Of a stretch of 64,000 nucleotides of DNA, positions 1 through 64,000 are shown piece by piece. Source of the stretch: Variovorax sp. PBL-E5 (GTDB taxonomy: Bacteria; Pseudomonadota; Gammaproteobacteria; Burkholderiales; Burkholderiaceae_C); assembly GCF_901827185.1 (NCBI RefSeq), contig NZ_LR594671.1, positions 5,574,001 through 5,638,000 on the forward strand. Direction: 5' to 3'. Position 1 is the stretch's first letter. Each line of letters begins with the position of its first letter. The translations under genes were made by a program, and so were the position numbers. Below the pieces are notes generated by a model, which did not search any database, was not told the DNA's origin, and saw nothing but the letters and a program-made list of their open reading frames with translations.

Positions 1-29
1 GCGTCGGTCATGAGTCGGGGAGTGTACGA

Positions 30-49
30 ATTGTCGAACAATCGACAAT
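30..49. promoter_or_regulatory. Perfect palindrome, GntR-like operator candidate
   Basis: Two perfect 8-base arms, ATTGTCGA and TCGACAAT, flank a 4-base spacer (ACAA). The symmetry and the TTGTCGA core resemble operators of FadR-type GntR regulators, but that family assignment is inference. A minus-strand ATG at 9-11 could be the start of a gene lying to the left of the window, in which case this site would sit in its divergent control region. It is 155 bases upstream of the chosen pirin start, so it need not control pirin. Confidence 0.55.
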
Positions 50-204
50 CGGTAGTTCTACGAATGATGCAACTCGCATGCCAGCCCGTCGGCGGCGGCA
101 TGCACTCAGCCCGCGGCGATGTCGGCCTTCAGCGTTCCATTCGCAGGCCAGTGCGTCCCGGCTGTCGCTCTTTCGGGCGGCGCTTTCACCCCCATTTGCG
201 AGCC

Positions 205-1266
205 ATGACCACCACCAGCCCCATCCTTCAGATCAAGGCCCTCGGCTTCCCCTGGGAAACGATCGATCCGTTCCTTTTCTGCGTCTACCACGACGACGCC
301 TACCCGAAGGCCAATGCAGCAATGGGCCCCGACGCCTCGCTGGCAGGACGCGACCTGGGGCAGGACTTCAGCCGCAAGGACGGCTGGAGCATGTACCACG
401 GCAACCCGGTGCCGGGCTTTCCGGGGCATCCGCACCGCGGCTTCGAGACCGTGACCATCGTGCGCAAGGGCCTGATCGACCACTCGGATTCGCTCGGCGC
501 GGCGGCCCGCTTCGGCGGCGGCGACGTGCAGTGGCTGACGGCCGGCAAGGGCATCGTCCATTCGGAGATGTTCCCGCTGCTCGATGCGGCGGCGCCGAAT
601 CCGCTGGAGCTGTTCCAGATCTGGCTCAACCTGCCGGCGCGCAGCAAGATGGCCGAGCCGCACTTCACCATGTTCTGGTCCGAGGACATCCCGCGCTTCA
701 CCGCGACGGATGGCGAAGGCCGCCGCACCGAGGTCGCGAGCATCGCGGGGCGGATCGCGCCGGTGGACGGCGAGCCGGGCCAGGGCGGCCCGCTGGCGCC
801 GCCGCCCGATTCCTGGGCCTCGCAGCCCGACGCCGATCTCGCGATCTGGACGATCCGGATGGAAGCCGGCGCGCGCTGGACCCTGCCGCCCGCGACCGGC
901 GAGGGCACGCGCCGCAGCCTCTACTTCTTCAAGGGCCGCTCGGTGTCGGTGGCCGGCCAGGCGGTGGACGGCCATGCCGCCATCGAGTTGCGCGCGGATG
1001 CCGCGGTCGAACTGGTCAACGGCGACGAGGCGAGCGAATTCCTGGTGCTGCAGGGCCGGCCGATCGGCGAGCCGGTGGCGCAGTACGGCCCCTTCGTGAT
1101 GAACACGCAGGCCGAGATCGCGCAGACCATGGCCGACTACCGCCGCACCGAGTTCGGCGGCTGGCCGTGGCCCGACCACGCACCGGTGCATGGCCGAGAC
1201 CCGGCGCGCTTCGCGCGGCATCCGGACGGGCGCGAGGAAAAGCCGCTGGCAGATCCGGCACGCTGA
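205..1266 (+). CDS. Pirin family protein
   Basis: Predicted cytosolic bicupin of 353 residues. Pirins bind a metal in the N-terminal cupin; bacterial members are variously linked to quercetinase activity or to binding metabolic enzymes, so the exact job is unknown. The N-terminal half has the family hallmarks HPHRGFETVT (about residue 75) and GGGDVQWLTAGKGIVHSE (about residue 105), whose His and Glu residues would form the metal site. The C-terminal cupin is recognisable around RSLYFFKGR. ATG at 205 is chosen because the conserved family N-terminus begins there; the open frame further upstream is low-complexity Arg-rich sequence. The gene stands alone and converges on the small gene at 1302. 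Length is slightly above the usual 280-310 residues because of a longer central linker. Confidence 0.9.
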   Translation: MTTTSPILQIKALGFPWETIDPFLFCVYHDDAYPKANAAMGPDASLAGRDLGQDFSRKDGWSMYHGNPVPGFPGHPHRGFETVTIVRKGLIDHSDSLGAAARFGGGDVQWLTAGKGIVHSEMFPLLDAAAPNPLELFQIWLNLPARSKMAEPHFTMFWSEDIPRFTATDGEGRRTEVASIAGRIAPVDGEPGQGGPLAPPPDSWASQPDADLAIWTIRMEAGARWTLPPATGEGTRRSLYFFKGRSVSVAGQAVDGHAAIELRADAAVELVNGDEASEFLVLQGRPIGEPVAQYGPFVMNTQAEIAQTMADYRRTEFGGWPWPDHAPVHGRDPARFARHPDGREEKPLADPAR

Positions 1267-1274
1267 GGGGCGGA

Positions 1275-1300
1275 CGGACCGCTGCCGCAGCGCCGGTCCG
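1275..1300. terminator. Weak hairpin between convergent genes
   Basis: A 7-base inverted repeat (CGGACCG / CGGTCCG, 12-base loop) fills the gap between the convergent stops of the pirin gene and the small minus-strand gene. No U-tract follows on either strand, so termination is only a guess from position. Confidence 0.25.
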
Positions 1301-1301
1301 C

Positions 1302-1553
1302 TCAGATCGCCCTCGAAGCCTCGGCGCCCGCAACCGTCATGCCGAGGGCGAACTCGCTCCGCGACGCGGAGGCCTGATGGTCGATGTCCGCGCGCAGGAT
1401 CTCGTCGAGCATCGGCAGCTTGCCGCTGTCCAGCCGCGCTGCGACCACCGACACGACCGCGCCATGCAGGATCGGCATCATGGTGCGTCCGTCCAGGTAG
1501 GCGCGGACCAGCGCGTCCGCGGCGAGTTCGGATGGAGTCATTGCGAGGGTCAT
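1302..1553 (-). CDS. Hypothetical protein, 83 residues
   Basis: Small acidic-to-neutral protein beginning MTLAMTPSELAADALV. I do not recognise a family. The composition is normal protein-like, without the Arg/Pro excess seen in spurious frames of this GC-rich DNA, and a GGAG lies about 8 bases upstream of the ATG at 1553. The frame stays open further upstream, but that extension is Arg-rich and unlikely to be translated. No signal peptide or transmembrane segment is apparent. It is divergent from the Crp/Fnr gene at 1726 with 172 bases between them, so a shared promoter region is possible. Confidence 0.6.
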   Translation of the reverse strand: MTLAMTPSELAADALVRAYLDGRTMMPILHGAVVSVVAARLDSGKLPMLDEILRADIDHQASASRSEFALGMTVAGAEASRAI

Positions 1554-1725
1554 GGTGCGACTCCGTTCGGTTGAAGATGAACTGCAACGGTACCGCCCGC
1601 ACCCGGCTTTCACCGTGCGGTAGCACACCGACAGCGGCGAATTTCGGCGCGCCGGTTGGTACGGCAACGCACAGACGCGACTACAGTCGCTGGCGACAAT
1701 CGGCACTTCCCGACTCCCTGCTCCC

Positions 1726-2466
1726 ATGGCATCGACTCCACGCCCTTCTTCCCTGCGCTCCGCTTCGAGGCACAACGGCCTGCTGGCGGTCATGCCTTCC
1801 GAAGTGCGCACCGGCCTGACGCCGATGCTCGAGCTGGTTCCGCTGAAGTTGGGCGAGGTGCTCTACGAATCGGGTGTGATCCAGGAGTACGTGTTCTTCC
1901 CGACCGATTGCATCGTGTCGCTGTTGTACGTGCTCGAGAACGGCCAATCGGCCGAGATCGCGGTCGTGGGCTTCGAGGGAATGGTCGGCGTGTCGCTGCT
2001 GATGGGCGGCGGCAGCACGCCGAACCGTGCGGTGGTGCAAAGCGCGGGGCACGCGTTTCGCCTGAGCGCCGGTCAGATCAAGGAGCTGGTCGAACGGGGA
2101 GGACCGTTGCTCCATCTGCTGCTGCGCTATACGCAGACGCTGATCACGCAGATGTCGCAGACGGCCGTCTGCAACCGTCACCATTCGCTGGAGCAGCAAC
2201 TCTGCCGCTGGCTGCTGCTGAGCCTCGACCGACTGCCCGGCAATGAACTGGTCATGACGCAGGAGCTCATCGCCAACATGCTCGGCGTGCGCCGTGAAGG
2301 CGTGACGGAAGCAGCCGGCAAGCTGCAGCGGCTGGACCTGATCCGGTACGCGCGCGGCCACATTACCGTGCTCGATCGGCCGGGCCTCGAACGGCAGGTC
2401 TGCGAGTGCTATGAAGTGGTGAAGCGCGAAACCGATCGCCTGCTGCCGCCCGAAACCGCCACCTGA
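1726..2466 (+). CDS. Crp/Fnr family transcriptional regulator (first of a tandem pair)
   Basis: DNA-binding regulator of 246 residues. An N-terminal cyclic-nucleotide-binding-like beta-roll (about 35-150, including VFFPTDCIVSLLY and GFEGMVGVSLLMGG) is followed by the dimerisation helix and a C-terminal winged helix with LGVRREGVTEAAGKLQ (about 188-203). The N-terminal FNR iron-sulfur cysteine cluster is absent, so it is not an FNR-type oxygen sensor. The phosphate-binding cassette is degenerate, so the ligand cannot be named. ATG at 1726 gives a short Ser/Arg-rich lead; an internal Met at residue 23 (1792) is an alternative start. The next gene is a paralogue 120 bases downstream. Confidence 0.88.
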   Translation: MASTPRPSSLRSASRHNGLLAVMPSEVRTGLTPMLELVPLKLGEVLYESGVIQEYVFFPTDCIVSLLYVLENGQSAEIAVVGFEGMVGVSLLMGGGSTPNRAVVQSAGHAFRLSAGQIKELVERGGPLLHLLLRYTQTLITQMSQTAVCNRHHSLEQQLCRWLLLSLDRLPGNELVMTQELIANMLGVRREGVTEAAGKLQRLDLIRYARGHITVLDRPGLERQVCECYEVVKRETDRLLPPETAT

Positions 2467-2586
2467 GCCGGTTCCTTTTGACGCCCAGGAGCACCTTCGT
2501 GCGCCCGCGCACAGACGCAGACCGCGCAGTGGGCAAGACTGCCGTGCAAGCGCATTCCCGCGCCTGATCCTCGAGAAGGCGACTGG

Positions 2587-3294
2587 GTGATTTCAGAACC
2601 GATCGGTCCCGCTTTCAACCGCCTGCTCGAAGCATTGCCGGCCAGGGACAGGGAGCGCCTGCTCGGCCGATGCGAGAACGTCTCGCTGGCCGTGTCGCAG
2701 GTTCTCTGCGAACCCGGCGATGCCCTGCGTCACATCCACTTCCCGACCAGCGCTTTCGTGTCGCAGGTCGCCACCGTGGACGGTCACGAGGGCCTTCAGA
2801 CCGAGATGATCGGCAACGAAGGCGCCTTCGGCTACGAGTTGGCGTTCGACGTGAGCCAGGCCCGGCTTCGAACGCTGGTGCAGGGCGCCGGCATGGCATG
2901 GCGCCTGACGGCGAAGTCGCTGCAGCAGGAGCTCAGGCAGAGCGCGGCGTTGAAGCGCGTGCTGAACCGCTATGTGTGCGTGCTTCTCCTGCAGTCCGGC
3001 CGCTCCGGTGCCTGCAGCCGCCTGCACCGGGTCGAGGAACGCCTGGCGCGCTGGCTGCTGACGGCCGAGGATTGCGCGCACTCGCCGCACCTGGCGTTCA
3101 CGCATGTCTTCCTGGCGCACATGCTGGGCGTGCGCAGGGTCGGCATCACCAATGCGGCGACCGCCTTGCAGTTGCGGCGCCTGATCGACTATCGGCGCGG
3201 CGTCATCACGGTCATCGACCGCGCGGGGCTGGAGGCTCTGGCCTGCGGCTGCTATCGGGCCAATCTGGACACCTACGCCCGACTGATGGGATGA
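2587..3294 (+). CDS. Crp/Fnr family transcriptional regulator (second of a tandem pair)
   Basis: 235-residue paralogue of the preceding regulator: effector beta-roll at about 25-130 (HIHFPTSAFVSQV, EMIGNEGAFGYEL), connector helix with CSRLHRVEERLARWLL, and winged helix with LGVRRVGITNAATALQ at about 182-197. Both paralogues share the RHH/RLHxxEExLxRWLL linker and the GVRRxGxT recognition helix, consistent with an old duplication and possibly overlapping binding sites. The start is taken as GTG at 2587, the first plausible initiator before the conserved fold. No ligand residues identify the signal. It converges on the small gene at 3305, only 10 bases away. Confidence 0.87.
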   Translation: MISEPIGPAFNRLLEALPARDRERLLGRCENVSLAVSQVLCEPGDALRHIHFPTSAFVSQVATVDGHEGLQTEMIGNEGAFGYELAFDVSQARLRTLVQGAGMAWRLTAKSLQQELRQSAALKRVLNRYVCVLLLQSGRSGACSRLHRVEERLARWLLTAEDCAHSPHLAFTHVFLAHMLGVRRVGITNAATALQLRRLIDYRRGVITVIDRAGLEALACGCYRANLDTYARLMG

Positions 3295-3304
3295 GGCGCA
3301 CGCG

Positions 3305-3577
3305 CTATTCGATGCCCTTGCCGATCGGCTCGTGCAGGTCGAACTCGCGCAGCATCACCGGCTCGGCCGAGCCCTGGGCAACGCGCCGCCGCACGGCGGC
3401 ATCGATATCCGGTGCGTGGCTGGTGTAGGTCTCCAGCGGCTGGTCGCCGACCACGCCTGGCCGGAAGCAGTGGTGCAGGGTTTCCTGGGCGATGCTCGCG
3501 CCCAGGAACTGTCCATCGACCAGCACCCAGAAACGCACGGAGCCCGACGCTTCATGAAAGAACGGTGGATGCGACAT
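3305..3577 (-). CDS. Small DUF1488-like protein
   Basis: 90-residue protein starting MSHPPFFHEASGSVRFWVLVDG. The pattern of a short beta-strand with a VDGQFLGASI turn, then ETLHHCFRP and a C-terminal helix ending AAVRRRVAQG, resembles the small DUF1488 family, for which no function is established; I hold this as tentative. It lies 7 bases downstream of the collagen-like lipoprotein gene on the same strand and is probably cotranscribed with it. No signal peptide, so it should stay in the cytoplasm. Confidence 0.65.
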   Translation of the reverse strand: MSHPPFFHEASGSVRFWVLVDGQFLGASIAQETLHHCFRPGVVGDQPLETYTSHAPDIDAAVRRRVAQGSAEPVMLREFDLHEPIGKGIE

Positions 3578-3584
3578 CGATGAC

Positions 3585-3950
3585 TCAGCGCGTGGGCGGC
3601 ACGACCACCACAGTGCTGCCGCCCGAACCCATGCGGCCGGTGTTGCCCGTGCTGCCGGTATTGCCCCTGGCACCCGTCGCGCCGGTGTTGCCCTGGTTCC
3701 CGGTCTCGCCCTGTGCGCCGGTGTAGCCGGTATTGCCCTGATTCCCCGTCGCGCCCGTGTCTCCTTGATTGCCGGTCTCGCCCTGTGCGCCGGTGTAGCC
3801 GGTGTTGCCGGTGTTGCCCTGGTTGCCCGTTGCGCCCTTGGCGCCCGTGTAGCCCGTGTTGCCTTGGCTTCCCTGCGGGCCCATGGGGCCGGTGCATGCG
3901 CCCAGTCCGAATGTCGCGAGCAGCAGGAGGGAGGGGATGGCATATTTCAT
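3585..3950 (-). CDS. Collagen-like repeat lipoprotein
   Basis: 121-residue predicted lipoprotein. Residues 1-19 form a signal peptide ([19 protein letters not shown]) with lipobox LGAC, so Cys19 should be acylated. Most of the mature chain is Gly-X-Y triplets rich in Thr, Asn and Gln ([23 protein letters not shown] repeated twice), ending in a Gly/Ser/Val-rich tail. Bacterial collagen-like proteins form triple helices; here Thr in the Y position replaces hydroxyproline. ATG at 3950 fits the signal peptide. The repeated DNA (about 3630-3890) is made of near-identical 18- to 54-base units and could vary in copy number. Partner gene at 3305 follows after 7 bases. Confidence 0.85.
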
Positions 3951-4075
3951 GGCGTTTCCTTTGAGTGGTAGGCAGCCAAGATGGCCACGCAGTCCACTCT
4001 GATCGGCGCAGACACACGGCGTCTGTTCGGTGCCACGCATAGACACAAGATGTCGCGCCGTCCTACGCGATGCCC

Positions 4076-4270
4076 TCAGCGCAGGGTCGGCCCGTGCGTC
4101 GCGGGCCGCGCGCCGTCGCACTCGGCCAGCAGCGTGCTCGAAGCCCTGACGCGCGCCATCATGCGCGTGTTCAGCGAGGTCCATCCGCGGTACATCGGCA
4201 CCACGACAAGCCATCCGATCCCGATCACGCCGCCGAGCGCTCCCATGTATTGCCAATGCATTGGTTCCAT
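4076..4270 (-). CDS. Small predicted membrane protein, 64 residues
   Basis: Short gene starting [14 protein letters not shown] with one clear hydrophobic segment (about 9-28, [18 protein letters not shown]) and a basic C-terminal region, so the tail is likely cytoplasmic. An AGGAA element precedes the ATG at 4270 at proper spacing. The family is not recognised. It lies alone between the collagen-like lipoprotein gene and the MFS gene, which runs the other way, so support comes only from composition, RBS and the membrane segment. Confidence 0.5.
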
Positions 4271-4536
4271 TGATTGTTCCTGTTGTGTCGAAGCCGCCCT
4301 GCGCGGACCAGCGCCAGCTTGCACCGGCCTTCGGCATCGGCAAATGCGACGGAGGTCGAGTCGGACAGCATCGGGGCGCGAAAGTCGCCGGATCCGCGAC
4401 CTACTGCACGCTGGGCGTGCCACCGCCGTTCGCGCCCCGAAGGACACTGCAGCCGCCGCCGGCAACACGCCGGCACCCGTGCTAAGGTGGCGCGCCCGCC
4501 AGGGTTTACCCGGATACCTTCCCAGAGATCCCCCAC

Positions 4537-5769
4537 GTGCCTCTTCCACAAGCCCCCGTGCCCACCGGGCCTTCCTCCGCCGCTGCGCCGCCCGGGCTGT
4601 CGAGCGGCCAGATGCTGCTGTTCGCCGTGGCCTGCGGCCTGTGTGTCGCCAACATCTACTTCGCCCAGCCGCTGCTCGGGCCGATCGCCGCCGCGCTGCA
4701 ACTGCCGGCCGGGCTGGCCGGCCTGATCATGACGCTGACCCAGCTCGGCTATGGCGCGGGCCTGCTGTTGCTGGTGCCGCTGGCGGACGTGATGGAGAAC
4801 CGGCGCCTCATCGTGCTCGCCATGGGCGGCGCGGTCATCGGGCTGGCCGGCATCGCGCTGTCCGACTCGGCGGCGAGCTTCCTGGCGGCGTCCTTCATCG
4901 TCGGCGGCTGCGCGGTGGCGGCCCAGGTGCTGGTGCCGCTGGCCTCGCACCTCGCGCCCGAAGCGACGCGCGGCAAGGTGGTGGGCAACATCATGGCCGG
5001 ACTGCTCGGCGGGATCATGCTGGCGCGGCCCTTCTCGAGCATGGTCGCGGCGGCCTTCGGCTGGCGCGCCGTGTTCTGGATCTCGGCCGCGCTGATGGCC
5101 CTGGTGGCGCTGGTGCTGTGGCGCGCCCTGCCCCAGCGCCGGCCGCACGGTGCCGGCGGCTATGCGCGCACCATGGCCTCGCTGCCCGGCATCATCCGGC
5201 GCACGCCGCAACTGCGCCGCCGCGCTTTCTACCAGGGCATGATGTTCGCGGCCTTCCAGGCCTTCTGGACGGCGGTGCCGCTTCTGCTGGCGCGCGAATT
5301 CGGCATGGGCCAGGGCGGCATCGCGCTGTTCGCGCTGGCCGGCGCGGCGGGCGCCCTGGCGGCGCCCTGGGCGGGCCGGCTCGCGGATCGCGGGCTGACC
5401 CGGCCGGCCACCGGCGCGGCCATGCTCGCTGCGCTGCTGTCGTTCATCGTCGGCGCGGTGTCGGTGAACTTCCATTCGCTGGCCGGGCTGGTGCTGGCCG
5501 CGGTGCTGCTCGACGGCGCGGTGCAGCTGTGCCAGGTGCTGAGCCTGCGCACTCTCTTCATGCTGGCGCCCGAACTGCGGGGCCGCATCAACGGCCTGTT
5601 CATGACGCTGATCTTCCTGTGCGCGGCCGCGGCCTCGGGGCTCGCGGCGGCGATCTACACCTTCCATGGCTGGGGCGGCCTGAGCCTGCTGGGCGCCGCG
5701 TTCGCGGTCGCCGCGCTGTTGTTCTACAGCACGGAATTTCGTCGGCGATCGATGCTGCCGGCGACCTGA
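4537..5769 (+). CDS. MFS transporter
   Basis: 410-residue major facilitator superfamily inner-membrane carrier with about 12 hydrophobic helices. The first helix ends in CVANIYFAQPLLGPIA, the family A motif region is represented by the loop VPLADVMENRRLI, and a second half starts near LRRRAFYQGMMFAAF. The sequence resembles drug/sugar exporter-type MFS proteins; the substrate cannot be read from it. GTG at 4537 is used as the start, placing a short Pro-rich cytosolic lead before helix 1. It is followed on the opposite strand by a LysR gene after 46 bases. Promoter-proximal context gives no further hint about its cargo. Confidence 0.88.
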   Translation: MPLPQAPVPTGPSSAAAPPGLSSGQMLLFAVACGLCVANIYFAQPLLGPIAAALQLPAGLAGLIMTLTQLGYGAGLLLLVPLADVMENRRLIVLAMGGAVIGLAGIALSDSAASFLAASFIVGGCAVAAQVLVPLASHLAPEATRGKVVGNIMAGLLGGIMLARPFSSMVAAAFGWRAVFWISAALMALVALVLWRALPQRRPHGAGGYARTMASLPGIIRRTPQLRRRAFYQGMMFAAFQAFWTAVPLLLAREFGMGQGGIALFALAGAAGALAAPWAGRLADRGLTRPATGAAMLAALLSFIVGAVSVNFHSLAGLVLAAVLLDGAVQLCQVLSLRTLFMLAPELRGRINGLFMTLIFLCAAAASGLAAAIYTFHGWGGLSLLGAAFAVAALLFYSTEFRRRSMLPAT

Positions 5770-5815
5770 GGCGGCGTCTGCGCCTCGTTCGCGATCGGCA
5801 GCCAGGACGCGTTCA

Positions 5816-6739
5816 TCAGCGAAGTTTCGATGCCATGGCCTCACGCGACCATTCGGGAGCGACCATCTGGATGAAGTCGAACGCGAACGATTTCAGCAAG
5901 TGATCCTTTCGCAGGCTGATCATGGCGCTCGAGGAAGGAAACAGGTGGCCGACGGGCACGCAGCGCAGGTCCTTGTCCACCGCGACGTTGAACGCCATCT
6001 TCTGGAGTACCGCGACGCCGACGCCGGCGGCGACGTAGGCCTTGATGATGCTGGCGTCCATGGCGCGCATCACGACCCACGGGGTGATCCCATGCCTTTG
6101 AAACTCGTGCTGGACGACCGAGCCGGATGTGTAGCTGTTGTCGTAGGTGATCAGCGGCCATCGCGCGATGTGTTCCATCGTCAGCCGCCCCATCCTCAGC
6201 AAGGGATGCCGTGGCGGCACGATCAGGCAGCGGTCGATGTCATAGGCCTTCACCGAAACGACGCCTTTGGGCATCGGATCCGGCAACGAGCACAGGCCGA
6301 CATCGATCGTTCCCGCGGTCACGCCCGCCAGGACCTGCGCCGGCGGGCCCACCGTGAACTCGAGCTTCACCCGCGGATAGGCGGAAACGAATCGCTTGGT
6401 CACTTCGATCAGCGAATACCGCGCATGGACATGTGTGGTTCCCACGCGCAACGTGCCTTCACTGTCGCCCGGCACTTCCCGCTTCAGCCGCGTCAGCGCC
6501 TGGGCGTCCTGCAACACCCGCCCGCACAGCGAGAGCGCTTCTTTGCCCGGTTCGGTCAATGCTGTGAGCCGGTTGCCTGAGCGCACGAAGATCTCGATGC
6601 CGATTTCCTTTTCCAGCGCGCGAACCATCTTGCTGACGCCGGGCTGCGTCGTGTGCAGCGATTCGGCCGCGCGCGAAACGTTGAAGCCGCTTGCGACGAC
6701 CTGGCGCACGCACCGCAGCTGCTGAAAGGTGATGGGCAC
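5816..6739 (-). CDS. LysR family regulator, CysB-like
   Basis: 307-residue LysR-type regulator. The winged HTH (about 1-60) reads MPITFQQLRCVRQVV with recognition helix TTQPGVSKMVRALEKEIG, the variant typical of the CysB/Cbl subgroup. The periplasmic-binding-protein-like effector domain spans about 90-300 (GTLRVGTTHVHARY, TIDVGLCSLPDP). CysB itself responds to N-acetylserine; the signal here is unknown, and the divergent partners suggest the substrate of the ASL-like enzyme and Bug protein as inducer. GTG at 6739 is the start. A perfect inverted repeat begins 3 bases upstream of it, so autoregulation is likely. Confidence 0.9.
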   Translation of the reverse strand: MPITFQQLRCVRQVVASGFNVSRAAESLHTTQPGVSKMVRALEKEIGIEIFVRSGNRLTALTEPGKEALSLCGRVLQDAQALTRLKREVPGDSEGTLRVGTTHVHARYSLIEVTKRFVSAYPRVKLEFTVGPPAQVLAGVTAGTIDVGLCSLPDPMPKGVVSVKAYDIDRCLIVPPRHPLLRMGRLTMEHIARWPLITYDNSYTSGSVVQHEFQRHGITPWVVMRAMDASIIKAYVAAGVGVAVLQKMAFNVAVDKDLRCVPVGHLFPSSSAMISLRKDHLLKSFAFDFIQMVAPEWSREAMASKLR

Positions 6740-6741
6740 GG

Positions 6742-6768
6742 TTCCTTCAGGATATTCGACTGAAGGAA
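6742..6768. promoter_or_regulatory. Inverted repeat in LysR / ASL-like divergent region
   Basis: Perfect 9-base arms TTCCTTCAG and CTGAAGGAA separated by 9 bases. It covers the leader of the LysR gene (start at 6739) and lies about 76 bases upstream of the ASL-like gene (start at 6845), the classic place for a LysR regulator to repress itself and activate the divergent operon. Confidence 0.7.
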
Positions 6769-6844
6769 TGATAGCGGCCTAAATATTCATTTCACACAAT
6801 GGTCGCCGAAGCGAAGAATCGCTGTCGATCCCACCATTCCCGAG

Positions 6845-8347
6845 ATGAAATCCGTGCAGGAGTCCGCCCAGCCCCATGACGTCAACGCGAGCTTTCGAGG
6901 CGGCGGTCGCTCCGTCGAATATCTCGATCAGATCAACAAGGCCTCCATCGTCGCGCTGGCCGAAGCGCGAACGGTGTCGGCCGATGTCGCCAGCCGCATC
7001 GCGGCCGGCATCCTGACGCTGATCAGGGACGAACAAAGCCGGCCCCGGCAGTGGTCGGCGGACTACCTCGACTACGAACCCAAGCTGCTCGCTGCCGTGG
7101 GTCCCGACGGCTCTCGCCTTCATTGCGGACGCAGTCGACAGGACATCTCGGCGACCATCGCGCGAATGAATCTTCGCGCCGGCCTGCTGGACGGATTCGA
7201 GGCCCTGGTCCGTGCCCGACACGCCCTTCTCTCTCTTGCGGCGCAGCACAAGCGCACCATCGTGCCCGCCTACACGCATGGCGTCCAGGCACAGCCGACG
7301 ACCTTGGCGCACTACCTGCTGGGCATGGCGGGCGCGCTGGCGCGAAGTGCGGCCCGCCTGCGGGCGGCATACACCCACGTCAACCAGGGGCCCCTGGGTT
7401 CGGCGGCCCTGACGACATCGAGCTTCGGGCTCGACCGGCACCGCCTCGCATCCCTCCTCGGGTTCGACGCCCTGGTCGAGAACGCGTACGACGCCAACCA
7501 TTTCGCGCCGGTCGACACCAGCCTGGAGCTTGCGGCGGCATTTGGCATCGCGGCCGTCCAGATCGGCCAGTTCGCCCAGGATCTTCATGCGCAATATGCA
7601 GCGCCGGCGGCCTGGATGACCTTGCAGCAGGGCGAGCTCGTGGGGGTCAGCAGCATCATGCCGCAGAAGCGCAACCCTGCCGCACTGGAGCAGTTGCGCG
7701 TGCAAAGCAGCATGCTGCTCGGGGACATGCAGGCCGTGGCGCTGATGGCGCACAACGTGCGCTCCGGCATGTTCGACTATCGGTCCTACGACCCTGTGCC
7801 GAGTGCCCGCGCCCTGGCGGTGTTCGAGCTCCTGCGCAAAGTTCTCGATGGCCTCGTGGTCGACAAGGAGCGCGCGCTGGCCGAGGTCCAGGCCGACTAT
7901 TCGACGGCCACCGAGATCGCGGATGCCCTGATGCAGCGCGCGGACGTGCCATTCCGGATCGGCCATCAATTCGCGTCTGCACTGACGGACTTCGGCCGCG
8001 CCCGGAAGCTCGCCATGCGCGAGATCCCCTACCGCGAGGCGGCACGGATCTACGAGGCCATGAGCTCGCAGACGTTCCCGCTGGACGAGAGCGACTTCGC
8101 CGAGGTATCGAGCCCTGAATACATGGTCTTCGGGCGCAAGGGCGCCGGGGGTCCGCAGATTGCCGCGGTGGAGCACATGCTGGCTTGCCATCACGCGGAT
8201 CTCGAGACCGATCGCGCGTGGACGCAGGCGCGGCGGGCTCGCCTGTCCGATGCCGACATGCAACTGGACGCCGCGATCACGGAGATCGCGGCCAACGGCA
8301 TGACCTCTTCAACGACCTTCCATTCGACCTTCGAGACAACTTCATGA
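6845..8347 (+). CDS. Argininosuccinate lyase / fumarase superfamily C-N lyase, atypical
   Basis: 500-residue cytosolic lyase of the aspartase/fumarase superfamily, closest in layout to argininosuccinate lyase (ArgH). Superfamily residues are present: the flexible catalytic loop SSIMPQKRNP (269-278) with the catalytic Ser, and PAYTHGVQAQP (141-151) with the His. But ArgH motifs are changed: GRSRND is GRSRQD (95-100), and THLQxAQP is THGVQAQP. In ArgH these segments hold the arginine part of the substrate, so another aminocarboxylate is likely. EDDS lyase is a known ArgH-like enzyme with such a role; that comparison is inference. Its stop overlaps the start of the Bug gene (ATGA), and a LysR gene diverges from it, which points to inducible catabolism rather than arginine synthesis. 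Confidence 0.85.
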   Translation: MKSVQESAQPHDVNASFRGGGRSVEYLDQINKASIVALAEARTVSADVASRIAAGILTLIRDEQSRPRQWSADYLDYEPKLLAAVGPDGSRLHCGRSRQDISATIARMNLRAGLLDGFEALVRARHALLSLAAQHKRTIVPAYTHGVQAQPTTLAHYLLGMAGALARSAARLRAAYTHVNQGPLGSAALTTSSFGLDRHRLASLLGFDALVENAYDANHFAPVDTSLELAAAFGIAAVQIGQFAQDLHAQYAAPAAWMTLQQGELVGVSSIMPQKRNPAALEQLRVQSSMLLGDMQAVALMAHNVRSGMFDYRSYDPVPSARALAVFELLRKVLDGLVVDKERALAEVQADYSTATEIADALMQRADVPFRIGHQFASALTDFGRARKLAMREIPYREAARIYEAMSSQTFPLDESDFAEVSSPEYMVFGRKGAGGPQIAAVEHMLACHHADLETDRAWTQARRARLSDADMQLDAAITEIAANGMTSSTTFHSTFETTS

Positions 8348-9303
8348 AAAAACTTCTCTTGCTGCTGGCAGCCCTGGCGCTGTCCTTGTCGACCACGGCG
8401 GCGCCCTATCCCGACCGGCCGGTGCGCATCGTCGTTCCCTATTCGCCGGGCGGCGGCGGCGACGTGGTCGGGCGTCCGCTCTCGCAGGAACTGGGCAAGC
8501 AGCTGGGCGGCTCGTTCATCATCGACAACCGCGGCGGCGCAGGCGGCAACATCGGCATGGAGAACGTGGCGAAGTCGCCGGCGGACGGCTCTTCGATCGT
8601 GCTGGCCCTCACCTCGCAACTGGCCATCAACCAGGCGCTGTATCCCAAGCTGCCCTATGACGCGCTGAAGGATTTCGTGCCGATCACGCTGCTCGGCTCG
8701 GCGCCGTATTTCCTCGCGGTCAACGCGTCTGTGCCGGTGAAGACCCTGCCCGAGTTCATCAAGCTCGCGAAGGAGAAGCCAGGGGCCATGTCCTATGCAT
8801 CGACCGGCAACGGCAGCGGCCTGCACCTGTCGATGGAGTTGCTCAAGTCGATGGCCGGCATCGATCTCGTGCACGTGCCTTACAAGGGCGGCGGCGCGGC
8901 ACTGACCGACCTTCTTTCGGGCAATGTGCAGGCGATGTTCGTCAGCTACGGGACCGGCGGCGCGCAGATCAAGGCGGGCAAGATCCGCGTTCTCGCCGTG
9001 TCGTCGACGCAGCGCTCGCCGGCACTGCCGGATGTTCCGACGATCGCGGAGGCGGGCGTCCCAGGCTATGAGTCCGGAGTCTGGTATGCCCTGCTTGCCC
9101 CTCGCGGCACGCCACCTGACATCGTCAAGCGCCTGCATGACGGCTCGGTGGCCGCGCTTCAATCGAAGGATCTGCGCGAGCGCTTCGCCTCGGACGGCGT
9201 CAAGCCGATCGGCTCCACGCCGGAGGAACTCACGAAGTACATCCAGTCCGAACGAGTCAAGTGGTCCGAAGTCGTCAAGCGGTCGGGCGCGACGGTGGAA
9301 TGA
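8344..9303 (+). CDS. Bug/TctC family periplasmic solute-binding protein
   Basis: 319-residue secreted binding protein of the tripartite tricarboxylate transporter/Bug family, which captures carboxylates and amides in the periplasm. A Sec signal peptide covers about 1-20 (MKKLLLLLAALALSLSTTAA). The mature protein opens with YPDRPVRIVVPYSPGGGGD, the family signature, followed by IDNRGGAGGNIG and the pocket region ASTGNGSGLHLSMELL. No TctA/TctB membrane genes are adjacent, common for Bug proteins in Burkholderiales, which may share or lack a dedicated permease. The start overlaps the lyase stop by 4 bases, so translation is probably coupled and the protein likely binds the lyase substrate. Confidence 0.93.
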   Translation: MKKLLLLLAALALSLSTTAAPYPDRPVRIVVPYSPGGGGDVVGRPLSQELGKQLGGSFIIDNRGGAGGNIGMENVAKSPADGSSIVLALTSQLAINQALYPKLPYDALKDFVPITLLGSAPYFLAVNASVPVKTLPEFIKLAKEKPGAMSYASTGNGSGLHLSMELLKSMAGIDLVHVPYKGGGAALTDLLSGNVQAMFVSYGTGGAQIKAGKIRVLAVSSTQRSPALPDVPTIAEAGVPGYESGVWYALLAPRGTPPDIVKRLHDGSVAALQSKDLRERFASDGVKPIGSTPEELTKYIQSERVKWSEVVKRSGATVE

Positions 9304-9345
9304 GGGGCTGAGGGCTGGCTGCGAGACGCCACGCGCCCCACGCGT

Positions 9346-10290
9346 TCAGCCGGTTGCCGACGCCGGAAAAAGGGTCGTGATCAACTCGTCCGCGAGCCGA
9401 TTCGAGTCCTTGCCTTCGGTGCTCAACCACTGGCAGAACGCGTGCACGAGATCCTTGCGGCGCGAGAAGGGAGAGGCCAGGTAGTGATAGTCCCTGGTGT
9501 CCACATCCTGCAGATCGAGCGGCATGCACAGGCGGCCGGCCGCCACGTCGTCGGTCACCAGCGGCGAAGGCACGAGCGCGACGCCCAGGCCATCGAGCGC
9601 GGCCTGCATCGCGAAGTAGATTTCCTCGAAGACCAGCTCCGAACGCGGCCGCAGACCGGTGACGCCTGCCTTGGCGAACCAGTCGGACCACTCGTCCGCC
9701 TTCGAATGCAGCAGCACATGCCCTTGCAAGTCTGACGGAGAGCGAATCGGCTGCTGCTCGAGGAGTTCGGGCGCGCACACCGGCACGAGGCTCGCGCTCA
9801 GGAACGGCACCGCGGCGTGCTTCGGCGACCGCTGCTGCAGGCGGCGAATGATGATGTCCACGCCGCTGGGCGGCAGGTCACCGAGCGGCGACTTGCCGGT
9901 GGTCAGCCGGATTTCCACCTCGGGCCGGCGGCGCTGAAACGACGACAGCCGCGGGATCAGCCAGCGCATCGCGAAAGTCGGCGGCACGTTGATCAGCAAG
10001 GTCGCGGGACTGGCATGGCCGCGCACCTGATGCACGGCCGTTTGCAGGCGCTCGATGGCAGGTGCCACGTCCGCGAACAGCGCGCGACCCGCGTCCGAGA
10101 GCGCGAGGCGGTTGCGGTGCCGGTCGAACAGCGTGACCCCGAGCTCGTCCTCGAGCCCGCTGATCTGGCGACTGACGGCCCCGTGCGTCACCCCGAGGTC
10201 CCTGGCCGCCTGCGACACGCTCAGATCGCGCGCCACCGCCGCGAAGGCTCGCAGCGCATTGAGTGACACGGCTGCAGGAGGACTCGGCAT
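9346..10290 (-). CDS. LysR family regulator, GcvA-like
   Basis: 314-residue LysR-type regulator. The N-terminal HTH reads LNALRAFAAVARDLSVSQAARDLGVTHGAVSRQISGLED (about 9-47), with the VTHGAVSRQ recognition helix typical of the GcvA/AmpR branch; the effector-binding domain begins near TLLINVPPTFAMRWLIPRL (about 98). ATG at 10290 is chosen because the conserved HTH follows at the expected distance. It diverges from the second Bug gene (start 10411), with a T-N11-A palindrome in between, and its 3' end faces that of the first Bug gene. Likely regulator of the Bug-monooxygenase pair; inducer unknown. Confidence 0.9.
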   Translation of the reverse strand: MPSPPAAVSLNALRAFAAVARDLSVSQAARDLGVTHGAVSRQISGLEDELGVTLFDRHRNRLALSDAGRALFADVAPAIERLQTAVHQVRGHASPATLLINVPPTFAMRWLIPRLSSFQRRRPEVEIRLTTGKSPLGDLPPSGVDIIIRRLQQRSPKHAAVPFLSASLVPVCAPELLEQQPIRSPSDLQGHVLLHSKADEWSDWFAKAGVTGLRPRSELVFEEIYFAMQAALDGLGVALVPSPLVTDDVAAGRLCMPLDLQDVDTRDYHYLASPFSRRKDLVHAFCQWLSTEGKDSNRLADELITTLFPASATG

Positions 10291-10316
10291 TCCGCGATTC
10301 TTGCACGCAGGACCCT

Positions 10317-10331
10317 GTGAGGAAATCTCAC
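10317..10331. promoter_or_regulatory. LysR box candidate (T-N11-A)
   Basis: GTGAG and CTCAC arms around a 5-base spacer; the TGAG/CTCA core has exactly T-N11-A spacing (10318 and 10330), the consensus form of a LysR-type binding site. It sits between the GcvA-like regulator start (10290) and the Bug gene start (10411), where such a site would serve both genes. Confidence 0.55.
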
Positions 10332-10410
10332 GGTTCAGCGCTTGCGCGTGACTTGTCCCGGACCGGCGCAACCCGGACACTTGCGTCCCCAAGGATCCGA
10401 TGGACAAGCA

Positions 10411-11400
10411 ATGGCAATGGAGAAGTTGACGAAACGCATGTCGGCCGTCGATCGGCGCAGCTTCCTGACGGCGGCGATCGCCCTCGCGGCCGTCCCGGCC
10501 GGTGCGCAGCAGGACTTTCCGAACAAGCCGATCCGGATCATCTCGCCCTATACGGCCGGAGGTCTGGGCGACACGCTGCCCAGAGCGCTCAGCGTGGTGC
10601 TGAGCCCGCGTCTGGGCCAGCGCGTGCTGGTCGAGAACCGGCCCGGGGCCAGCCAGATGATGGGGACGCAGTTCGTGGCGCGCGCCGAGAACGACGGCTA
10701 TACGCTGCTGTGGGCCAGCACCACCAACATGGCGATCAACACCATCGCGCAGACCCGGCTCGGCTACGACCCGCAAAAGGATTTCGCGCCGATCGGCGTC
10801 TGCTTCACCTCACCGCTCTATCTGCTGGTGAACCCCCGCCTGCCCGTGAAGTCGGTCAAGGAGTTGATCGCCTACGCCAAGGCCCACCCCGGCAAGCTGA
10901 CCTTCGCGTCCGGCGGCAGCGGCTCGACCAACCATCTGGCCGGTGAGCTGTTCATGCAGCAGACGGGCATCCGGATGCTGCATGTGCCCTACAAGGGCGC
11001 CGGTCCGGCGATCGTCGGCGTGATCGGCGGCGAGGTCGACCTGATGTTCGAAGGCGCTGGCATCGAGCACGCGCGGCACGGGCAGTTGCGCGCACTGGCG
11101 GTCGCCAGCCGCCAGCGCACGCACGGCGCACCGGAGGTTCCGACGATCGCCGAAGCGGGCGTGCCGGGTTTCGATGCCAGCGTCTGGTTCGGCCTCGCCG
11201 CGCCGGCCGGCACGCCGCCCGCCGTGGTCGCCAGGCTGGCGAGCGGGCTGCAGGAGGCGCTGAAAGACCCGGCATTGGTCAGATCGATCGGCGATGCCGA
11301 AATCACGCCCTCGTCGCCGCAGGCGATGGCGGATCTCGTGCGCACCGACACCGACAAATGGCGCAAGGTGGTCGTGGACGCCCACATCGTTTTTGAATGA
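10411..11400 (+). CDS. Bug/TctC family periplasmic solute-binding protein
   Basis: 329-residue Bug-family binding protein. The N-terminus contains DRRSFLTAAIALAAVPAGAQQ, a twin-arginine-like start followed by a hydrophobic stretch and AGA/Q cleavage site, so export by Tat is possible. The mature domain begins FPNKPIRIISPYTAGGLGDT, with the pocket loops LVENRPGASQMMG and SGGSGSTNHLAGELF, and MLHVPYKGAGPAIV. ATG at 10411 is used; ATG at 10438 just before the twin arginines is an equally plausible start. The next gene, a flavin monooxygenase, starts 10 bases after its stop, so the ligand is probably an aromatic or N-heteroaromatic acid that the enzyme hydroxylates. Confidence 0.92.
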   Translation: MAMEKLTKRMSAVDRRSFLTAAIALAAVPAGAQQDFPNKPIRIISPYTAGGLGDTLPRALSVVLSPRLGQRVLVENRPGASQMMGTQFVARAENDGYTLLWASTTNMAINTIAQTRLGYDPQKDFAPIGVCFTSPLYLLVNPRLPVKSVKELIAYAKAHPGKLTFASGGSGSTNHLAGELFMQQTGIRMLHVPYKGAGPAIVGVIGGEVDLMFEGAGIEHARHGQLRALAVASRQRTHGAPEVPTIAEAGVPGFDASVWFGLAAPAGTPPAVVARLASGLQEALKDPALVRSIGDAEITPSSPQAMADLVRTDTDKWRKVVVDAHIVFE

Positions 11401-11410
11401 GGACCGATCG

Positions 11411-12568
11411 ATGAACAAGCTTCCCGTGGTCGTGCTCGGTGCCGGCATCGGCGGCCTGGCCGCGGCCGCCGCCCTGCGCCGGGTGGGTACCGAGGTGATC
11501 GTGTACGAACAGGCGGCGCGCTTCGCGCGCGTCGGCGCGGGCATCCAGCAAAGCCCCAATGCCATGAAGGTGCTGCGCGGCCTCGGGCTCGAGCAGCACA
11601 TCCGCGAGCTCGCATTCAACCCGCGGACCTCGCTCAATCGCGATGCCTACAGCGGCGACACCACCAACGAGTACCCGCTCGGAAAACCGATCGAGTCGCG
11701 CTATGGCGCGCCCTTCCTCGCGCTGCACCGGGCCGATCTCCACGCAGCACTGGCATCCATCGTGCCCGAGCACTGTGTGCGGCTCGGGCACAAACTGGTC
11801 GGCATCGATCAGGACGAACGGGCCGTGCATCTTCGGTTCGCCAACGGGGAACAGATCCAGGCGCATGCCGTGATCGCAGCCGACGGCGTTCATTCGATGG
11901 TGCGCGAGCATGTCGCGCGCGATGCGCAGCCGCCGCGCTTCACGGGCCGCGTCGCTTACCGGACGACCTTCCCGGCACGGCTTCTCAAGGGCGTGGACAT
12001 CGGAGAGTCGCGTACCAAATGGTGGGGTGAGGACCGGCACATCGTCATCTACTACGTGACCGCGCAGCGCGATGAGGTGTATTTCGTGACCAGCCAGCCC
12101 GAGAAGGCCGACTGGATGACGAAGGAATCCTGGTCGGCCGAGGGCGACGTGGACGAGCTGCGCGGGTCGTTCGCGCGTTTCCATCCGGATGTCCGGGCGG
12201 TGCTCGCGTCCGCGCCCAAGGTCCACAAGTGGGGGATCTTCGAGCGGGATCCGATGTCGATCTGGCACCGCGGCCGCGTGACCCTGCTTGGCGATGCCTG
12301 CCACCCGATGACGCCCTACATGGCATCGGGCGCGGCGATGGCGCTCGAGGACGCGGCCGTGCTCTCGCGTTGCGTGCAGGAGGTCGGGCTTGCCAGGCCT
12401 GACCAGGTCTTCGCGGTCTTCGAAGCGAGCCGCAAGCCGCGCACGTCACAGGTCCAGGCCGGTTCCAGTGCCAACACCTGGATGCGCAACAGCACCAATC
12501 CCGACTGGCTCTACGGCTATGACGCGTGGACCGTGCCGTTGACGGGCACGCAGCCGGTCGCTGCCTGA
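11411..12568 (+). CDS. FAD-dependent monooxygenase, NicC-like
   Basis: 385-residue class A flavoprotein hydroxylase. FAD-binding GxGxxG is seen at VVLGAGIGGLAAAAAL (about 7-22), the DG motif at VIAADGVHSMVREH (about 156-169), and the second FAD motif at VTLLGDACHPMTPYMASGA (about 293-311). It closely resembles 6-hydroxynicotinate 3-monooxygenase (NicC), including KWWGEDRHIVIYYVT and the C-terminal YGYDAW, so an oxidative decarboxylation or hydroxylation of a hydroxylated pyridine- or benzoate-type acid using NAD(P)H and O2 is likely. The exact substrate is not determinable. No other nicotinate-pathway genes are in the window. It is in an operon with the Bug gene 10 bases upstream, under the divergent LysR. 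Confidence 0.87.
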   Translation: MNKLPVVVLGAGIGGLAAAAALRRVGTEVIVYEQAARFARVGAGIQQSPNAMKVLRGLGLEQHIRELAFNPRTSLNRDAYSGDTTNEYPLGKPIESRYGAPFLALHRADLHAALASIVPEHCVRLGHKLVGIDQDERAVHLRFANGEQIQAHAVIAADGVHSMVREHVARDAQPPRFTGRVAYRTTFPARLLKGVDIGESRTKWWGEDRHIVIYYVTAQRDEVYFVTSQPEKADWMTKESWSAEGDVDELRGSFARFHPDVRAVLASAPKVHKWGIFERDPMSIWHRGRVTLLGDACHPMTPYMASGAAMALEDAAVLSRCVQEVGLARPDQVFAVFEASRKPRTSQVQAGSSANTWMRNSTNPDWLYGYDAWTVPLTGTQPVAA

Positions 12569-12738
12569 TGATCGTGGCGGCCTGCAACAGGGTGGTGTCG
12601 CGCTTCCTGGTCGCGCTGGACATCGGGCATTGACTTCGCGCGGGCGCGCCTGCAGAAATCGCCGCGAGCGCCTATGCTGATCGGCTTTTTCCGGGCCGCG
12701 AGCCCGGCCTTTCGGCGATTCCCACGGAGTACTTCACC

Positions 12739-13797
12739 ATGCGTCACCACCCCCTCGGCCGCACCGGCCTCTTCGTATCGGAACTGTGCCTCGGCACCAT
12801 GACCTTCGGCGGCGGCGAAGGCATCTGGGGCAAGATCGGCGCGCTGCAGCAGACGGATGCCGAGCGGCTGATCGGCCAGGCGCTCGATGCCGGCATCAAC
12901 TTCATCGACACCGCCGACGTCTACTCGGGCGGCCTGTCCGAGCAGATCACCGGGCAGGCGCTCAAGAACCTCGGCGTGGCGCGCGACCAGGTCATCGTCG
13001 CGACCAAGGTGCTCGGCGAAACCGGCCCCGGGCCGAACGCGCGCGGCGCATCGCGCGGCCACATCATGGACGGCGTCAAGGCCAGCCTGAAGCGGCTGCA
13101 GCTCGATCACATCGACCTCTACCAGATCCACGGCTTCGATCCGGCGACGCCGATCGAAGAGACCGTGCGCGCGCTCGATCAACTGGTGCGGCACGGCCAC
13201 GTGCGCTACGTCGGCGTCTCCAACTGGGCGGCATGGCAGATCGTCAAGGCCCTGGGCGTGGCCGAGCGCCTGGGCCTTGCGCGCTTCGAGTCGCTGCAGG
13301 CCTATTACACCGTCGCCGGGCGCGATCTCGAACGCGAGCTGATCCCGATGCTGAAGAGCGAAGGCCTCGGCCTGATGGTGTGGAGCCCGCTGGCCGGCGG
13401 CCTCTTGAGCGGCAAGTACGGACGCGGCCAGCAGGGCGAGGAAGGCAGCCGGCGCGTCAGCTTCGACTTCCCGCCGGTCGACAAGGAGCGGGCCTACGAC
13501 TGCATCGACGCCATGCGCCCCATCGCCGCGGCACACGGCGTGTCGGTGGCACAGATCGCGCTCGCCTGGCTGCTGCACCAGCCGCAGGTCACGAGCGTGA
13601 TCGTCGGCGCCAAGCGGCCCGAGCAGCTCGCCGACAACATCGCGGCCACCCAGGTCGCATTGAGCGCGGCCGAGCTCCAGCAGCTCGACCAGGCCAGCCG
13701 CCTGCCTTCGGAATACCCCGGCTGGATGCTCGAGCGGCAGGGCGAGGGGCGGCGCAAGCAGGTCGCCGATGCCGAGGCACCGCGCAGCCAGGCCTGA
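12739..13797 (+). CDS. Aldo/keto reductase
   Basis: 352-residue NADPH-dependent oxidoreductase with a TIM-barrel fold. The catalytic tetrad is visible: Asp and Tyr in [13 protein letters not shown] (about 53-65), Lys in [10 protein letters not shown] (about 88-97) and His in [10 protein letters not shown] (about 125-134). The NADPH-binding C-terminal region is present ([16 protein letters not shown]). It looks like the Tas/YajO group acting on aldehydes and ketones; no substrate can be assigned. ATG at 12739 follows a 170-base intergenic region that contains a GC-rich hairpin (12691-12707). It is transcribed alone; the next gene is separated by a structured spacer. Confidence 0.92.
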
Positions 13798-13843
13798 GGC
13801 CGACACGCGGGAAGAAGTCCTACAGCCACAGTCGCCCGGGCCG

Positions 13844-13888
13844 CCTTGGTCCCGCATGCCACCGCGTCTAGGGTGGCAGCGCCCAAGG
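13844..13888. other. Nested stem-loop in intergenic region
   Basis: An inner stem TGCCACC / GGTGGCA (13857-13863 with 13872-13878) lies inside an outer stem CCTTGG / CCAAGG (13844-13849 with 13883-13888). Together they give a two-tier hairpin 80 bases before the outer-membrane protein gene. It could end aldo/keto reductase transcription or shape the next leader; there is no U-tract. Confidence 0.4.
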
Positions 13889-13967
13889 GAGCGTGGCGAC
13901 AGACGGAACAAGGCCGGTGCCGGCCAAGCCGCGCGCAGTGTCCTGCCATCTTGTGTGGAGGTTTTGG

Positions 13968-14801
13968 ATGTCATCGATTCGTTCCGCCCGTCGCGCGCGC
14001 CGGGCCACGTGCTTGTGCACTCTTGCGGCGCTCGCGGGTTCCGGTCTTCTGGCCTCGACACCGGCATTGGCCGACCCGTCGCCGGCGCTCGACCGCTTCA
14101 GCTTCTCGGTCGGCGCCTATGGCGCGGACCCGACGATCAATGCCACCGTGCTCACGCCGTATGGCGCGCTGAACTCCGGCGACATCCAGCGCGGCCGCGT
14201 GACGATGCCGCGCATCTCGGCCGACCTGCTGATCGGCGATTCGCAAGGCCTGTCGCTTGACTATTTCCAATACAGCCGCGGCTACACGGGGGCGCTGGCC
14301 AGCAACTTCGCGATCGGCCCGGGCACGGTGACCACCATCGGCAATGCCAACGTCGACTTCAAGCTCGACTTCGGCCAGCTGGCCTACAGATGGTGGATCG
14401 GCTCGGGCAACACGGTGCTGGGCCTCGGCGCCGGCGCCGCTTACTACAAGGCCACCCTGCGCACCAATGCGGTGGCCGGCCTGAACGGACTCACGGCCGC
14501 CTTCAGCCAGCAAGACAGCGACGACGCGATCGCCCCGCTGCTGGAAGCGGGCGTGCGCCATGCCATCACGCCCGACCTGCGCCTGTTCGCGGACGCCTCG
14601 GGCATCCGCAAGTTCGGCGGCAAGTTCAGCGGCAACATCTACAACGCCGCACTGGGGGTGGAGTGGTTCCCGCTGAAGAACGTGGGCGTCGTGGCGTCGT
14701 ACAACCTGACGAACATCGATCTGCAGCGCAACGGCTACCTCGCCGAGCGGCTGCGCGTGCGCCTGCACGGGCCCACGGTCGCCTTGAAGGCGCGCTTCTG
14801 A
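13968..14801 (+). CDS. Outer-membrane beta-barrel protein (OmpW/OmpA-barrel-like)
   Basis: 277-residue exported protein. A basic N-terminus and hydrophobic core (about 12-33) end in a cleavage site near PALADPS. The mature chain alternates amphipathic strands and turns (FSFSVGAYGAD, FGQLAYRWWIGSG, VGVVASYNLTNIDLQ) and ends in KARF, with the C-terminal Phe needed for BAM-mediated insertion. That pattern indicates an 8- to 10-strand barrel; I cannot name a ligand. GGAGG precedes the ATG at 13968 with correct spacing, deciding the start over an upstream in-frame ATG. It converges on the Lrp gene, 7 bases away. Confidence 0.8.
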   Translation: MSSIRSARRARRATCLCTLAALAGSGLLASTPALADPSPALDRFSFSVGAYGADPTINATVLTPYGALNSGDIQRGRVTMPRISADLLIGDSQGLSLDYFQYSRGYTGALASNFAIGPGTVTTIGNANVDFKLDFGQLAYRWWIGSGNTVLGLGAGAAYYKATLRTNAVAGLNGLTAAFSQQDSDDAIAPLLEAGVRHAITPDLRLFADASGIRKFGGKFSGNIYNAALGVEWFPLKNVGVVASYNLTNIDLQRNGYLAERLRVRLHGPTVALKARF

Positions 14802-14808
14802 GGCCTGC

Positions 14809-15234
14809 CTAGCGGTAGGTCGCGAGATGGATGCTGGTTTCGGTGCTGCGGATGCCCTTCAGCAGCCGGATGCGCTCCAGCACCTGCGACAGCTCCGCCA
14901 TCGATGCGGCGCGCAGATCGGCCAGCAGATCCCAGCGGCCATTGGTGTCGTGCAGCGCGGCCACGCCGGGCTCGCCGAGCAGGCTGGCGATGACCTGCCG
15001 CGTCTGGTTGCCCTCGACCAGGATGCCCATCCAGGCGCGGATCTCGTCGGACCGCATCTCGGGCCGCAGCTGCACCGCATAGCCGACGATCACGCCGCCG
15101 TCCTCCAGCTTGCGCAGGCGGTTGTTCACCGTGCCGCGCGAGACGCCGAGCCTGTGGGCCAGCGTGGCGACGGGCAGGCGCGCATCGTGGCGCAGCAGCG
15201 CGATCAGTCGGTGATCGAGTTCGTCGATGTCCAT
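14809..15234 (-). CDS. Lrp/AsnC family regulator
   Basis: 141-residue feast/famine regulator. HTH at about 1-60 (MDIDELDHRLIALLRHDARL, VSRGTVNNRLRKLEDGGVI) and a RAM ligand-binding domain from about 63 to the C-terminus (AWMGILVEGNQTRQV, GRWDLLADLRA). Such proteins respond to amino acids and commonly control a divergent amino-acid catabolic gene. Here that is the ornithine cyclodeaminase gene at 15331, 96 bases away, so ornithine, arginine or proline is a sensible candidate ligand (inference). Confidence 0.92.
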   Translation of the reverse strand: MDIDELDHRLIALLRHDARLPVATLAHRLGVSRGTVNNRLRKLEDGGVIVGYAVQLRPEMRSDEIRAWMGILVEGNQTRQVIASLLGEPGVAALHDTNGRWDLLADLRAASMAELSQVLERIRLLKGIRSTETSIHLATYR

Positions 15235-15330
15235 TTGGTCAATGCGTCCTGTCGTTTCGTCAGCCAGCCATGCGAATGGTGCAATCTTGACGCTTCTTTC
15301 TGCCGCCGGGACGCGGGAGACTGGCTCATC

Positions 15331-16407
15331 ATGTCCAAGCTGCAAGATATCTCCACCCTTTACCTCGGCGCACCCGACGTGGCGCGCATCGTCGCCCGCA
15401 AGGGACTGTCCGCCTGTCTGGCCGGCGTGGCCGCGCGCATCGGACAGGACTTTCTTCGCTGGCCGGCCTTCGACAAGTCGGCCCGCGTCGCCAGCCATTC
15501 GAAGGACGGCGTCATCGAGCTGATGCCGGTGGCCGATGACGCGTTGTACGCCTTCAAGTACGTCAACGGCCATCCGAAGAACCCGATCGCCGGCCTGCCC
15601 ACCGTGATGGCCTTCGGCGTGCTGGCCGAGGTCGCCACCGGCGCGCCGCTGCTGCTGGCCGAGCTGACGCTGGCGACCGCCATCCGCACCGCCGCCATGT
15701 CGGCCGTGGCCGCGCGCGCATTGGCGCGCCCGGACAGCCGCACCATGGCGCTGATCGGCAACGGCGCGCAGAGCGAGTTCCAGGCACTCGCCTTCCGCGA
15801 CCTGCTGGGCATCACCACGCTGCGCCTGTTCGACACCGATGCGCGCGCCACCGACAAGCTCATGCGCAACCTGCACGGCCAGGGACTCGCGCTGCTGCCC
15901 TGCGCCAGCGCCGCCGACGCGGTGCGCGGCGCGGACATCGTGACCACGATCACCGCCGACAAGACACTCGCGACCATCCTCACGCCGGACATGATCGAGC
16001 CGGGCATGCACCTGAACGCGGTCGGCGGCGACTGCCCCGGCAAGACCGAGCTGCACCCCGAGGTGCTCCGGCGCGCGGCCGTGTTCGTCGAGTACGCGCC
16101 GCAGACGCGCATCGAAGGCGATCTGCAGCAGATGCCGGCCGACTTCCCGGTCACCGAGCTGTGGCGAGTGCTGAGCGGCCAGCGTCCGGGCCGCGCCGAT
16201 GCAGCGCAGGTGACGGTGTTCGACTCGGTCGGCTTCGCGCTCGAGGACTATTCGGCGCTGTGCTTCCTGCGCGACGCGGCCGAGGAATTCGGCATCGGCG
16301 AACGCCTGCAGCTGGTGCCGCAGATGGCCGATCCGAAGAATCTGTTCGGCGTGCTGGGCCGCAGCGCGGACGGCTCGGCCTGCACTGAAAGGCTGCAGCG
16401 AGCTTGA
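15331..16407 (+). CDS. Ornithine cyclodeaminase
   Basis: 358-residue member of the ornithine cyclodeaminase/mu-crystallin family, which converts L-ornithine to L-proline and ammonia with bound NAD. Visible features: substrate loop KYVNGHPKNP (about 73-82), LTLATAIRTAAMSAVAAR (about 112-129), the Rossmann motif ALIGNGAQSEFQALAF (about 139-154), and GGDCPGKTELH (about 232-242), the stretch carrying the catalytic Asp in this family. Length matches proteobacterial Ocd, including the extended C-terminus. Divergent from Lrp, the usual arrangement. The NRPS gene begins 140 bases downstream on the same strand, so readthrough is possible, but a functional link is not shown. Confidence 0.9.
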   Translation: MSKLQDISTLYLGAPDVARIVARKGLSACLAGVAARIGQDFLRWPAFDKSARVASHSKDGVIELMPVADDALYAFKYVNGHPKNPIAGLPTVMAFGVLAEVATGAPLLLAELTLATAIRTAAMSAVAARALARPDSRTMALIGNGAQSEFQALAFRDLLGITTLRLFDTDARATDKLMRNLHGQGLALLPCASAADAVRGADIVTTITADKTLATILTPDMIEPGMHLNAVGGDCPGKTELHPEVLRRAAVFVEYAPQTRIEGDLQQMPADFPVTELWRVLSGQRPGRADAAQVTVFDSVGFALEDYSALCFLRDAAEEFGIGERLQLVPQMADPKNLFGVLGRSADGSACTERLQRA

Positions 16408-16433
16408 ACCGATTGCGAGATCTTATTTTTTGT

Positions 16434-16459
16434 CACATCTCCCTCGGTCGAGGGATGTG
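16434..16459. promoter_or_regulatory. Imperfect palindrome in NRPS leader region
   Basis: CACATC(T)CCCTC pairs with GAGGGATGTG across a GGTC loop with one bulged T; the flanking TGT/TCA bases extend partial symmetry. It lies in a noticeably AT-richer 140-base gap, just upstream of a -10-like CATAAT at 16481-16486, a reasonable spot for a regulator-binding site controlling the NRPS gene. A T-run precedes rather than follows it, so it is not a normal terminator for the upstream gene. Confidence 0.4.
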
Positions 16460-16547
16460 TCAGCCGGCATTCAGCTACAACATAATCAAGAGCGCTTTCG
16501 CTTTAACTCCCGTCGGGCTTTCCAGCGCGACGCGGCTTGCCTGGTCC

Positions 16548-19500
16548 ATGTTCCAACCCCCTTCGTCCGAGCTTGCCCGACAGGCACCTCCCCTCGCCGC
16601 TTCGCCACAGACGCTCGCCTCGGTGTTCGAGGCGCAATGCGCGGCCCGTGGGGACAAGCTGGCCTACGGCTTCCTCGCCAGCGACCTGGGCCTCGCCGAA
16701 CAGACGAGCTACGCACAGCTGCGCCGCGACGTCCACGCCCTCGCATCATGGCTCACGACCTGCACCCTGGCAGGCGACCGCGTGCTGCTCGCCTTCGCGC
16801 CGGGGCTGGACTTCGTGCGTGCGTTCTGGGCCTGCATGCTGACCGGCCGTGTCGCCGTGCCGGTGCCGGCACCCGACCTGATCCGCATGCACCACGCGGC
16901 ACCGCGGCTGCGCAGCGTGATCGCCGATTCGCGCGCGGCCGTCATGCTGACCACCGGCAAGCTGCTCGATGCCGCGGCCGCCGTGCTCGACCCGGCCACC
17001 TTCGCGATGACGCGCTGGCTGGCGCTGCCCGATCTCGCGCGCGATGCGGCCGACGCACGGGCCTTCGCGCCGCCGCCGCTCGAAGCGTCCACCCTCGCCT
17101 ACCTGCAATACACCTCCGGCTCGACCTCGTCGCCGCGCGGCGTGCGCCTGAGCCATGCGAGCGTGCTCGCGAACGCGCGCGCGGTGCTCGACGCCAGCGG
17201 CGGCGATGCGGGCAGCCGCGGCCTCAGCTGGCTGCCGCACTTTCACGACTACGGCCTGGTCTGCGGCGTGCTGACGCCGGTGATCACCGGTGCCAGCAGC
17301 TTCCTGATGTCACCCGTCAGCTTCCTGCGCAAGCCGCTGCTGTGGCTGGAAGCGATCTCGGCCTTGCGGATCACGCACACCGGCGCGCCGAATTCCGCCT
17401 ACGCGGCCTCGCTGCTGGCGCTCGGGCGCAAACCTTTCGACGGCCGGCTCGACAGCCTGGTGTCGATGAGCTGCGGCGCCGAGCCGATCCATGCCGATAC
17501 CGTCGAACACATGCTCGCCGCCTTCGCGCCGTCGGGGCTGCGTCCGCAGGCGTTCAAGCCATCGTACGGACTCGCCGAGGCCGTGCTCGGCGTGACATCG
17601 GTCGCACTCCATGCCGAGCCGCACATCGTCGCGGCGGATGCGGGCGCCTTGCTGGCCCATCGCTTCGAGCCGGTCGCGCACGATGCGCCGCAGGCGCGCC
17701 GCCTGGTCGGCTGCGGCCCGGCGATGGCGCACACCGAGATCGTGATCGTCGACACCGACACGCTGCGCGCGCGCGCCGACGGCGGCATCGGCGAGATCTG
17801 GGTGCGTTCGCCCGGCGTCGGCAGCGGCTACTGGATGCAGCCGGAGGCCAGCGAAGCGGCCTTCGGCGCCCACCTCGCCCACGGCGACGGCCCCTTCCTG
17901 CGCACCGGCGACCTCGGCTTTCTGGACCAGGGCGAACTGTTCGTCACCGGCCGCCTGAAGGACCTCGTCATCGTCCACGGCGAGAACCACTACCCGCAGG
18001 ATCTGGAATGGAGCGCCGAGCGCGCGCACCCGGACCTGCGCCGCGGCCATGCCGCCGCCTTCGCGGTCGACACGCCCGGCGGCGAGGCGCTGGTGCTGGC
18101 GCTCGAACTCGAACTGCGTGCTTTCGCGCCCCATGCCGAGGCCATCTTTCGCGAGGTGCGGCGCGCCATCGCGGTGGAGCATGGCCTGGGCGTGCACGCG
18201 ATCGTGCTGCTGCGCCCGGGCAGCCTGCCGCGCACCTCGAGCGGCAAGATCCGGCGCCAGCATTGCCGCAGCGCGTTCCTCGCAGGCGAGCTGACGGCGG
18301 TCGCATCGAGCATCGACGAGACAGACGACGACGCGCCGCGGATCGCCGGCCTCGACGAAGACGCGCCCGCCGCCGGCCCCGAAGCCGCCACGCGCCGCAC
18401 GATGCCGCGCAACGACGACGAGCGCGCGGTCCACGCGATCTGGTGCGAGGTGCTCGGCACGCGCGCCTTCGGCATCCACGAAAGCTTCTTCGAGCTCGGC
18501 GGCGGTTCGCTGCGCATGACGCAGGTGCTGTCGCGCATCAATGCCCGCTTCGACATCGAGTTGCCGTTGATCGAACTCTTCGAGCATGCGAGCGTGGCCG
18601 CGATGGCGGCGCAGGTCGCGCAGCATCGCAACGGCACGCCCGTCCCGCAGGCCGGCATCGTGCGCGTCGCGCGCGGCGTGGCGCTGCCGGCTTCGCTGTC
18701 GCAGCGCCGCATGTGGGTGATCCAGCATTTCGATCCGGCCTCGACCGCCTACAACGTGCCGATCGCGATCCGCCTGCGCGGCGCGCTCGATCCTGTCTTG
18801 TGCCAGCGGGCCTTCGATGCGATGGTGCGGCGCCACGAAGGCCTGCGCACCTGCTTCGTGATGGGCGAGCACGAGCCGATGCAATGGATCGAGCCGCATC
18901 TGCCGGTGCCGATCGAGCACGTCGACCTGCGCCACCTGCCGGCCTCGGAGCGCAACGCGCATGCGCGCACCCTGCTTGCGCAGCGGCTCGCGCAGCCCTT
19001 CGACCTGTCGAAGGCGCCGCTGCACCATCCGATGCTGCTGCGCCTCGGCGAGCGCGAGCATGTGCTGTTCTGGCTGCTGCACCACGCGATCACCGACAAC
19101 TGGGCCGGCGCGCTGCTGATGCGCGAGGCGCTGGCCGCCTATGGTGCGCTGGCCGCGGGCCGCGCGCCGGTGTCGGCCCCGCCGGCCATCGGCTATGCCG
19201 ACTATGCGGCCTGGCAGCGCAGCCCCGAGGCCGCGGCGGCCCGGCGGCCCCATCTGCACTACTGGACCGAACGGCTGCGCGAGCTGCCCGATCTCGACCT
19301 GCCGACCGATTTCCCGCGCCCCGCGAAGGCCAGCTTCAAGGGCGCGCGCGCGTCGGCCGATCTGCCGCCGCGGCTGCGCGAGGCCGTGCACGCCTTCGGC
19401 AGCCGCGAGGCGGTGACGCCTTTCGTCGTCTTCCTCTCGGCCCTCGCGCTGATGCTCGGGCGCGAGGCGAAGAGCGAGGACGTGCCCATCGGCACGCCGA

Positions 19501-21830
19501 TCGCGAACCGGCATCGCTTCGCGTCCGAGCAGCTCGTCGGCACGCTGGTGAACACGCTGGTGATGCGCACCGACCTGTCGGGCGACCCGAGCTTCGCGCA
19601 GCTGGTGAACCGCGTGCGCCGCAACGCGCTCGAGGCGCATGCGCACCAGGATGCGCCTTTCGACGAGCTGATCGACGCGCTCGGCCACGACCGCACGCTG
19701 CGCCCGCAAGGGCCGGTGCGCGTGCTCTTCAACGTGCTGAACGCGCCGGTCGGCCAGCTCGATTTCTTCGGGCTCGAAGTCGAGGAGTTCGACTTCGAAC
19801 GCAGCGCCGCGCAGTTCGATCTCTCGGTCCACATCGACACCGAGTTCGCGCAGCGCATCCACCTCGAATATGCGACCGACCTGTACGCGCCCGTCACGGC
19901 CGCGCGCATGCTGGAGAACTACCTCGCGCTGGTCGAGCGGCTGCTCGCGCAACCCGAGCGCCGGCTGTCCGAGTTCGAGATGCTGTCGCCGGCGCAGATG
20001 AACCTGCTGCGCCACGGCTGGAACGGCGCGCGCGCGCCGCTGCCCGCGCAGCCGCTGGTGCACCGCTATCTCGATCTCGCTGCGCCCGAGCGGCAGGCGC
20101 GCGTGGCCGTGATCGACGCCGAGGGCGAAGCATCGAGCTACGGCGACATCGAGGCGCGCTCGAACCGGCTCGCGCATGCGCTGCGCGCGCGCGGCATCGG
20201 GCGCGGGCAGCGCGTCGGCCTCTGCATCCAGCGCAGCCCCGACATGCTGATCGCGCAGCTCGCGGTGATGAAGGCGGGCGCGGCCTATGTGCCGCTGGAC
20301 CCGGGCTATCCGCGCGATCGCCTGCGCTACATGGCCGTCGATGCCGACCTCTCGGCCGTGCTGATGCACCGCAGCGCGGGCGAGATCCTCGAAGGACTCG
20401 AACTGCCGATGCTGGCGCTGGAAGACGCGCAGCTGGTGCACGGCCAGTCGCCGCTGCCCCTCGCACCGAACCCGGCGCTGGACGCGACGCCGGACGACGA
20501 GGCCTATGTGATCTACACCTCGGGCTCGACCGGCCAGCCCAAGGGCGTGCGCGTGCCGCACCGCGGCGTGGTCAACTTCCTCGCCGGCATGGTGAAGATG
20601 CCGGGCCTGGCGGCCGAGGATTGCGTGATGGCGATCACCAGCCCCTCCTTCGACCCCTCGGTGCTCGACCTGCTGCTGCCGCTGGCCGTGGGCGCGAAGG
20701 TCGTCATCGCCTCGCATGCGCAGGCGCACGATCCGGCCGCGCTGCGTGCGCTGCTCGAACGCCATGGCGCAACGCTGCTGCAGGCCACGCCCTCCGCATG
20801 GCGGCTCTTGATCGATGCCGGCTGGACCGGCACGCCCAGCTTCCGCGCGCTGATCGGCGGCGAGGCGCTGCCGCCGATCCTGGCCGAGCGCCTGATGGAG
20901 CGCAGCGTCGAGCTCTGGAACATCTACGGTCCTACCGAGACCACGGTCTGGACCACCGCCTGGAAGGTCGAGTCGCCGCGCCACGGCATCGCCATCGGAC
21001 GGCCGATCGACAACACCACGGTCTGGGTGCTCGACGAACACGGCCATGCCTGCCCGATCGGCGTGCCCGGCGAGCTCTGCATCGGCGGCGCGGGCGTCAC
21101 GCCGGGCTACTACCGCCGCGACGAGCTGACGGCCGATCGCTTCATCGCCGATCCCTTCAGCGGCGAGACCGGCGCCCGCCTCTACCGCACCGGCGACCTC
21201 GGACGCTGGCGGCACGACGGCCTGCTCGAACACCTCGGCCGCGCGGACCATCAGGTCAAGCTGCGCGGCTACCGCATCGAGATGGGCGAGATCGAATCCG
21301 CACTGCTCGACCATCCGCAGATCGCGCATTGCGTGGCCGTGACGCGCGCACAGAGCGAGGAGGACGTGCGGCTGATCGCCTACGTGGTCGCGCACGGCGA
21401 TGCGCCGCCGAGTCCCGCGGCGCTGCGCGAGCACCTGCGGTCACGGCTGCCGCAGTACATGATCCCGCAGCACTTCGTGGTGCTGGCCGAGATGCCGCAG
21501 CTGCCCAACGGCAAGGTCGACCGCAGCGCGCTGCCGGCGCCGGCCGTCGAGAGCCTGCTGGCCGACGGCCGCAGCTACCTCGCACCGGTCACGCACAGCG
21601 AGCAGGTGATCGCGGGCATCTGGTCGGAACTGCTGGGCCTCGAACAGGTGGGACGCAACGACAACTTCTTCGACCTCGGCGGCCATTCGCTGCTGGCGAT
21701 GCGCGCGGTGACGGCCATCGAGGCGCTGCTGGACTGGAAGGTGGCGCCGAACCGGCTCATCTTCGAGAGCCTGCAGCAGATCGCGCACGCGGAGAACCTG
21801 GAAGCGCGGCGGCGCGAAACGGCCGGCTGA
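16548..21830 (+). CDS. NRPS: FAAL-ACP-C-A-PCP, predicted N-acyl amino acid synthetase
   Basis: 1760-residue assembly-line enzyme. Domains in order: fatty acyl-AMP ligase (about 1-590, [21 protein letters not shown]), acyl carrier protein (Ser654 in LGGGSLRM), condensation domain (about 695-1150, HHAITDN at 845-851), adenylation domain (about 1170-1660, [11 protein letters not shown] at 1323, Lys1656), and peptidyl carrier protein (Ser1714 in LGGHSLLAM). A fatty acid would be activated without CoA, loaded on the ACP and joined to one amino acid. Hand alignment to GrsA gives pocket residues D1369, P1370, L1373, Q1412, I1436, G1438, I1459, V1467, W1468, K1656, close to the published glycine code. 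There is no thioesterase or reductase domain, so release is unexplained. ATG at 16548 precedes the conserved FAAL start; earlier in-frame starts are possible. Confidence 0.93.
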
Positions 21831-22404
21831 GAAAGCGCGAGCCCTGCTCGCCGAAACGCCAGGGCACGTCGATCGCCTTCGTGAGGCCGATGCGCGGCCC
21901 GGCCTCGACCCTCACGGCCGGATGATCGCCGGGCGCTGCCTGCAGCTCGAAGGGCGGCGCGTCGAGCGGCAATCCGTAGAAGCCGGCATCGATGCCGAGC
22001 GCCTGCCCCAGGCGCCCCGGCCCCGAACACAAAAGCCGGATGTCCTCGACCCCGCGCCGCTCGCGCATGCGGTCGAGGCCCGCGGTCGGCATCAGCGCGC
22101 GGATCAGCACGCCGGCGCCATGCCCCTCCTCGCGGCAGACGAAGTTGAGGCACCAGTGGATGCCGTAGGAGCGATAGACATAGACGTGCCCCGGCGGCCC
22201 GAACATCGCCGCGTTGCGCGCGGTCGGACCGCCGAAGGTGTGCGAGGCCGGATCCTCGCGGTCGTAGGCCTCGGTCTCGACGATGCGCCCGCCCACGCCG
22301 TCGACCAGCACCGTGACGCCGATCAGTCGGCGAGCGACCTCCTGCGAGGGCGCGTTGAAATCGACGCCCGCGAGCGCGGCGGGAACTGGGGGCTTGCGAT
22401 GCAT
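21757..22404 (-). CDS. 3-methyladenine DNA glycosylase (AAG/MPG type)
   Basis: 215-residue base-excision-repair enzyme of the mammalian-type alkyladenine glycosylase family, which removes 3-methyladenine and related lesions. Recognisable segments are [24 protein letters not shown] (about 25-48, with the catalytic Glu in VETEAY), [23 protein letters not shown] (about 54-76), GVLIRALMP and [17 protein letters not shown] at 22404. The last roughly 25 residues ([19 protein letters not shown] and before) lack family similarity and are encoded over the 3' end of the convergent NRPS gene, a 74-base overlap, so the tail may be a recent extension. It is last in a run of minus-strand genes. Confidence 0.9.
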
Positions 22405-22419
22405 GGCTGCGGTCCGATG

Positions 22420-22439
22420 GCTTCGTCCAAAGACGAAGC
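22420..22439. terminator. Short perfect hairpin between glycosylase and hydroxylase genes
   Basis: GCTTCGTC / GACGAAGC, 8-base arms with a 4-base loop, in the 56-base gap between two minus-strand genes. No U-run follows, so it may attenuate or stabilise mRNA rather than terminate. Confidence 0.35.
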
Positions 22440-22460
22440 AGTGTCCCGCAAGTCGCCGCT

Positions 22461-23393
22461 TCAGGCCGCGCCGGCTGTCGCCGCGCGGGCCTGCGCCTGC
22501 GCCGCCGACACGAAGGGACGCTGCCGCATCCACTTGGTCGCCACCCATTTCTCGCCGCGCACGACCGCGCTGCTGCCATGCAGCGACGCATGATCGAGCT
22601 GATCGAGGCTGTTGCAGTACTCGAAGTAGACCGCGTGGCCGCGCTGCGGCGAGACCGCCCAGCCGGCCTCGGGGAACACCGTCTCGCCGCCTTCGGGCAC
22701 GTCGTTCAGGTAGCAGACCATGGTGCTGACGCGCTGGCCGCTGCGCGCGATGGAGGCCTGGTTCGCGGGGTTCGAGCGCAACAGGAAGTCGTAGTGCGGC
22801 GCGCTGCCCGCGCCGCGCGGGTAATGCAGGATCTGCAGCCCCTCGCCATGCGCAGGCGGCAGGTTCATCAGCTCGGCGATGCGGCGGTCGAGCCGGGCGA
22901 CGAGCGCGTTTTCGAGCGGCCGGAAGAACATGCCGAGGCTGCTGCGCAGGCCGGTCACCACGTCGTGCCCGGTCTGCGGATCGACCAGGGTCGAGGGCTG
23001 CAGGCGCGGGCGCGCCATCTCGATCAGCTCGGCGCATTCGTCGGCATCGAGCACGTTGTTCAGCACCGCGAGCATCGGCTGGGCGGCCCGCGCGGCGACG
23101 CGCACGATGCGGTCCGAGGTCGCGATCGCGGTGCCGGGCCGCAGCCTCGGCGCCTCGTGCCGGTAAGCGGGCAGTGTCGTGTCGGCAGATGTCGCCAGCT
23201 CGACGCTGTCGCGCGGCACCGGCAGGCCTCGCGCACGCGCCTGCACGAAGGCATCGACGATCGCGCGCGCTGCCTCGGGCGCCATGCGCTGGCGCTGCAT
23301 TTCCTCCAGCAGGCCGGCCGGCGCATGGCCGGCATCCAGATGCTGCTGGATCCACAGGCCCAGCTCGGGCGTGAAGCGGACGATGCTGCGCAT
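22461..23393 (-). CDS. 2-oxoglutarate/Fe(II) dioxygenase, prolyl-4-hydroxylase-like
   Basis: 310-residue predicted cytosolic oxygenase. The N-terminal about 95 residues are a helical region; the double-stranded beta-helix domain starts near [15 protein letters not shown] (110-124). Iron ligands H200 and D202 (in APHYDF) and H272, plus K282 for 2-oxoglutarate binding ([12 protein letters not shown]), match the P4H alpha-subunit pattern, as does [13 protein letters not shown]. It should hydroxylate prolyl residues or a related target; the substrate is unknown. ATG at 23393 is 4 bases after the stop of the upstream lipoprotein gene, so the two are cotranscribed. Confidence 0.88.
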
Positions 23394-23397
23394 GCCC

Positions 23398-24045
23398 TCA
23401 GAGGTCCGCGGCCACCCAGCCGGCATCGGTCAGGCGGAAGGTCTCGGTGAGCTCGGCGCTGCCGGCGCCGCGCACCACGTTGGCCACCACCGGGAACACC
23501 TTCTGCGCGTCGGCGTCCTGCATCCAGGACGCGGGCTCGGCCTTGTAGGTGTAGGTCACGACCATCTGATGGGCGCCGGGTGCGGCATTCCAGCGCAGCA
23601 CCTTGTCGAGGCTCAGACGCGCGGCGCAGAAATTGCCCTGCGGTGCTTTCCTGCCGTCGGCCTGCACGGTGTCGCGCACGCGGTAGAACTTGTGCCCCGC
23701 ATCGGTGAGCGCGTAGCGGCGCACCTTCATGTGGTGCGAGATGCCGTCGTCGTCCTTCAGATCGATCTCGGCCACCGAGGCGGCGACGAGCCCGAGCTTC
23801 TCGAGCACCGGCATCTGCACGGCGTTGCGCGCGCCGGATTCGATCTCGCGCTCGGTCACGTCGATCGGCCACTGGCTCTTGCCGAGGCAGAGGTCGCCGC
23901 GCTGCGCGAGGTAGGTGTTCATCGCCGCGGTGAAGTTCTCGGCGCTGGCATCGGTCGGCTTGCTGCAGGCGGCGAGGCCGAGAGCACCGGCCAGCGTGAG
24001 GACGGCGCGGAGGATCGGCGGCATGCGAAAGGGTTCGAGGGTCAT
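23398..24045 (-). CDS. Predicted lipoprotein, hypothetical
   Basis: 215-residue secreted protein with a signal peptide and lipobox LAAC (in ALGLAACSKPTD); Cys near residue 27 would be lipidated. The mature part (about 190 residues) has two Cys (DLCLGKSQW, GNFCAARLS) that could pair, and mixed strand-rich sequence ending ETFRLTDAGWVAADL. I do not recognise the family, though the layout resembles small Burkholderiales lipoproteins of unknown function. ATG at 24045 is preferred because a GAAG lies upstream; ATG at 24024 is the alternative. It lies between the di-haem peroxidase and hydroxylase genes with gaps of 29 and 4 bases. Confidence 0.75.
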   Translation of the reverse strand: MTLEPFRMPPILRAVLTLAGALGLAACSKPTDASAENFTAAMNTYLAQRGDLCLGKSQWPIDVTEREIESGARNAVQMPVLEKLGLVAASVAEIDLKDDDGISHHMKVRRYALTDAGHKFYRVRDTVQADGRKAPQGNFCAARLSLDKVLRWNAAPGAHQMVVTYTYKAEPASWMQDADAQKVFPVVANVVRGAGSAELTETFRLTDAGWVAADL

Positions 24046-24074
24046 GGTGCTTCGGAATGGAAAGCTGGTGCTCG

Positions 24075-25472
24075 TCACTGGATGCATGCATCTGAAGTCG
24101 GTGCTGTGGCCGGCGGCTTGTAGCCATCGGTCAGCGTCTTGAGAAAGCAGATCAGGTCGGTGATGTCCTGTTCCGACATCGGCGGCGTGCTGTGCGCCGC
24201 GCGGCCGTCCATCGGCAGCTGCGTGTCGATGTTGCCCACGAAGGACGGCGGCAGGTCGTCGTACTTCTTCACCGTGCCGCCGGTGTATTGCGTGGTGATC
24301 AGGCCATAGGCCGGGAAGCCCGCATCGGGCGTGGCCTTGGGCGTGCCGCCGACGGTGGGATACCAGAGCTCGGGCATCGTGTCGCGCGTGTTGTAGAAGC
24401 GGATCACCTGCTCGAGCGAATGCATCACGCCGTTGTGGAAGAAGCTCTGGCGCAGCGCCACGTTGCGCAGCGTCGGCGCCTTGAACATGCCGCAGAAGGT
24501 GTTGCCCGGCACCGGCGGATGGTCGGTGCGCAGCGGACCGCAGATGCCGATGTCGAAGTGGCTCGGGTCGGCATTCGCGGGGATCGCCGTGTTGCGCGGC
24601 ACGCCGATGGCTTCGTAGGAGAAGTCGGTGAACAGCGCCGAGCTGCCGTTCAGTCCCGCGCCCTGGTAATGGCAGGAGGCACAGTTGCCGGTGTTCGGAT
24701 TGGCGAACACCTTGAGCCCGCGCGCCTCGGCCACGGTGAGGTTGCCGCCGATCTTGTTGCCGGCATAGAGATCGAACTTGCTCGAGTAGGGATGGAAGCT
24801 CGGGTCTTCGAGCTGATAGGCCTGCAGCGCGTTGCGCGCGTTCTGGAATGCCGCATTCGTGTCGGCGAAGGCGTCGGCGCCGAAGGCCTGCTTGAAGAGG
24901 CCCGCGTACGGCCCGGCCTGCAGCCTGGCGACCACGTCGGCCGCGCTCGCGTTCGCCATCTCGTTGGGGTCGAGCAACGGGATCTGCGCCTGCGCGGCCA
25001 GCGTCGGCGCGCGGCCGTCCCAGGTGAAGCCGCCGCCGGGGCCGGGCACGCTGATGCCGTCGGGGTTGTCGAGCAGATCGGCATAGGGCGGTGTCACGTC
25101 CTTGTAGCGCAGCGAAGGCACGGCGCGTGTGCCGCTGCGGTTGAGCCGGGTGCCGCCGAGCTGCACCGACAGATCGTTCGGCGGGCCGTAGGCCGAGTTC
25201 GGATCGTGGCAGGTGGCGCAGGACATCTTGCCGGAGTCCGACAGGGTCTGGTCGACGAACATCCGGGCACCGACCTGCGCGGCCAGGCTCAGCGGGGTGC
25301 TCGGCGATGCGGGCGTGCCGGTCGATGCGGAGCTGCCGGCCGCAGGCGGCAGCGCGGCGACGGGCACCGAAGCGCCGCCGCCGCTGCCGCCGCCGCAGGC
25401 GGTCAGCGCACTGCAGAGGACGACGGCAGGAATGAAGAAGGCGGCGCGCGTGGCACCGCGGCCGGCCGGCAC
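24075..25472 (-). CDS. Di-haem cytochrome c peroxidase family lipoprotein
   Basis: 465-residue periplasmic protein of the bacterial cytochrome c peroxidase/MauG superfamily. Two haem-c attachment sites are present: CATCH near residue 80 and CASCH near residue 245, each at the start of one cytochrome domain. The N-terminus is a lipoprotein signal ending SALTACGGG. No ATG fits; GTG at 25472, 5 bases after the upstream stop, gives the right signal peptide and is chosen. Such enzymes reduce H2O2 or, like MauG, oxidise proteins. It is directly downstream of a phosphoesterase, a pairing I recall from other Burkholderiales but whose meaning is unclear. Confidence 0.85.
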   Translation of the reverse strand: MPAGRGATRAAFFIPAVVLCSALTACGGGSGGGASVPVAALPPAAGSSASTGTPASPSTPLSLAAQVGARMFVDQTLSDSGKMSCATCHDPNSAYGPPNDLSVQLGGTRLNRSGTRAVPSLRYKDVTPPYADLLDNPDGISVPGPGGGFTWDGRAPTLAAQAQIPLLDPNEMANASAADVVARLQAGPYAGLFKQAFGADAFADTNAAFQNARNALQAYQLEDPSFHPYSSKFDLYAGNKIGGNLTVAEARGLKVFANPNTGNCASCHYQGAGLNGSSALFTDFSYEAIGVPRNTAIPANADPSHFDIGICGPLRTDHPPVPGNTFCGMFKAPTLRNVALRQSFFHNGVMHSLEQVIRFYNTRDTMPELWYPTVGGTPKATPDAGFPAYGLITTQYTGGTVKKYDDLPPSFVGNIDTQLPMDGRAAHSTPPMSEQDITDLICFLKTLTDGYKPPATAPTSDACIQ

Positions 25473-25477
25473 GCTGG

Positions 25478-27796
25478 CTACTTCAGCGCCCAGACGTTGG
25501 TCTGGCTCGCATCCGGGCCGACCTGCGGCGGCACCGCCACGTCCGCCGATTGCTTCTGGGTGTAGCCCGCCGCTGCGACCCAGGCGTGGTTGATCGGACG
25601 CACCGAGTCGAAGTGGGTGTCGGCGCTGCCGGCGTACTCGGGCAGGTTCAGGATGTTCTGCGCGATGAAGCGCTCGGTGTACTTCGAGCGGTTCATGTAC
25701 GAGCCGTCGACCGCCGGATCGGCCAGCTGGAACATGTCCTGGAAGGTGCGCACCAGCGCGAAGTGGCTGTAGACGTCGCCGTCGGCCACGCCCTTGGGCG
25801 CATTGGGCTGGTTGGTCAGGATGCCGAAGATGCTCTGGCCGTGGCCGCGGTTGCCCTTGGTGTAGTTGTTGACCGACGCGTCCGGCGAGAAGCTGCCGTC
25901 GGCGTTCTGCACCAGCGGCTTGGCGACGGTGCTGTTCGAGACGTTCCAGCCGCAGCAGGAGTTGAAGCCGGCGGTGGCATTGCCTTCGTCGAACATCAGC
26001 ACGATCGCTACGCGCTTCTGGCGGTTGGCCCACAGCGGCGAGGCCTCGATCTTCTTCACCAGCGCGTCGACGTAGTTGTCGCCGCGCGTGATGATCGCGC
26101 CGCCGGTGGCGACCGGCACGTTGTTGGCCACGCTGCTGCAGTCGCTCGCGGTGACGGCGGCCGGGTTGCCGCCCACCGTGCCGGTGAGGGTAATGCCGTG
26201 CATGTCGTCGCACTGGTCGGGCACGACGAAGTTCAGCGTGCCGACCTTGCCGCTCGCGAGGTCGGTGCCGAGCTGGTCCATGTCGTAGCTCGCGGGGATC
26301 GCGTACTTGGTCGAGTTGACCTTCAGCACGTCGTCCCACTGGCCGCCGCCCATGGTGCGGTTGCTGTACTTCCATTCCGGTGCGCTGCGCACGTTCTGGT
26401 AGGCCATGCCCGGATGGTGCTTGGTCTTGTAGAGGCCGGCCGGCAGCGGCAGGTTCAGGCCCACGGTGCCGATGGCGGTGGTGTTGCCGGCCAGCGTGCC
26501 GGGTGCGTAGACGTGGTCCTGCGCGATCACGGCCGGATCGGCCACGCTGTCGGTGCGGAAGTCCTGGCCCGGGTTCAGCGACTCGTTGTAGGTGCGCCAG
26601 GTCAGGCCGGCCGCGGCGAGCGCGTTGAAGAGGTTGGGCTTGCCGACGATGTTGTGGTTCACCGCCGCCGCCTGCGTGCAGGTGGTGGCGAAGGGCGAGC
26701 TGGCGAGGCCGGGCGCGTTCTTGTCGGGCACCGGCAGATCCTGCACCGCATTCGCGCCGGTGGCGTCGCAGTTCCACTGGCTGTCGTCGGTGATGCCGAA
26801 GTCGTCGGCGCCACCGAGCGCGGTGTAGTTGGGTTCGCTCGGGTTGCCGGTCGCGTAGTAGGCGGTCAGCTGGTTGCCGGCCTTCAGCAGCGCGTTGATC
26901 TTGGGCGCGAAGGCCGAGTTGACGATCGACGAGGTCGCCTTGTTCTCGAGCATCACGACGAACACGCTGTCGTAGCGCGGGATGCCTTCGACGTTGAACG
27001 CGGCCTGCTGGGCCTGCGCGAAGGTGATGGGCTTGCGCGGATCGGCGCCGGTCGACGCGGCGTTCGGCGTGACGCCGGCGAGCTTGCCGAGCGTCGGGTC
27101 GCCGCCGGGCTGCGCGAGCGCGTCGGGATAGAGGTCGCCGCGGTCGAACTTGGTGATGGCGTAGGTGAAGCGGTTGTCGAGCGGCTTGGACTCGGCGAGC
27201 ATCGCGGTCTGGTCGGCACCGGTCACGGTGTTGACGTCGGCGACCAGGTTGGCGGCCGTGACGCCCAGGCGTGCCGCGAGGTTCTGCTTCTCGGTGGCGT
27301 AGTCGGTGCCGTTGGCTTCGGTCTGGCGCAGGATCTCGGACGACAGCGGGCTGATCACGATGGTGCCGGCCGCCTGCTCGTTGACCTGGTCGAGCGAGAC
27401 GCGCAGCAGGTCGCGGCTGGCGACCTTCGCGCCGCTCACGCTTTGGATCGCGTCGGTGCCGATGTCGGCGGTGAGTGCCGCGTTGGCGGGCACGGTCAGC
27501 GTGAAGTGGCCCTTGGCATCGGTCACGACCGGGTTCTCCGACGACTCGCAGTGGCCGTTGCTGTTGGCATCGACGCACACCTTGGCGCCGACATAGTAGG
27601 CCGGCGCGATGGTCGGATCGGTGCTGCTGCCGGGCGTGAACTGCGTGGCGGTGACGACGCCGCCGAGGGTCACCTTCGGCGTGGTGACCGGCGGAATGAA
27701 GCCGCCGTTGCCGCTACCGCCGCCACAGGCGGCGAGGATCGATGCAGCGAGGGCCGTGAGCGACGTGAGAAGGACGTTCTTGGGATTTGTTGGCAT
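25478..27796 (-). CDS. Phosphoesterase family lipoprotein (acid phosphatase / phospholipase C-like)
   Basis: 772-residue exported protein. Signal peptide with lipobox LAAC (Cys24), followed by a Gly/Ser linker and an about 200-residue N-terminal beta-rich region that includes NSNGHCESSENP. The catalytic phosphoesterase domain (PF04185-type, alkaline-phosphatase fold) begins near DSVFVVMLENKATSSIV, with EPNYTALGGADDFG, DQCDDMHG and the metal-binding VLMFDEGNATAG. The family includes AcpA acid phosphatases and phospholipases C, which release phosphate or cleave lipid head groups outside the cytoplasm. It is longer than typical AcpA (about 500-560) because of the N-terminal region. First gene of the minus-strand run; TetR lies 85 bases upstream on the same strand. 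Confidence 0.83.
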   Translation of the reverse strand: MPTNPKNVLLTSLTALAASILAACGGGSGNGGFIPPVTTPKVTLGGVVTATQFTPGSSTDPTIAPAYYVGAKVCVDANSNGHCESSENPVVTDAKGHFTLTVPANAALTADIGTDAIQSVSGAKVASRDLLRVSLDQVNEQAAGTIVISPLSSEILRQTEANGTDYATEKQNLAARLGVTAANLVADVNTVTGADQTAMLAESKPLDNRFTYAITKFDRGDLYPDALAQPGGDPTLGKLAGVTPNAASTGADPRKPITFAQAQQAAFNVEGIPRYDSVFVVMLENKATSSIVNSAFAPKINALLKAGNQLTAYYATGNPSEPNYTALGGADDFGITDDSQWNCDATGANAVQDLPVPDKNAPGLASSPFATTCTQAAAVNHNIVGKPNLFNALAAAGLTWRTYNESLNPGQDFRTDSVADPAVIAQDHVYAPGTLAGNTTAIGTVGLNLPLPAGLYKTKHHPGMAYQNVRSAPEWKYSNRTMGGGQWDDVLKVNSTKYAIPASYDMDQLGTDLASGKVGTLNFVVPDQCDDMHGITLTGTVGGNPAAVTASDCSSVANNVPVATGGAIITRGDNYVDALVKKIEASPLWANRQKRVAIVLMFDEGNATAGFNSCCGWNVSNSTVAKPLVQNADGSFSPDASVNNYTKGNRGHGQSIFGILTNQPNAPKGVADGDVYSHFALVRTFQDMFQLADPAVDGSYMNRSKYTERFIAQNILNLPEYAGSADTHFDSVRPINHAWVAAAGYTQKQSADVAVPPQVGPDASQTNVWALK

Positions 27797-27881
27797 GGTG
27801 TCCGGACGTGGGTTGTTTGGCCGGACGGACTGTAGGCAGCGGCTGTGACGACCGCATGTCAGGTGGATGAACGGCGCGGCG

Positions 27882-28559
27882 CTACAGCCCCTTCTCGACC
27901 ATGTCGAGCAGCCGCTGCCCGAGCGCCTCGGTCTGCGCGCGCGGCATGCCGCGCAAGGGGCCGTCGATGACGAGCAGCGCGAGGCCGTGCACCGCCGACC
28001 AGGCCAGGTACTCGGCGCCGGGGCGGCGCTCGGGCGGCATCACGCCGGCCTCGACGAGGCGGTCGAGCGCCGCGCCGAGCAGCTCGAAGGGATTGAGTCC
28101 GCTCTGGCCGCCCTTGGCCTCTTCGGGCGCGCCTTCGACGTCGACCGGCGCGCCGAACGCGGTGCGGAACAGCCCGGTCTCGGCCTGCGCGAAATGCAGG
28201 TAGCCGGTGCCCACCGCGCGCACGCTGGCACGTGCGAAATCGGCGCGCCTGCGGCCGGGACGCAAGGCCGCGAGCTCGGTCTCCATCGCCGCGGCCACTG
28301 CCCACAGCGCCGCCGCGCGCACGGCACCCAGCAGCGCCTGCCGGCTCGCGAAGTGGCGGTAGGCGGCATTGGGCACCACGCCCGCGCGCCGCGTGGCCTC
28401 GCGCAGCACGACCGCGTCGGGCCCGCCGCTGCGCGCCAGCTCGACGCCGGCCTCCAGCAGCGCGCGCCGCAGATCGCCGTGGCGGTAGGTGCTGCGCACG
28501 GGCGGATGGGTGCTGCGGGCAGAAGGGGTTCGGGTGCGGGTGGCCATTGTCGTTGTCAT
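27882..28559 (-). CDS. TetR/AcrR family repressor
   Basis: 225-residue regulator. HTH at about 28-72 (DLRRALLEAGVELARSGG, EATRRAGVVPNAAYRHFASRQAL) followed by an all-helical ligand domain of the WHG type (C-terminal VHGLALLVIDGPLRGMP). ATG at 28559 is taken, with ATG at 28547 as alternative. The gene is divergent from a VOC-family gene at 28643, and the gap holds a perfect inverted repeat that is very likely its operator, so it should repress both itself and the VOC gene. The inducing ligand is unknown. Confidence 0.9.
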   Translation of the reverse strand: MTTTMATRTRTPSARSTHPPVRSTYRHGDLRRALLEAGVELARSGGPDAVVLREATRRAGVVPNAAYRHFASRQALLGAVRAAALWAVAAAMETELAALRPGRRRADFARASVRAVGTGYLHFAQAETGLFRTAFGAPVDVEGAPEEAKGGQSGLNPFELLGAALDRLVEAGVMPPERRPGAEYLAWSAVHGLALLVIDGPLRGMPRAQTEALGQRLLDMVEKGL

Positions 28560-28589
28560 GTGGACAGCGTTCATTGTCTCTGCTATGGT

Positions 28590-28608
28590 TTGTGTACGTT
28601 GTACACAA
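28590..28608. promoter_or_regulatory. TetR operator candidate
   Basis: Perfect inverted repeat TTGTGTAC-GTT-GTACACAA, 8-base arms and 3-base spacer, in the 83-base gap between the TetR gene and the divergent VOC gene. Size, symmetry and location fit a TetR-family operator; the right arm runs into a -10-like CACAAT, so bound repressor would block the VOC promoter. Confidence 0.75.
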
Positions 28609-28642
28609 TACAGCGCCCTCACTCAACCCTCAAGGAGATTCC

Positions 28643-29071
28643 ATGAACCTTCAGCCCTATCTGTTCTTCGAAGGCCGCTGCGAGGAAGCGCTCGACTTCT
28701 ACCGCACCAAGCTCGGCGCGCAGCAGGTGATGCTGATGCGCATGAAGGAAAGCCCCGAGCCGCCGAACCCCGAGATGTGCCCGCCCGGCTCCGAGGAGAA
28801 GATCATGCATTGCTCTTTCACCATCGGGAACACGCAAGTGATGGCCTCGGACGGCCGCTGCTCGGGCAAGCCGTCGTTCCAGGGCATCTCGCTGGCGCTG
28901 TCCGCATCCACCGAGGCCGAAGCGAAGCGCCTGTACGACGGCCTCAGCGACGGCGGGCAGGTGCAGATGCCGATGACCAAGACCTTCTTCTCGCCGGCCT
29001 TCGGCATGGTGGCCGACCGCTTCGGCGTGTCGTGGATGGTGATGGCGGAGCCGGACGCCGCCAAGCCCTGA
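28643..29071 (+). CDS. VOC family protein, PhnB-like
   Basis: 142-residue protein of the vicinal oxygen chelate fold, PhnB/3-demethylubiquinone-methyltransferase-like subgroup. It opens NLQPYLFFEGRCEEALDFYRTKLGA, has a central MHCSFTIGNTQVMASDG and ends FGVSWMVMAEP, the classic two beta-alpha-beta-beta-beta repeats. Members include resistance and isomerase proteins, but most PhnB-like ones have no assigned reaction. AAGGAG lies 6 bases before the ATG at 28643. The TetR repressor and operator just upstream make this an inducible gene, perhaps for a xenobiotic. Confidence 0.9.
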   Translation: MNLQPYLFFEGRCEEALDFYRTKLGAQQVMLMRMKESPEPPNPEMCPPGSEEKIMHCSFTIGNTQVMASDGRCSGKPSFQGISLALSASTEAEAKRLYDGLSDGGQVQMPMTKTFFSPAFGMVADRFGVSWMVMAEPDAAKP

Positions 29072-29083
29072 GCGCGCCGCGCC

Positions 29084-29215
29084 TCAATGCCGCGCGTGCA
29101 GGCGCGCGGCCCAGCGCGAACGCGTGAGCGCGACGAATTCGACCGCGCCCCACAGCAAGGCGCTGCCGAGCCCGCGCAGGAGATGGCGTGTCGGTGGCAG
29201 GAAAGTGGAAGGCAT
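29084..29215 (-). CDS. Small hypothetical protein, 43 residues
   Basis: Very short frame encoding MPSTFLPPTRHLLRG then LGSALLWGAVEFVALTRSRW and a basic tail ending HARH. The middle is a plausible short amphipathic or membrane-associated helix. Composition looks protein-like and differs from the Arg/Pro-rich noise frames nearby, but the RBS is poor and no family can be named with certainty. It is the only candidate gene in the 227-base gap between the VOC gene and the M14 peptidase gene. Confidence 0.4.
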   Translation of the reverse strand: MPSTFLPPTRHLLRGLGSALLWGAVEFVALTRSRWAARLHARH

Positions 29216-29297
29216 GGGGCCACGCTAGCCGCCGCGTGTGACGGCTTGATGGCAGTCCTTGCCGCTATGCTGGCCGACCCGACTCCATGATCGCCGA

Positions 29298-30323
29298 GTG
29301 ACCGCCACGGACCTGCCCGAACTGCTGGAACTGCAGGGCCTCGCCCAACTCGCAGGGCCCCTCATGGAGCAGCGCGTGCTGTGCGAAGTCGAAGCCGGCG
29401 GACAGCGCTTTCCGGTGCTCGCGTTCCTGCTCGGCAGCGCGAAGCCGGACGTGCCGGCGGTCGGCTTCTTCGGCGGCGTCCACGGGCTGGAGCGCATCGG
29501 CGCCGAGGTGACCATTGCCTACCTGCGCAGCCTGGTGATGCGCCTGCAGTGGGACGACACGCTGCACCGGCAGCTGGAGACCATCCGGCTGGTGTTCATG
29601 CCGCTGGTCAACCCGGGCGGTCTGTGGCTGGGCACGCGCGCCAATCCCAACGGCGTCGACCTGATGCGCAACGCACCGGTCGAATCGCGCGAACGCGTGC
29701 CGTACCTCGTCGGCGGCCAGCGCATCAGCGCCGCGCTGCCGTGGTATCGCGGCGCCCATGGCGCGCCGATGGAACCCGAGAGCGCCGCGCTGTGCGCCTT
29801 CGTCGAGGCCGAGCTGCTGGGCCGGCCGCTCGGCATCGCGGTGGACTGCCATTCCGGCTTCGGCCTCAGCGATCGGATCTGGTTTCCCTTCGCCCACACG
29901 GCGCGGCCGATGGCGCATCTGCCCGAGATGCACGCGCTGTGCGAGATCCTCGACGGGACCCTGCTGCACCACCGCTACGTGCTAGAGCCGCAGAGCCGCC
30001 AGTACCTCGCGCACGGCGACCTCTGGGACCACCTGTACCTGCGCGCCTGCCGCGAGGCGCAGGGCGTGTTCCTGCCGCTCACGCTGGAGATGGGCTCGTG
30101 GCTGTGGATCAAGAAGAACCCGCGCCAGATCTTCTCGCGCCATGGCATCTTCAACCCCATGATCCAGCACCGGCAGCAGCGCGTGCTGCGCACGCACCTC
30201 GGCTGGCTCGACTTCATCACGCGCGCCGCGGGCAGCCACGAACGCTGGCTGCCCGCGGACGCGCAACGCGCGCATCAGCGCGAACTGGCGATGGCGCGGT
30301 GGTACCGCGGGGTGCACCGATGA
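29298..30323 (+). CDS. M14 family zinc carboxypeptidase / succinylglutamate desuccinylase-like
   Basis: 341-residue predicted metallohydrolase. Zinc ligands are apparent as H and E in GGVHGLERIG (about 59-68) and H in AVDCHSGFG; the substrate-binding Arg is in GVDLMRNAP and the general-base Glu in LTLEMGSW. The fold matches M14 carboxypeptidases of the AstE/aspartoacylase-like branch, which trim amide or peptide bonds. GTG at 29298 is used because the conserved part starts soon after and the only nearby ATG is followed by a stop. No signal peptide, so it is cytosolic. Its stop overlaps the next start (ATGA), implying a coupled two-gene operon. Confidence 0.82.
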   Translation: MTATDLPELLELQGLAQLAGPLMEQRVLCEVEAGGQRFPVLAFLLGSAKPDVPAVGFFGGVHGLERIGAEVTIAYLRSLVMRLQWDDTLHRQLETIRLVFMPLVNPGGLWLGTRANPNGVDLMRNAPVESRERVPYLVGGQRISAALPWYRGAHGAPMEPESAALCAFVEAELLGRPLGIAVDCHSGFGLSDRIWFPFAHTARPMAHLPEMHALCEILDGTLLHHRYVLEPQSRQYLAHGDLWDHLYLRACREAQGVFLPLTLEMGSWLWIKKNPRQIFSRHGIFNPMIQHRQQRVLRTHLGWLDFITRAAGSHERWLPADAQRAHQRELAMARWYRGVHR

Positions 30324-31087
30324 CCACCTGGATCCTGCTGCGCGGCCTGACGCGCGAGAGCGGCCATTGGGGCGCCTTTGCCGAGACGCTGCGCGCGCGG
30401 CTCGCCGACGCGCGCGTGCTGACGCTCGACCTGCCCGGCGCCGGCGGGCTCCATCGTCTGCGCAGCCCGGCGGACATCGAGGCCACGACGCAGCACTGCC
30501 GCCAGCAGCTGGCGGCGCTGGCGGTCGAGCCGCCCTTCCATCTGCTGGCCATGTCGCTGGGCGCGATGGCGGCGGCGGACTGGGCCGTGCGGTGGCCCGG
30601 CGAGCTGGCCGGCTGCGTGCTGATCAACACCAGCCTGCGTCCCTTCAATCCCTGGTACCAGCGCCTGCGGCCGGCCAACTATGCGGCGCTGCTCGGACTC
30701 GCGTTCGTGCCCCAGGCGAGCCGCCCCCGCGAGCAAACCATCCTGCGACTGACCAGCCGGCACCTGGATGCGCAGACCGGCGCGGCCGTCGTCGATGCGT
30801 GGACGGCGTTGCGCGATGCGCGGCCCGTGTCGCGCGCCAACGCGCTGCGCCAGCTGCTTGCGGCCATGCGCTATCGCGCGCCGGCGCGGGCGCCGGCCGT
30901 GCCCCTGCTGGTGCTCGCGAGCCGGCGCGATGCGCTGGTCGATGCGCGCTGCTCGCAACGGCTGGCGCGGCAGTGGCACGCCGACTTCGTCGAACATCCC
31001 TCCGCCGGTCATGACCTCGCGCTCGACGATGGACCCTGGCTCGCCGACCAGGTCGCGCGCTGGTCTCAGCGCAAGGGCATGAGCTGA
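30320..31087 (+). CDS. Alpha/beta hydrolase
   Basis: 255-residue hydrolase of the alpha/beta fold. The nucleophile elbow is LAMSLGAMAAA (Ser about residue 77), weaker than the usual GxSxG because the first Gly is Ala; the acid is likely Asp in SRRDALVD and the His in SAGHDLALDD. The opening WILLRGLTRESGHWGAF supplies the oxyanion region. Substrate unknown. It overlaps the M14 gene start-to-stop by 4 bases, so the two are coupled; its 3' end overlaps the convergent YgjP-like gene by 22 bases. Confidence 0.85.
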   Translation: MTTWILLRGLTRESGHWGAFAETLRARLADARVLTLDLPGAGGLHRLRSPADIEATTQHCRQQLAALAVEPPFHLLAMSLGAMAAADWAVRWPGELAGCVLINTSLRPFNPWYQRLRPANYAALLGLAFVPQASRPREQTILRLTSRHLDAQTGAAVVDAWTALRDARPVSRANALRQLLAAMRYRAPARAPAVPLLVLASRRDALVDARCSQRLARQWHADFVEHPSAGHDLALDDGPWLADQVARWSQRKGMS

Positions 31088-31809
31088 TCGACCAGGCCGT
31101 CCAGCCGCTTCTTCACTTCGCGCCAGCCCGGCATGCAGGCATCGAGCAGCCGATGGAAACGCGGTCCGTGGTGGTGCTCCTTCAAGTGGCACAGCTCGTG
31201 AAGGATCACGTAGTCGATGCATTCGCGCGGCGCCTTCACCAGGTGCGGATTCAGCGTCAGGCGGCCGGCGGGCGAGCAATTGCCCCACTGCCGCCGCATG
31301 GCCCGAAGACGAACCGCCGGCAGTGCGTGCACCCAGCGCAACGGCGCGGCGACGGCCGCCAGGCGCGAGGCCATCACCTCGCGGGCACGCAGCGCATACC
31401 AGGCATCGAGCATCGCATGCACCTGCGCCGCATCGGGCCGTGCCGCGGCGACCTCGATGTGGGCGCCGCGCATGCGCACGCTGCCGTGGCGCGGCGCATC
31501 GGCCACGACCTTGAGCTGATAGCGCCGGCCCAGGTAGAGCAAGGATTCGCCGCTGACATGCTCGCGCGCCGGGGCGCTGTCCAGGCGTTGCCGGATGTCT
31601 GCCACGCGCTGACTGATCCAGGCCGCACGCTGCCGCACCGCGGCGATGACGGCCGTGTCGTCGGCATCCTGCGGCGCATCGACGACCACGCTGCCATCGG
31701 GCTCGACATGGATCGCGATGCGCCGCGCCTTGCGCGCGGGCTGCGTGCGGACGCGAAAGCGGATCAGCTCGTCGCCGTAGCGAAAGCTGCGCGAGGACGG
31801 CGCGTTCAT
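31066..31809 (-). CDS. YgjP-like zinc metallopeptidase (SprT/WLM-like), last gene of the R-M operon
   Basis: 247-residue predicted metalloprotease. The N-terminal about 120 residues include RYQLKVVADAPRHGSVR; the C-terminal catalytic domain contains the zinc motif ILHELCHLKEHHHGPRFH (about 196-213), with HExxH ligands and the downstream His, plus the family marker RWGNCSP-like RRQWGNCSPAGRL. YgjP proteins are often encoded next to type I restriction genes, and one idea is that they process or control HsdR, as ClpXP does elsewhere; that is inference. Its ATG (31807-31809) overlaps the hsdR stop, so it is translationally coupled to hsdR. Confidence 0.88.
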   Translation of the reverse strand: MNAPSSRSFRYGDELIRFRVRTQPARKARRIAIHVEPDGSVVVDAPQDADDTAVIAAVRQRAAWISQRVADIRQRLDSAPAREHVSGESLLYLGRRYQLKVVADAPRHGSVRMRGAHIEVAAARPDAAQVHAMLDAWYALRAREVMASRLAAVAAPLRWVHALPAVRLRAMRRQWGNCSPAGRLTLNPHLVKAPRECIDYVILHELCHLKEHHHGPRFHRLLDACMPGWREVKKRLDGLVDQLMPLR

Positions 31810-34800
31810 CCGCGCCGGCTCAGGCCGACCCGCGTGATGTGCAGCACTTGCGTCACCACCTCGCCCGCCTTCTCGAGCCCGAGCGTGCCGTAGAGCAGCG
31901 TCAGCAAGCTCTTGCGAATGGCGGCCTCGATGCTCTGCGCGCTCAGCGAATGCTCGGCCACCGCGCGCTGCACGGCCTGGCCGATGGCCAAGGCATGGTC
32001 GACGTACAGGCCACGCTCTGCGGCACTCAAGCCGTTCGATGCGCTGTCGCCCAGTGCCATCAGGATCGCGCCGAAATAGGCGCGCGCCTGCGGGTTCGTC
32101 GCCAGCGCCTCGGGCAGGCCCGGCGTGGCGCGCTCCTCCACCAGGCGCTCGAACTCGCTGAACAGCGCGTACTGCTTGCGCGGACAGTCGAACATGGCCT
32201 CGGCCTGGGCGATCGCGTCGCTCAGCAACTCCGAGAACACCTTCTGCGCATAGGGGTCGTCGGCCAGATCCTGCTCGATGGTCATGCGCAGGCGAGTCTT
32301 GATGAGATCGGCCTCGTTGCGCGTCTTCTCGTCGGACCATCCATCACCGGCCGGTACATCGCCGAGACTGTGGATCGCGAACACGCCGAGGGGTTCGCGC
32401 ACCTCGACGCCGAGCACCTGCGTGTCGACCAGCTTGGCGATCTGCGCTTCGTACGCGCTGTAGTCGACCGTCTCCATTGCATCGCGCCGCGCGGTCTGCC
32501 GCACGTCGACCAGAAAACGCAGATCCTGCTTGTAGCGCGCGATCAGCGCTTCCGAAAAACTCCGGTCTTCGAAGAAGCTGTGCGATGACAACGCAGTCTG
32601 CAGGCACAGGCCGAAGGCCGTGACCGCCGCCGAGAAATCATCGCGCAGCTTCTGGCGCGCGTCGTACGGTCCGCCCGGCGCGTCGGCTGCGATGCGCGGG
32701 CTCAATGCTTGCCGGAGTTGCTCGGGGTCGTCGCGGTTCGCCACGTCCTTGAAGAAGGCCCACATGGCCTCGTGCAGTGCCGGCAATCGCTTGTATTCGG
32801 TGCTGACCTCGCGATAAAGGCCTTCGAGGTCGGCGGCGTCGAAGCCGCCTTGGGTACGCGCCTCGAGATCCTGGTAGGCGCGGATCGCCGTGTCCAGTTC
32901 TTTCAGAATGCCCCGGTAGTCGACCAACAGGCCATGGCACTTGGCATCGTGCAGCCGGTTCACACGCGCCACCGCCTGGATCAGGTTGTGCCCTTTGAGC
33001 GGCTTGTCGATGTAGAGCACCGCGTTGCGCGGCTCGTCGAAACCCGTGAGCAGGCGATCGACCACGATCAGCAGATCGGGGTCACCGGCCGAAGCGAATG
33101 CCTCCAGCGCACGGCGCTCGTACTGGGTTGCGTCCTCGCCGCCGTTCAAGACATTCTGCTTCCACCACTTCTGCACCTCGGGCATCGCGTCTTCGTCGAC
33201 TTCGGTGTTGCCTTCGCGCGTGTCGGGTGGCGAAATCACCACCCTGCTGCTGACGAGGCCGGTGGCGTCGAGCGCCTTCTTGTAGCGGATGGCGTCACGC
33301 TTGCTCGCGGTGGCGACCTGACCTTTCAGGCCCGGCTTGATCTTCTTGAAATTGGCGTTGAAATGCGTGGCGATGTCCCACGCGATCAACTCGATGCGAT
33401 TCGCTGCGCCATAGATGGCACCGCGACTCGCGTATTTGCCCTTCAGGTCGGCGCGCTGCGCCGCCGTGAGCCCGGCCGTGATCCTGTCGAACCAGCGGTC
33501 GACGGCTTCCGAGTTGATGACCAGTTCGGGAACGCGCTCCTCGTAGAGCAAGGGCGCGACCGACTGGTCCTCCACCGCGCGCTGCATCGTGTAGGCGTGC
33601 ACGATGGGACCGAACTTGTTCGCGGTCTTGTCATCCTTCAGCAGCGGCGTGCCGGTGAAGGCCACGCAGGCCGCGCGCGGCAATGCCTTCTTCATGCGCT
33701 CGTGCGTTTCGCCGCCATGGCTGCGATGGCCTTCGTCCACCAGCACGATGATGTCGGCAGCGTCGTTGCGGCACTCGGCCAGCTTCGACGCCGTGTTGAA
33801 CTTCTGGACCAGCGCGAAGCTGATGCGCTCGGTGCCCTGCCCGATGCGCCGCGCCAGGTCGCGTCCCGTGACGGCCTTGCTGCGCTCGCCTTCCTTCTGC
33901 GTCGCGACGGTCGAACCGAAGGCGCCGCTGGTCACGAAGTTGCGCGCCAGCTGCTGTTCGAGATCGAGTCGGTCGGTGACCACGATCACGCGGCAGGCCT
34001 TCAGTTCTTCGTGCAGCAACAGCGCCTTGGAGAGAAAGACCATGGTGAAGCTCTTGCCCGAACCCGTGGTGTGCCAGATCACGCCGCCTTCGCGCGCACC
34101 GCCGGGCCGCAAGGAAGCGAGCCGCTCGAGCAGCGAACGCACGCCGAAGAACTGCGGGTGGCGTGCGACGATCTTGCCCACGTGGCGGTCGAACAGAATG
34201 AAGCCGCGCAACAGTTCGAGCAGCCGCGACGGCGTGAGCAGGCTCACCAGCAATCGGTCCTGCGCGTTGGGCGGCATGGGCAGCGACCAGAGCGACTCGA
34301 ACCACTCGCGCAAGGCCACGGGCTTTCCTTCGAACAGGGCGGCATGCGTGGCCGCGGACAGCGGCGCGTTCTTGAGCGCACGCACCTGCGCGTCGTCGAA
34401 TTCCTCTTCCTTGTTCCAGCGCGCCCAGAACTTGGCCGGCGTGCGCGTGGTGCCGTAGCGGCCCTCGGTCTGGCTGATCGACAGCAGCAGTTGCGCATAG
34501 GCAAACAGATGCGGCACCTCGTCGTCGCGCTGGTTGCGCAGATGCTGGCTGATGCCTTCGAGCATCATCGCATCGCCGCTGCGCCGCGGACCGTGGGGCT
34601 GCTTGGCCTCGATCACCACCAGCGGGATGCCGTTGACGTAGCCGACGATGTCGGGCGCGCGATGGTGCGTGCCCTGGCTGGACAGCACGCGCAGTTCTTC
34701 GGTGATGTCGAAGCGATTGCGCGTGGCGTCGGCCCAGTCGATGATCGGCACCGTGGGCTGATGCTTCTTGCCGTCGGGCATGAACTCGGTGACCGTGATG

Positions 34801-35108
34801 CCGAACGCGAGCCTGGCGTAGAGGCGCTCATTGGCCGCCAGCAAGCCATCGCCCAGGCCGAGCGTGGACAACTCGCGCAGGATCTGTTCGATGGCGCTCG
34901 GGGACAGCGGATACGACTTGCCCTTGTAGTCGAAGCGGCGCGTGTGCAGGACTTCGACCAGGCGCGGCCTGATCAGCACTTCGCGCGTGCCGTCTCGCAT
35001 CGCGAGGCACTCGGCCGCACTCAGGTAGCGCCACCCCAGGTTGCAGAGCATGTGCAGCGCTGAAATCCGGGCGCTGCATTGCTCGTGGGCGGGCGGCATT
35101 GCGCTCAT
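31806..35108 (-). CDS. hsdR: Type I restriction endonuclease subunit R
   Basis: 1100-residue motor/nuclease subunit, the usual size. The N-terminal PD-(D/E)xK nuclease is intact: D153 in APDIVGYVNG and E167-x-K169 in VVIEAKQ. The translocase follows with Walker A TTGSGKS (347-353), DEGH box (458-461), and motif VI QAVARVNRLHD further on; the C-terminal helical domain should bind HsdM. It cuts unmethylated foreign DNA after ATP-driven translocation. ATG at 35108 overlaps the stop of the downstream half-hsdS by 4 bases (ATGA); another in-frame ATG at 35099 is possible. No frameshift or missing motif was seen, so the subunit looks functional. Confidence 0.95.
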   Translation of the reverse strand: MSAMPPAHEQCSARISALHMLCNLGWRYLSAAECLAMRDGTREVLIRPRLVEVLHTRRFDYKGKSYPLSPSAIEQILRELSTLGLGDGLLAANERLYARLAFGITVTEFMPDGKKHQPTVPIIDWADATRNRFDITEELRVLSSQGTHHRAPDIVGYVNGIPLVVIEAKQPHGPRRSGDAMMLEGISQHLRNQRDDEVPHLFAYAQLLLSISQTEGRYGTTRTPAKFWARWNKEEEFDDAQVRALKNAPLSAATHAALFEGKPVALREWFESLWSLPMPPNAQDRLLVSLLTPSRLLELLRGFILFDRHVGKIVARHPQFFGVRSLLERLASLRPGGAREGGVIWHTTGSGKSFTMVFLSKALLLHEELKACRVIVVTDRLDLEQQLARNFVTSGAFGSTVATQKEGERSKAVTGRDLARRIGQGTERISFALVQKFNTASKLAECRNDAADIIVLVDEGHRSHGGETHERMKKALPRAACVAFTGTPLLKDDKTANKFGPIVHAYTMQRAVEDQSVAPLLYEERVPELVINSEAVDRWFDRITAGLTAAQRADLKGKYASRGAIYGAANRIELIAWDIATHFNANFKKIKPGLKGQVATASKRDAIRYKKALDATGLVSSRVVISPPDTREGNTEVDEDAMPEVQKWWKQNVLNGGEDATQYERRALEAFASAGDPDLLIVVDRLLTGFDEPRNAVLYIDKPLKGHNLIQAVARVNRLHDAKCHGLLVDYRGILKELDTAIRAYQDLEARTQGGFDAADLEGLYREVSTEYKRLPALHEAMWAFFKDVANRDDPEQLRQALSPRIAADAPGGPYDARQKLRDDFSAAVTAFGLCLQTALSSHSFFEDRSFSEALIARYKQDLRFLVDVRQTARRDAMETVDYSAYEAQIAKLVDTQVLGVEVREPLGVFAIHSLGDVPAGDGWSDEKTRNEADLIKTRLRMTIEQDLADDPYAQKVFSELLSDAIAQAEAMFDCPRKQYALFSEFERLVEERATPGLPEALATNPQARAYFGAILMALGDSASNGLSAAERGLYVDHALAIGQAVQRAVAEHSLSAQSIEAAIRKSLLTLLYGTLGLEKAGEVVTQVLHITRVGLSRRG

Positions 35109-35797
35109 GCTGCGTCCATGGGTTCTTTGTGTCTTACGGAAACGCGGCGCGTTCCAGTCAGCAGATCCGCCATCAGTGCGTTCTTCTCGGCATGAAGCTT
35201 GTCGATCAAGCGCTCGGTATTGACGAGTGCGCGATCCCAGGTCGCAAGAATTCTTGCGATCCGGCGCTGTTCGGGCAGCGGCGGAAAAGCAAAGGGAAGG
35301 TCCTTCAGAAGCTGGGTGTCGAGGCGTCCAGTTCCATGGCCAGCCGTGTCGACCATCTGCAGGATCTCGCGCTTGTTCGCGAGCAATTGGTACGCAAGAA
35401 ACGACGCGTCCAGATCCGATGCGGGAATCAGCGCTTTGACATCCTGGTTGAAGGCCATCTCCCGTTCTGCGATGCAAACGGGCAGGTCTTTGAACAAGGT
35501 CATCCCACGCGTCAGAACCAGGACGGATTGTGCCGGCGCCACGGCTGCGACAGCCTTGCCCAGTTCGCTGATGCGACGCGCAGTGCTGTCGATTCGAAGC
35601 GCTTTCATGTCTCGCGCGGTCACCCATGGAAACTCGCCGGACCAGAATGCTGCGTTGTTCAGGCTCGGCGTGCTGCCCGACATGAAGCCGGCGCATTCAC
35701 CCAACGGCTTGCATTGCCAGCCAACTGGAAGCGCCGCCTGGCCTTTCGTCGTTGGCAAGGTATCGCGACCCTTCGAGTTCGAGCGGCGGTCCTTCAT
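35105..35797 (-). CDS. hsdS: Type I specificity subunit, half-size (one TRD)
   Basis: 230-residue HsdS-type protein. It holds a single target recognition domain (LPVGWQCKPLGECAGFMSG, WVTARDMKALRIDS, VLVLTRGMTLFKD, AFNQDVKALIP) followed by one conserved spacer region (PPLPEQRRIARILATWD) and a coiled-coil-like tail (ALVNTERLIDKLHAEKNALM). Normal HsdS (about 400 residues) has two TRDs and two spacers, so this is half. Truncated HsdS proteins are known to dimerise into working specificity subunits. A second half-hsdS sits on the other side of hsdM. Base composition is lower in GC than the neighbouring genes, suggesting acquisition. Coupled to hsdR by a 4-base overlap. Confidence 0.9.
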   Translation of the reverse strand: MKDRRSNSKGRDTLPTTKGQAALPVGWQCKPLGECAGFMSGSTPSLNNAAFWSGEFPWVTARDMKALRIDSTARRISELGKAVAAVAPAQSVLVLTRGMTLFKDLPVCIAEREMAFNQDVKALIPASDLDASFLAYQLLANKREILQMVDTAGHGTGRLDTQLLKDLPFAFPPLPEQRRIARILATWDRALVNTERLIDKLHAEKNALMADLLTGTRRVSVRHKEPMDAA

Positions 35798-35809
35798 GAC
35801 GATCGATTC

Positions 35810-37324
35810 CTACTCATAGCCAAGTTCCTTCAAGTAGACGGCCATCTCTTCCTCGATCCCGACCCATTCTTTCTTGAGCTCCACTCTCTCGCGCCGCACT
35901 TCGGACATGTCGACGCTCATTGCTGACGCGGCACTATCGACATAGCGAGAGATATTGAGATTGAACTCGTGTCCTGCGATCGTCTCCAGCGCCACCAGCG
36001 TCGCGTACTTTTCTACTGGCAGACGTGCAGCATAGGTAGTCAGCATTCGCTGCAAATCTTCCTCGCGCAGCGCGTTCTGGTTCTTGCCCGGCTGGAAGCT
36101 GCGACTCGCATCGATGAAAAGTACGCTGTCATCCGGCTTGTTCTTGCGAAAGACCAGCACCGCGGCCGGAATGCTCGTCCCGTAGAAGAGCTTTTCGGGA
36201 ATGCCGATGACCGCATCGACCAGGTTTTCTTCAATGAGCTTCTGGCGAATCCGCCCTTCCGCGCCACCGCGAAACAACACGCCGTGGGGCACCACGACCG
36301 CCATGCGCCCGCTGCCCGCCTTCATGGTCTCGATCATGTGCAGGATGAAGGCGAAATCGCCTTTGGTGCGCGGCGGCACGCCGCGACGGAAGCGGCTGAA
36401 CCTGTCGGTCTCCGCGCTTTCATGGCCCCACTTCTCCAGACTGAACGGCGGATTCGCGACCACGATGTCGAAGTGCCGCAGGCTGGTGTCGCTCGCCAGC
36501 AGCTTGGGATTGCGGATGGTGTCGCCCCACTCCACGCGATGGTTGTCCTCGCCGTGCAGGAACATGTTCATCTTGGCCAGCGCCCAGGTGCTGCCGATGG
36601 CTTCCTGCCCGTAGAGCGCATAGCGGCGCGAGCCGGTACGCTCGCGGATCAGGCGGCCGCATTTCAGCAGCAGGGAGCCGGAGCCGCAGGTCGGGTCGCA
36701 GATTTCTTCGCCCTCTTTCGGATCCATGAGCCGCGCCATCAGCTCCGAGACTTCCGGCGGCGTGTAGAACTCGCCGGCCTTCTTGCCGCTCGTCGACGCG
36801 AAGTTCTTGATGAGGTATTCGTAGGCATTGCCGATGACGTCGAGCGTGCCGACGCGGCTCGGGCTGAGGTCGAGTTCGGGCTTGGCGAAGTCCTCGAGCA
36901 GGTGGCGCAGGATGTCGTTCTTCTGTTGTTCGTCGCCGAGCTTGTTGGCGTTGAAGCTGATGTCCTGGAAGACGTCGCGCAGCTTGGCGATGTTGGCGTC
37001 TTCGATGGCGTGCAAGGCCTTGTCGATGCGCTCGCCGCTGCCGGGTTCGAAGCGCGCCTTGTACAGCGCATAGAAGCTGGCGCGTGGCGGCAGCACGAAG
37101 CGCTCGGTCTTGAGCAGTTCCTCGATGAGGCCGGGCTCGGCGTGGGCGTATTCCTTCTTGTAGCTGTCGTAGTGGTCCTGCCAGACGTCCGACACGTACT
37201 TGAGGAAGAGCATGGTGAGGACGTAGTCCTTGTAGATGCTCGAGTCGACGGTGCCGCGGAAGGTGTCGCAGGCGGCCCAGACGGCGGCGTTGATGCTTTC
37301 CTGGCTGATGCGGGTCTGATTCAT
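35810..37324 (-). CDS. hsdM: Type I DNA methyltransferase subunit M
   Basis: 504-residue N6-adenine methyltransferase. The N-terminal HsdM helical domain (about 8-150, YKDYVLTMLFLKYVSD) precedes the methylase core with SAM motif DPTCGSGSLL (210-219) and catalytic motif NPPF (291-294). The C-terminal tail contains a predicted coiled coil (VRRERVELKKEWVGIEEEM) for S-subunit contact. It methylates the recognition site and forms part of the restriction complex. ATG at 37324. Spacing to both half-hsdS genes is 12-16 bases, so all belong to one operon. All key residues are present. Confidence 0.95.
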   Translation of the reverse strand: MNQTRISQESINAAVWAACDTFRGTVDSSIYKDYVLTMLFLKYVSDVWQDHYDSYKKEYAHAEPGLIEELLKTERFVLPPRASFYALYKARFEPGSGERIDKALHAIEDANIAKLRDVFQDISFNANKLGDEQQKNDILRHLLEDFAKPELDLSPSRVGTLDVIGNAYEYLIKNFASTSGKKAGEFYTPPEVSELMARLMDPKEGEEICDPTCGSGSLLLKCGRLIRERTGSRRYALYGQEAIGSTWALAKMNMFLHGEDNHRVEWGDTIRNPKLLASDTSLRHFDIVVANPPFSLEKWGHESAETDRFSRFRRGVPPRTKGDFAFILHMIETMKAGSGRMAVVVPHGVLFRGGAEGRIRQKLIEENLVDAVIGIPEKLFYGTSIPAAVLVFRKNKPDDSVLFIDASRSFQPGKNQNALREEDLQRMLTTYAARLPVEKYATLVALETIAGHEFNLNISRYVDSAASAMSVDMSEVRRERVELKKEWVGIEEEMAVYLKELGYE

Positions 37325-37340
37325 GAATTTCCCTGAGGTC

Positions 37341-37952
37341 TTATGAATGGCCCGAAGCGCTGACCAGCGCTTCGGCCATGGATTCGAACATGCTGTCGCG
37401 GTTGCGGATCAAGCGCTCGTAGAGGCGCTGTTCGCTCCGGGCGAGACGGGCCAGCTCGACGACGCGCGCCTGGTCGGCGAGCGGGGGCACGCTGACGCGC
37501 AGCGCCTCGAGCACCGGCCGGCGCACGCTCAGCTGGCTCGAACCCTCCGCGGCGCGCCTGAGCGCGCGCTGGAAGGGCGCCCGGTTGATCTGCCAGGCGA
37601 GAAAGCCCGCCAGCAGCGCGCTGCCCGGCTTCATGCGAAGGTGGAACAGGTGCGGTCCGCAGACGGCGCCCTGCGGCGGCGCATCGAGGCAGATGGCATA
37701 GAAGCGCGTGCCGCGCGAGACGAACAGCACATCGTCCGGCAGCAGCCAGTCGGCCTTGCCGCGGCCGCCGAGCCGCGTGCGGGTGACGCGGTCCCAGTGG
37801 ACGCCATCGAGCGGATCCATGTCCTTCATCTGAACGGCCCGCACGGGTCCGTCCTGCACTTCGTCGATGGGCCCGCGGAAGGGGTAGCCCGCATGCACGA
37901 ACGCGGCCGCACCCAGCGAAATTTCAAATGCATGAACGAACATGATGCACAT
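37341..37952 (-). CDS. hsdS: Type I specificity subunit, second half-size copy (one TRD)
   Basis: 203-residue HsdS-like protein, first gene of the operon. One TRD is visible (AGYPFRGPIDE, VRAVQMKDMDPLDGVHWD, DWLLPDDVLFVSRG, HLFHLRMKPGSALLAGFLAW) followed by the spacer signature SSQLSVRRPVLEALRVSVPPLADQARVVELARL and a short helix. It is divergent in sequence from the half-HsdS at 35105, so the two TRDs should read different half-sites. Start is uncertain: ATG at 37952, ATG at 37943 and TTG at 37964 are all possible, and no strong RBS is seen. The most probable product is a heterodimer with the other half, giving a bipartite recognition site; homodimers would read palindromes. Confidence 0.83.
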   Translation of the reverse strand: MCIMFVHAFEISLGAAAFVHAGYPFRGPIDEVQDGPVRAVQMKDMDPLDGVHWDRVTRTRLGGRGKADWLLPDDVLFVSRGTRFYAICLDAPPQGAVCGPHLFHLRMKPGSALLAGFLAWQINRAPFQRALRRAAEGSSQLSVRRPVLEALRVSVPPLADQARVVELARLARSEQRLYERLIRNRDSMFESMAEALVSASGHS

Positions 37953-38025
37953 GCTAACTTGCAAAGTGGCAGCGCTTCACGCAAACTCAGATTGCGAATA
38001 AATAGCATCAAACGATGTGATGCAC
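37943..38025. promoter_or_regulatory. Divergent control region of R-M operon and MBL gene
   Basis: AT-richer spacer with a direct repeat TGATGCAC (37943-37950 and 38018-38025) and an inverted repeat GCATCA / TGATGC (38005-38010, 38018-38023, 7-base spacer) overlapping the second copy. One copy is at the start of the half-hsdS gene and the other just before the RBS of the metallo-beta-lactamase-fold gene. No regulator gene is linked, so the binding protein is unknown; transcription control of both sides is inference. Confidence 0.45.
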
Positions 38026-38043
38026 AAAAAAGGAGGATTCGCG

Positions 38044-39042
38044 ATGGGCTATGAAGTGGACCTGCTGTCGTCCGCAAGCGGCGGCGGCGCGCTTTGCGTG
38101 CGATGGGGCCTGCCGGGAAATTACAAGGTGCTGGTCTACGACGGCGGCACGGCGGAATCGGGCGAGCGCCTGGTCGCGCACATCGAATCCAACTATCTGA
38201 GCTCGCGGGTGGACTATGTCGTGAGTTCCCATCCCGACAGCGAGCACACGGCCGGGCTGGCGGTGGTGCTGCGCCGGCTGCAGGTCGGCGCGTTGTGGAT
38301 GCATCGGCCCTGGACGCGTTCGGCGGCGCTGCGCGACAAGCTGCGCAGCGCCTTCCGCCTGGAAGAACTGGCCGGCCGCGGCAACATCCCGGTCCATGAG
38401 CCGTTCAAGGGCGCGCGCATCGGTCCGTTCGTGGTGCTGTCGCCAAACGAGCAGCACTACGTCGATGGGCTGCTGCCGGGCTTCGGTCAATCGCCGAGGC
38501 GCGCCGCGGCCTCCCGGCCTGCCGATCCCGGCGCGTTCTTTCTGAAGATGAAGGAATGGGCCGGCGGCCCCTGGCGCTTCGAGGCGCTGCCGAACGATGC
38601 GGTCACCAGCGCGAAGAACGATGCCAGTGCCGTGCTCTATGCCAGCTTCGGCGGCAACGGGGTGCTGCTGACCGGCACGGCCGGGATCGGGGCGCTCTCG
38701 GCAGCGGCGCACTACGCCGAACGCCTGGGCATCCATCTGCCGTCGAGGCTGCGCTTCCTGCAGGTGCCCAACCATGGCCATCCCGGCAACGTGTCGACCG
38801 AGGTGCTGGACCGCATCGTCGGGGTGCGCGTGGCGAAGGAGGAGCGCTGCTACACCAAGACCGCCTTCGTCTCGGTGAGCCGCGATGCGCCGCAAGGCGC
38901 GGAACGGGTGGTGGCGGACGCGCTGGCGCGCCGCGGCGCGCTGACCTTCGCCACCCGCGGCGCGAGCCTTTATCACGGGCATGGCATGCCTGCGCGCAGA
39001 TGGCGCACGGCCCGGCCCGCGCGAAACACCAATACGGCTTAA
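38044..39042 (+). CDS. Metallo-beta-lactamase-fold protein, ComEC-C-terminal-like
   Basis: 332-residue predicted cytosolic hydrolase of the MBL fold, most like the C-terminal domain of ComEC/Rec2. The metal motif SSHPDSEHTAGL (61-72) keeps H63, D65 and H68 but has Glu67 where Asp is usual. Later motifs are altered: LLTGTAG instead of LLTGDAG, and VPNHGHPGN instead of VPHHGS. Reduced or changed metal binding is therefore likely; the reaction is unknown (nuclease or binding role are both possible). AGGAGG at 38031-38036 fixes the ATG at 38044. It diverges from the type I R-M operon and is followed by a small monooxygenase after 32 bases. Confidence 0.8.
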   Translation: MGYEVDLLSSASGGGALCVRWGLPGNYKVLVYDGGTAESGERLVAHIESNYLSSRVDYVVSSHPDSEHTAGLAVVLRRLQVGALWMHRPWTRSAALRDKLRSAFRLEELAGRGNIPVHEPFKGARIGPFVVLSPNEQHYVDGLLPGFGQSPRRAAASRPADPGAFFLKMKEWAGGPWRFEALPNDAVTSAKNDASAVLYASFGGNGVLLTGTAGIGALSAAAHYAERLGIHLPSRLRFLQVPNHGHPGNVSTEVLDRIVGVRVAKEERCYTKTAFVSVSRDAPQGAERVVADALARRGALTFATRGASLYHGHGMPARRWRTARPARNTNTA

Positions 39043-39074
39043 ATTCGCGGCCTCAGCCCAAGGAGATTCTGCAG

Positions 39075-39383
39075 ATGATTCATGTCGTCGCCGTCATCAC
39101 GGCCAAGCCCGGTCAACGCGCCCGGATCCTGGAAGCCTTCCACGCCAACCGGCCTGCCGTGCTGGCCGAACAGGGATGCATCGAGTACGTCGCCACCTTG
39201 GATGCCGAAGGCATGCCGACGTCGCCGGGCACCTTCGGCGCGGACACCTTCGTCGTGATCGAGAAGTGGGAAACGCTGGATGCGCTCAACGCGCATGCGG
39301 TGTCGCCGCACATGGTCGCCTACGGCGCGAAGAACAAGGACTTCATTGCCGGCCGCGTGATCCATGTGCTGTCGCCGGTCTGA
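39075..39383 (+). CDS. Antibiotic biosynthesis monooxygenase (ABM) family protein
   Basis: 102-residue dimeric ferredoxin-like fold protein of the ABM/YgiN type. It starts MIHVVAVITAKPGQRARILEAF and has EYVATLDAEG, FVVIEKWETLDALNAHAVSPHM, the conserved WxxxxxxxxH pattern that lines the pocket. Such small enzymes oxidise quinols or bind reactive intermediates. AAGGAG precedes the ATG. It converges on gap with 33 bases between. Probably cotranscribed with the MBL gene, but no functional tie is evident. Confidence 0.9.
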   Translation: MIHVVAVITAKPGQRARILEAFHANRPAVLAEQGCIEYVATLDAEGMPTSPGTFGADTFVVIEKWETLDALNAHAVSPHMVAYGAKNKDFIAGRVIHVLSPV

Positions 39384-39416
39384 GCCTCCCATCGGCCCAG
39401 CCGGCGAAAGAGGCGC

Positions 39417-42652
<3,236 letters not shown>

Positions 42653-42655
42653 CCC

Positions 42656-43045
42656 ATGCATGGCCTGCACCTGACCGCCGACCTCCACGATTGCCGCTGC
42701 GAAATGCACTGGCTGCTCGATGCCGAAGCGCTCGGCGCGGCTTGCGTCAAGACCGCACAGGCCGCCGGGCTGCAGGTGGTCGGCAAGCTCTTTCACGGCT
42801 TTCCGGCGACGCCGCAGGGGCCCGGCGGCGTGACGGCCACGGTGCTGCTGGCCGAGTCGCATCTGTGCGCCCACACCTGGCCCGAACAGCGCGGCGTCAC
42901 GCTCGATGTCTACGTCTGCAACATCGGCGCCGACCATTCGAGGAAGGCCATGGCGGTGATGGAAGCGCTGGAGGCGATCTTCATGCCGACGCGCGTGGAG
43001 CGGCATGCGCTGAAGCGCGGCGCGCTCGGGGCCGCTACCGCGTGA
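42656..43045 (+). CDS. speD: S-adenosylmethionine decarboxylase proenzyme
   Basis: 129-residue class 1B AdoMetDC, which self-cleaves to a pyruvoyl enzyme and decarboxylates S-adenosylmethionine to supply aminopropyl groups for spermidine. The self-cleavage site is E67-S68 in LLAESHL, and H73 and C88 occupy the same relative positions as the processing and catalytic residues of the Thermotoga enzyme (Ser, +5 His, +20 Cys). Length is normal. It overlaps the next gene by 4 bases (GTGA). A membrane aminopropyltransferase gene lies 7 kb away in the window, a possible partner. Promoter and start appear leaderless. Confidence 0.93.
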   Translation: MHGLHLTADLHDCRCEMHWLLDAEALGAACVKTAQAAGLQVVGKLFHGFPATPQGPGGVTATVLLAESHLCAHTWPEQRGVTLDVYVCNIGADHSRKAMAVMEALEAIFMPTRVERHALKRGALGAATA

Positions 43046-43776
43046 CGGTCAAGGCCATGATCCTCGCGGCCGGGCGCGGCGAGCGCATGCGGCCGCTGAC
43101 GGACGCCACGCCCAAGCCGCTGCTCGAGGTGCGCGGCAAGCCGCTGATGCAATGGCCGATGGAGGCGCTGGCGGCAGGAGGCTTCACGCAGCTCGTGGTC
43201 AACACCGCATGGCTGGGCGAGCAGATCGAGCAGCGCTTCGGCACGTGCTGCGCGTGGGGCGCAGGCCTGGCGTCGACGCTCGGCTATTCGCACGAAGGCC
43301 GCGACTTCGGCAGCGCGCTCGAAACCGCGGGCGGGATCGTTCGCGCACTGCCATTGCTGGGCGAGGTCTTCTGGGCGGCGGCGGGCGACGTGTTCGCGCC
43401 GCACTTCGGGTTCAGCCAGGCGGCGGTCGAGCGCTTCGTGGCCGACGGCCGGCTGGCACACCTGTGGCTGGTTCCGAATCCGTCGCACAACCCGAAAGGC
43501 GATTTCGGACTCGACGAAGACGGGCTGGCCACGGACGATGGCATCGCGGGCGCCGCAACCCGCTTCACCTTCTCGACCATCGGGCTCTACCGCGCCGCGC
43601 TGTTCGCGCCGCCCTGGTGCGACATCGCCGCCGGCAATCCGGATGGCATCAAGGCCCCTCTTGCGCCGCTGTTGCGCGCGGCCATGAGAAAGGCCCAGGT
43701 GAGCGCGGAACTCTACCTGGGCCCATGGACCGATGTGGGAACGCCCGAGCGGCTTGACGCGCTGAACGCTCCCTGA
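43042..43776 (+). CDS. murU: Nucleotidyltransferase, MurU/HddC-like
   Basis: 244-residue sugar-1-phosphate nucleotidyltransferase. The signature AMILAAGRGERMRPLTDATPKPLLEV (about 5-30) carries the NTP-binding loop and Lys; WAAAGDVF holds the metal-binding Asp; the C-terminal GPWTDVGTPERL closes the active site. By length and sequence it fits MurU, which makes UDP-MurNAc from MurNAc-1-phosphate in cell-wall recycling with AmgK; a mannose-1-phosphate-type enzyme is the alternative. GTG at 43042 overlaps the speD stop; ATG at 43057 is possible. An amgK-like gene is at 63433, not adjacent as in Pseudomonas. Confidence 0.8.
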   Translation: MTVKAMILAAGRGERMRPLTDATPKPLLEVRGKPLMQWPMEALAAGGFTQLVVNTAWLGEQIEQRFGTCCAWGAGLASTLGYSHEGRDFGSALETAGGIVRALPLLGEVFWAAAGDVFAPHFGFSQAAVERFVADGRLAHLWLVPNPSHNPKGDFGLDEDGLATDDGIAGAATRFTFSTIGLYRAALFAPPWCDIAAGNPDGIKAPLAPLLRAAMRKAQVSAELYLGPWTDVGTPERLDALNAP

Positions 43777-43788
43777 TGCCCGTTTGCG

Positions 43789-45873
43789 TTACGGGATGTT
43801 CGAGGTGACGACCTGGAACACGCCGCCGGGCAACGAGAGGCTGCCGCCATATTCGAAGGGGCCGCTGCCGGAGACGGGGCAACCGTTGGGCGGCTGGCAA
43901 TTCCACCCTGGTGTCACGTTGGTCCGGAAGATGACCGGGCCGTAGCGGTAGTTCGAGATTTTCCTGCCGCCATAGTCGGCCACCGACAGCACGTAAGACT
44001 CCGTGCCATGGTTTTCGTTGTCCTCCGCCGAAATCGGGTCCACGAGGCTGGCATCGGACAGCGACAGCGCGGGAACGCGCGGGATGCCGCTGTTGAAGTC
44101 GTTCGCGAAGCGCACCCAGTCGATGCGGCGATCGCCGCGCGAGGTGACGATCAGGTCGTGGTCGGCGCCGCCCTTCTTGACGTAGGCGATGCTGGTCGGA
44201 TTGCGTCCGACCGCGACGGGGGTGGTGCCGGCGTCGGTGATATCGGTCGCCGTGCCGGCGGTCGTCGCGTTGAGGTAGTTGCCGAGCTTGTAGATGTGCA
44301 GCTGGCCGTCCTGCGTCGCGACCCAGGCGCGGGAGGTGGTGCTGAGCAGGCCCACCTTGACGGCCGAGGGCCGCTGGGCCAGGCTGATCGTCTTGATCAC
44401 GGTCGGCATCTGCGACGGCACCGCGGTGAAGGTGTAGGGCCACTGGTTGTCGGCCGGCCCGCGGCCGTTGACGATCTTGCTGTTGAACGCACTTTGCGGG
44501 TTGGCGGCAACGTTGAAGTACTGCTCGCGGTAGTAGCTGAACAGTGGACGCAGATCGATGAAGGCCGCCTGCTGCTCCGACTTGGAAATCACGACCGCAA
44601 TGCCGGTGCGTGCAACGCCGCCGCTGTTGGCGCCGCTGTAGAAGCTGGTGCGGTTGCTGTCACTGCTCAGCGGAAGATTCCAGTACGTGTTGGTCGTCGC
44701 GTTGTAGCTGTCGACACTGACGCCGGTCGAGGCCGAGATCTCGGTCGGCGCCTTCATCGTGGTGGGCAGGTCGACATAGCCCAGCACCTTCATGTACGCG
44801 AAGTTGCCGAGGTTGGGGAGACCGGGATAGACGCCGTTCCATTCGCCCCAGTTGTTGTACCAGGCGCCGGGGTTGTCAGGCGTGCAGGCATTGCACAGGC
44901 CGGCCAACGCGATCACCGCCACCTGTCCCTTCAGGTTGACTGTGTCCCAGACCGTGACCAGCGCGAATTCGCCGCTGTTGGTCACCGCGATCGCGGTCGG
45001 CACCTTGCCTGCCGCGAGCTGTGCCGTGCCCTGGTTGTACGCGGTATTGCTGCCGGCTGCGGCGATCAGGCCGCCCTGGAACACCATCAGATTGGTCACG
45101 CACCAGGTGTCGCGGCCATAGCAATGGCCCACCGCCACGGCGTCGCTTGTCTTGAGGCCAGCATTGCGGTAGTTCAGCAGGTTGAAGTCGTTGACGCCGG
45201 AGTCGTTGGTGGCGGAATACACCCCCTGGTACGTCGCCCAGCTGGGCTGGGGCCGCTCTGCGAACGTGTTGCTGGCCATGGAGATGGATTGCAGGCCAGC
45301 CACGCCGCCGTACTGGGCCGGACTGTCGGCCACGAAGGCCGTCTGCATGATGTTCGAGGAATAGTCGCCGGGGCTCGCCACCAGCGGTCCGCCGACCTGC
45401 CAGGTGCCGCAGAAGCCATTCGGAAACGGAAGGCAATGGCGGTCGCCGCCGATGCCGCTCGGGTTGTTGAGCGAGATCGGGTCGTACGACTGGTCGGCCG
45501 GTGCCCCGAGGGCCGTGCGCCCGGTATTGCTGGTCGTGCCATAGGCGGCCGGGTTCGGCCCGTAGCGATAGTCGATGCCGGCCGCCTTGCCCATGGCTGC
45601 AGCCGTCGACTGGTAAGCCGCCGCCGAGAACGTGCCGGAACTGCTGACGATCGCGTCGCCCAGCACCGGTCCGCTGCTGCCAGTGTCAGTGTCAGTGCCT
45701 GTGCTCGTGCCGGACCCTGCGGCCCCCGTACCGGTCGCACCCGTGCCCAACGTGGCAGCACTCAAACCGACTGCACCGATACCGCCACCACCGCCGCCAC
45801 CCCCACCTCCGCACGCGCTCAACGCGCTCGCAGCAACAAGAAGCAGAAGTGCGCTTTTATGAATGAATTTCAA
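43789..45873 (-). CDS. Large predicted lipoprotein of unknown function
   Basis: 694-residue exported protein. Signal peptide MKFIHKSALLLLVAASALSAC with lipobox LSAC is followed by ten glycines and a Gly/Thr/Ser/Asp-rich linker (TGTDTDTGSSG). The mature chain has repeated beta-propeller-like stretches (PTAIAVTNSGEFALVTVWDTVN, RPSAVKVGLLSTTSRAWVATQDGQLHIYKLG, PTSIAYVKKGGADHDLIVTS), so a surface or periplasmic beta-propeller is suggested. Family not recognised. TTG at 45873 is chosen: GGAGGTG lies 8 bases before it and the signal starts there. It is inserted, in opposite orientation, between the murU-like gene and pepP. Confidence 0.8.
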   Translation of the reverse strand: MKFIHKSALLLLVAASALSACGGGGGGGGGGIGAVGLSAATLGTGATGTGAAGSGTSTGTDTDTGSSGPVLGDAIVSSSGTFSAAAYQSTAAAMGKAAGIDYRYGPNPAAYGTTSNTGRTALGAPADQSYDPISLNNPSGIGGDRHCLPFPNGFCGTWQVGGPLVASPGDYSSNIMQTAFVADSPAQYGGVAGLQSISMASNTFAERPQPSWATYQGVYSATNDSGVNDFNLLNYRNAGLKTSDAVAVGHCYGRDTWCVTNLMVFQGGLIAAAGSNTAYNQGTAQLAAGKVPTAIAVTNSGEFALVTVWDTVNLKGQVAVIALAGLCNACTPDNPGAWYNNWGEWNGVYPGLPNLGNFAYMKVLGYVDLPTTMKAPTEISASTGVSVDSYNATTNTYWNLPLSSDSNRTSFYSGANSGGVARTGIAVVISKSEQQAAFIDLRPLFSYYREQYFNVAANPQSAFNSKIVNGRGPADNQWPYTFTAVPSQMPTVIKTISLAQRPSAVKVGLLSTTSRAWVATQDGQLHIYKLGNYLNATTAGTATDITDAGTTPVAVGRNPTSIAYVKKGGADHDLIVTSRGDRRIDWVRFANDFNSGIPRVPALSLSDASLVDPISAEDNENHGTESYVLSVADYGGRKISNYRYGPVIFRTNVTPGWNCQPPNGCPVSGSGPFEYGGSLSLPGGVFQVVTSNIP

Positions 45874-46008
45874 GAAAAACACCTCCAGATTGATCAAGAT
45901 GAGCTTGTACGTGGGAGCCTTCCTACAGGGCAATCATTCTTGCAAATCTTTTCGTTGTTTGTTTCCCAGCGCCGCCAGGGTGTTACAAACGTATTGCATA
46001 GTGACGAC

Positions 46009-47394
46009 ATGACCGCAAATTCCCACGCTCTTCGCCGTGCGCGCCTTGCAGCCCAACTGGGTGCCGACGGCATCGCCATCATTCCGACGGCACCGGAACG
46101 CCAACGCAACCGCGACAGCGACTTCCTCTACCGGCATGACAGCTATTTCTTCTATCTGACGGGCTTCACCGAGCCGAACGCCTGGCTGGTGTTGGCCGGC
46201 GATGGCCGCGCCACGCTGTTCTGCGCGCCCAAGGATCCGGAGCGCGAGGTCTGGGACGGCTACCGACTCGGGCCTTCGGCGGCGCCGGCAGCGCTCGGCG
46301 TCGACGAGGCTTTCGCGGTCGACGAACTCGATGCCCGGCTGCCCAAGCTGCTGGAGAACAAGGCCGTCGTCTGGTATCCCTTCGCGACCTACAAGGGCCT
46401 CGAGTCGCGCATCGACGGCTGGCTTTCGGCCGTGCGCGCACGCGTGCGCTACGGCGCGCTCTGTCCGGAAGAGCAGCGCGACCTGTGCGGCCCGCTCGAC
46501 GAGATGCGCCTGATGAAGGACGCCGGTGAACAGGACGTGATGCGCCGCGCCGCGCAGATCAGCGCCCGGGCCCACGTGCGCGCGATGCAGCTGTCGGCGC
46601 GCATGCTGCGCGAGGGGAAGGACGTGCGCGAATACCACCTCGACGCCGAACTGCTGCACGAATTCCGCCTGGGCGGTTCGCAATATCCCGCCTACGGTTC
46701 GATCGTGGCAGCGGGCGCCAACGCCTGCGTGCTGCACTACCGCGCCGACGTGGCGCCGGTGCGCGACGGCGAGCTGGTGCTGATCGACGCCGGGTGCGAA
46801 CTCGACGGCTACGCGAGCGACATCACGCGCACCTTTCCCGCCAACGGCCGGTTCACCGGACCGCAGCGCGCGCTGTACGACCTGGTGCGCGCGAGCCAGG
46901 ACGCGGCGGTCGCGGCGACGCAGCCCGGGCGGCGCTTCAACGATCCGCACGAGGCCGCCGTGAAGGTGTTGTCGCAGGGCATGCTGGATCTGGGGCTGCT
47001 CGACGCGAACAAGGTCGGCGGCATCGACGACGTGATCGCGCAGCGCGCCTACTTTCCCTTCTACATGCATCGCACCGGCCATTGGCTCGGCATGGATGTC
47101 CACGACTGCGGCAGTTACGTCGAGCCGACCGAGGTGGGCGAGGTGAGCGAGCGCAAGGACCCGCTGTCCAACGAGATCATCAAGAACCGTCCCAGCCGCA
47201 TCCTGCATCCGGGCATGGTGCTGACCGTCGAGCCGGGCATCTACGTGCGCCCTGCCGACGGCGTGCCGGCGCAGTTCCACAACATCGGCATCCGGATCGA
47301 AGACGACGCCATCGTCACCGCGAGCGGCTGCGAGCTGATCTCGCGCGGCGTGCCGGTCGATGCGGACGAGATCGAAGCACTGATGCGCAACTAG
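46009..47394 (+). CDS. pepP: Xaa-Pro aminopeptidase
   Basis: 461-residue cytosolic metallopeptidase of the M24B family that removes the N-terminal residue before proline. The N-terminal creatinase-like domain (RDSDFLYRHDSYFFYLTGF) precedes the pita-bread domain with the five metal ligands: two Asp in DAGCELDGYASDITRTFP, His in RTGHWLGMDVHD, Glu in VEPGIYV and Glu in IRIEDDAIV. Length and layout match PepP. It starts 135 bases after the divergent lipoprotein gene; no other start has a better context. A hydrolase gene follows after 17 bases and is likely cotranscribed. Confidence 0.95.
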   Translation: MTANSHALRRARLAAQLGADGIAIIPTAPERQRNRDSDFLYRHDSYFFYLTGFTEPNAWLVLAGDGRATLFCAPKDPEREVWDGYRLGPSAAPAALGVDEAFAVDELDARLPKLLENKAVVWYPFATYKGLESRIDGWLSAVRARVRYGALCPEEQRDLCGPLDEMRLMKDAGEQDVMRRAAQISARAHVRAMQLSARMLREGKDVREYHLDAELLHEFRLGGSQYPAYGSIVAAGANACVLHYRADVAPVRDGELVLIDAGCELDGYASDITRTFPANGRFTGPQRALYDLVRASQDAAVAATQPGRRFNDPHEAAVKVLSQGMLDLGLLDANKVGGIDDVIAQRAYFPFYMHRTGHWLGMDVHDCGSYVEPTEVGEVSERKDPLSNEIIKNRPSRILHPGMVLTVEPGIYVRPADGVPAQFHNIGIRIEDDAIVTASGCELISRGVPVDADEIEALMRN

Positions 47395-47411
47395 CGCCGC
47401 AGACGCCGCCC

Positions 47412-48635
47412 ATGGCCGATCGCCCCATGCACAAGCGCTCCTGGCTTCTGCTGGTCCTGGTGCTGCTGGTCTGGTCCTACTTCGCCCGGCCGGTCTACGA
47501 CTTCGCATGGATCGTCTCGGGCCGGCTGTACGACATGGCGGCCGCCAGGATCGGATCGCCGACCCTGCGCATGAAGCGCCAGGACGTGGTCGACCGCGCC
47601 CTCGCGCAGGGCGACGAGATCGCGGCCTACCTGCGCGCGCTGCGCGATGCGGTCCCGCGGGTCGCGGCATCGCCGGCGCTCGACTTCTCGAGCATCGAAG
47701 CCTTCTCCCGGTCCGCCCAGGCTTCGCGGGCGCGCCTGAGCCAGAGCCTGCGCTATCCCCCGCCGGGTTTCGATGTGCCGCTCACGCAGCCGGTGGTTGA
47801 ATCCGCCATCGGCGCCGATGAATTCGCGACCTACCGCGAACTGAAGATCCCGGTGCTCCCCGGCGTCTACGCCACGGGCATCTACATGCGTCCGAAGAGC
47901 GCGGACGACCAGAAGAAACTGCCGCTGGTGATTTCAGCCGCCGGCCGCGGCGGAATGCCCGCCGAGACCCCGGACGGCCTGCTGAAGGGCATGGGCAAGA
48001 GCCGCCGCAACCTGGCCTGGGATGCGCTCCAGCATGGCTACGCGGTCTGGATGCCGACCTATGTGCACTACGGCCGGGACGGCGATGACTTCAGGGACCG
48101 GCTGACCGTGCGCGCCTGGGAGGCCGGCACCTCGCTGCCGGCCATCGAGATCGCCAAGACGGTCAAGGCGCTGGACGTCCTGCTCAAACGGCCCGACATC
48201 GATCCGCAGCGCGTGGCCATGATGGGCCACTCCTACGGCGGCTTCTACACCCTCTACACGACCGCGCTCGATCCGCGCATCCGCGTGGCCGTCGTGGCCG
48301 CGTACTTCAACGATCGCGAAGCCGTGCTGGATTCGTCCGAGCCGAACGGCTTTCTCGACTGGCGCTATCCCGATGCGCTGACGCTGTGGCGCGACCCGTC
48401 GGTCGCCGCGCTCGTCGCGCCGCGGCCGCTCCTGATCGAGGCCGGCAACCAGGACCCGCTCTTTCCGATCCAGGGCGCGCGCAAGGCGGCGCCGGAAGCG
48501 GCTGCGCTGTATCAGCGCCTGGGCATCGGCGATCGCTTCGAATTCCGGGAGTTCGTCGGCCGCCACGACTTCGACGGCGAGGCGGCAATGGCCTTCATCG
48601 ACAGGCAGCTCGGCGGCGGCGCGGCACGCGACTGA
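47412..48635 (+). CDS. Membrane-anchored alpha/beta hydrolase, dienelactone-hydrolase/peptidase-like
   Basis: 407-residue predicted hydrolase with a hydrophobic N-terminal anchor (about 9-24, SWLLLVLVLLVWSYFA), so exported or anchored. The C-terminal catalytic domain has the nucleophile motif VAMMGHSYGGFYTLY (Ser about residue 275), an Asp in NQDPLFP and His in GRHDF, resembling prolyl-oligopeptidase S9 or acetyl-xylan-esterase folds. Substrate unknown. ATG at 47412; ATG at 47427 is possible. It is downstream of pepP with 17 bases between and converges on the amine oxidase gene. Confidence 0.8.
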   Translation: MADRPMHKRSWLLLVLVLLVWSYFARPVYDFAWIVSGRLYDMAAARIGSPTLRMKRQDVVDRALAQGDEIAAYLRALRDAVPRVAASPALDFSSIEAFSRSAQASRARLSQSLRYPPPGFDVPLTQPVVESAIGADEFATYRELKIPVLPGVYATGIYMRPKSADDQKKLPLVISAAGRGGMPAETPDGLLKGMGKSRRNLAWDALQHGYAVWMPTYVHYGRDGDDFRDRLTVRAWEAGTSLPAIEIAKTVKALDVLLKRPDIDPQRVAMMGHSYGGFYTLYTTALDPRIRVAVVAAYFNDREAVLDSSEPNGFLDWRYPDALTLWRDPSVAALVAPRPLLIEAGNQDPLFPIQGARKAAPEAAALYQRLGIGDRFEFREFVGRHDFDGEAAMAFIDRQLGGGAARD

Positions 48636-48681
48636 GACCGCGGCCGCCACGGGTCTTCGTGGATATGCGTTCCATCGCCGC

Positions 48682-50277
48682 TCAGGCCAGCAATGCCGAG
48701 GCCGCCAGGTGTCCCCGCGTGAACGCCTCTTCGAAGATGGAGTAGCCCGACCAGTCGGCATGGGCGAACAACAGGCGTCCGCTGCGCACCAGGCTTCGCG
48801 CCATCGACGATGCTCCGGCCCCGAGCAGGCCGGGTGAGGGAATGGCCATCGCATGCCCGTAGCGCGTGATGTCGATGCGCGTCGCCTGCGCCGCGAAATC
48901 GGGATGCGGCACCGAGAGCTCGGCCAGCAGGTCGTCGCGCCACGCGGCCCATGGCCGATCGAGCAGCCGGCGGCGGCCGTCCGGACCGTCGTAGCCGCTG
49001 GGACCGAGCGGGCGGTACCAGCTCATCACAGTCGGGCCGGGCGTGGGGTCGAGGCTTTGATGGCGTGCATCGACATAACCGAGGCCGGCCGTGCCGTAGA
49101 CCACGTTGTCCCAGCTCGGCGCCGGGCCGCGCCGGTCGGCCAGCGGCGCGCGCAGATGGACATTGGCGACCAGCCATGGCGCGTAGCGAAGATGTGCGGC
49201 GGCATGGCGCAGCAGCTCGGGCGGTCCCTCGATCACGCGAACGGCGATGAACACCGGCAGCGCGACGATGCAGTGCTCGGCCTGCCACCGCACCACGGAA
49301 TGCGAGGCGAGGTCGAAGCTGTCGACCTCGACGCCGGCGCGCGTTTCGGCAATGCGCACGACGGCCTGCGCCGCATGCAACCGTTCGCCCAGCGGCGCCG
49401 CGAGCCGGCGCGTGAGCCAGCCGTTGCCCTCGGGCCAGGTGAGCACCGCGTCGCGCTCGCCGCTGTCGTCGCCGGGCGCATGGAAGCCGTGCCGGCTCGC
49501 GAAGTAGTGGATGCCGGCCCAGGCCGAGACCTGCGTGAGACCGGCACCGTAGTCGTCGCGACAGCAGTAGTCGAGGTACCAGCGCAGATACCGGTCGTCG
49601 AGGCCAAGGCCGTCCAGCCAGGCGCCGAATGAGACCGCGTCGAGTGCCAGCAGCGTGGCCGACAGCGGTGCCTTCAGCGTCGGGATCGAGAACTTCGCCT
49701 CGTGCTGCAGCCGGTCCACCTGCGCGGCGAAGCGGCGGTACTGCGCGAGCGTCGCCTCGCCGATGCTGTTGACGGGCAACAGGCCGTCCTGCCATTCGCC
49801 GCCGATGAAGAGACGCTCCTGCGGGCTGTGGCAGAGATGGCGTTCGTCGTACTCCCAGCGGCCCGCAACGCGCTGCCGCAGGCCCAGCTCTTCCAGCAGA
49901 TCCTGGACCTCGGTCGCATCGTCGCCGGGCGCCGGCAGGTAGTGCGCGCCAAGCGGACAGGCAATGCCCTCGACCGCGCCGCCGCGGCTGTTGCCGCCGG
50001 CCGTGTCCTCCAGTTCGAGCAGCGCGAAGTCGTCGATGCCGCCGAGTCGCAACGCGCGCGCTGCTGCGAGACCCGCGACCCCGCCGCCGGCGATCACGAC
50101 GCGCGTGCGGCGCGCCTGCACAGGTCCATCCGAACGCAGCAGGCCATCGCGCAGCGCATGGCCGCGCGCCACGTCGATGCCGGTGAAGCCGCCTTCGATG
50201 GCTGGCGCCGACGCGTCGCATCCGCAGAGCGCGAATGCGCCCGCCGTCGCACCGATGAACTCACGCCGCTTCATCAT
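48682..50277 (-). CDS. FAD-dependent amine oxidase / protoporphyrinogen-oxidase-like, Tat-exported
   Basis: 531-residue flavoprotein. The N-terminus MMKRREFIGATAGAFALCGC has a twin-arginine-like pair and a lipobox-like end, so Tat export as a lipoprotein is likely. FAD site: VVIAGGGVAGLAAARAL (about 59-75), with LLELEDTAGGNSRGG. The C-terminal FAD motif is near LFAHADWSGYSIFEEA. Such enzymes oxidise amines; in this operon a polyamine made by the upstream synthase is a natural candidate. The start codon overlaps the stop of the upstream gene by one base (TGATG), so translation is coupled. Last gene of a five-gene operon. Confidence 0.85.
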   Translation of the reverse strand: MMKRREFIGATAGAFALCGCDASAPAIEGGFTGIDVARGHALRDGLLRSDGPVQARRTRVVIAGGGVAGLAAARALRLGGIDDFALLELEDTAGGNSRGGAVEGIACPLGAHYLPAPGDDATEVQDLLEELGLRQRVAGRWEYDERHLCHSPQERLFIGGEWQDGLLPVNSIGEATLAQYRRFAAQVDRLQHEAKFSIPTLKAPLSATLLALDAVSFGAWLDGLGLDDRYLRWYLDYCCRDDYGAGLTQVSAWAGIHYFASRHGFHAPGDDSGERDAVLTWPEGNGWLTRRLAAPLGERLHAAQAVVRIAETRAGVEVDSFDLASHSVVRWQAEHCIVALPVFIAVRVIEGPPELLRHAAAHLRYAPWLVANVHLRAPLADRRGPAPSWDNVVYGTAGLGYVDARHQSLDPTPGPTVMSWYRPLGPSGYDGPDGRRRLLDRPWAAWRDDLLAELSVPHPDFAAQATRIDITRYGHAMAIPSPGLLGAGASSMARSLVRSGRLLFAHADWSGYSIFEEAFTRGHLAASALLA

Positions 50278-51836
50278 CAATGCGCAGCAACTTTGCCCCA
50301 TTCCTGTTCGTAGGCGGTGACCAGGATCTGGTTCGACAGGCGGTTCACTTCCGTCGGTACGCGCGCCATGTCGCGCGGAAAGTCGAACAGGAGGGGCAGC
50401 GTATCGACCGACAGAAAACGCAGGCCCGGCGGCAGCGCATCAGGCAGCCGATAAGGCCTGCGGCTCGCGATGATGTAGCCCCATTCACCGAAGCTCGGCA
50501 CATGGGCGTGATAGGGCGTTGCGAGCAGCCCCACCGATTCGATCGTCGTGGCCACGGTCCAGAAACTCTTGCGCGCCACCAGCGGCGAGGTGGTCTGGAT
50601 CACCGCGTAGCCACTCGCGGCCAGTCGTTTTTCGAGCAGCGCGTAGAACGAGCTGGTGTAGAGCTTGCCGATCGCGAAGTTGGTCGGATCGGGGAAGTCG
50701 ACCACGATGACGTCGAAGATGTCGCCCGGCTGCTGCAGCCACTGGAAGGCATCGGTGTTGACGATGTGCACCTTGGGCGATTTCAGCGAACCGCCGTTCA
50801 GCGCCGCAAGCGTTTCGTGCTCGGTGAAGAGCCGGGTCATGTTGGGATCGAGTTCGACCAGCGTGACGCTGTCGACGGAAGGGTACTTGAGGATCTCGCG
50901 CACCGCCATGCCATCGCCGCCGCCGAGCACTGCGATCTTCTTCGGTGCGCCGTGCGCGGCCATCACCGGATGCACCAGCGCCTCGTGGTAGCGGTACTCG
51001 TCGCGCTCGGCGAACTGGAGGTTGCCGTTGAGGAACAGGCGATGCCCGGCTGCATGCCCGCGCGTCACCACGATGCGCTGGTAGGGCGAGGTCGCGCTGA
51101 ACACGATCGGGTCCTGGTAGAACTTGTCCTCGGCCAGGCTGGTGATGCGGTTCGCGAACACGAAGGCGCAGGCCAGCGCGCCGAGGGTCAGCGCACATGC
51201 CACGCCGTGCGCGCCCACGCGGCGCAGTCCATGGCGGAACATCCACAGCGCCCACAGCGCAACGGCCGCGTTCATGAGCCCGAAGAGCAGGCCGGTGCGG
51301 ATCATGCCGAGTTGCGGCACCAGCAGCAGCGGAAATGCGATCGATACCGCGAGTGCGCCGAGGTAGTCGAAGGTCAGCACCTGCGACACCAGATCCTTGA
51401 GCTGCACGTTGCGACGCAGGATGCGCATCACCAGCGGGATCTCCAGCCCCACCAGCACGCCGACCGCCAGCACGAGGCCGTAGAGCAGCAAACGGAACGC
51501 GCCCGGAATGTATGCACTGGCCAGGAACAGCAGCGCCGGCAGCCCGCCGCCGACCAGCGCGACCATCAACTCGATGCGCAGGAAATGCGCGGGCAGCTGG
51601 CGCTCGAGATAGCGCGAAAGCCAGGAGCCCACGCCCATCGCGAACAGATAGGTGCCGATGACGGTGCTGAACTGCAGCACCGAATCGCCGAGCAGGTACG
51701 AACTCAGCGCCGCGGCGGTCAGCTCGTAGACCAAGCCGCAGGCCGCGACCACGAACACGCTCGCGAGCAGCGCGATCTCGACGGCGCTGGGCGAGCGCCC
51801 GCGCGGCATCGGCGCGGCCTGCGCCTGCGTGTTCAT
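50277..51836 (-). CDS. Membrane-bound aminopropyltransferase (spermidine synthase-like)
   Basis: 519-residue protein in two parts: about seven hydrophobic helices (residues 20-230, VFVVAACGLVYELTAAALSSY to ALTLGALACAFVFA), then a soluble SpeE-type domain with LGGGDGMAVREILKYPSVDSVTLVELD (SAM/decarboxylated-SAM loop) and DVIVVDFPDPTN in place of the usual DxTDP. The FWTVATTIESVG and GFGEWGYIIAS-like stretches agree with this subfamily. It should transfer aminopropyl groups to an amine at the membrane; the true acceptor is unknown. ATG at 51836 is preferred; TTG at 51866, overlapping the DUF350 stop, is possible. Operon partner speD activity is encoded at 42656. Confidence 0.85.
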   Translation of the reverse strand: MNTQAQAAPMPRGRSPSAVEIALLASVFVVAACGLVYELTAAALSSYLLGDSVLQFSTVIGTYLFAMGVGSWLSRYLERQLPAHFLRIELMVALVGGGLPALLFLASAYIPGAFRLLLYGLVLAVGVLVGLEIPLVMRILRRNVQLKDLVSQVLTFDYLGALAVSIAFPLLLVPQLGMIRTGLLFGLMNAAVALWALWMFRHGLRRVGAHGVACALTLGALACAFVFANRITSLAEDKFYQDPIVFSATSPYQRIVVTRGHAAGHRLFLNGNLQFAERDEYRYHEALVHPVMAAHGAPKKIAVLGGGDGMAVREILKYPSVDSVTLVELDPNMTRLFTEHETLAALNGGSLKSPKVHIVNTDAFQWLQQPGDIFDVIVVDFPDPTNFAIGKLYTSSFYALLEKRLAASGYAVIQTTSPLVARKSFWTVATTIESVGLLATPYHAHVPSFGEWGYIIASRRPYRLPDALPPGLRFLSVDTLPLLFDFPRDMARVPTEVNRLSNQILVTAYEQEWGKVAAH

Positions 51837-51862
51837 CTCGGGCACATCGGCCGCAGGGCGGC

Positions 51863-52081
51863 TCAATGGATTGCGGCGGCAACGATGATCGAGATGCCCA
51901 GGCTCATCGCGGCGACCACGAGGCCGAGCGCGACGTTCTGCTTCTCGACGATCTCGCCCCAGAGGTCATAGGGCGTGATCTTGTCGATGATCAGGAAGCA
52001 CAGCCAGAAAATCACCACGCCGATGAGCGCGTAGACGAGTGATCCGAGGACCAGGCCTGGCTTCAACGATTCGAATCCCAT
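51863..52081 (-). CDS. DUF350 small membrane protein
   Basis: 72-residue protein with two transmembrane helices (about 12-32 VLGSLVYALIGVVIFWLCFLI and about 50-68 VALGLVVAAMSLGISIIVAA) and a central IDKITPYDLWGEI loop, the hallmarks of DUF350/YjfL proteins. No function is established; the family is often encoded with DUF4178, SPFH and spermidine-synthase-like genes as here. GGAGGTCC before the ATG at 52081. Its gap to the DUF4178 gene is 25 bases. Confidence 0.9.
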   Translation of the reverse strand: MGFESLKPGLVLGSLVYALIGVVIFWLCFLIIDKITPYDLWGEIVEKQNVALGLVVAAMSLGISIIVAAAIH

Positions 52082-52106
52082 GATGAGGACCTCCGGTAAA
52101 AAGACA

Positions 52107-53594
52107 TTACTTATGGCCGCCGCCACTCGAGTAGCCGCCGTACGACCCGCCCGAGCTGCGATAGCCGCTGCCAGCACCCGATGAACTGCTGCAGGTGCTG
52201 AGGATGATCAGCAGGACCAGGATCACCACGATGATCAGGATGATGGTGCCGCAACCCATCTTCGACGCCGAGCTCAGCGGCGTGGCATCGCTGCGCTTGA
52301 ACATCTCCTTCTTGCCGTCGAGCTTGAAGGCCGCCGCGACCGCGGCGCTGTCGATCTTGCTGCCGCTCGACCAGGTCAGCTCGTTGGCGGAACGCTCCAT
52401 CGACAGCAGCGCGGCGCCGTTGGCGAAGTCGCGGTTGAAGGTCTTCTGGCCACGCTGGACCTGCCAGTAGAACTCGCCGGCGACGTAGGAGGTCTCGGCG
52501 TTGTAGGCGTACTGCTGCTGATAGCGCGTGCCGAGGTAGCTCGCACTGCTGCCGTTCTCGGTCATGGTCGGCGCGCCGGTGGTGGGCTTGACCACGCTCC
52601 AGCCGTCCTCCGCATCGACCAGGAAGGTGAAGCCGCGCTTCTGGTTGTAGAGCAGGTATTCGTCCCAGCCGAACTGCTCGTCGTCGCCGGGCGCGGCGCC
52701 CATGCGGTGCTGGAAGCCGACCGCCTGCCACTGCACACCCTGCAGCTGGCCCATGCTGCCGAGCGCGATCAGCGGGCGCACCGGCTCGTCCTGCGTCGCG
52801 TGCCGCAGTTCGCCGCCGATGCCTTGCGAGAGATCGATGATGCTGTGGCACGAACCGCAGGTGATGCTCTTGCTGTCGGCGAGGTTGACGGTGACCGGCG
52901 CGCCGCAGTTCGGGCAGTTGAAGCTGCGGCCTTTCTCGTCCTTGGCCGAGTCGTCGCGCAGGCCGGTGAGCTGCAGGTCTTCGAGTTGTACCGCGCGCCC
53001 GAGGTACGCGCCCGGCGGATCGGCGTCGTAGTCGAGGGTGAGGACCAGTCCCTTGTCGTTGCGCAGCTCGACCACCGGGAACGGCCGGCCGAGCGCGGGC
53101 AGCCGCGGCAGTTCTCCCTGCGCCGAGACGAGCGCCACCTGCTCGTTCGATGCGACGGTGTAATTCTGGCCGTTGAACGCGGCGGTGGCGCCGACGCGCA
53201 GATCGGCAGCCGGCGGCGCGGCGCGCTGCAGGTCGAAGGGCAGGGCGAAGACGAAGGCGCCGTTGTCCTCGCTCAGGATGCCGGTGCGGTCGCCGTCGAG
53301 TGCGGCGATCCACTCGGTCCAGCGGCCGCCCTCGTAGCTGTACTGCAGGCGTCCGACCAGCGTGAAGGGCTTGTCCTGGATGCGGCCCGCCGCGAACAGC
53401 TGCAGCGGGCTGAAGTCGTCGAACAACTCCGCCATCTTGCCGGTGCGCGCGAGCGTGTCGCCCTGGCGCACCACGGTGCTCTGGCAATAGGGGCAGACGG
53501 CATAGGCCGACTGCGCCGAGCGGAATTCGACCGGCGCGCCGCAGCCAGGGCAGGGTGCGCGGTAGTAGCGCTGGCTGCCGCTCTCTTCAGCCAT
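52107..53594 (-). CDS. DUF4178 protein with zinc ribbons and membrane anchor
   Basis: 495-residue protein. N-terminal zinc ribbon with C15, C18, C34, C37; a first DUF4178-like beta domain (about 50-200); a second ribbon (FNCPNCGAPV, ITCGSCHS at about 226-255); a second DUF4178-like domain (about 270-400); then a strong transmembrane helix near residue 450 (GTIILIIVVILVLLIILSTC) and a Ser/Gly/Tyr-rich tail. The membrane anchor is near the C-terminus, so most of the chain is likely cytoplasmic. Function unknown; such proteins are linked to membrane stress systems by gene context. It begins 15 bases after the SPFH-SHOCT gene. Confidence 0.88.
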   Translation of the reverse strand: MAEESGSQRYYRAPCPGCGAPVEFRSAQSAYAVCPYCQSTVVRQGDTLARTGKMAELFDDFSPLQLFAAGRIQDKPFTLVGRLQYSYEGGRWTEWIAALDGDRTGILSEDNGAFVFALPFDLQRAAPPAADLRVGATAAFNGQNYTVASNEQVALVSAQGELPRLPALGRPFPVVELRNDKGLVLTLDYDADPPGAYLGRAVQLEDLQLTGLRDDSAKDEKGRSFNCPNCGAPVTVNLADSKSITCGSCHSIIDLSQGIGGELRHATQDEPVRPLIALGSMGQLQGVQWQAVGFQHRMGAAPGDDEQFGWDEYLLYNQKRGFTFLVDAEDGWSVVKPTTGAPTMTENGSSASYLGTRYQQQYAYNAETSYVAGEFYWQVQRGQKTFNRDFANGAALLSMERSANELTWSSGSKIDSAAVAAAFKLDGKKEMFKRSDATPLSSASKMGCGTIILIIVVILVLLIILSTCSSSSGAGSGYRSSGGSYGGYSSGGGHK

Positions 53595-53609
53595 GACAGG
53601 CTGGAGCGC

Positions 53610-54665
53610 TCACACCAGTTTTTTCAGCAGATCCGCCTTCTTGGCGTCGAACTCTTCCTGCGTGAGGATGCCCTTGGTCTTGAGCTCGCCGAGCTTCTCG
53701 AGCGTGGTCATCACGTCGGCCGGATCGACCACCGCGACGGCGGGCTGCTGCGTGGGCGCCACTGCCGCAGCAGCGGGATTCGCGTTGGGGTTGAGCCCCT
53801 GCGACAGGTTCTGCGCCAGCACCTGCCCGAGCGCAACGCCCGCGCCCAGGCCCATCGCATCGCCGGCGATGCCGCCGCCGCTGCCGGCGTTCTCGGCGAA
53901 CTTGGGGATCGCCTGCGCGGTCTGGTACTGCATGAACTTGCCCATGTCGTTGCCGACCATGCCCATGCCGATCTTCTGATCGAGGATCTTCTGCAGCTCT
54001 TCGGGCAGCGAGACGTTCTGTACCGTGATGTTCTCGAGCTTGATGCCGATCTTGTTGAACTCGGGCACCAGCTGCGCCGCCAGCGCCTGCGCGAACTGGA
54101 TCTGGTTGGCCGCGAGGTCGAGGAAGGGCACGCCGCTGGAGGCGATCGCGTTGCTGATGTTCTGCAACACCAAGCCGCGCAGCTGGCCATCGAGATCGGC
54201 CACCGTGTAGACATCGCGCGTGCCCGAGATCTCGGTGTGGAACTGCTTGGCGTCGCCGACGCGGAAGCTGTAGTTGCCGAAGGCGCGCAGCCGGACGGCG
54301 CCGAAGTCCTTGTCTCGGATCGTGATCGGCTGCGGCGTGCCCCACTTCTGGTCGACCTGCTGGCGCGTGCTGAAGAAGTAGACGTCGCTCTTGAACGGGG
54401 ACTCGAAGAGCTTGTCCCAGTTCTTGAGGTAGGTGAGCACGGGCAGCGTCTGCGTCGTGAGCTTGTACATGCCGGGGCCGAACACGTCGGCCACCTTGCC
54501 CTCGTTGACGAAGATCGCAACCTGCGATTCGCGCACCGTGAGCGAGCCGCCGTTCTGGATTTCCATGTCCGCCATCGGGAAGCGCCAGGCCAGCGTGCCG
54601 TCGCCGGTCTCGGTCCACTGGATGATGTCGATGAACTGTTTCTTGATGAAATCCATCAGCGCCAT
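53610..54665 (-). CDS. SPFH-domain protein with C-terminal SHOCT
   Basis: 351-residue protein of the YdjI/virion-core-like SPFH group. It starts MALMDFIKKQFIDIIQWTE, has the SPFH core (LTVRESQVAIFVNEGKVADVF, about 42-62, to about 240), a Gly/Ala-rich linker and a SHOCT domain at 319-351 (GELKTKGILTQEEFDAKKADLL). SHOCT modules tether or oligomerise proteins. SPFH proteins scaffold membrane microdomains. GAGGAG precedes the ATG at 54665. First gene of the operon SPFH-SHOCT, DUF4178, DUF350, aminopropyltransferase, amine oxidase; divergent from maeB. Confidence 0.92.
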   Translation of the reverse strand: MALMDFIKKQFIDIIQWTETGDGTLAWRFPMADMEIQNGGSLTVRESQVAIFVNEGKVADVFGPGMYKLTTQTLPVLTYLKNWDKLFESPFKSDVYFFSTRQQVDQKWGTPQPITIRDKDFGAVRLRAFGNYSFRVGDAKQFHTEISGTRDVYTVADLDGQLRGLVLQNISNAIASSGVPFLDLAANQIQFAQALAAQLVPEFNKIGIKLENITVQNVSLPEELQKILDQKIGMGMVGNDMGKFMQYQTAQAIPKFAENAGSGGGIAGDAMGLGAGVALGQVLAQNLSQGLNPNANPAAAAVAPTQQPAVAVVDPADVMTTLEKLGELKTKGILTQEEFDAKKADLLKKLV

Positions 54666-54829
54666 GGTCACTCCTCGGAAGCGGTTTTGCGAGCTGGGCA
54701 TATTGCCACATCGACCTGGAAGCCCTGACGTTTTTCCATGGGTTGCGCCTGTGCCATGTGGCCTATGCCATCGACAGCGAGGTCTACAATCGGCGCCCCC
54801 TATAAGAAGCGTTGCAAGGAGCACGGCCC

Positions 54830-57169
54830 ATGTCCGATCTGACCCCCCCGGTTCCCACGCCCGAAGACAAGCGCACGGAGCTCCGTCGGGCAGCCCTCAG
54901 GTACCACGAATTTCCGGTGCCGGGCAAGATCGCCATCGCGGCGACCAAGCAGATGATCAACCAGCGCGACCTGGCGCTGGCCTATTCGCCCGGCGTGGCC
55001 GCGCCCTGCGAGGAGATCGTCAAGGATCCGGTGAACGCCTTCAAGTACACCGCGCGCGGCAACCTGGTGGCGGTCATCACCAATGGCACGGCGGTGCTCG
55101 GCCTCGGCGACATCGGGCCGCTGGCCTCCAAGCCGGTGATGGAAGGCAAGGGCGTGCTGTTCAAGAAGTTCGCCGGCGTGGACGTGTTCGACATCGAGAT
55201 CGACGAGAAGGATCCGGCCCGGCTGGTCGACGTGATCGCCGCGCTCGAACCCACCTTCGGCGCCATCAACCTCGAGGACATCAAGGCACCCGATTGCTTC
55301 TACGTCGAGCGCGAGCTGCGCAAGCGCATGAAGATCCCGGTGTTCCATGACGACCAGCACGGCACGGCAATCACGGTGGCCGCCGCGATGCTCAACGGCC
55401 TGAAGGTGGTCGGCAAGGACATCGCGCAAGTCAAGCTCGTGACCTCGGGCGCCGGCGCCGCGGCGCTGGCCTGCCTGAACCTGCTTCTCAAGGTCGGCCT
55501 GAAGCGCGAGAACGTGTTCGTGACCGATCTGGCCGGCGTCGTCTACGAAGGCCGCACGGAGCTGATGGACGACGACAAGCGCCAGTACATGCAGCGCACC
55601 GAGGCGCGGTCGCTGTCCGACGTGATCGACGGTGCCGACGTGTTCCTGGGCCTGTCCGCCGGCGGCGTGCTCAAGCCCGCGATGGTGGCGAAGATGGCGG
55701 CCAGGCCGGTGATCTTCGCGCTCGCCAATCCCAATCCCGAGATCTCGCCGGAAGACGCGCATGCGGTGCGCGACGACGTCGTCATGGCCACCGGCCGCAC
55801 GGACTATCCGAACCAGGTCAACAACGTCCTGTGCTTCCCCTACATCTTCCGCGGGGCGCTGGATTGCGGCGCCACCACGATCACCGACGAGATGGAAGTC
55901 GCCGCGGTGCATGCCATCGCCGAGCTCGCACAGGCCGAGCAGAGCGAGCGCGTGGCGGCGGCCTATGTGGGCGAGAAGCTCAGCTTCGGCGCCGAGTACC
56001 TGATTCCGAAGCCCTTCGATCCGCGTCTCATGATGAAGATCGCGCCGGCGGTCGCCCAGGCCGCCGCCGATTCGGGCGTCGCGCTGCGGCCGATCGCCGA
56101 CCTCGACGCCTATCGCGACAAGCTGCAGAGCTTCGTCTATGCCTCGGGCACCACGATGAAGCCGATCTTCGACGCCGCCAAGCGTGCGCCGAAGAAGCGG
56201 GTCGCGTTCAGCGAAGGCGAGGAAGAGCGCGTGCTGCGCGCCGTACAGATCGTGGTCGACGAAGGCCTCGCCCGCCCGACCCTGATCGGGCGGCCGGCCA
56301 TCATCGCGCAGCGCGTCGAGAAGTTCGGCCTCAGGCTGAAGGAAGAACTCGACTACGACGTCGTCAACGTCGAGCACGACCATCGCTACCGCGACTTCTG
56401 GCAGACCTACCACCGGATGACCGAGCGCAAGGGCATCACGGTGCAGATGGCCAAGATCGAGATGCGCCGCCGGCTCACGCTGATCGGTTCCATGTTGCTC
56501 CACAAGGGCGACGTGGACGGGCTGATCTGCGGCACCTGGGGCACGACGAGCCTGCACCTGCACTACATCGACCAGGTGATCGGCAAGCGCGTCGGCGGCT
56601 GCCCGAGCACGCCGCAGGATCTGCCGATCTATGCCTGCATGAACGGCCTGCTGTTGCCTGATCGGCAGGTGTTCCTCGTCGACACGCACGTCAACTACGA
56701 TCCGACGGCCGAAGAACTCACCGAGATCACGACCATGGCGGCCGAGGAGATGATGCGCTTCGGCATCAAACCCAAGGCGGCGCTGCTCTCGCACTCCAAT
56801 TTCGGCAACAGCAACCAGCCGAGCGCCATCAAGATGCGGCGGACCCTGGAACTGCTGCGCGTGCAGGCGCCGTGGCTGGAGGTGGACGGCGAGATGCACG
56901 GCGACGTGGCGCTCGACGGCAAGCAACGCGCCGCCGTGATGCCGCACAGCGCGCTGGCCGGCGATGCCAATCTGCTGGTCTTCCCGAACATCGACGCCGC
57001 CAATATTTCCTACAACCTCCTCAAGACGGCAGCGGGCGGCAACATCGCGATCGGGCCGGTTCTGCTCGGCGCGGCCAAACCTGTGCATATTCTCACCGCC
57101 AGCACGACCGTCCGCCGGATCGTGAACATGACCGCACTCACGGTCGCCGATGCAAACGCGGAGAGGTAG
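54830..57169 (+). CDS. maeB: NADP-dependent malic enzyme, phosphotransacetylase fusion
   Basis: 779-residue MaeB that converts malate to pyruvate and CO2 with NADP. N-terminal malic domain with Tyr/Lys region [13 protein letters not shown] (about 55-67) and metal-binding Glu/Asp in DIEIDEKD and [12 protein letters not shown] Rossmann [12 protein letters not shown] (about 205-216). The C-terminal about 330 residues ([17 protein letters not shown] on) form a phosphotransacetylase-like domain, regulatory in MaeB. AAGGAG and ATG at 54830 decide the start; an earlier in-frame ATG at 54812 is less likely. A TACAAT -10-like box is at 54785-54790. Confidence 0.96.
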
Positions 57170-57221
57170 GCGAAAGAGCGACAGCGGCCGCTAACTTCGA
57201 AAGCGCAGCTACGGCCCCTCT

Positions 57222-57244
57222 GCCTGCTCAATCTTTGAGCAGGC
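57222..57244 (+). terminator. Hairpin after maeB
   Basis: Perfect 9-base stem GCCTGCTCA / TGAGCAGGC with a 5-base loop, 53 bases after the maeB stop. The tail (GCTTGCTATTTG) is only weakly U-rich, so it is a probable but not classical terminator. Confidence 0.55.
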
Positions 57245-57351
57245 GCTTGCTATTTGCGCGCCGCTGGTGCACACTCCGGGCTTGAATTTGCGGGTTAACC
57301 CCAGGGTTGATTCGCTGGTTCGGCTCTCGCTCCCCTTCCTTCTGGTGCCCC

Positions 57352-57768
57352 ATGGCGGCTTACGCCTCGATCACGTCCCCTGTCTCCAAGTTTGCGCTCA
57401 CTAGCTTGATGCTGGTTGCGCTGATGACCGGAGTCCAGGCGCGTGAAAGAGTCGGTGCCAATGCCGGCGGACACCCGGCACTGGAATCGATTGCGCTGGC
57501 CGAATTGCCGGTACAAGGCCAGCGTACTTATGAGGCCATATTGAATGGTGGCCCCTTCAGGCACGAAAAGGACGGTGTGGTGTTCGGCAATCGCGAACGC
57601 CTGCTGCCGCAGGAGCGGCGAGGCCATTACCGAGAGTACACGGTCGATACGCCGGGCTCGCGCGATCGTGGCGCGAGGCGCATCGTCTGCGGGGGTGAGC
57701 GCACCGCGCCAACGGCGTGCTGGTTCACCGCGGATCATTATGCGAGCTTCAGACGGATCGTCCCATGA
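57352..57768 (+). CDS. Secreted barnase-type guanyl ribonuclease
   Basis: 138-residue exported RNase of the N1/T1/barnase fold. Signal peptide at about 1-30 ends GVQA/RE; mature enzyme about 108 residues, barnase size. Conserved catalytic residues by alignment: E95 (general base, in GHYREYTVD), R104/R110 region (PGSRDRGARR) and H129 (general acid, FTADHYASF). It would cut RNA at guanosines outside the cytoplasm. Two Cys (IVCGG, TACWF) may form a disulfide. Start at 57352 gives the signal peptide; an upstream in-frame ATG (57307) adds a poor N-terminus. Its stop overlaps the barstar start (ATGA). Confidence 0.9.
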   Translation: MAAYASITSPVSKFALTSLMLVALMTGVQARERVGANAGGHPALESIALAELPVQGQRTYEAILNGGPFRHEKDGVVFGNRERLLPQERRGHYREYTVDTPGSRDRGARRIVCGGERTAPTACWFTADHYASFRRIVP

Positions 57769-58247
57769 GTAATGAACTGGATTGGAGCGGCGCCCCAAGG
57801 CGTCCTGAAGAAATGATGACGACAACCATGGAAAAACCAGCGGAGATGACCTTATCCCTTCGTGCCGTGCGACCCAACATCGTGCAATCCATTCGCGCCT
57901 TCCGCGTGAATGATCTGCAGGAAGCGGCGCATGCGGCAGGGCAGCACTTTCTCTATGCGAACCTGGGCAATGCCCAGACCAAGCAGGACGTGCTCGACCT
58001 GATCGCGCAGCAATTCACCTTCCCGCAGCACTTCGGGAAGAACTTCGACGCGCTGTACGACTGCATGACGGACCCGCTGCACAAGTCCGGCCCGCAACCG
58101 GGTTTCGTGATCGTGCTCGAACAGATCCCGGCCAACGCCAAGTTCGACAAGGAAGCGCGCGAGCAACTGCTCGACATCTTTCGCGACGCCTCCGACTATT
58201 GGGGAGACCGGAAGATACCGTTCAGGTGCTTCTATTCTTTTCTGTAG
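57765..58247 (+). CDS. Barstar-family RNase inhibitor
   Basis: 160-residue cytosolic inhibitor for the preceding RNase. The barstar core lies at about 62-155: LGNAQTKQDVLDLIAQQFTFPQHFGKNFDALYDCMTD and IVLEQIPANAKFDKEAREQLLDIFRDASDYWG, with the conserved FPQHFGKNFDALYDCMTD stretch that binds the barnase active site. The N-terminal about 60 residues are an extension beyond classic barstar (89 residues). Coupled to the RNase gene by ATGA overlap, as expected for a toxin and its immunity partner. A perfect hairpin follows the stop directly. Confidence 0.93.
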   Translation: MSNELDWSGAPRRPEEMMTTTMEKPAEMTLSLRAVRPNIVQSIRAFRVNDLQEAAHAAGQHFLYANLGNAQTKQDVLDLIAQQFTFPQHFGKNFDALYDCMTDPLHKSGPQPGFVIVLEQIPANAKFDKEAREQLLDIFRDASDYWGDRKIPFRCFYSFL

Positions 58248-58281
58248 CCCGTTCTGCACACACCAGCCAAGCAGAACGGGC
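58247..58281 (+). terminator. Perfect 11-base hairpin at the barstar stop
   Basis: GCCCGTTCTGC (58247-58257) pairs perfectly with GCAGAACGGGC (58271-58281) across a 13-base loop, starting on the last base of the barstar stop codon. There is no U-tract after it, so an mRNA 3'-end or stability element is as likely as termination. Confidence 0.5.
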
Positions 58282-58454
58282 GAACGAGGCTCAGCAGTCC
58301 GGTGCCGCACCGGTTTCCGGCATCGAACTTTCCACCAACGACCCCGCCGCCGAGAAGATGCCGACCGACAAGCTCGTCGATGTCTCGCCTCTGGCATTGC
58401 GCATGAGCAGCCCGTTCAACGCGGGATACTGGCTCGCCGCAGCGTAGTGTTGCT
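58282..58454. other. Gap without a supported gene
   Basis: Stretch between the barstar hairpin and the repeat. Both strands have open frames (plus strand ending LALRMSSPFNAGYWLAAA), but neither has an RBS or recognisable family, so I see no gene here; a decayed coding remnant is possible. Confidence 0.4.
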
Positions 58455-58544
58455 CGCCCCCAGGCTGCGCGCACTTCGTGTCGCTTCGCCTTCCCCCTGC
58501 TGGGGGCGGCACCGGTCGACCGGCTGAGCCGGATCGGCGGTGCC
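58455..58544. repeat. Structured intergenic repeat, dispersed-element candidate
   Basis: Two linked inverted repeats: CGCCCCCAG / CTGGGGGCG (58455-58463, 58500-58508) and GGCACCG / CGGTGCC (58508-58514, 58538-58544). Between the first arms lies the string CTGCGCGCACTTCGTGTCG. The pattern is like the short, multicopy intergenic repeats I know from Variovorax and other Comamonadaceae genomes; only one copy is in the window, so multiplicity is recollection, not observation. Confidence 0.5.
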
Positions 58545-58553
58545 CCTGGAACT

Positions 58554-58581
58554 AAAAAGCCCCGCGATGCGGGGCTTTTTT
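58554..58581. terminator. Bidirectional rho-independent terminator
   Basis: AAAAA-GCCCCGC-GAT-GCGGGGC-TTTTTT: 7-base GC stem with 3-base loop, A-run on one side and T-run on the other. It would stop both the plus-strand transcript from barstar and the minus-strand rsmA transcript, whose stop codon overlaps it. Confidence 0.88.
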
Positions 58582-59353
58582 ATGCGGTGACGGTCTGTGC
58601 CAAGGCTACGTATTCGGCCACGGGCACTTCCTCAGCGCGCCGCTGCGTGTCGAAGCTGCCGGCGAAGTCATGCGTATCCAGCCACTTGCCCAGCGTATGC
58701 CGCAGCAGCTTGCGGCGTTGGCTGAAGGCCACCTGGACGATCTCGCCGAGTCGCGCCGCATCGAGCTGCGGCGGATCGGCGAGCGGCACCATGCGGATCA
58801 CCGCGCTGTCGACGCGCGGCGGCGGCTCGAAGCTTTCTGGCGGGACGAACAGCACGTTCTCCATCGCGTAGCGCCATTGCAGCATCACGCTCAGACGGCT
58901 GTAGTCCGATGTGGCCGGCCGGGCCACCATGCGGTCGATGACCTCCTTTTGCAGCATGAAGTGCTGGTCGGCGATCAGACGGGCGAACCCCAGAAGGTGG
59001 AACAGGATCGGCGTCGAGATGTTGTAGGGAAGATTGCCCACCACCCGCAGCTTCGTTCCTTGGCTGCCGTCTGTTGCAGCGGCCAATGCCGCGAAGTCGA
59101 CCTTCAGCACGTCGGATTCGATCACCTCGAGCTGACCGTGGGCCCGCAGACGCTGCGCCAGATCGCGGTCCAGTTCGATCACCGTAAGCCGGCCCAGGCG
59201 CTCCACCAGCGGCTGCGTGAGCGCGGCCAAGCCCGGGCCGATCTCGACCATGGCATCGCCCGGCTGCGGCGCGATCGCGCGCACGATCGCATCGATGATG
59301 CCGGCGTCGGTCAGGAAATGCTGGCCGAAGCGCTTGCGCGCGATGTGTTTCAC
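58580..59353 (-). CDS. rsmA: 16S rRNA dimethyladenosine transferase
   Basis: 257-residue RsmA (KsgA), which dimethylates two adjacent adenosines near the 3' end of 16S rRNA in the small subunit. Motifs: KRFGQHFL at the start, SAM motif [14 protein letters not shown] (about 36-49), catalytic NLPYNISTP (about 109-117). GTG at 59353 is the only start giving the usual N-terminus [14 protein letters not shown]. Downstream of surA by 13 bases, as in many proteobacteria except that pdxA, often between them, is absent. Its stop lies within the terminator. Confidence 0.95.
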
Positions 59354-59366
59354 GCCGGCGGACGCA

Positions 59367-60782
59367 TCAGGATTGCGGCGGGTCGCGGTATTCGACGTAG
59401 GCCCGCGCGCGCACTTCCTGCGCCCAGGCCTCGAAGGCTTCGTCGATCTTCTTGTCACGCAGCACCGCGCGGGCGGCCTCGCGCTGCTCGGTCTGGCTGA
59501 GCTTCGCTTCGCGCCGCGCCACCACCTGGATCAGGTGCACGCCGAAGCGCGACACCACCGGATCGCTGATCTGGCCGGGCGCCAGGCGGTTCATGGCTTC
59601 CTCGAACTCGGGCACGAACTGGCCGGGGCGCGACCAGCCCAGATCGCCGCCTTCCTTGGCGCTGGCATCCTGCGAATTGTCTCGCGCCAGACTGGCGAAG
59701 TCGGCGGTGCCCTTCTGCAGCCGCTCCTTGAATTCGGCCAGCTGCGCGACGGCCTGCGCCGTGGTGCGCTTGGGGTCATTGCGCAGCAGGATGTGGCGCA
59801 CCTCGGTCTGGGTGACGATCGCATCGCTTGCGCCGGGCTGGCTCTTGGCAAGCAGCTTGAGCACATGGAATCCCGCGCCCGAGCGGATCGGCCCCACGAT
59901 GCCATTGACCGGTGTCGACTGCGTCGCATCCACGAAGAGCGTCGGGTAGCGCTCGGCGCTGCGCATGCCGAGCGCGCCGCCGTTCGCGCGGTCCGGCGAA
60001 TCGGAGAGCTCCTGCGCGAGCTTGGCAAAGTCTTCGCCGGCGCGGGCACGCTGCGCCACGCTCTGGGCGCGTTGCTGCAAGGTCGCCACCTGTGCATCGC
60101 TGGCGTCCTCGGGCACCGCGATCAGCACCTGCGCGATGTTGATGTCCGGCGGCACCGCTGCATTGGTGCCGCTGCGCTGATCACGGATGAACTGGTCGAC
60201 CTCGACGTCGCTGACCTTGACCTTGGACTCGACTTCGCGCTCGCGCAGCCGTGTCAACAGGAGCTGGTCGCGCAGGTCGTTGCGGAAGGACTTCACCGAG
60301 ATGCCTTCTTCACCCACGCGGCGCTGCAGCTCGACCATGGAAATCTGGTTCTGTCGCGCGACGGTCTGTTCGGCCTGGTCGATCGCGAGTTCGTCGACCT
60401 TGATGCCGACATCCTTCGCCGCCTGAAGCTGCGCGCGCTCCGCGATCAGCCGCTCGAGCACCAGGCGCGTGAGCTCGGGCCGCGGCATGCGCTCGGCCTC
60501 GGGATTTTCCTTCAGGATGCGCGTCAGGCGCGTCTGCACTTCGGTGTTGGTGATCGGCTCCGAGTTGACCAGCGCGACGATGTATTCGGCCGAGCGCTGC
60601 ACCGGCGTGCCGGTCGCCGCAGCAGACGACCGCGGCGCGGTCGAGGGCGGGCCGAGGCGTGGTCCGGCACGCATGATGTCCGTGATGCCCATGCCGGGAC
60701 GCAATCCCTGGCCCTGCGCAAGGGATGAGGCGGCCAGCGCTGCAAGGCAGACCAGGGTCAGCGGGAAGCGGATGTTGTTCAT
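59367..60782 (-). CDS. surA: Periplasmic chaperone / peptidyl-prolyl isomerase SurA
   Basis: 471-residue chaperone that escorts outer-membrane proteins through the periplasm. Signal peptide [24 protein letters not shown]-terminal SurA domain (about 65-200); two parvulin domains (about 205-315, [27 protein letters not shown]; and about 320-430, [30 protein letters not shown]). The C-terminal helix ends DPPQS. Slightly longer than E. coli SurA because of a Ala/Ser-rich region after the signal. ATG at 60782; 8 bases separate it from the lptD stop, so lptD-surA-rsmA form an operon. Confidence 0.95.
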
Positions 60783-60790
60783 GGCGGGGC

Positions 60791-63337
60791 TCAGTCGTAA
60801 TTGGTGAAGCGGCTCGGCGCGGCGATCGGCGAACGCAAGGGCTGATAACGCTGGATGTTCTGGGTCAGGGTCCGCAAGGGGCTCGAGCCGACGCTCGCGA
60901 AACCGACGAACTCGATCTGGAACATCAGGCGCGTACTGGCTGTGATCTGGCCGGTGGTGATGCGTTCCAGCACGATGCGTCCGATCCAGCAACAGCCGTC
61001 GTATTCGACGCCGATCACACCGTCGGTGAGCTTGCGATCGAGCATGCTGTAGTTGAGGCGGCCGACCGAATACCAGCGCCCGCCGCCCTGGCCGCGCCCA
61101 GGGCCAAGATCCTTGCCCTTGTCGCCCCACAGATCGTTGAGCGGCCATTGCCAGCTGACATCGAATGACTTGTCGCCGTCGACGACCGCCGCCGAGCTGT
61201 TGGCCTGGTAGTTGTAGGTCGCCGAGAGGTTGTGGTACTGGCTCGGGTTGTAGCGCGCCGTGATCGCCTGGCGCGACGAGGTGCGGTTGTCCGCGTTGTA
61301 CTGGACGGTGGTGTCGAGGCTCCACTTCGGCGTCCAGTTGATCTGGGCGCCCAGCAGCAGGTCGCTGGCGCGATCGGTCACCGGCAGCGTCGCCGCCTGC
61401 CCGGCAGCGGCCGGCAGCGTGACGCGCTGGTCGCTGAAGCGCAGGCGCTGGGCGATGCCGAAACGCGCGGCCTCGGCGCCGGTGTCGGGGTCGATCAGGC
61501 GGGATGTCACGCCCAGCGTGAGCACGTTGGTGTCGGAGATGCGGTCGTTGCCGGAGAACGCGTTCTCCGTGTAGACCGTCGCGAAATTGAAGTCGTTGGC
61601 CGCCGAATCGTAGTTCGGCAGGTTGCTCTGGTTGCGATAGGGCGTGTAGACGTAGAAGGCGCGCGGTTCCAGCGTCTGGCGGAAGGCGCGACCGAAGAAG
61701 GTCGCGTCGCGCTCGAAGACCATGCCGCTGTCCAGGCTGAAGGTCGGCAGCACGCGGGTTGCCGAGCTGCCCGGCTGAAGGCCAGGGTGTCCGAGCTGCG
61801 TCGCTTCCTGCGCGAGCTGCCCGGGCGATTGCGCCTCGAACTGGTAGGCGGTCGCGTTCAACATCACCTTCGGGATGATGAAGGTGCCCGGCGTCAGGAA
61901 AGGCCGGCTGACCGAGAGCTGTGCGAATTCGCGATCGCCGTTGGGCTGACCCTGTATCACAGGATCGCCGCGAAAGCGCGAGTAGTCGGTCTTGAGCGAA
62001 AGGTCGAGCCCGTGCCAGTCGTACTTGGTGTAGTTGGCGCTGATCTCGGGCAGCTTGTCGTAGGGCGGAACGATCGGCGCCAGGTCGTACTGCAGCGTTT
62101 GATAGCTCTGGGCCGAAAAGGCGCCGCTCCAGTCGCCCTTGACCCAGTTGAGCGCGGCATCGTTCGACAGCAGCCGCTGCGTGAGGGACGGCGTGCGGGT
62201 GAAGTCGCGCCAGTAGTCGTTGTCGCTCACCCGGTTGATGTTGAGCGTGCCGGTGAGCGAATCCAGGTCGAAGGGCTTGGGATCGAAGGTCTGCTGGTGG
62301 TGCGTCCAGATGCCCCAGCGATTGCTGCCGGGCAAGGTGGACGAGGGCGCATTCGCGGTGGTCGCCGTACCGTTCGACAGGTTGTTGTAGTAGGTGCGCA
62401 GCGAATCGTTGTAGCGAGACAGCGGCAAGGTGTCGGACGGCATGTAGTCGATGCGCACGTTGCCCTGGTACTTGTCTTCCAGGTAACGGAATTCGCTGCC
62501 GATGTTGACGCCGCGCTTGCTCATCAGCTCGGGATAGAAGGTCGCATCGCGATTGGGCGCGATGTTCCAGTAGTACGGCTGCGTGATGTCGATGCCGTTG
62601 ACGCTGTCGATGCCGATGGTGGGCGGCAGCAGCCCGCTCTTGCGGTCGTTGCTCAGCGGGAAGCTCAGCGACGGAAACGGCGGCGTGCTGATGCCCATGA
62701 AACTCAGGCGTGCGTCCGTGGCCACGCCGACGTTCTCTTCGGTGTCGGTGGTGAGGGTGGCCGCGGTCAATAGCCAGGCAGGCATCCAGCCTGGAAAGTC
62801 CTCGCGCCGGCAGGTGGTGTAGGTGGCGTGTCGGGCCACCGAGACGTTGCTGTCGACGAAGTCGATCCGATCCGCATCGCCTTCTCCGCCGGTGGCCAGG
62901 AAGCGGTAGTGGACCTTGTTGAAGAAGCCTTCGAAAGTTTCGAGCTTGAGCTGGAGCTCGGGCCCTTCGTAGGTATTGCCGGCCTGATTCACATGCACGT
63001 TGCCATGGGCCTTGGCGAGATCGTCGGGCTGGTAGTACTCGAGCCGGTCGGCACGGATGACGGTGTCGCCGCGGCGCAGCGACGCGTTGCCCTCGACCGT
63101 TGTCTCCAGATCGGGCCGGCCGGAAATACGGTCGCCGTCGACGAAGCTGGGCAGCTCGCCGCGCTGGGTCTGCGGAATGGTTTCGGTGAGCTGCGGCGTC
63201 CGCTTGAGGACCAGCGGCGCATCCAGAACGGCGTCCTGCGCCAGCGCGCCATGCGCGTGCAGCAGTGCAAGCGACAGCACGGCCAGCGGCAAGGGCGGGC
63301 AGCACCGGCGCCAGGCGGCTCGGGTCAGGTCAGGCAT
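60791..63337 (-). CDS. lptD: LPS-assembly protein LptD
   Basis: 848-residue outer-membrane protein that inserts lipopolysaccharide with LptE. Signal peptide ends GALAQD (about 34); N-terminal OstA/LptA-like jellyroll (about 55-190, ADRLEYYQPDDLAKAHGNV) and the large beta-barrel (about 220-848, FPSLSFPLSNDRKSGLL, EPRAFYVYTPYR). The C-terminal YDGCCWIGRIV holds the paired Cys for disulfide pairing with TTCRRED. ATG at 63337 is chosen for its signal peptide. Divergent from the amgK-like gene; surA and rsmA follow in an operon. Confidence 0.96.
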   Translation of the reverse strand: MPDLTRAAWRRCCPPLPLAVLSLALLHAHGALAQDAVLDAPLVLKRTPQLTETIPQTQRGELPSFVDGDRISGRPDLETTVEGNASLRRGDTVIRADRLEYYQPDDLAKAHGNVHVNQAGNTYEGPELQLKLETFEGFFNKVHYRFLATGGEGDADRIDFVDSNVSVARHATYTTCRREDFPGWMPAWLLTAATLTTDTEENVGVATDARLSFMGISTPPFPSLSFPLSNDRKSGLLPPTIGIDSVNGIDITQPYYWNIAPNRDATFYPELMSKRGVNIGSEFRYLEDKYQGNVRIDYMPSDTLPLSRYNDSLRTYYNNLSNGTATTANAPSSTLPGSNRWGIWTHHQQTFDPKPFDLDSLTGTLNINRVSDNDYWRDFTRTPSLTQRLLSNDAALNWVKGDWSGAFSAQSYQTLQYDLAPIVPPYDKLPEISANYTKYDWHGLDLSLKTDYSRFRGDPVIQGQPNGDREFAQLSVSRPFLTPGTFIIPKVMLNATAYQFEAQSPGQLAQEATQLGHPGLQPGSSATRVLPTFSLDSGMVFERDATFFGRAFRQTLEPRAFYVYTPYRNQSNLPNYDSAANDFNFATVYTENAFSGNDRISDTNVLTLGVTSRLIDPDTGAEAARFGIAQRLRFSDQRVTLPAAAGQAATLPVTDRASDLLLGAQINWTPKWSLDTTVQYNADNRTSSRQAITARYNPSQYHNLSATYNYQANSSAAVVDGDKSFDVSWQWPLNDLWGDKGKDLGPGRGQGGGRWYSVGRLNYSMLDRKLTDGVIGVEYDGCCWIGRIVLERITTGQITASTRLMFQIEFVGFASVGSSPLRTLTQNIQRYQPLRSPIAAPSRFTNYD

Positions 63338-63417
63338 CGATAAGAAACGGATGTCGTCAGGAAGGAACGGGCGCCAGAGGGCCGGGCGCTGAAAGGAAGC
63401 CCGCACAGGCGGATTTG

Positions 63418-63423
63418 TAGAAT
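63418..63423 (+). promoter_or_regulatory. -10 box candidate for the amgK-like gene
   Basis: TAGAAT lies 9 bases before the ATG at 63433, leaving a leader of only a few bases. No clear -35 is seen. The tight distance implies a leaderless or nearly leaderless transcript. Confidence 0.4.
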
Positions 63424-63432
63424 TGATTATCC

Positions 63433-64000
63433 ATGACAGCCTCCCCGACCCCGGCCAACGGCGCCGCACCTCCTTTCCTTGCGCCGGCGGCGTCGCCGCC
63501 GCTCTGGAGCGATCCGGCCCGCGAGCAGGCCTTCGCGCATTGGATTGAGGGCCTTGCCGCACCCCATCGCCTGCTGCCCGGCACGGTGCGCCTGGCATCG
63601 GCCGATGCGAGCTTCCGGCGCTATTTCCGCATCGACACGAGCGACGCGGGCACCCGCATCGTGATGGACGCGCCGCCGGCCCAGGAAAACAGCGCGCCCT
63701 TCGTCCAGGTCGCGCAGCTGATGGCCCAGGCGGGCGTCACGGCGCCGCAGGTGCTGGCATGGGATTCGGCGCACGGCTTCCTGCTGCTGGACGACCTGGG
63801 CCGCGAGACGATGCTCGACGTGATCGATCCGGAAGCCCCCGGTGCCGCGCGACCTCTCTATGCCGAGGCCATCGATGCGCTGATCCGCTGGCAGCTCGCG
63901 TCGAAGCCGGACGTCCTGCCGCCCTACGATCGGGCCCTGCTGGAGCGCGAGCTGGCGCTCTTTCCGCAGTGGTACGTCACGCAGCACCGCGGCCTGCGCG
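63433..64000 (+). CDS. amgK: Aminoglycoside phosphotransferase-family kinase, AmgK-like (5' part only)
   Basis: Open from ATG at 63433 through the right edge, 189 codons in the window, so it is truncated by the window, not broken. The visible part fits AmgK, the anomeric kinase for MurNAc/GlcNAc in peptidoglycan recycling: ADASFRRYFRID (nucleotide-loop region), RIVMDAPP with ENSAPFVQVAQLM, and FLLLDDLGRETMLD, then DRALLERELALFPQWYV. An N-terminal about 40-residue Ala/Pro-rich lead precedes the family core. Divergent from lptD, a usual position in this group; AmgK works with MurU, whose homologue here is at 43042. Confidence 0.9.
   Translation, partial: MTASPTPANGAAPPFLAPAASPPLWSDPAREQAFAHWIEGLAAPHRLLPGTVRLASADASFRRYFRIDTSDAGTRIVMDAPPAQENSAPFVQVAQLMAQAGVTAPQVLAWDSAHGFLLLDDLGRETMLDVIDPEAPGAARPLYAEAIDALIRWQLASKPDVLPPYDRALLERELALFPQWYVTQHRGLR

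Follow-up and report, generated by a model that had tools for sequence, protein, structure and literature searches.

The operon and its genes

The window, as the whole stretch of DNA analysed here is called, comprises 64,000 nt of Variovorax sp. PBL-E5 (GCF_901827185.1, NZ_LR594671.1 positions 5,574,001-5,638,000, forward strand). On its minus strand lies a Type I operon in the order S1 (below also sS), hsdM, S2, hsdR and a gene for a YgjP-type metalloprotease, and all five frames are open (Table 1). An earlier, sequence-only reading had described single-TRD genes of about 203 and 230 residues on the two sides of hsdM, with hsdM and hsdR both intact, and the frames and domain matches bear this out. 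The YgjP-type gene (31809-31066) lies within the stretch covered by that reading, which did not mention it.

Table 1. Genes and candidate operator sites of the sS operon region, in window coordinates.
Feature	Position	Strand	Description
YgjP/SprT-like metalloprotease	31066..31809	-	usual last gene in operons of the sS type
hsdR	31806..35108	-	1100 aa, intact; HSDR_N, SWI2/SNF2, T1R_D3-like and TIGR00348 over cut-off
S2	35105..35797	-	half-size HsdS, 230 aa, one TRD, one helix; PF01420 59 bits
hsdM	35810..37324	-	504 aa, intact; HsdM_N, N6_Mtase and TIGR00497 over cut-off
sS (S1)	37341..37943	-	single-TRD HsdS-like, first in operon; start ATG 37943 (200 aa) likeliest
Operator-like O2	37930..37948	-	GCATCA-TGTTCGT-TCATGC, 11/12 match, over sS start codon
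Putative operator O1	38005..38023	-	GCATCA-CATCGTT-TGATGC, between sS and divergent MBL gene
Metallo-beta-lactamase-fold (MBL) gene	38044..39042	+	divergent from sS; PDC-M48B match

The translation of hsdM contains DPTCGSGS and NPPF in addition to the HsdM_N and N6_Mtase domains that mark a Type I methylase subunit, and HsdR has the nuclease N-domain and motor of a Type I enzyme. The hsdR start overlaps the stop of S2 (ATGA). For sS, starts at 37952 (203 aa) and 37964 (207 aa) are alternatives to 37943, which is favoured by alignment with two relatives, L004 (MPIHA..) and L036 (MIDA..). Compared with L004, dN/dS is about 0.13 for hsdM and about 0.18 for hsdR; sS has a dN of 0.23 and a dS of 0.88 (dN/dS about 0.26). 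Judged by these rates, all three genes are under purifying selection.

Two single-TRD proteins of different origin

The two-TRD HsdS of a Type I system is absent from the window, where S2 has a single TRD in 230 aa. In alignments with full HsdS, S2 matches TRD1 and its tail matches the C-terminus, so that it looks like a full HsdS from which TRD2 was deleted between the conserved repeats. The operon had been described as different from the usual truncated-HsdS leftovers; with this apparent derivation of S2 by internal deletion from the normal HsdS of the operon, part of it comes closer to a reduced HsdS than that description allowed. A single TRD, linked to a conserved helix for dimerisation, gives S2 the form of a half-HsdS of the delta50/NgoAV kind, and it has kept its frame, TRD, helix and the stop/start overlap with hsdR. 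If it works, S2 would be expected to act as a homodimer on a palindrome other than that of sS.

A Pfam search of S1 gave no match. Residues 23-195 match the PADLOC model Specificity_I PDLC03199 (7.7e-15), and the AlphaFold model (pLDDT 91) consists of one TRD and one long helix. In structural comparison it comes closest to chains of Esub1 and HsdS, with Esub1 (PDB 8vsq, 8vsr) at 16% identity. Aligned over 205 columns, S1 and S2 share 25% identity, in agreement with the dissimilar TRDs noted earlier. Both are single-TRD proteins of the S type and each could homodimerise on a palindrome; that part of the earlier proposal stands, whereas their description as two halves of one HsdS is not supported. 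From the comparisons below, sS is a separate conserved single-TRD family that includes S1, and S1 is very unlikely to be one part of a divided HsdS.

Relatives of sS

Relatives were collected at 61 sS loci, many of which are related, so that locus counts overstate independence; L043, L258 and L259 are marginal members (<100 bits). The first genome set used 9 of 23 matching genomes, own included (13 others were weak TRD matches); G269 (L044) and a second match in G294 (L045) were dropped, having no sS under the profile. The second set had 14 new genomes and our own, with 18 weaker or partial matches left out and G578 (L076) lacking a usable frame; the third had 15 new genomes together with our own and G294, and the partial G835 was left out. 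From plasmids, 15 records chosen for spread were taken from matching sets of 39 and 57. A search of viral contigs for sS gave one locus, L232; viral pattern matches, many probably due to chance, were excluded from the counts.

Operons of this type are widespread and read sS-hsdM-[cargo]-hsdS-[cargo]-hsdR-YgjP, with sS in first place. A full-size HsdS (356-491 aa in relatives) lies beside sS in 39/61 loci, the architecture of 16/61 could not be read, and full-size HsdS also accompanies sS in all eight loci found through HsdM alone. Since these relatives coexist with a full-size HsdS, S1 appears dispensable for completing one. Among the sS and HsdM-anchored loci, a half-size HsdS in the order sS-M-half S was seen in the window only.

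Furthermore, sS and its neighbour evolve differently. Of 25 operon pairs that share 57-97% identity in the sS TRD, 23 have no more than 31% identity over the initial 150 residues of HsdS; by this comparison the sS TRD is conserved where neighbouring HsdS TRDs are swapped. Three loci (L004, L005 and L246) have sS, M and R with no HsdS between M and R, so that sS may also be capable of serving simply as a specificity subunit.

Palindromes in the sS promoter region

O1 lies about 80 bp upstream of sS. The motif GCATCA-N7-TGATGC occurs once in the window, against 0.01 expected, and once in the 7.09 Mb genome. O1 is also 21-39 nt upstream of the ATG of the divergent MBL gene, which for this reason may share regulation. 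A site at the position of O2 is exact in six other loci (L037, L038, L046, L232, L260 and L295).

The same motif recurs in other genomes. Of the 61 loci, 17 have an exact GCATCA-N7-TGATGC upstream of sS; dinucleotide shuffles give a mean of 0.015. Eleven other sS genomes contain it 1-3 times each, in 10 of them at the sS start region. More generally, a perfect A-N7-T palindrome with 5-bp arms was found upstream of sS in 36/61 loci versus 3.8% of 797 control windows, which were taken upstream of all open frames of at least 200 aa, many of them probably not genes, and contain G+C-ended palindromes more often than those of sS. In an independent test that deliberately set aside the 26 loci whose sites are GCAYCA-like or compensated, 13 of the remaining 35 still had A-N7-T (1.93 expected), which stands out there among the 28 spacing-by-base combinations tested.

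What varies is the half-site (GCACCA, CACTA, CTGTA), for the most part between sS clades; the spacing of 7 bp and the A are constant. For example, CACTA half-sites occur in one clade and CTGTA in another, and in some variants both arms have changed together. The perfect palindrome is missing from 25 of the 61 sS windows, and some sS clades have no A-N7-T palindrome or use something else. One of the eight HsdM-anchored loci (L297) has no site of 10/12 or better, and in Acetobacteraceae, where sS TRDs are 61-83% identical, the site reads GCATGA in some cases and GCACCA in others, and elsewhere none was found.

Promoter scans of the window found none. Of the 36 loci with a site, 23 had a scored promoter and 13, including the window, had none. 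The O1 site lies upstream of, overlapping or downstream of the scored promoter, with no uniform promoter-to-site arrangement. A by-eye placement of the -35 element inside O1 in Methylococcales was not borne out by promoter scoring.

Comparison with known systems

Half-size HsdS proteins that act as homodimers are described for EcoR124I HsdS(delta50), for EcoDXXI deletions and for the natural NgoAV, and are reported to have palindromic bipartite targets with 7 or 8 nt between the methylated A (PMC3874165). The site given for the EcoR124I half-S mutant is GAA-N7-TTC (PMC3874165), and the 7 bp between the two A positions of the sS site equal the spacing of EcoR124I and this mutant. S2 and sS have one TRD like these proteins and would share with them a palindromic bipartite target. 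As described there, such homodimers replace HsdS, whereas sS occurs in addition to HsdS, and a site that would fit it lies in the promoter region of its gene. Type 1 1/2 methyltransferases such as M.AhdI (2M+2S; PMC3874165) resemble the M2-sS2 stoichiometry that would be expected here; they are presented as relatives of Type II systems (PMC3874165), whereas the sS operon has HsdR and a separate HsdS.

Autogenous control through operators in the own promoter, as proposed below for sS, is described for the C proteins of Type II systems (PMC3874152, PMC12707154). C proteins are helix-turn-helix proteins, unlike the sS model of TRD plus one helix; as to operators, the candidate O1/O2 pair is present and the promoter scan of the window is empty. 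RptR is described as a 79-aa alpha-helical repressor of its own promoter that binds TAGCTA repeats, in an island that carries a Type I system with DarTG2 and M48 (PMC12255303). In that account RptR, like sS, is the first gene of a Type I operon ending in an M48-type metallopeptidase gene. In contrast to this helical protein and its repeats, sS is a 200-aa TRD protein with a candidate bipartite 19-bp site, and inspection by eye of the intergenic sequence showed no TAGCTA.

A model for sS and its alternatives

We consider it probable, at roughly 0.65, that an sS homodimer, probably with HsdM, binds the two operators and autoregulates the operon, while S2 does the restriction targeting. The sS homodimer, probably with two HsdM, would recognise a palindrome of two half-sites 7 bp apart; on O1 and O2 in the promoter region it would control the operon, and within each half-site it may methylate the A that adjoins the spacer. 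Together with the ordinary HsdS, whose gene lies between hsdM and hsdR, HsdM and HsdR would restrict and modify other DNA. In the window, where this HsdS is without its second TRD, an S2 homodimer would use a different palindrome, if it works. Gene order, conservation, the sites and their statistics are what we observe; that sS binds these sites, partners HsdM and methylates, in which direction it regulates, and that S2 is active are what we infer.

This reading is supported by the separateness of sS, additional to HsdS and with its TRD fixed; by the enriched promoter palindrome, whose half-site largely tracks the sS clade; by a site geometry equal to that of EcoR124I and its half-S mutant; by purifying selection on sS; and by the RptR repressor in the same operon slot. 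Counting against it are the windows and loci that have no site, close sS relatives with differing sites, and the lack of a window promoter and of a uniform promoter-to-site layout. The six-base half-site is also longer than usual, 3-4 bases being the common length. A more specific version, which we put forward tentatively, is that sS and HsdM together make up a second methyltransferase, invariant in specificity and directed mainly at the two operators in the sS promoter region, so that promoter methylation would report the sufficiency of HsdM in an incoming operon and time HsdR expression. If this were true, a specificity subunit would have turned into a self-reading epigenetic controller, its operator co-diverging with its TRD across Pseudomonadota.

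The operon may instead be decaying, the window having lost the second TRD of HsdS and L004 its HsdS, with neither restricting DNA; this is compatible with sS as controller, and we regard it as unlikely though a serious contender. The internal deletion in S2 points this way, as do the three loci without HsdS between M and R, the full-size HsdS broken by frame change or insertion in L041 and L051, and the HsdR of L005, which is without about 85 residues. The open frames and purifying selection of hsdM, hsdR and sS argue against decay, as does everything that S2 has retained, and half-S proteins of its form are reported to be active (PMC3874165; PMC6158711).

Considerably less probable is that sS helps HsdM and HsdS to assemble or to remain stable, the palindrome being read by something else. 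The precedent is the staphylococcal hsdRSMS system, which as described has a short conserved single-TRD S directly upstream of hsdM and a variable long HsdS, the same contrast as in the sS family (with the long S halved in the window), and which like sS operons occurs on plasmids and other mobile elements. For S. xylosus hsdMS expressed from promoter PN25 in E. coli without hsdS_short, methylation of the motif is weak or absent, and the authors propose a stabilising role (PMC10030836). This need for hsdS_short even from a foreign promoter indicates a physical role and counts against control by sS. For these constructs, however, the study measured RNA and not protein (PMC10030836). Moreover, hsdS_short scores 31.7 bits with the sS profile, within the 22-62 bits of ordinary HsdS proteins, and hhalign gives 92.6% for the staphylococcal short S versus 92.1% for S2; by these values it does not stand apart from ordinary HsdS, and it was not taken as a proven homologue of sS. 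In the one staphylococcal locus read (L053), hsdR lies upstream of the short S, whereas in the window it lies downstream; the YgjP gene usual in sS operons does not follow, and the upstream A-N7-T palindrome is missing. A helper role also leaves the constant geometry of the promoter palindrome unexplained.

We find it very unlikely that S1 and S2 form a split HsdS, as first proposed, in which a heterodimer would read a bipartite site and the homodimers two palindromes, giving up to three specificities. Each does have one TRD and one long helix, and separate EcoDXXI HsdS halves are reported to reconstitute the wild type (PMC3874165). It was ruled out as the main reading by the coexistence of sS with full-size HsdS in 39/61 loci (and in the eight HsdM-anchored ones), to which are added the restriction of the sS-M-half S order to the window and a conserved TRD with a fitting promoter palindrome, unlike a diversifying specificity half.

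Least probable of all is that the palindromes are mRNA hairpins or host-regulator sites unrelated to sS: a stem-loop scan reports O1 as terminator-like and the palindromes would also pair in RNA, but a spacing of 7 with flanking A/T is far more enriched than any other spacing, where loops should vary, 1-3 exact sites per genome argue against a global regulator, and in the four loci with the best promoter scores (L233, L260, L261 and L266) the promoter is downstream of O1, which would place O1 outside the sS transcript, although elsewhere the best promoter candidate overlaps or precedes the site and this last argument is not general.

Significance

It has long been asked how a Type I system can enter a new cell and leave the DNA of that cell uncut. 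To our knowledge, few transcriptional controllers have been described for Type I systems, RptR being one; a C-like protein is reported as a Type I controller in Mycoplasma gallisepticum (PMC12707154). What is new here is the bipartite palindrome in the sS promoter region, and the comparisons suggest that a subunit for DNA recognition also switches the operon that encodes it. With its two half-S genes, which differ in origin, the window offers a natural test case. The specificity of TRDs is otherwise hard to predict. If sS is a controller, the sequence of the promoter palindrome would by itself reveal what each sS TRD recognises, the short 'subunit S' genes that precede hsdM would gain a role, and the family would provide both a DNA-recognition domain used as a regulator and a natural collection in which each TRD comes with its site.

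Two single-TRD genes flank hsdM

The sequence-only reading had placed two single-TRD genes on either side of hsdM, and this observation is confirmed by gene calls, profile matches and structural models (see the table). A Pfam search returned no match for S1, the first gene of the operon; a PADLOC specificity profile (208 positions) matches its residues 23-195, and its AlphaFold model contains one TRD and one 43-residue helix (pLDDT 91). The model of S2, the half-size hsdS between hsdM and hsdR, has one TRD and one helix and is less confident (pLDDT 78.6). Structural comparison of the models matched both with HsdS structures. The best structural match of S1 is ‘Esub1’ (PDB 8vsq/8vsr), which was co-crystallised with a protein named Prx, so a single-TRD protein can be bound by another protein. 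The genome, of 7,086,410 bases, has two further PF01420 places.

Coordinates of the window operon, its putative operators and disrupted genes at related loci
Feature	Location	Coordinates	Strand	Remarks
S1 (sS)	window	37943/37952-37341	minus	single-TRD gene, operon start
hsdM	window	37324-35810	minus	Pfam and NCBIfam domains above cut-offs
S2	window	35797-35105	minus	one PF01420 match
hsdR	window	35108-31806	minus	Pfam and NCBIfam domains above cut-offs
YgjP-type metalloprotease	window	31809-31066	minus	last operon gene
metallo-beta-lactamase-fold gene	window	38044-39042	divergent from operon	PADLOC PDC-M48B
O1, putative operator	window	38005-38023		GCATCA-N7-TGATGC
O2, putative operator	window	37930-37948		11/12 match, over the sS start codon
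hsdR, Vibrio plasmid	L050	12384-15681		in two frames
sS, Moellerella	L267	8929-9408		cut short next to IS1 element
hsdS, Aeromonas	L051	11183-14985		split by insertion
hsdS	L041	12794-13932		in two frames

From its sequence, S2 appears to be a reduced HsdS. In alignments, the S2 TRD is 48% identical to TRD1 of the HsdS from locus L006, and the figure for L036 is 35%. The S2 helix opens with a sequence like the central repeat (ARILATWDRALVNTERLI) and closes with one like the C-terminal repeat and tail (EKNALMADLLTGTRRV...MDAA); this closing part aligns with the extreme C-terminus of the L036 HsdS. This pattern would be the expected remnant of recombination between two conserved repeats of one hsdS. 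The stop of S2 overlaps the start of hsdR. Single-TRD mutants are described as acting on palindromes (PMC3874165).

S1 belongs to a separate gene family

S1 is a member of a gene family of its own, here called sS. With S1 as query, reference genomes yielded seven loci, the closest in Variovorax sp. J22P240 (L004, 66% identity), where the order is sS-M-R without HsdS, and 42 bp separate the M stop from the earliest start in the R frame; other loci have a full-size HsdS after sS-M. Genome searches at order, class and phylum level matched 23 of 399 (E<=0.001), 34 of 369 (1e-10) and 18 of 398 (1e-20) genomes, weak matches being ordinary TRDs, and the set was widened further with plasmid records and one viral contig. 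Among 61 sS loci, an HsdS of 356-491 aa follows hsdM in 39 (called full-size from two matched halves where compared, and otherwise by length), a broken full-size HsdS is found in two (L041, L051), R is present with no HsdS between M and R in three (L004, L005, L246), and a half-size HsdS is found in one, the window; the architecture was not resolvable in 16. To avoid the bias of an sS-based search, the family of the window genome was also searched with HsdM. Ten of 299 genomes matched at 1e-200, and all eight new loci have the order sS-M-full-size HsdS (388-465 aa)-R-YgjP. Annotated records agree with these gene orders. The proposal that S1 and S2 are two halves of a split HsdS, giving up to three specificities, is improbable given the full-size HsdS beside sS at these 39 and eight loci.

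In L004, L005 and L246, either HsdS was lost or sS is the sole specificity subunit. Other PF01420 genes of the L004 and L005 genomes adjoin other HsdM, the L005 HsdR has an internal deletion, and L246 carries RhuM-like and Abi-like frames (named by eye) between M and R.

Judged from sequence comparison, the sS TRD also seems to behave unlike a specificity TRD. Across 25 operon pairs in four groups, identity between sS TRDs is 57-97%, and in 23 of these pairs the N-terminal 150 residues of HsdS do not exceed 31% identity (residue windows are approximate). In the exceptions, L008/L047 and L036/L038, these residues are 94% and 77% identical, and the second TRD regions 20% and 34%. Between the window and L004, the TRD part of sS is 71% identical and the remainder 50%; dN of 0.23 and dS of 0.88 for sS indicate purifying selection.

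The divergent metallo-beta-lactamase-fold gene also lies beside sS in L004, L005, L037 and L234; L046 and L047 have a hypothetical protein or metallohydrolase, then ThiF-like adenylyltransferase and patatin, or MPN/PAD-1, genes. The hsdM-hsdR interval is a cargo hot spot in L046, L047, L263, L264 and L246, and annotated cargo around hsdS includes PDDEXK nuclease, Fic, RhuM, HAD and Shedu genes.

An interrupted palindrome upstream of sS

In the window, L004 and L005, sS is preceded by the same interrupted palindrome, GCATCA-N7-TGATGC, whose spacer letters are unrelated. A single copy is present in the 64-kb window, where 0.01 would be expected, and the complete genome has no other. Eleven other sS genomes hold 1-3 copies each, one of them at the sS start region in 10 of the 11; in genome G294 the copy at the promoter deviates at one position, and the exact palindrome lies elsewhere. 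The exact GCATCA palindrome is present in 17/61 sS upstream windows and matches of at least 11/12 in 19/61; 200 shuffles that preserve dinucleotides gave a mean of 0.015 for the former and 0.1 for the latter. Many loci have a second copy about 60-75 bp further on, over the start codon, and both copies are exact in L046, L232, L260 and L295. Symmetric variants are GCACCA/TGGTGC (L052, L261, L262, and twice in L039 with spacer 6), GCAGCA/TGCTGC (L038), GCATGA/TCATGC (L048) and GCATTA/TAATGC (L266). Seven of the eight HsdM-anchored loci have a site of at least 10/12; L297 has none at 10/12 or better.

For an independent test, 26 loci with GCAYCA-like or compensated sites were removed, and in the 35 left 5-bp-arm palindromes were scored for every spacer length from 4 to 10 and each of the four bases beside the spacer. 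A-N7-T, with A beside a 7-bp spacer, was found in 13 loci against 1.93 expected, reached by 0/300 shuffles, and A-N5-T in eight against 2.08, also reached by no shuffle and partly at the same sites (L242, L248, L267). No further combination of spacer and base passed 0.01 in these 35 loci. Among the half-sites that this test brought out, five loci share CACTA, three have CTGTA (twice in L264) and L242 has CAGTA; L043, L235, L252 and L267 have one differing half-site each, which may be chance. Over the whole set, A-N7-T occurs in 36/61 sS windows; the rate in 797 control windows, taken ahead of other open frames at the same loci, is 3.8%. A perfect A-N7-T palindrome is absent from 25/61; among these, the clade of L041, L042, L236, L238 and L241 has a different inverted repeat pair upstream of sS, approximately GTAAC-N3-GTTT by eye.

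A tree of 60 sS rows places the five CACTA loci within one clade of seven (support 100/99) and the three CTGTA loci within one clade of four (100/98). GCATCA is scattered over several clades, mixed with site-free loci. In Acetobacteraceae, sS TRDs are 61-83% identical, yet the site is GCATGA, GCACCA or absent, so the coupling of TRD and site is not tight at that scale.

A possible mode of action

The palindrome adjoins sS genes of Beta-, Gamma- and Alphaproteobacteria, both chromosomal and plasmid-borne. HsdS TRDs change, and HsdM, HsdR and YgjP are not known to have a sequence-specific DNA domain of their own, so sS would be the shared product with a constant recognition domain. The 7 bp between adenines in A-N7-T would fit a TRD pair held by two helices; EcoR124I and a half-S mutant of it with the target GAA-N7-TTC are described with the same spacing (PMC3874165). 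In the systems of that review S and M do not bind DNA separately, so the site reader would likely be an M2-sS2 complex, a model that predicts methylation of the A in the site.

In L233, L260, L261 and L266 the promoter with the best score lies downstream of O1, and in L260 it lies upstream of O2; the promoter scan was inconsistent in the remaining loci and found none in the window. Repression of the operon is possible, and so is activation at low level with repression at high level, as described for C proteins (PMC12707154). The position of sS corresponds to that of RptR in a related operon type (PMC12255303); in Mycoplasma gallisepticum a C-like protein holds it (PMC12707154).

Relation to known systems

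An accessory short HsdS upstream of hsdM is reported to be conserved and expressed in staphylococci, and the long HsdS is reported to require it for methylation in E. coli (PMC10030836). This precedent limits the novelty of the gene arrangement; any link between the two short S families is hypothetical. Searches of titles and abstract starts in an open-licence library turned up neither a promoter site assigned to a half-HsdS nor the sS family of Pseudomonadota. For the window operon, two palindromic specificities are plausible, and S1 would most likely serve its own promoter.
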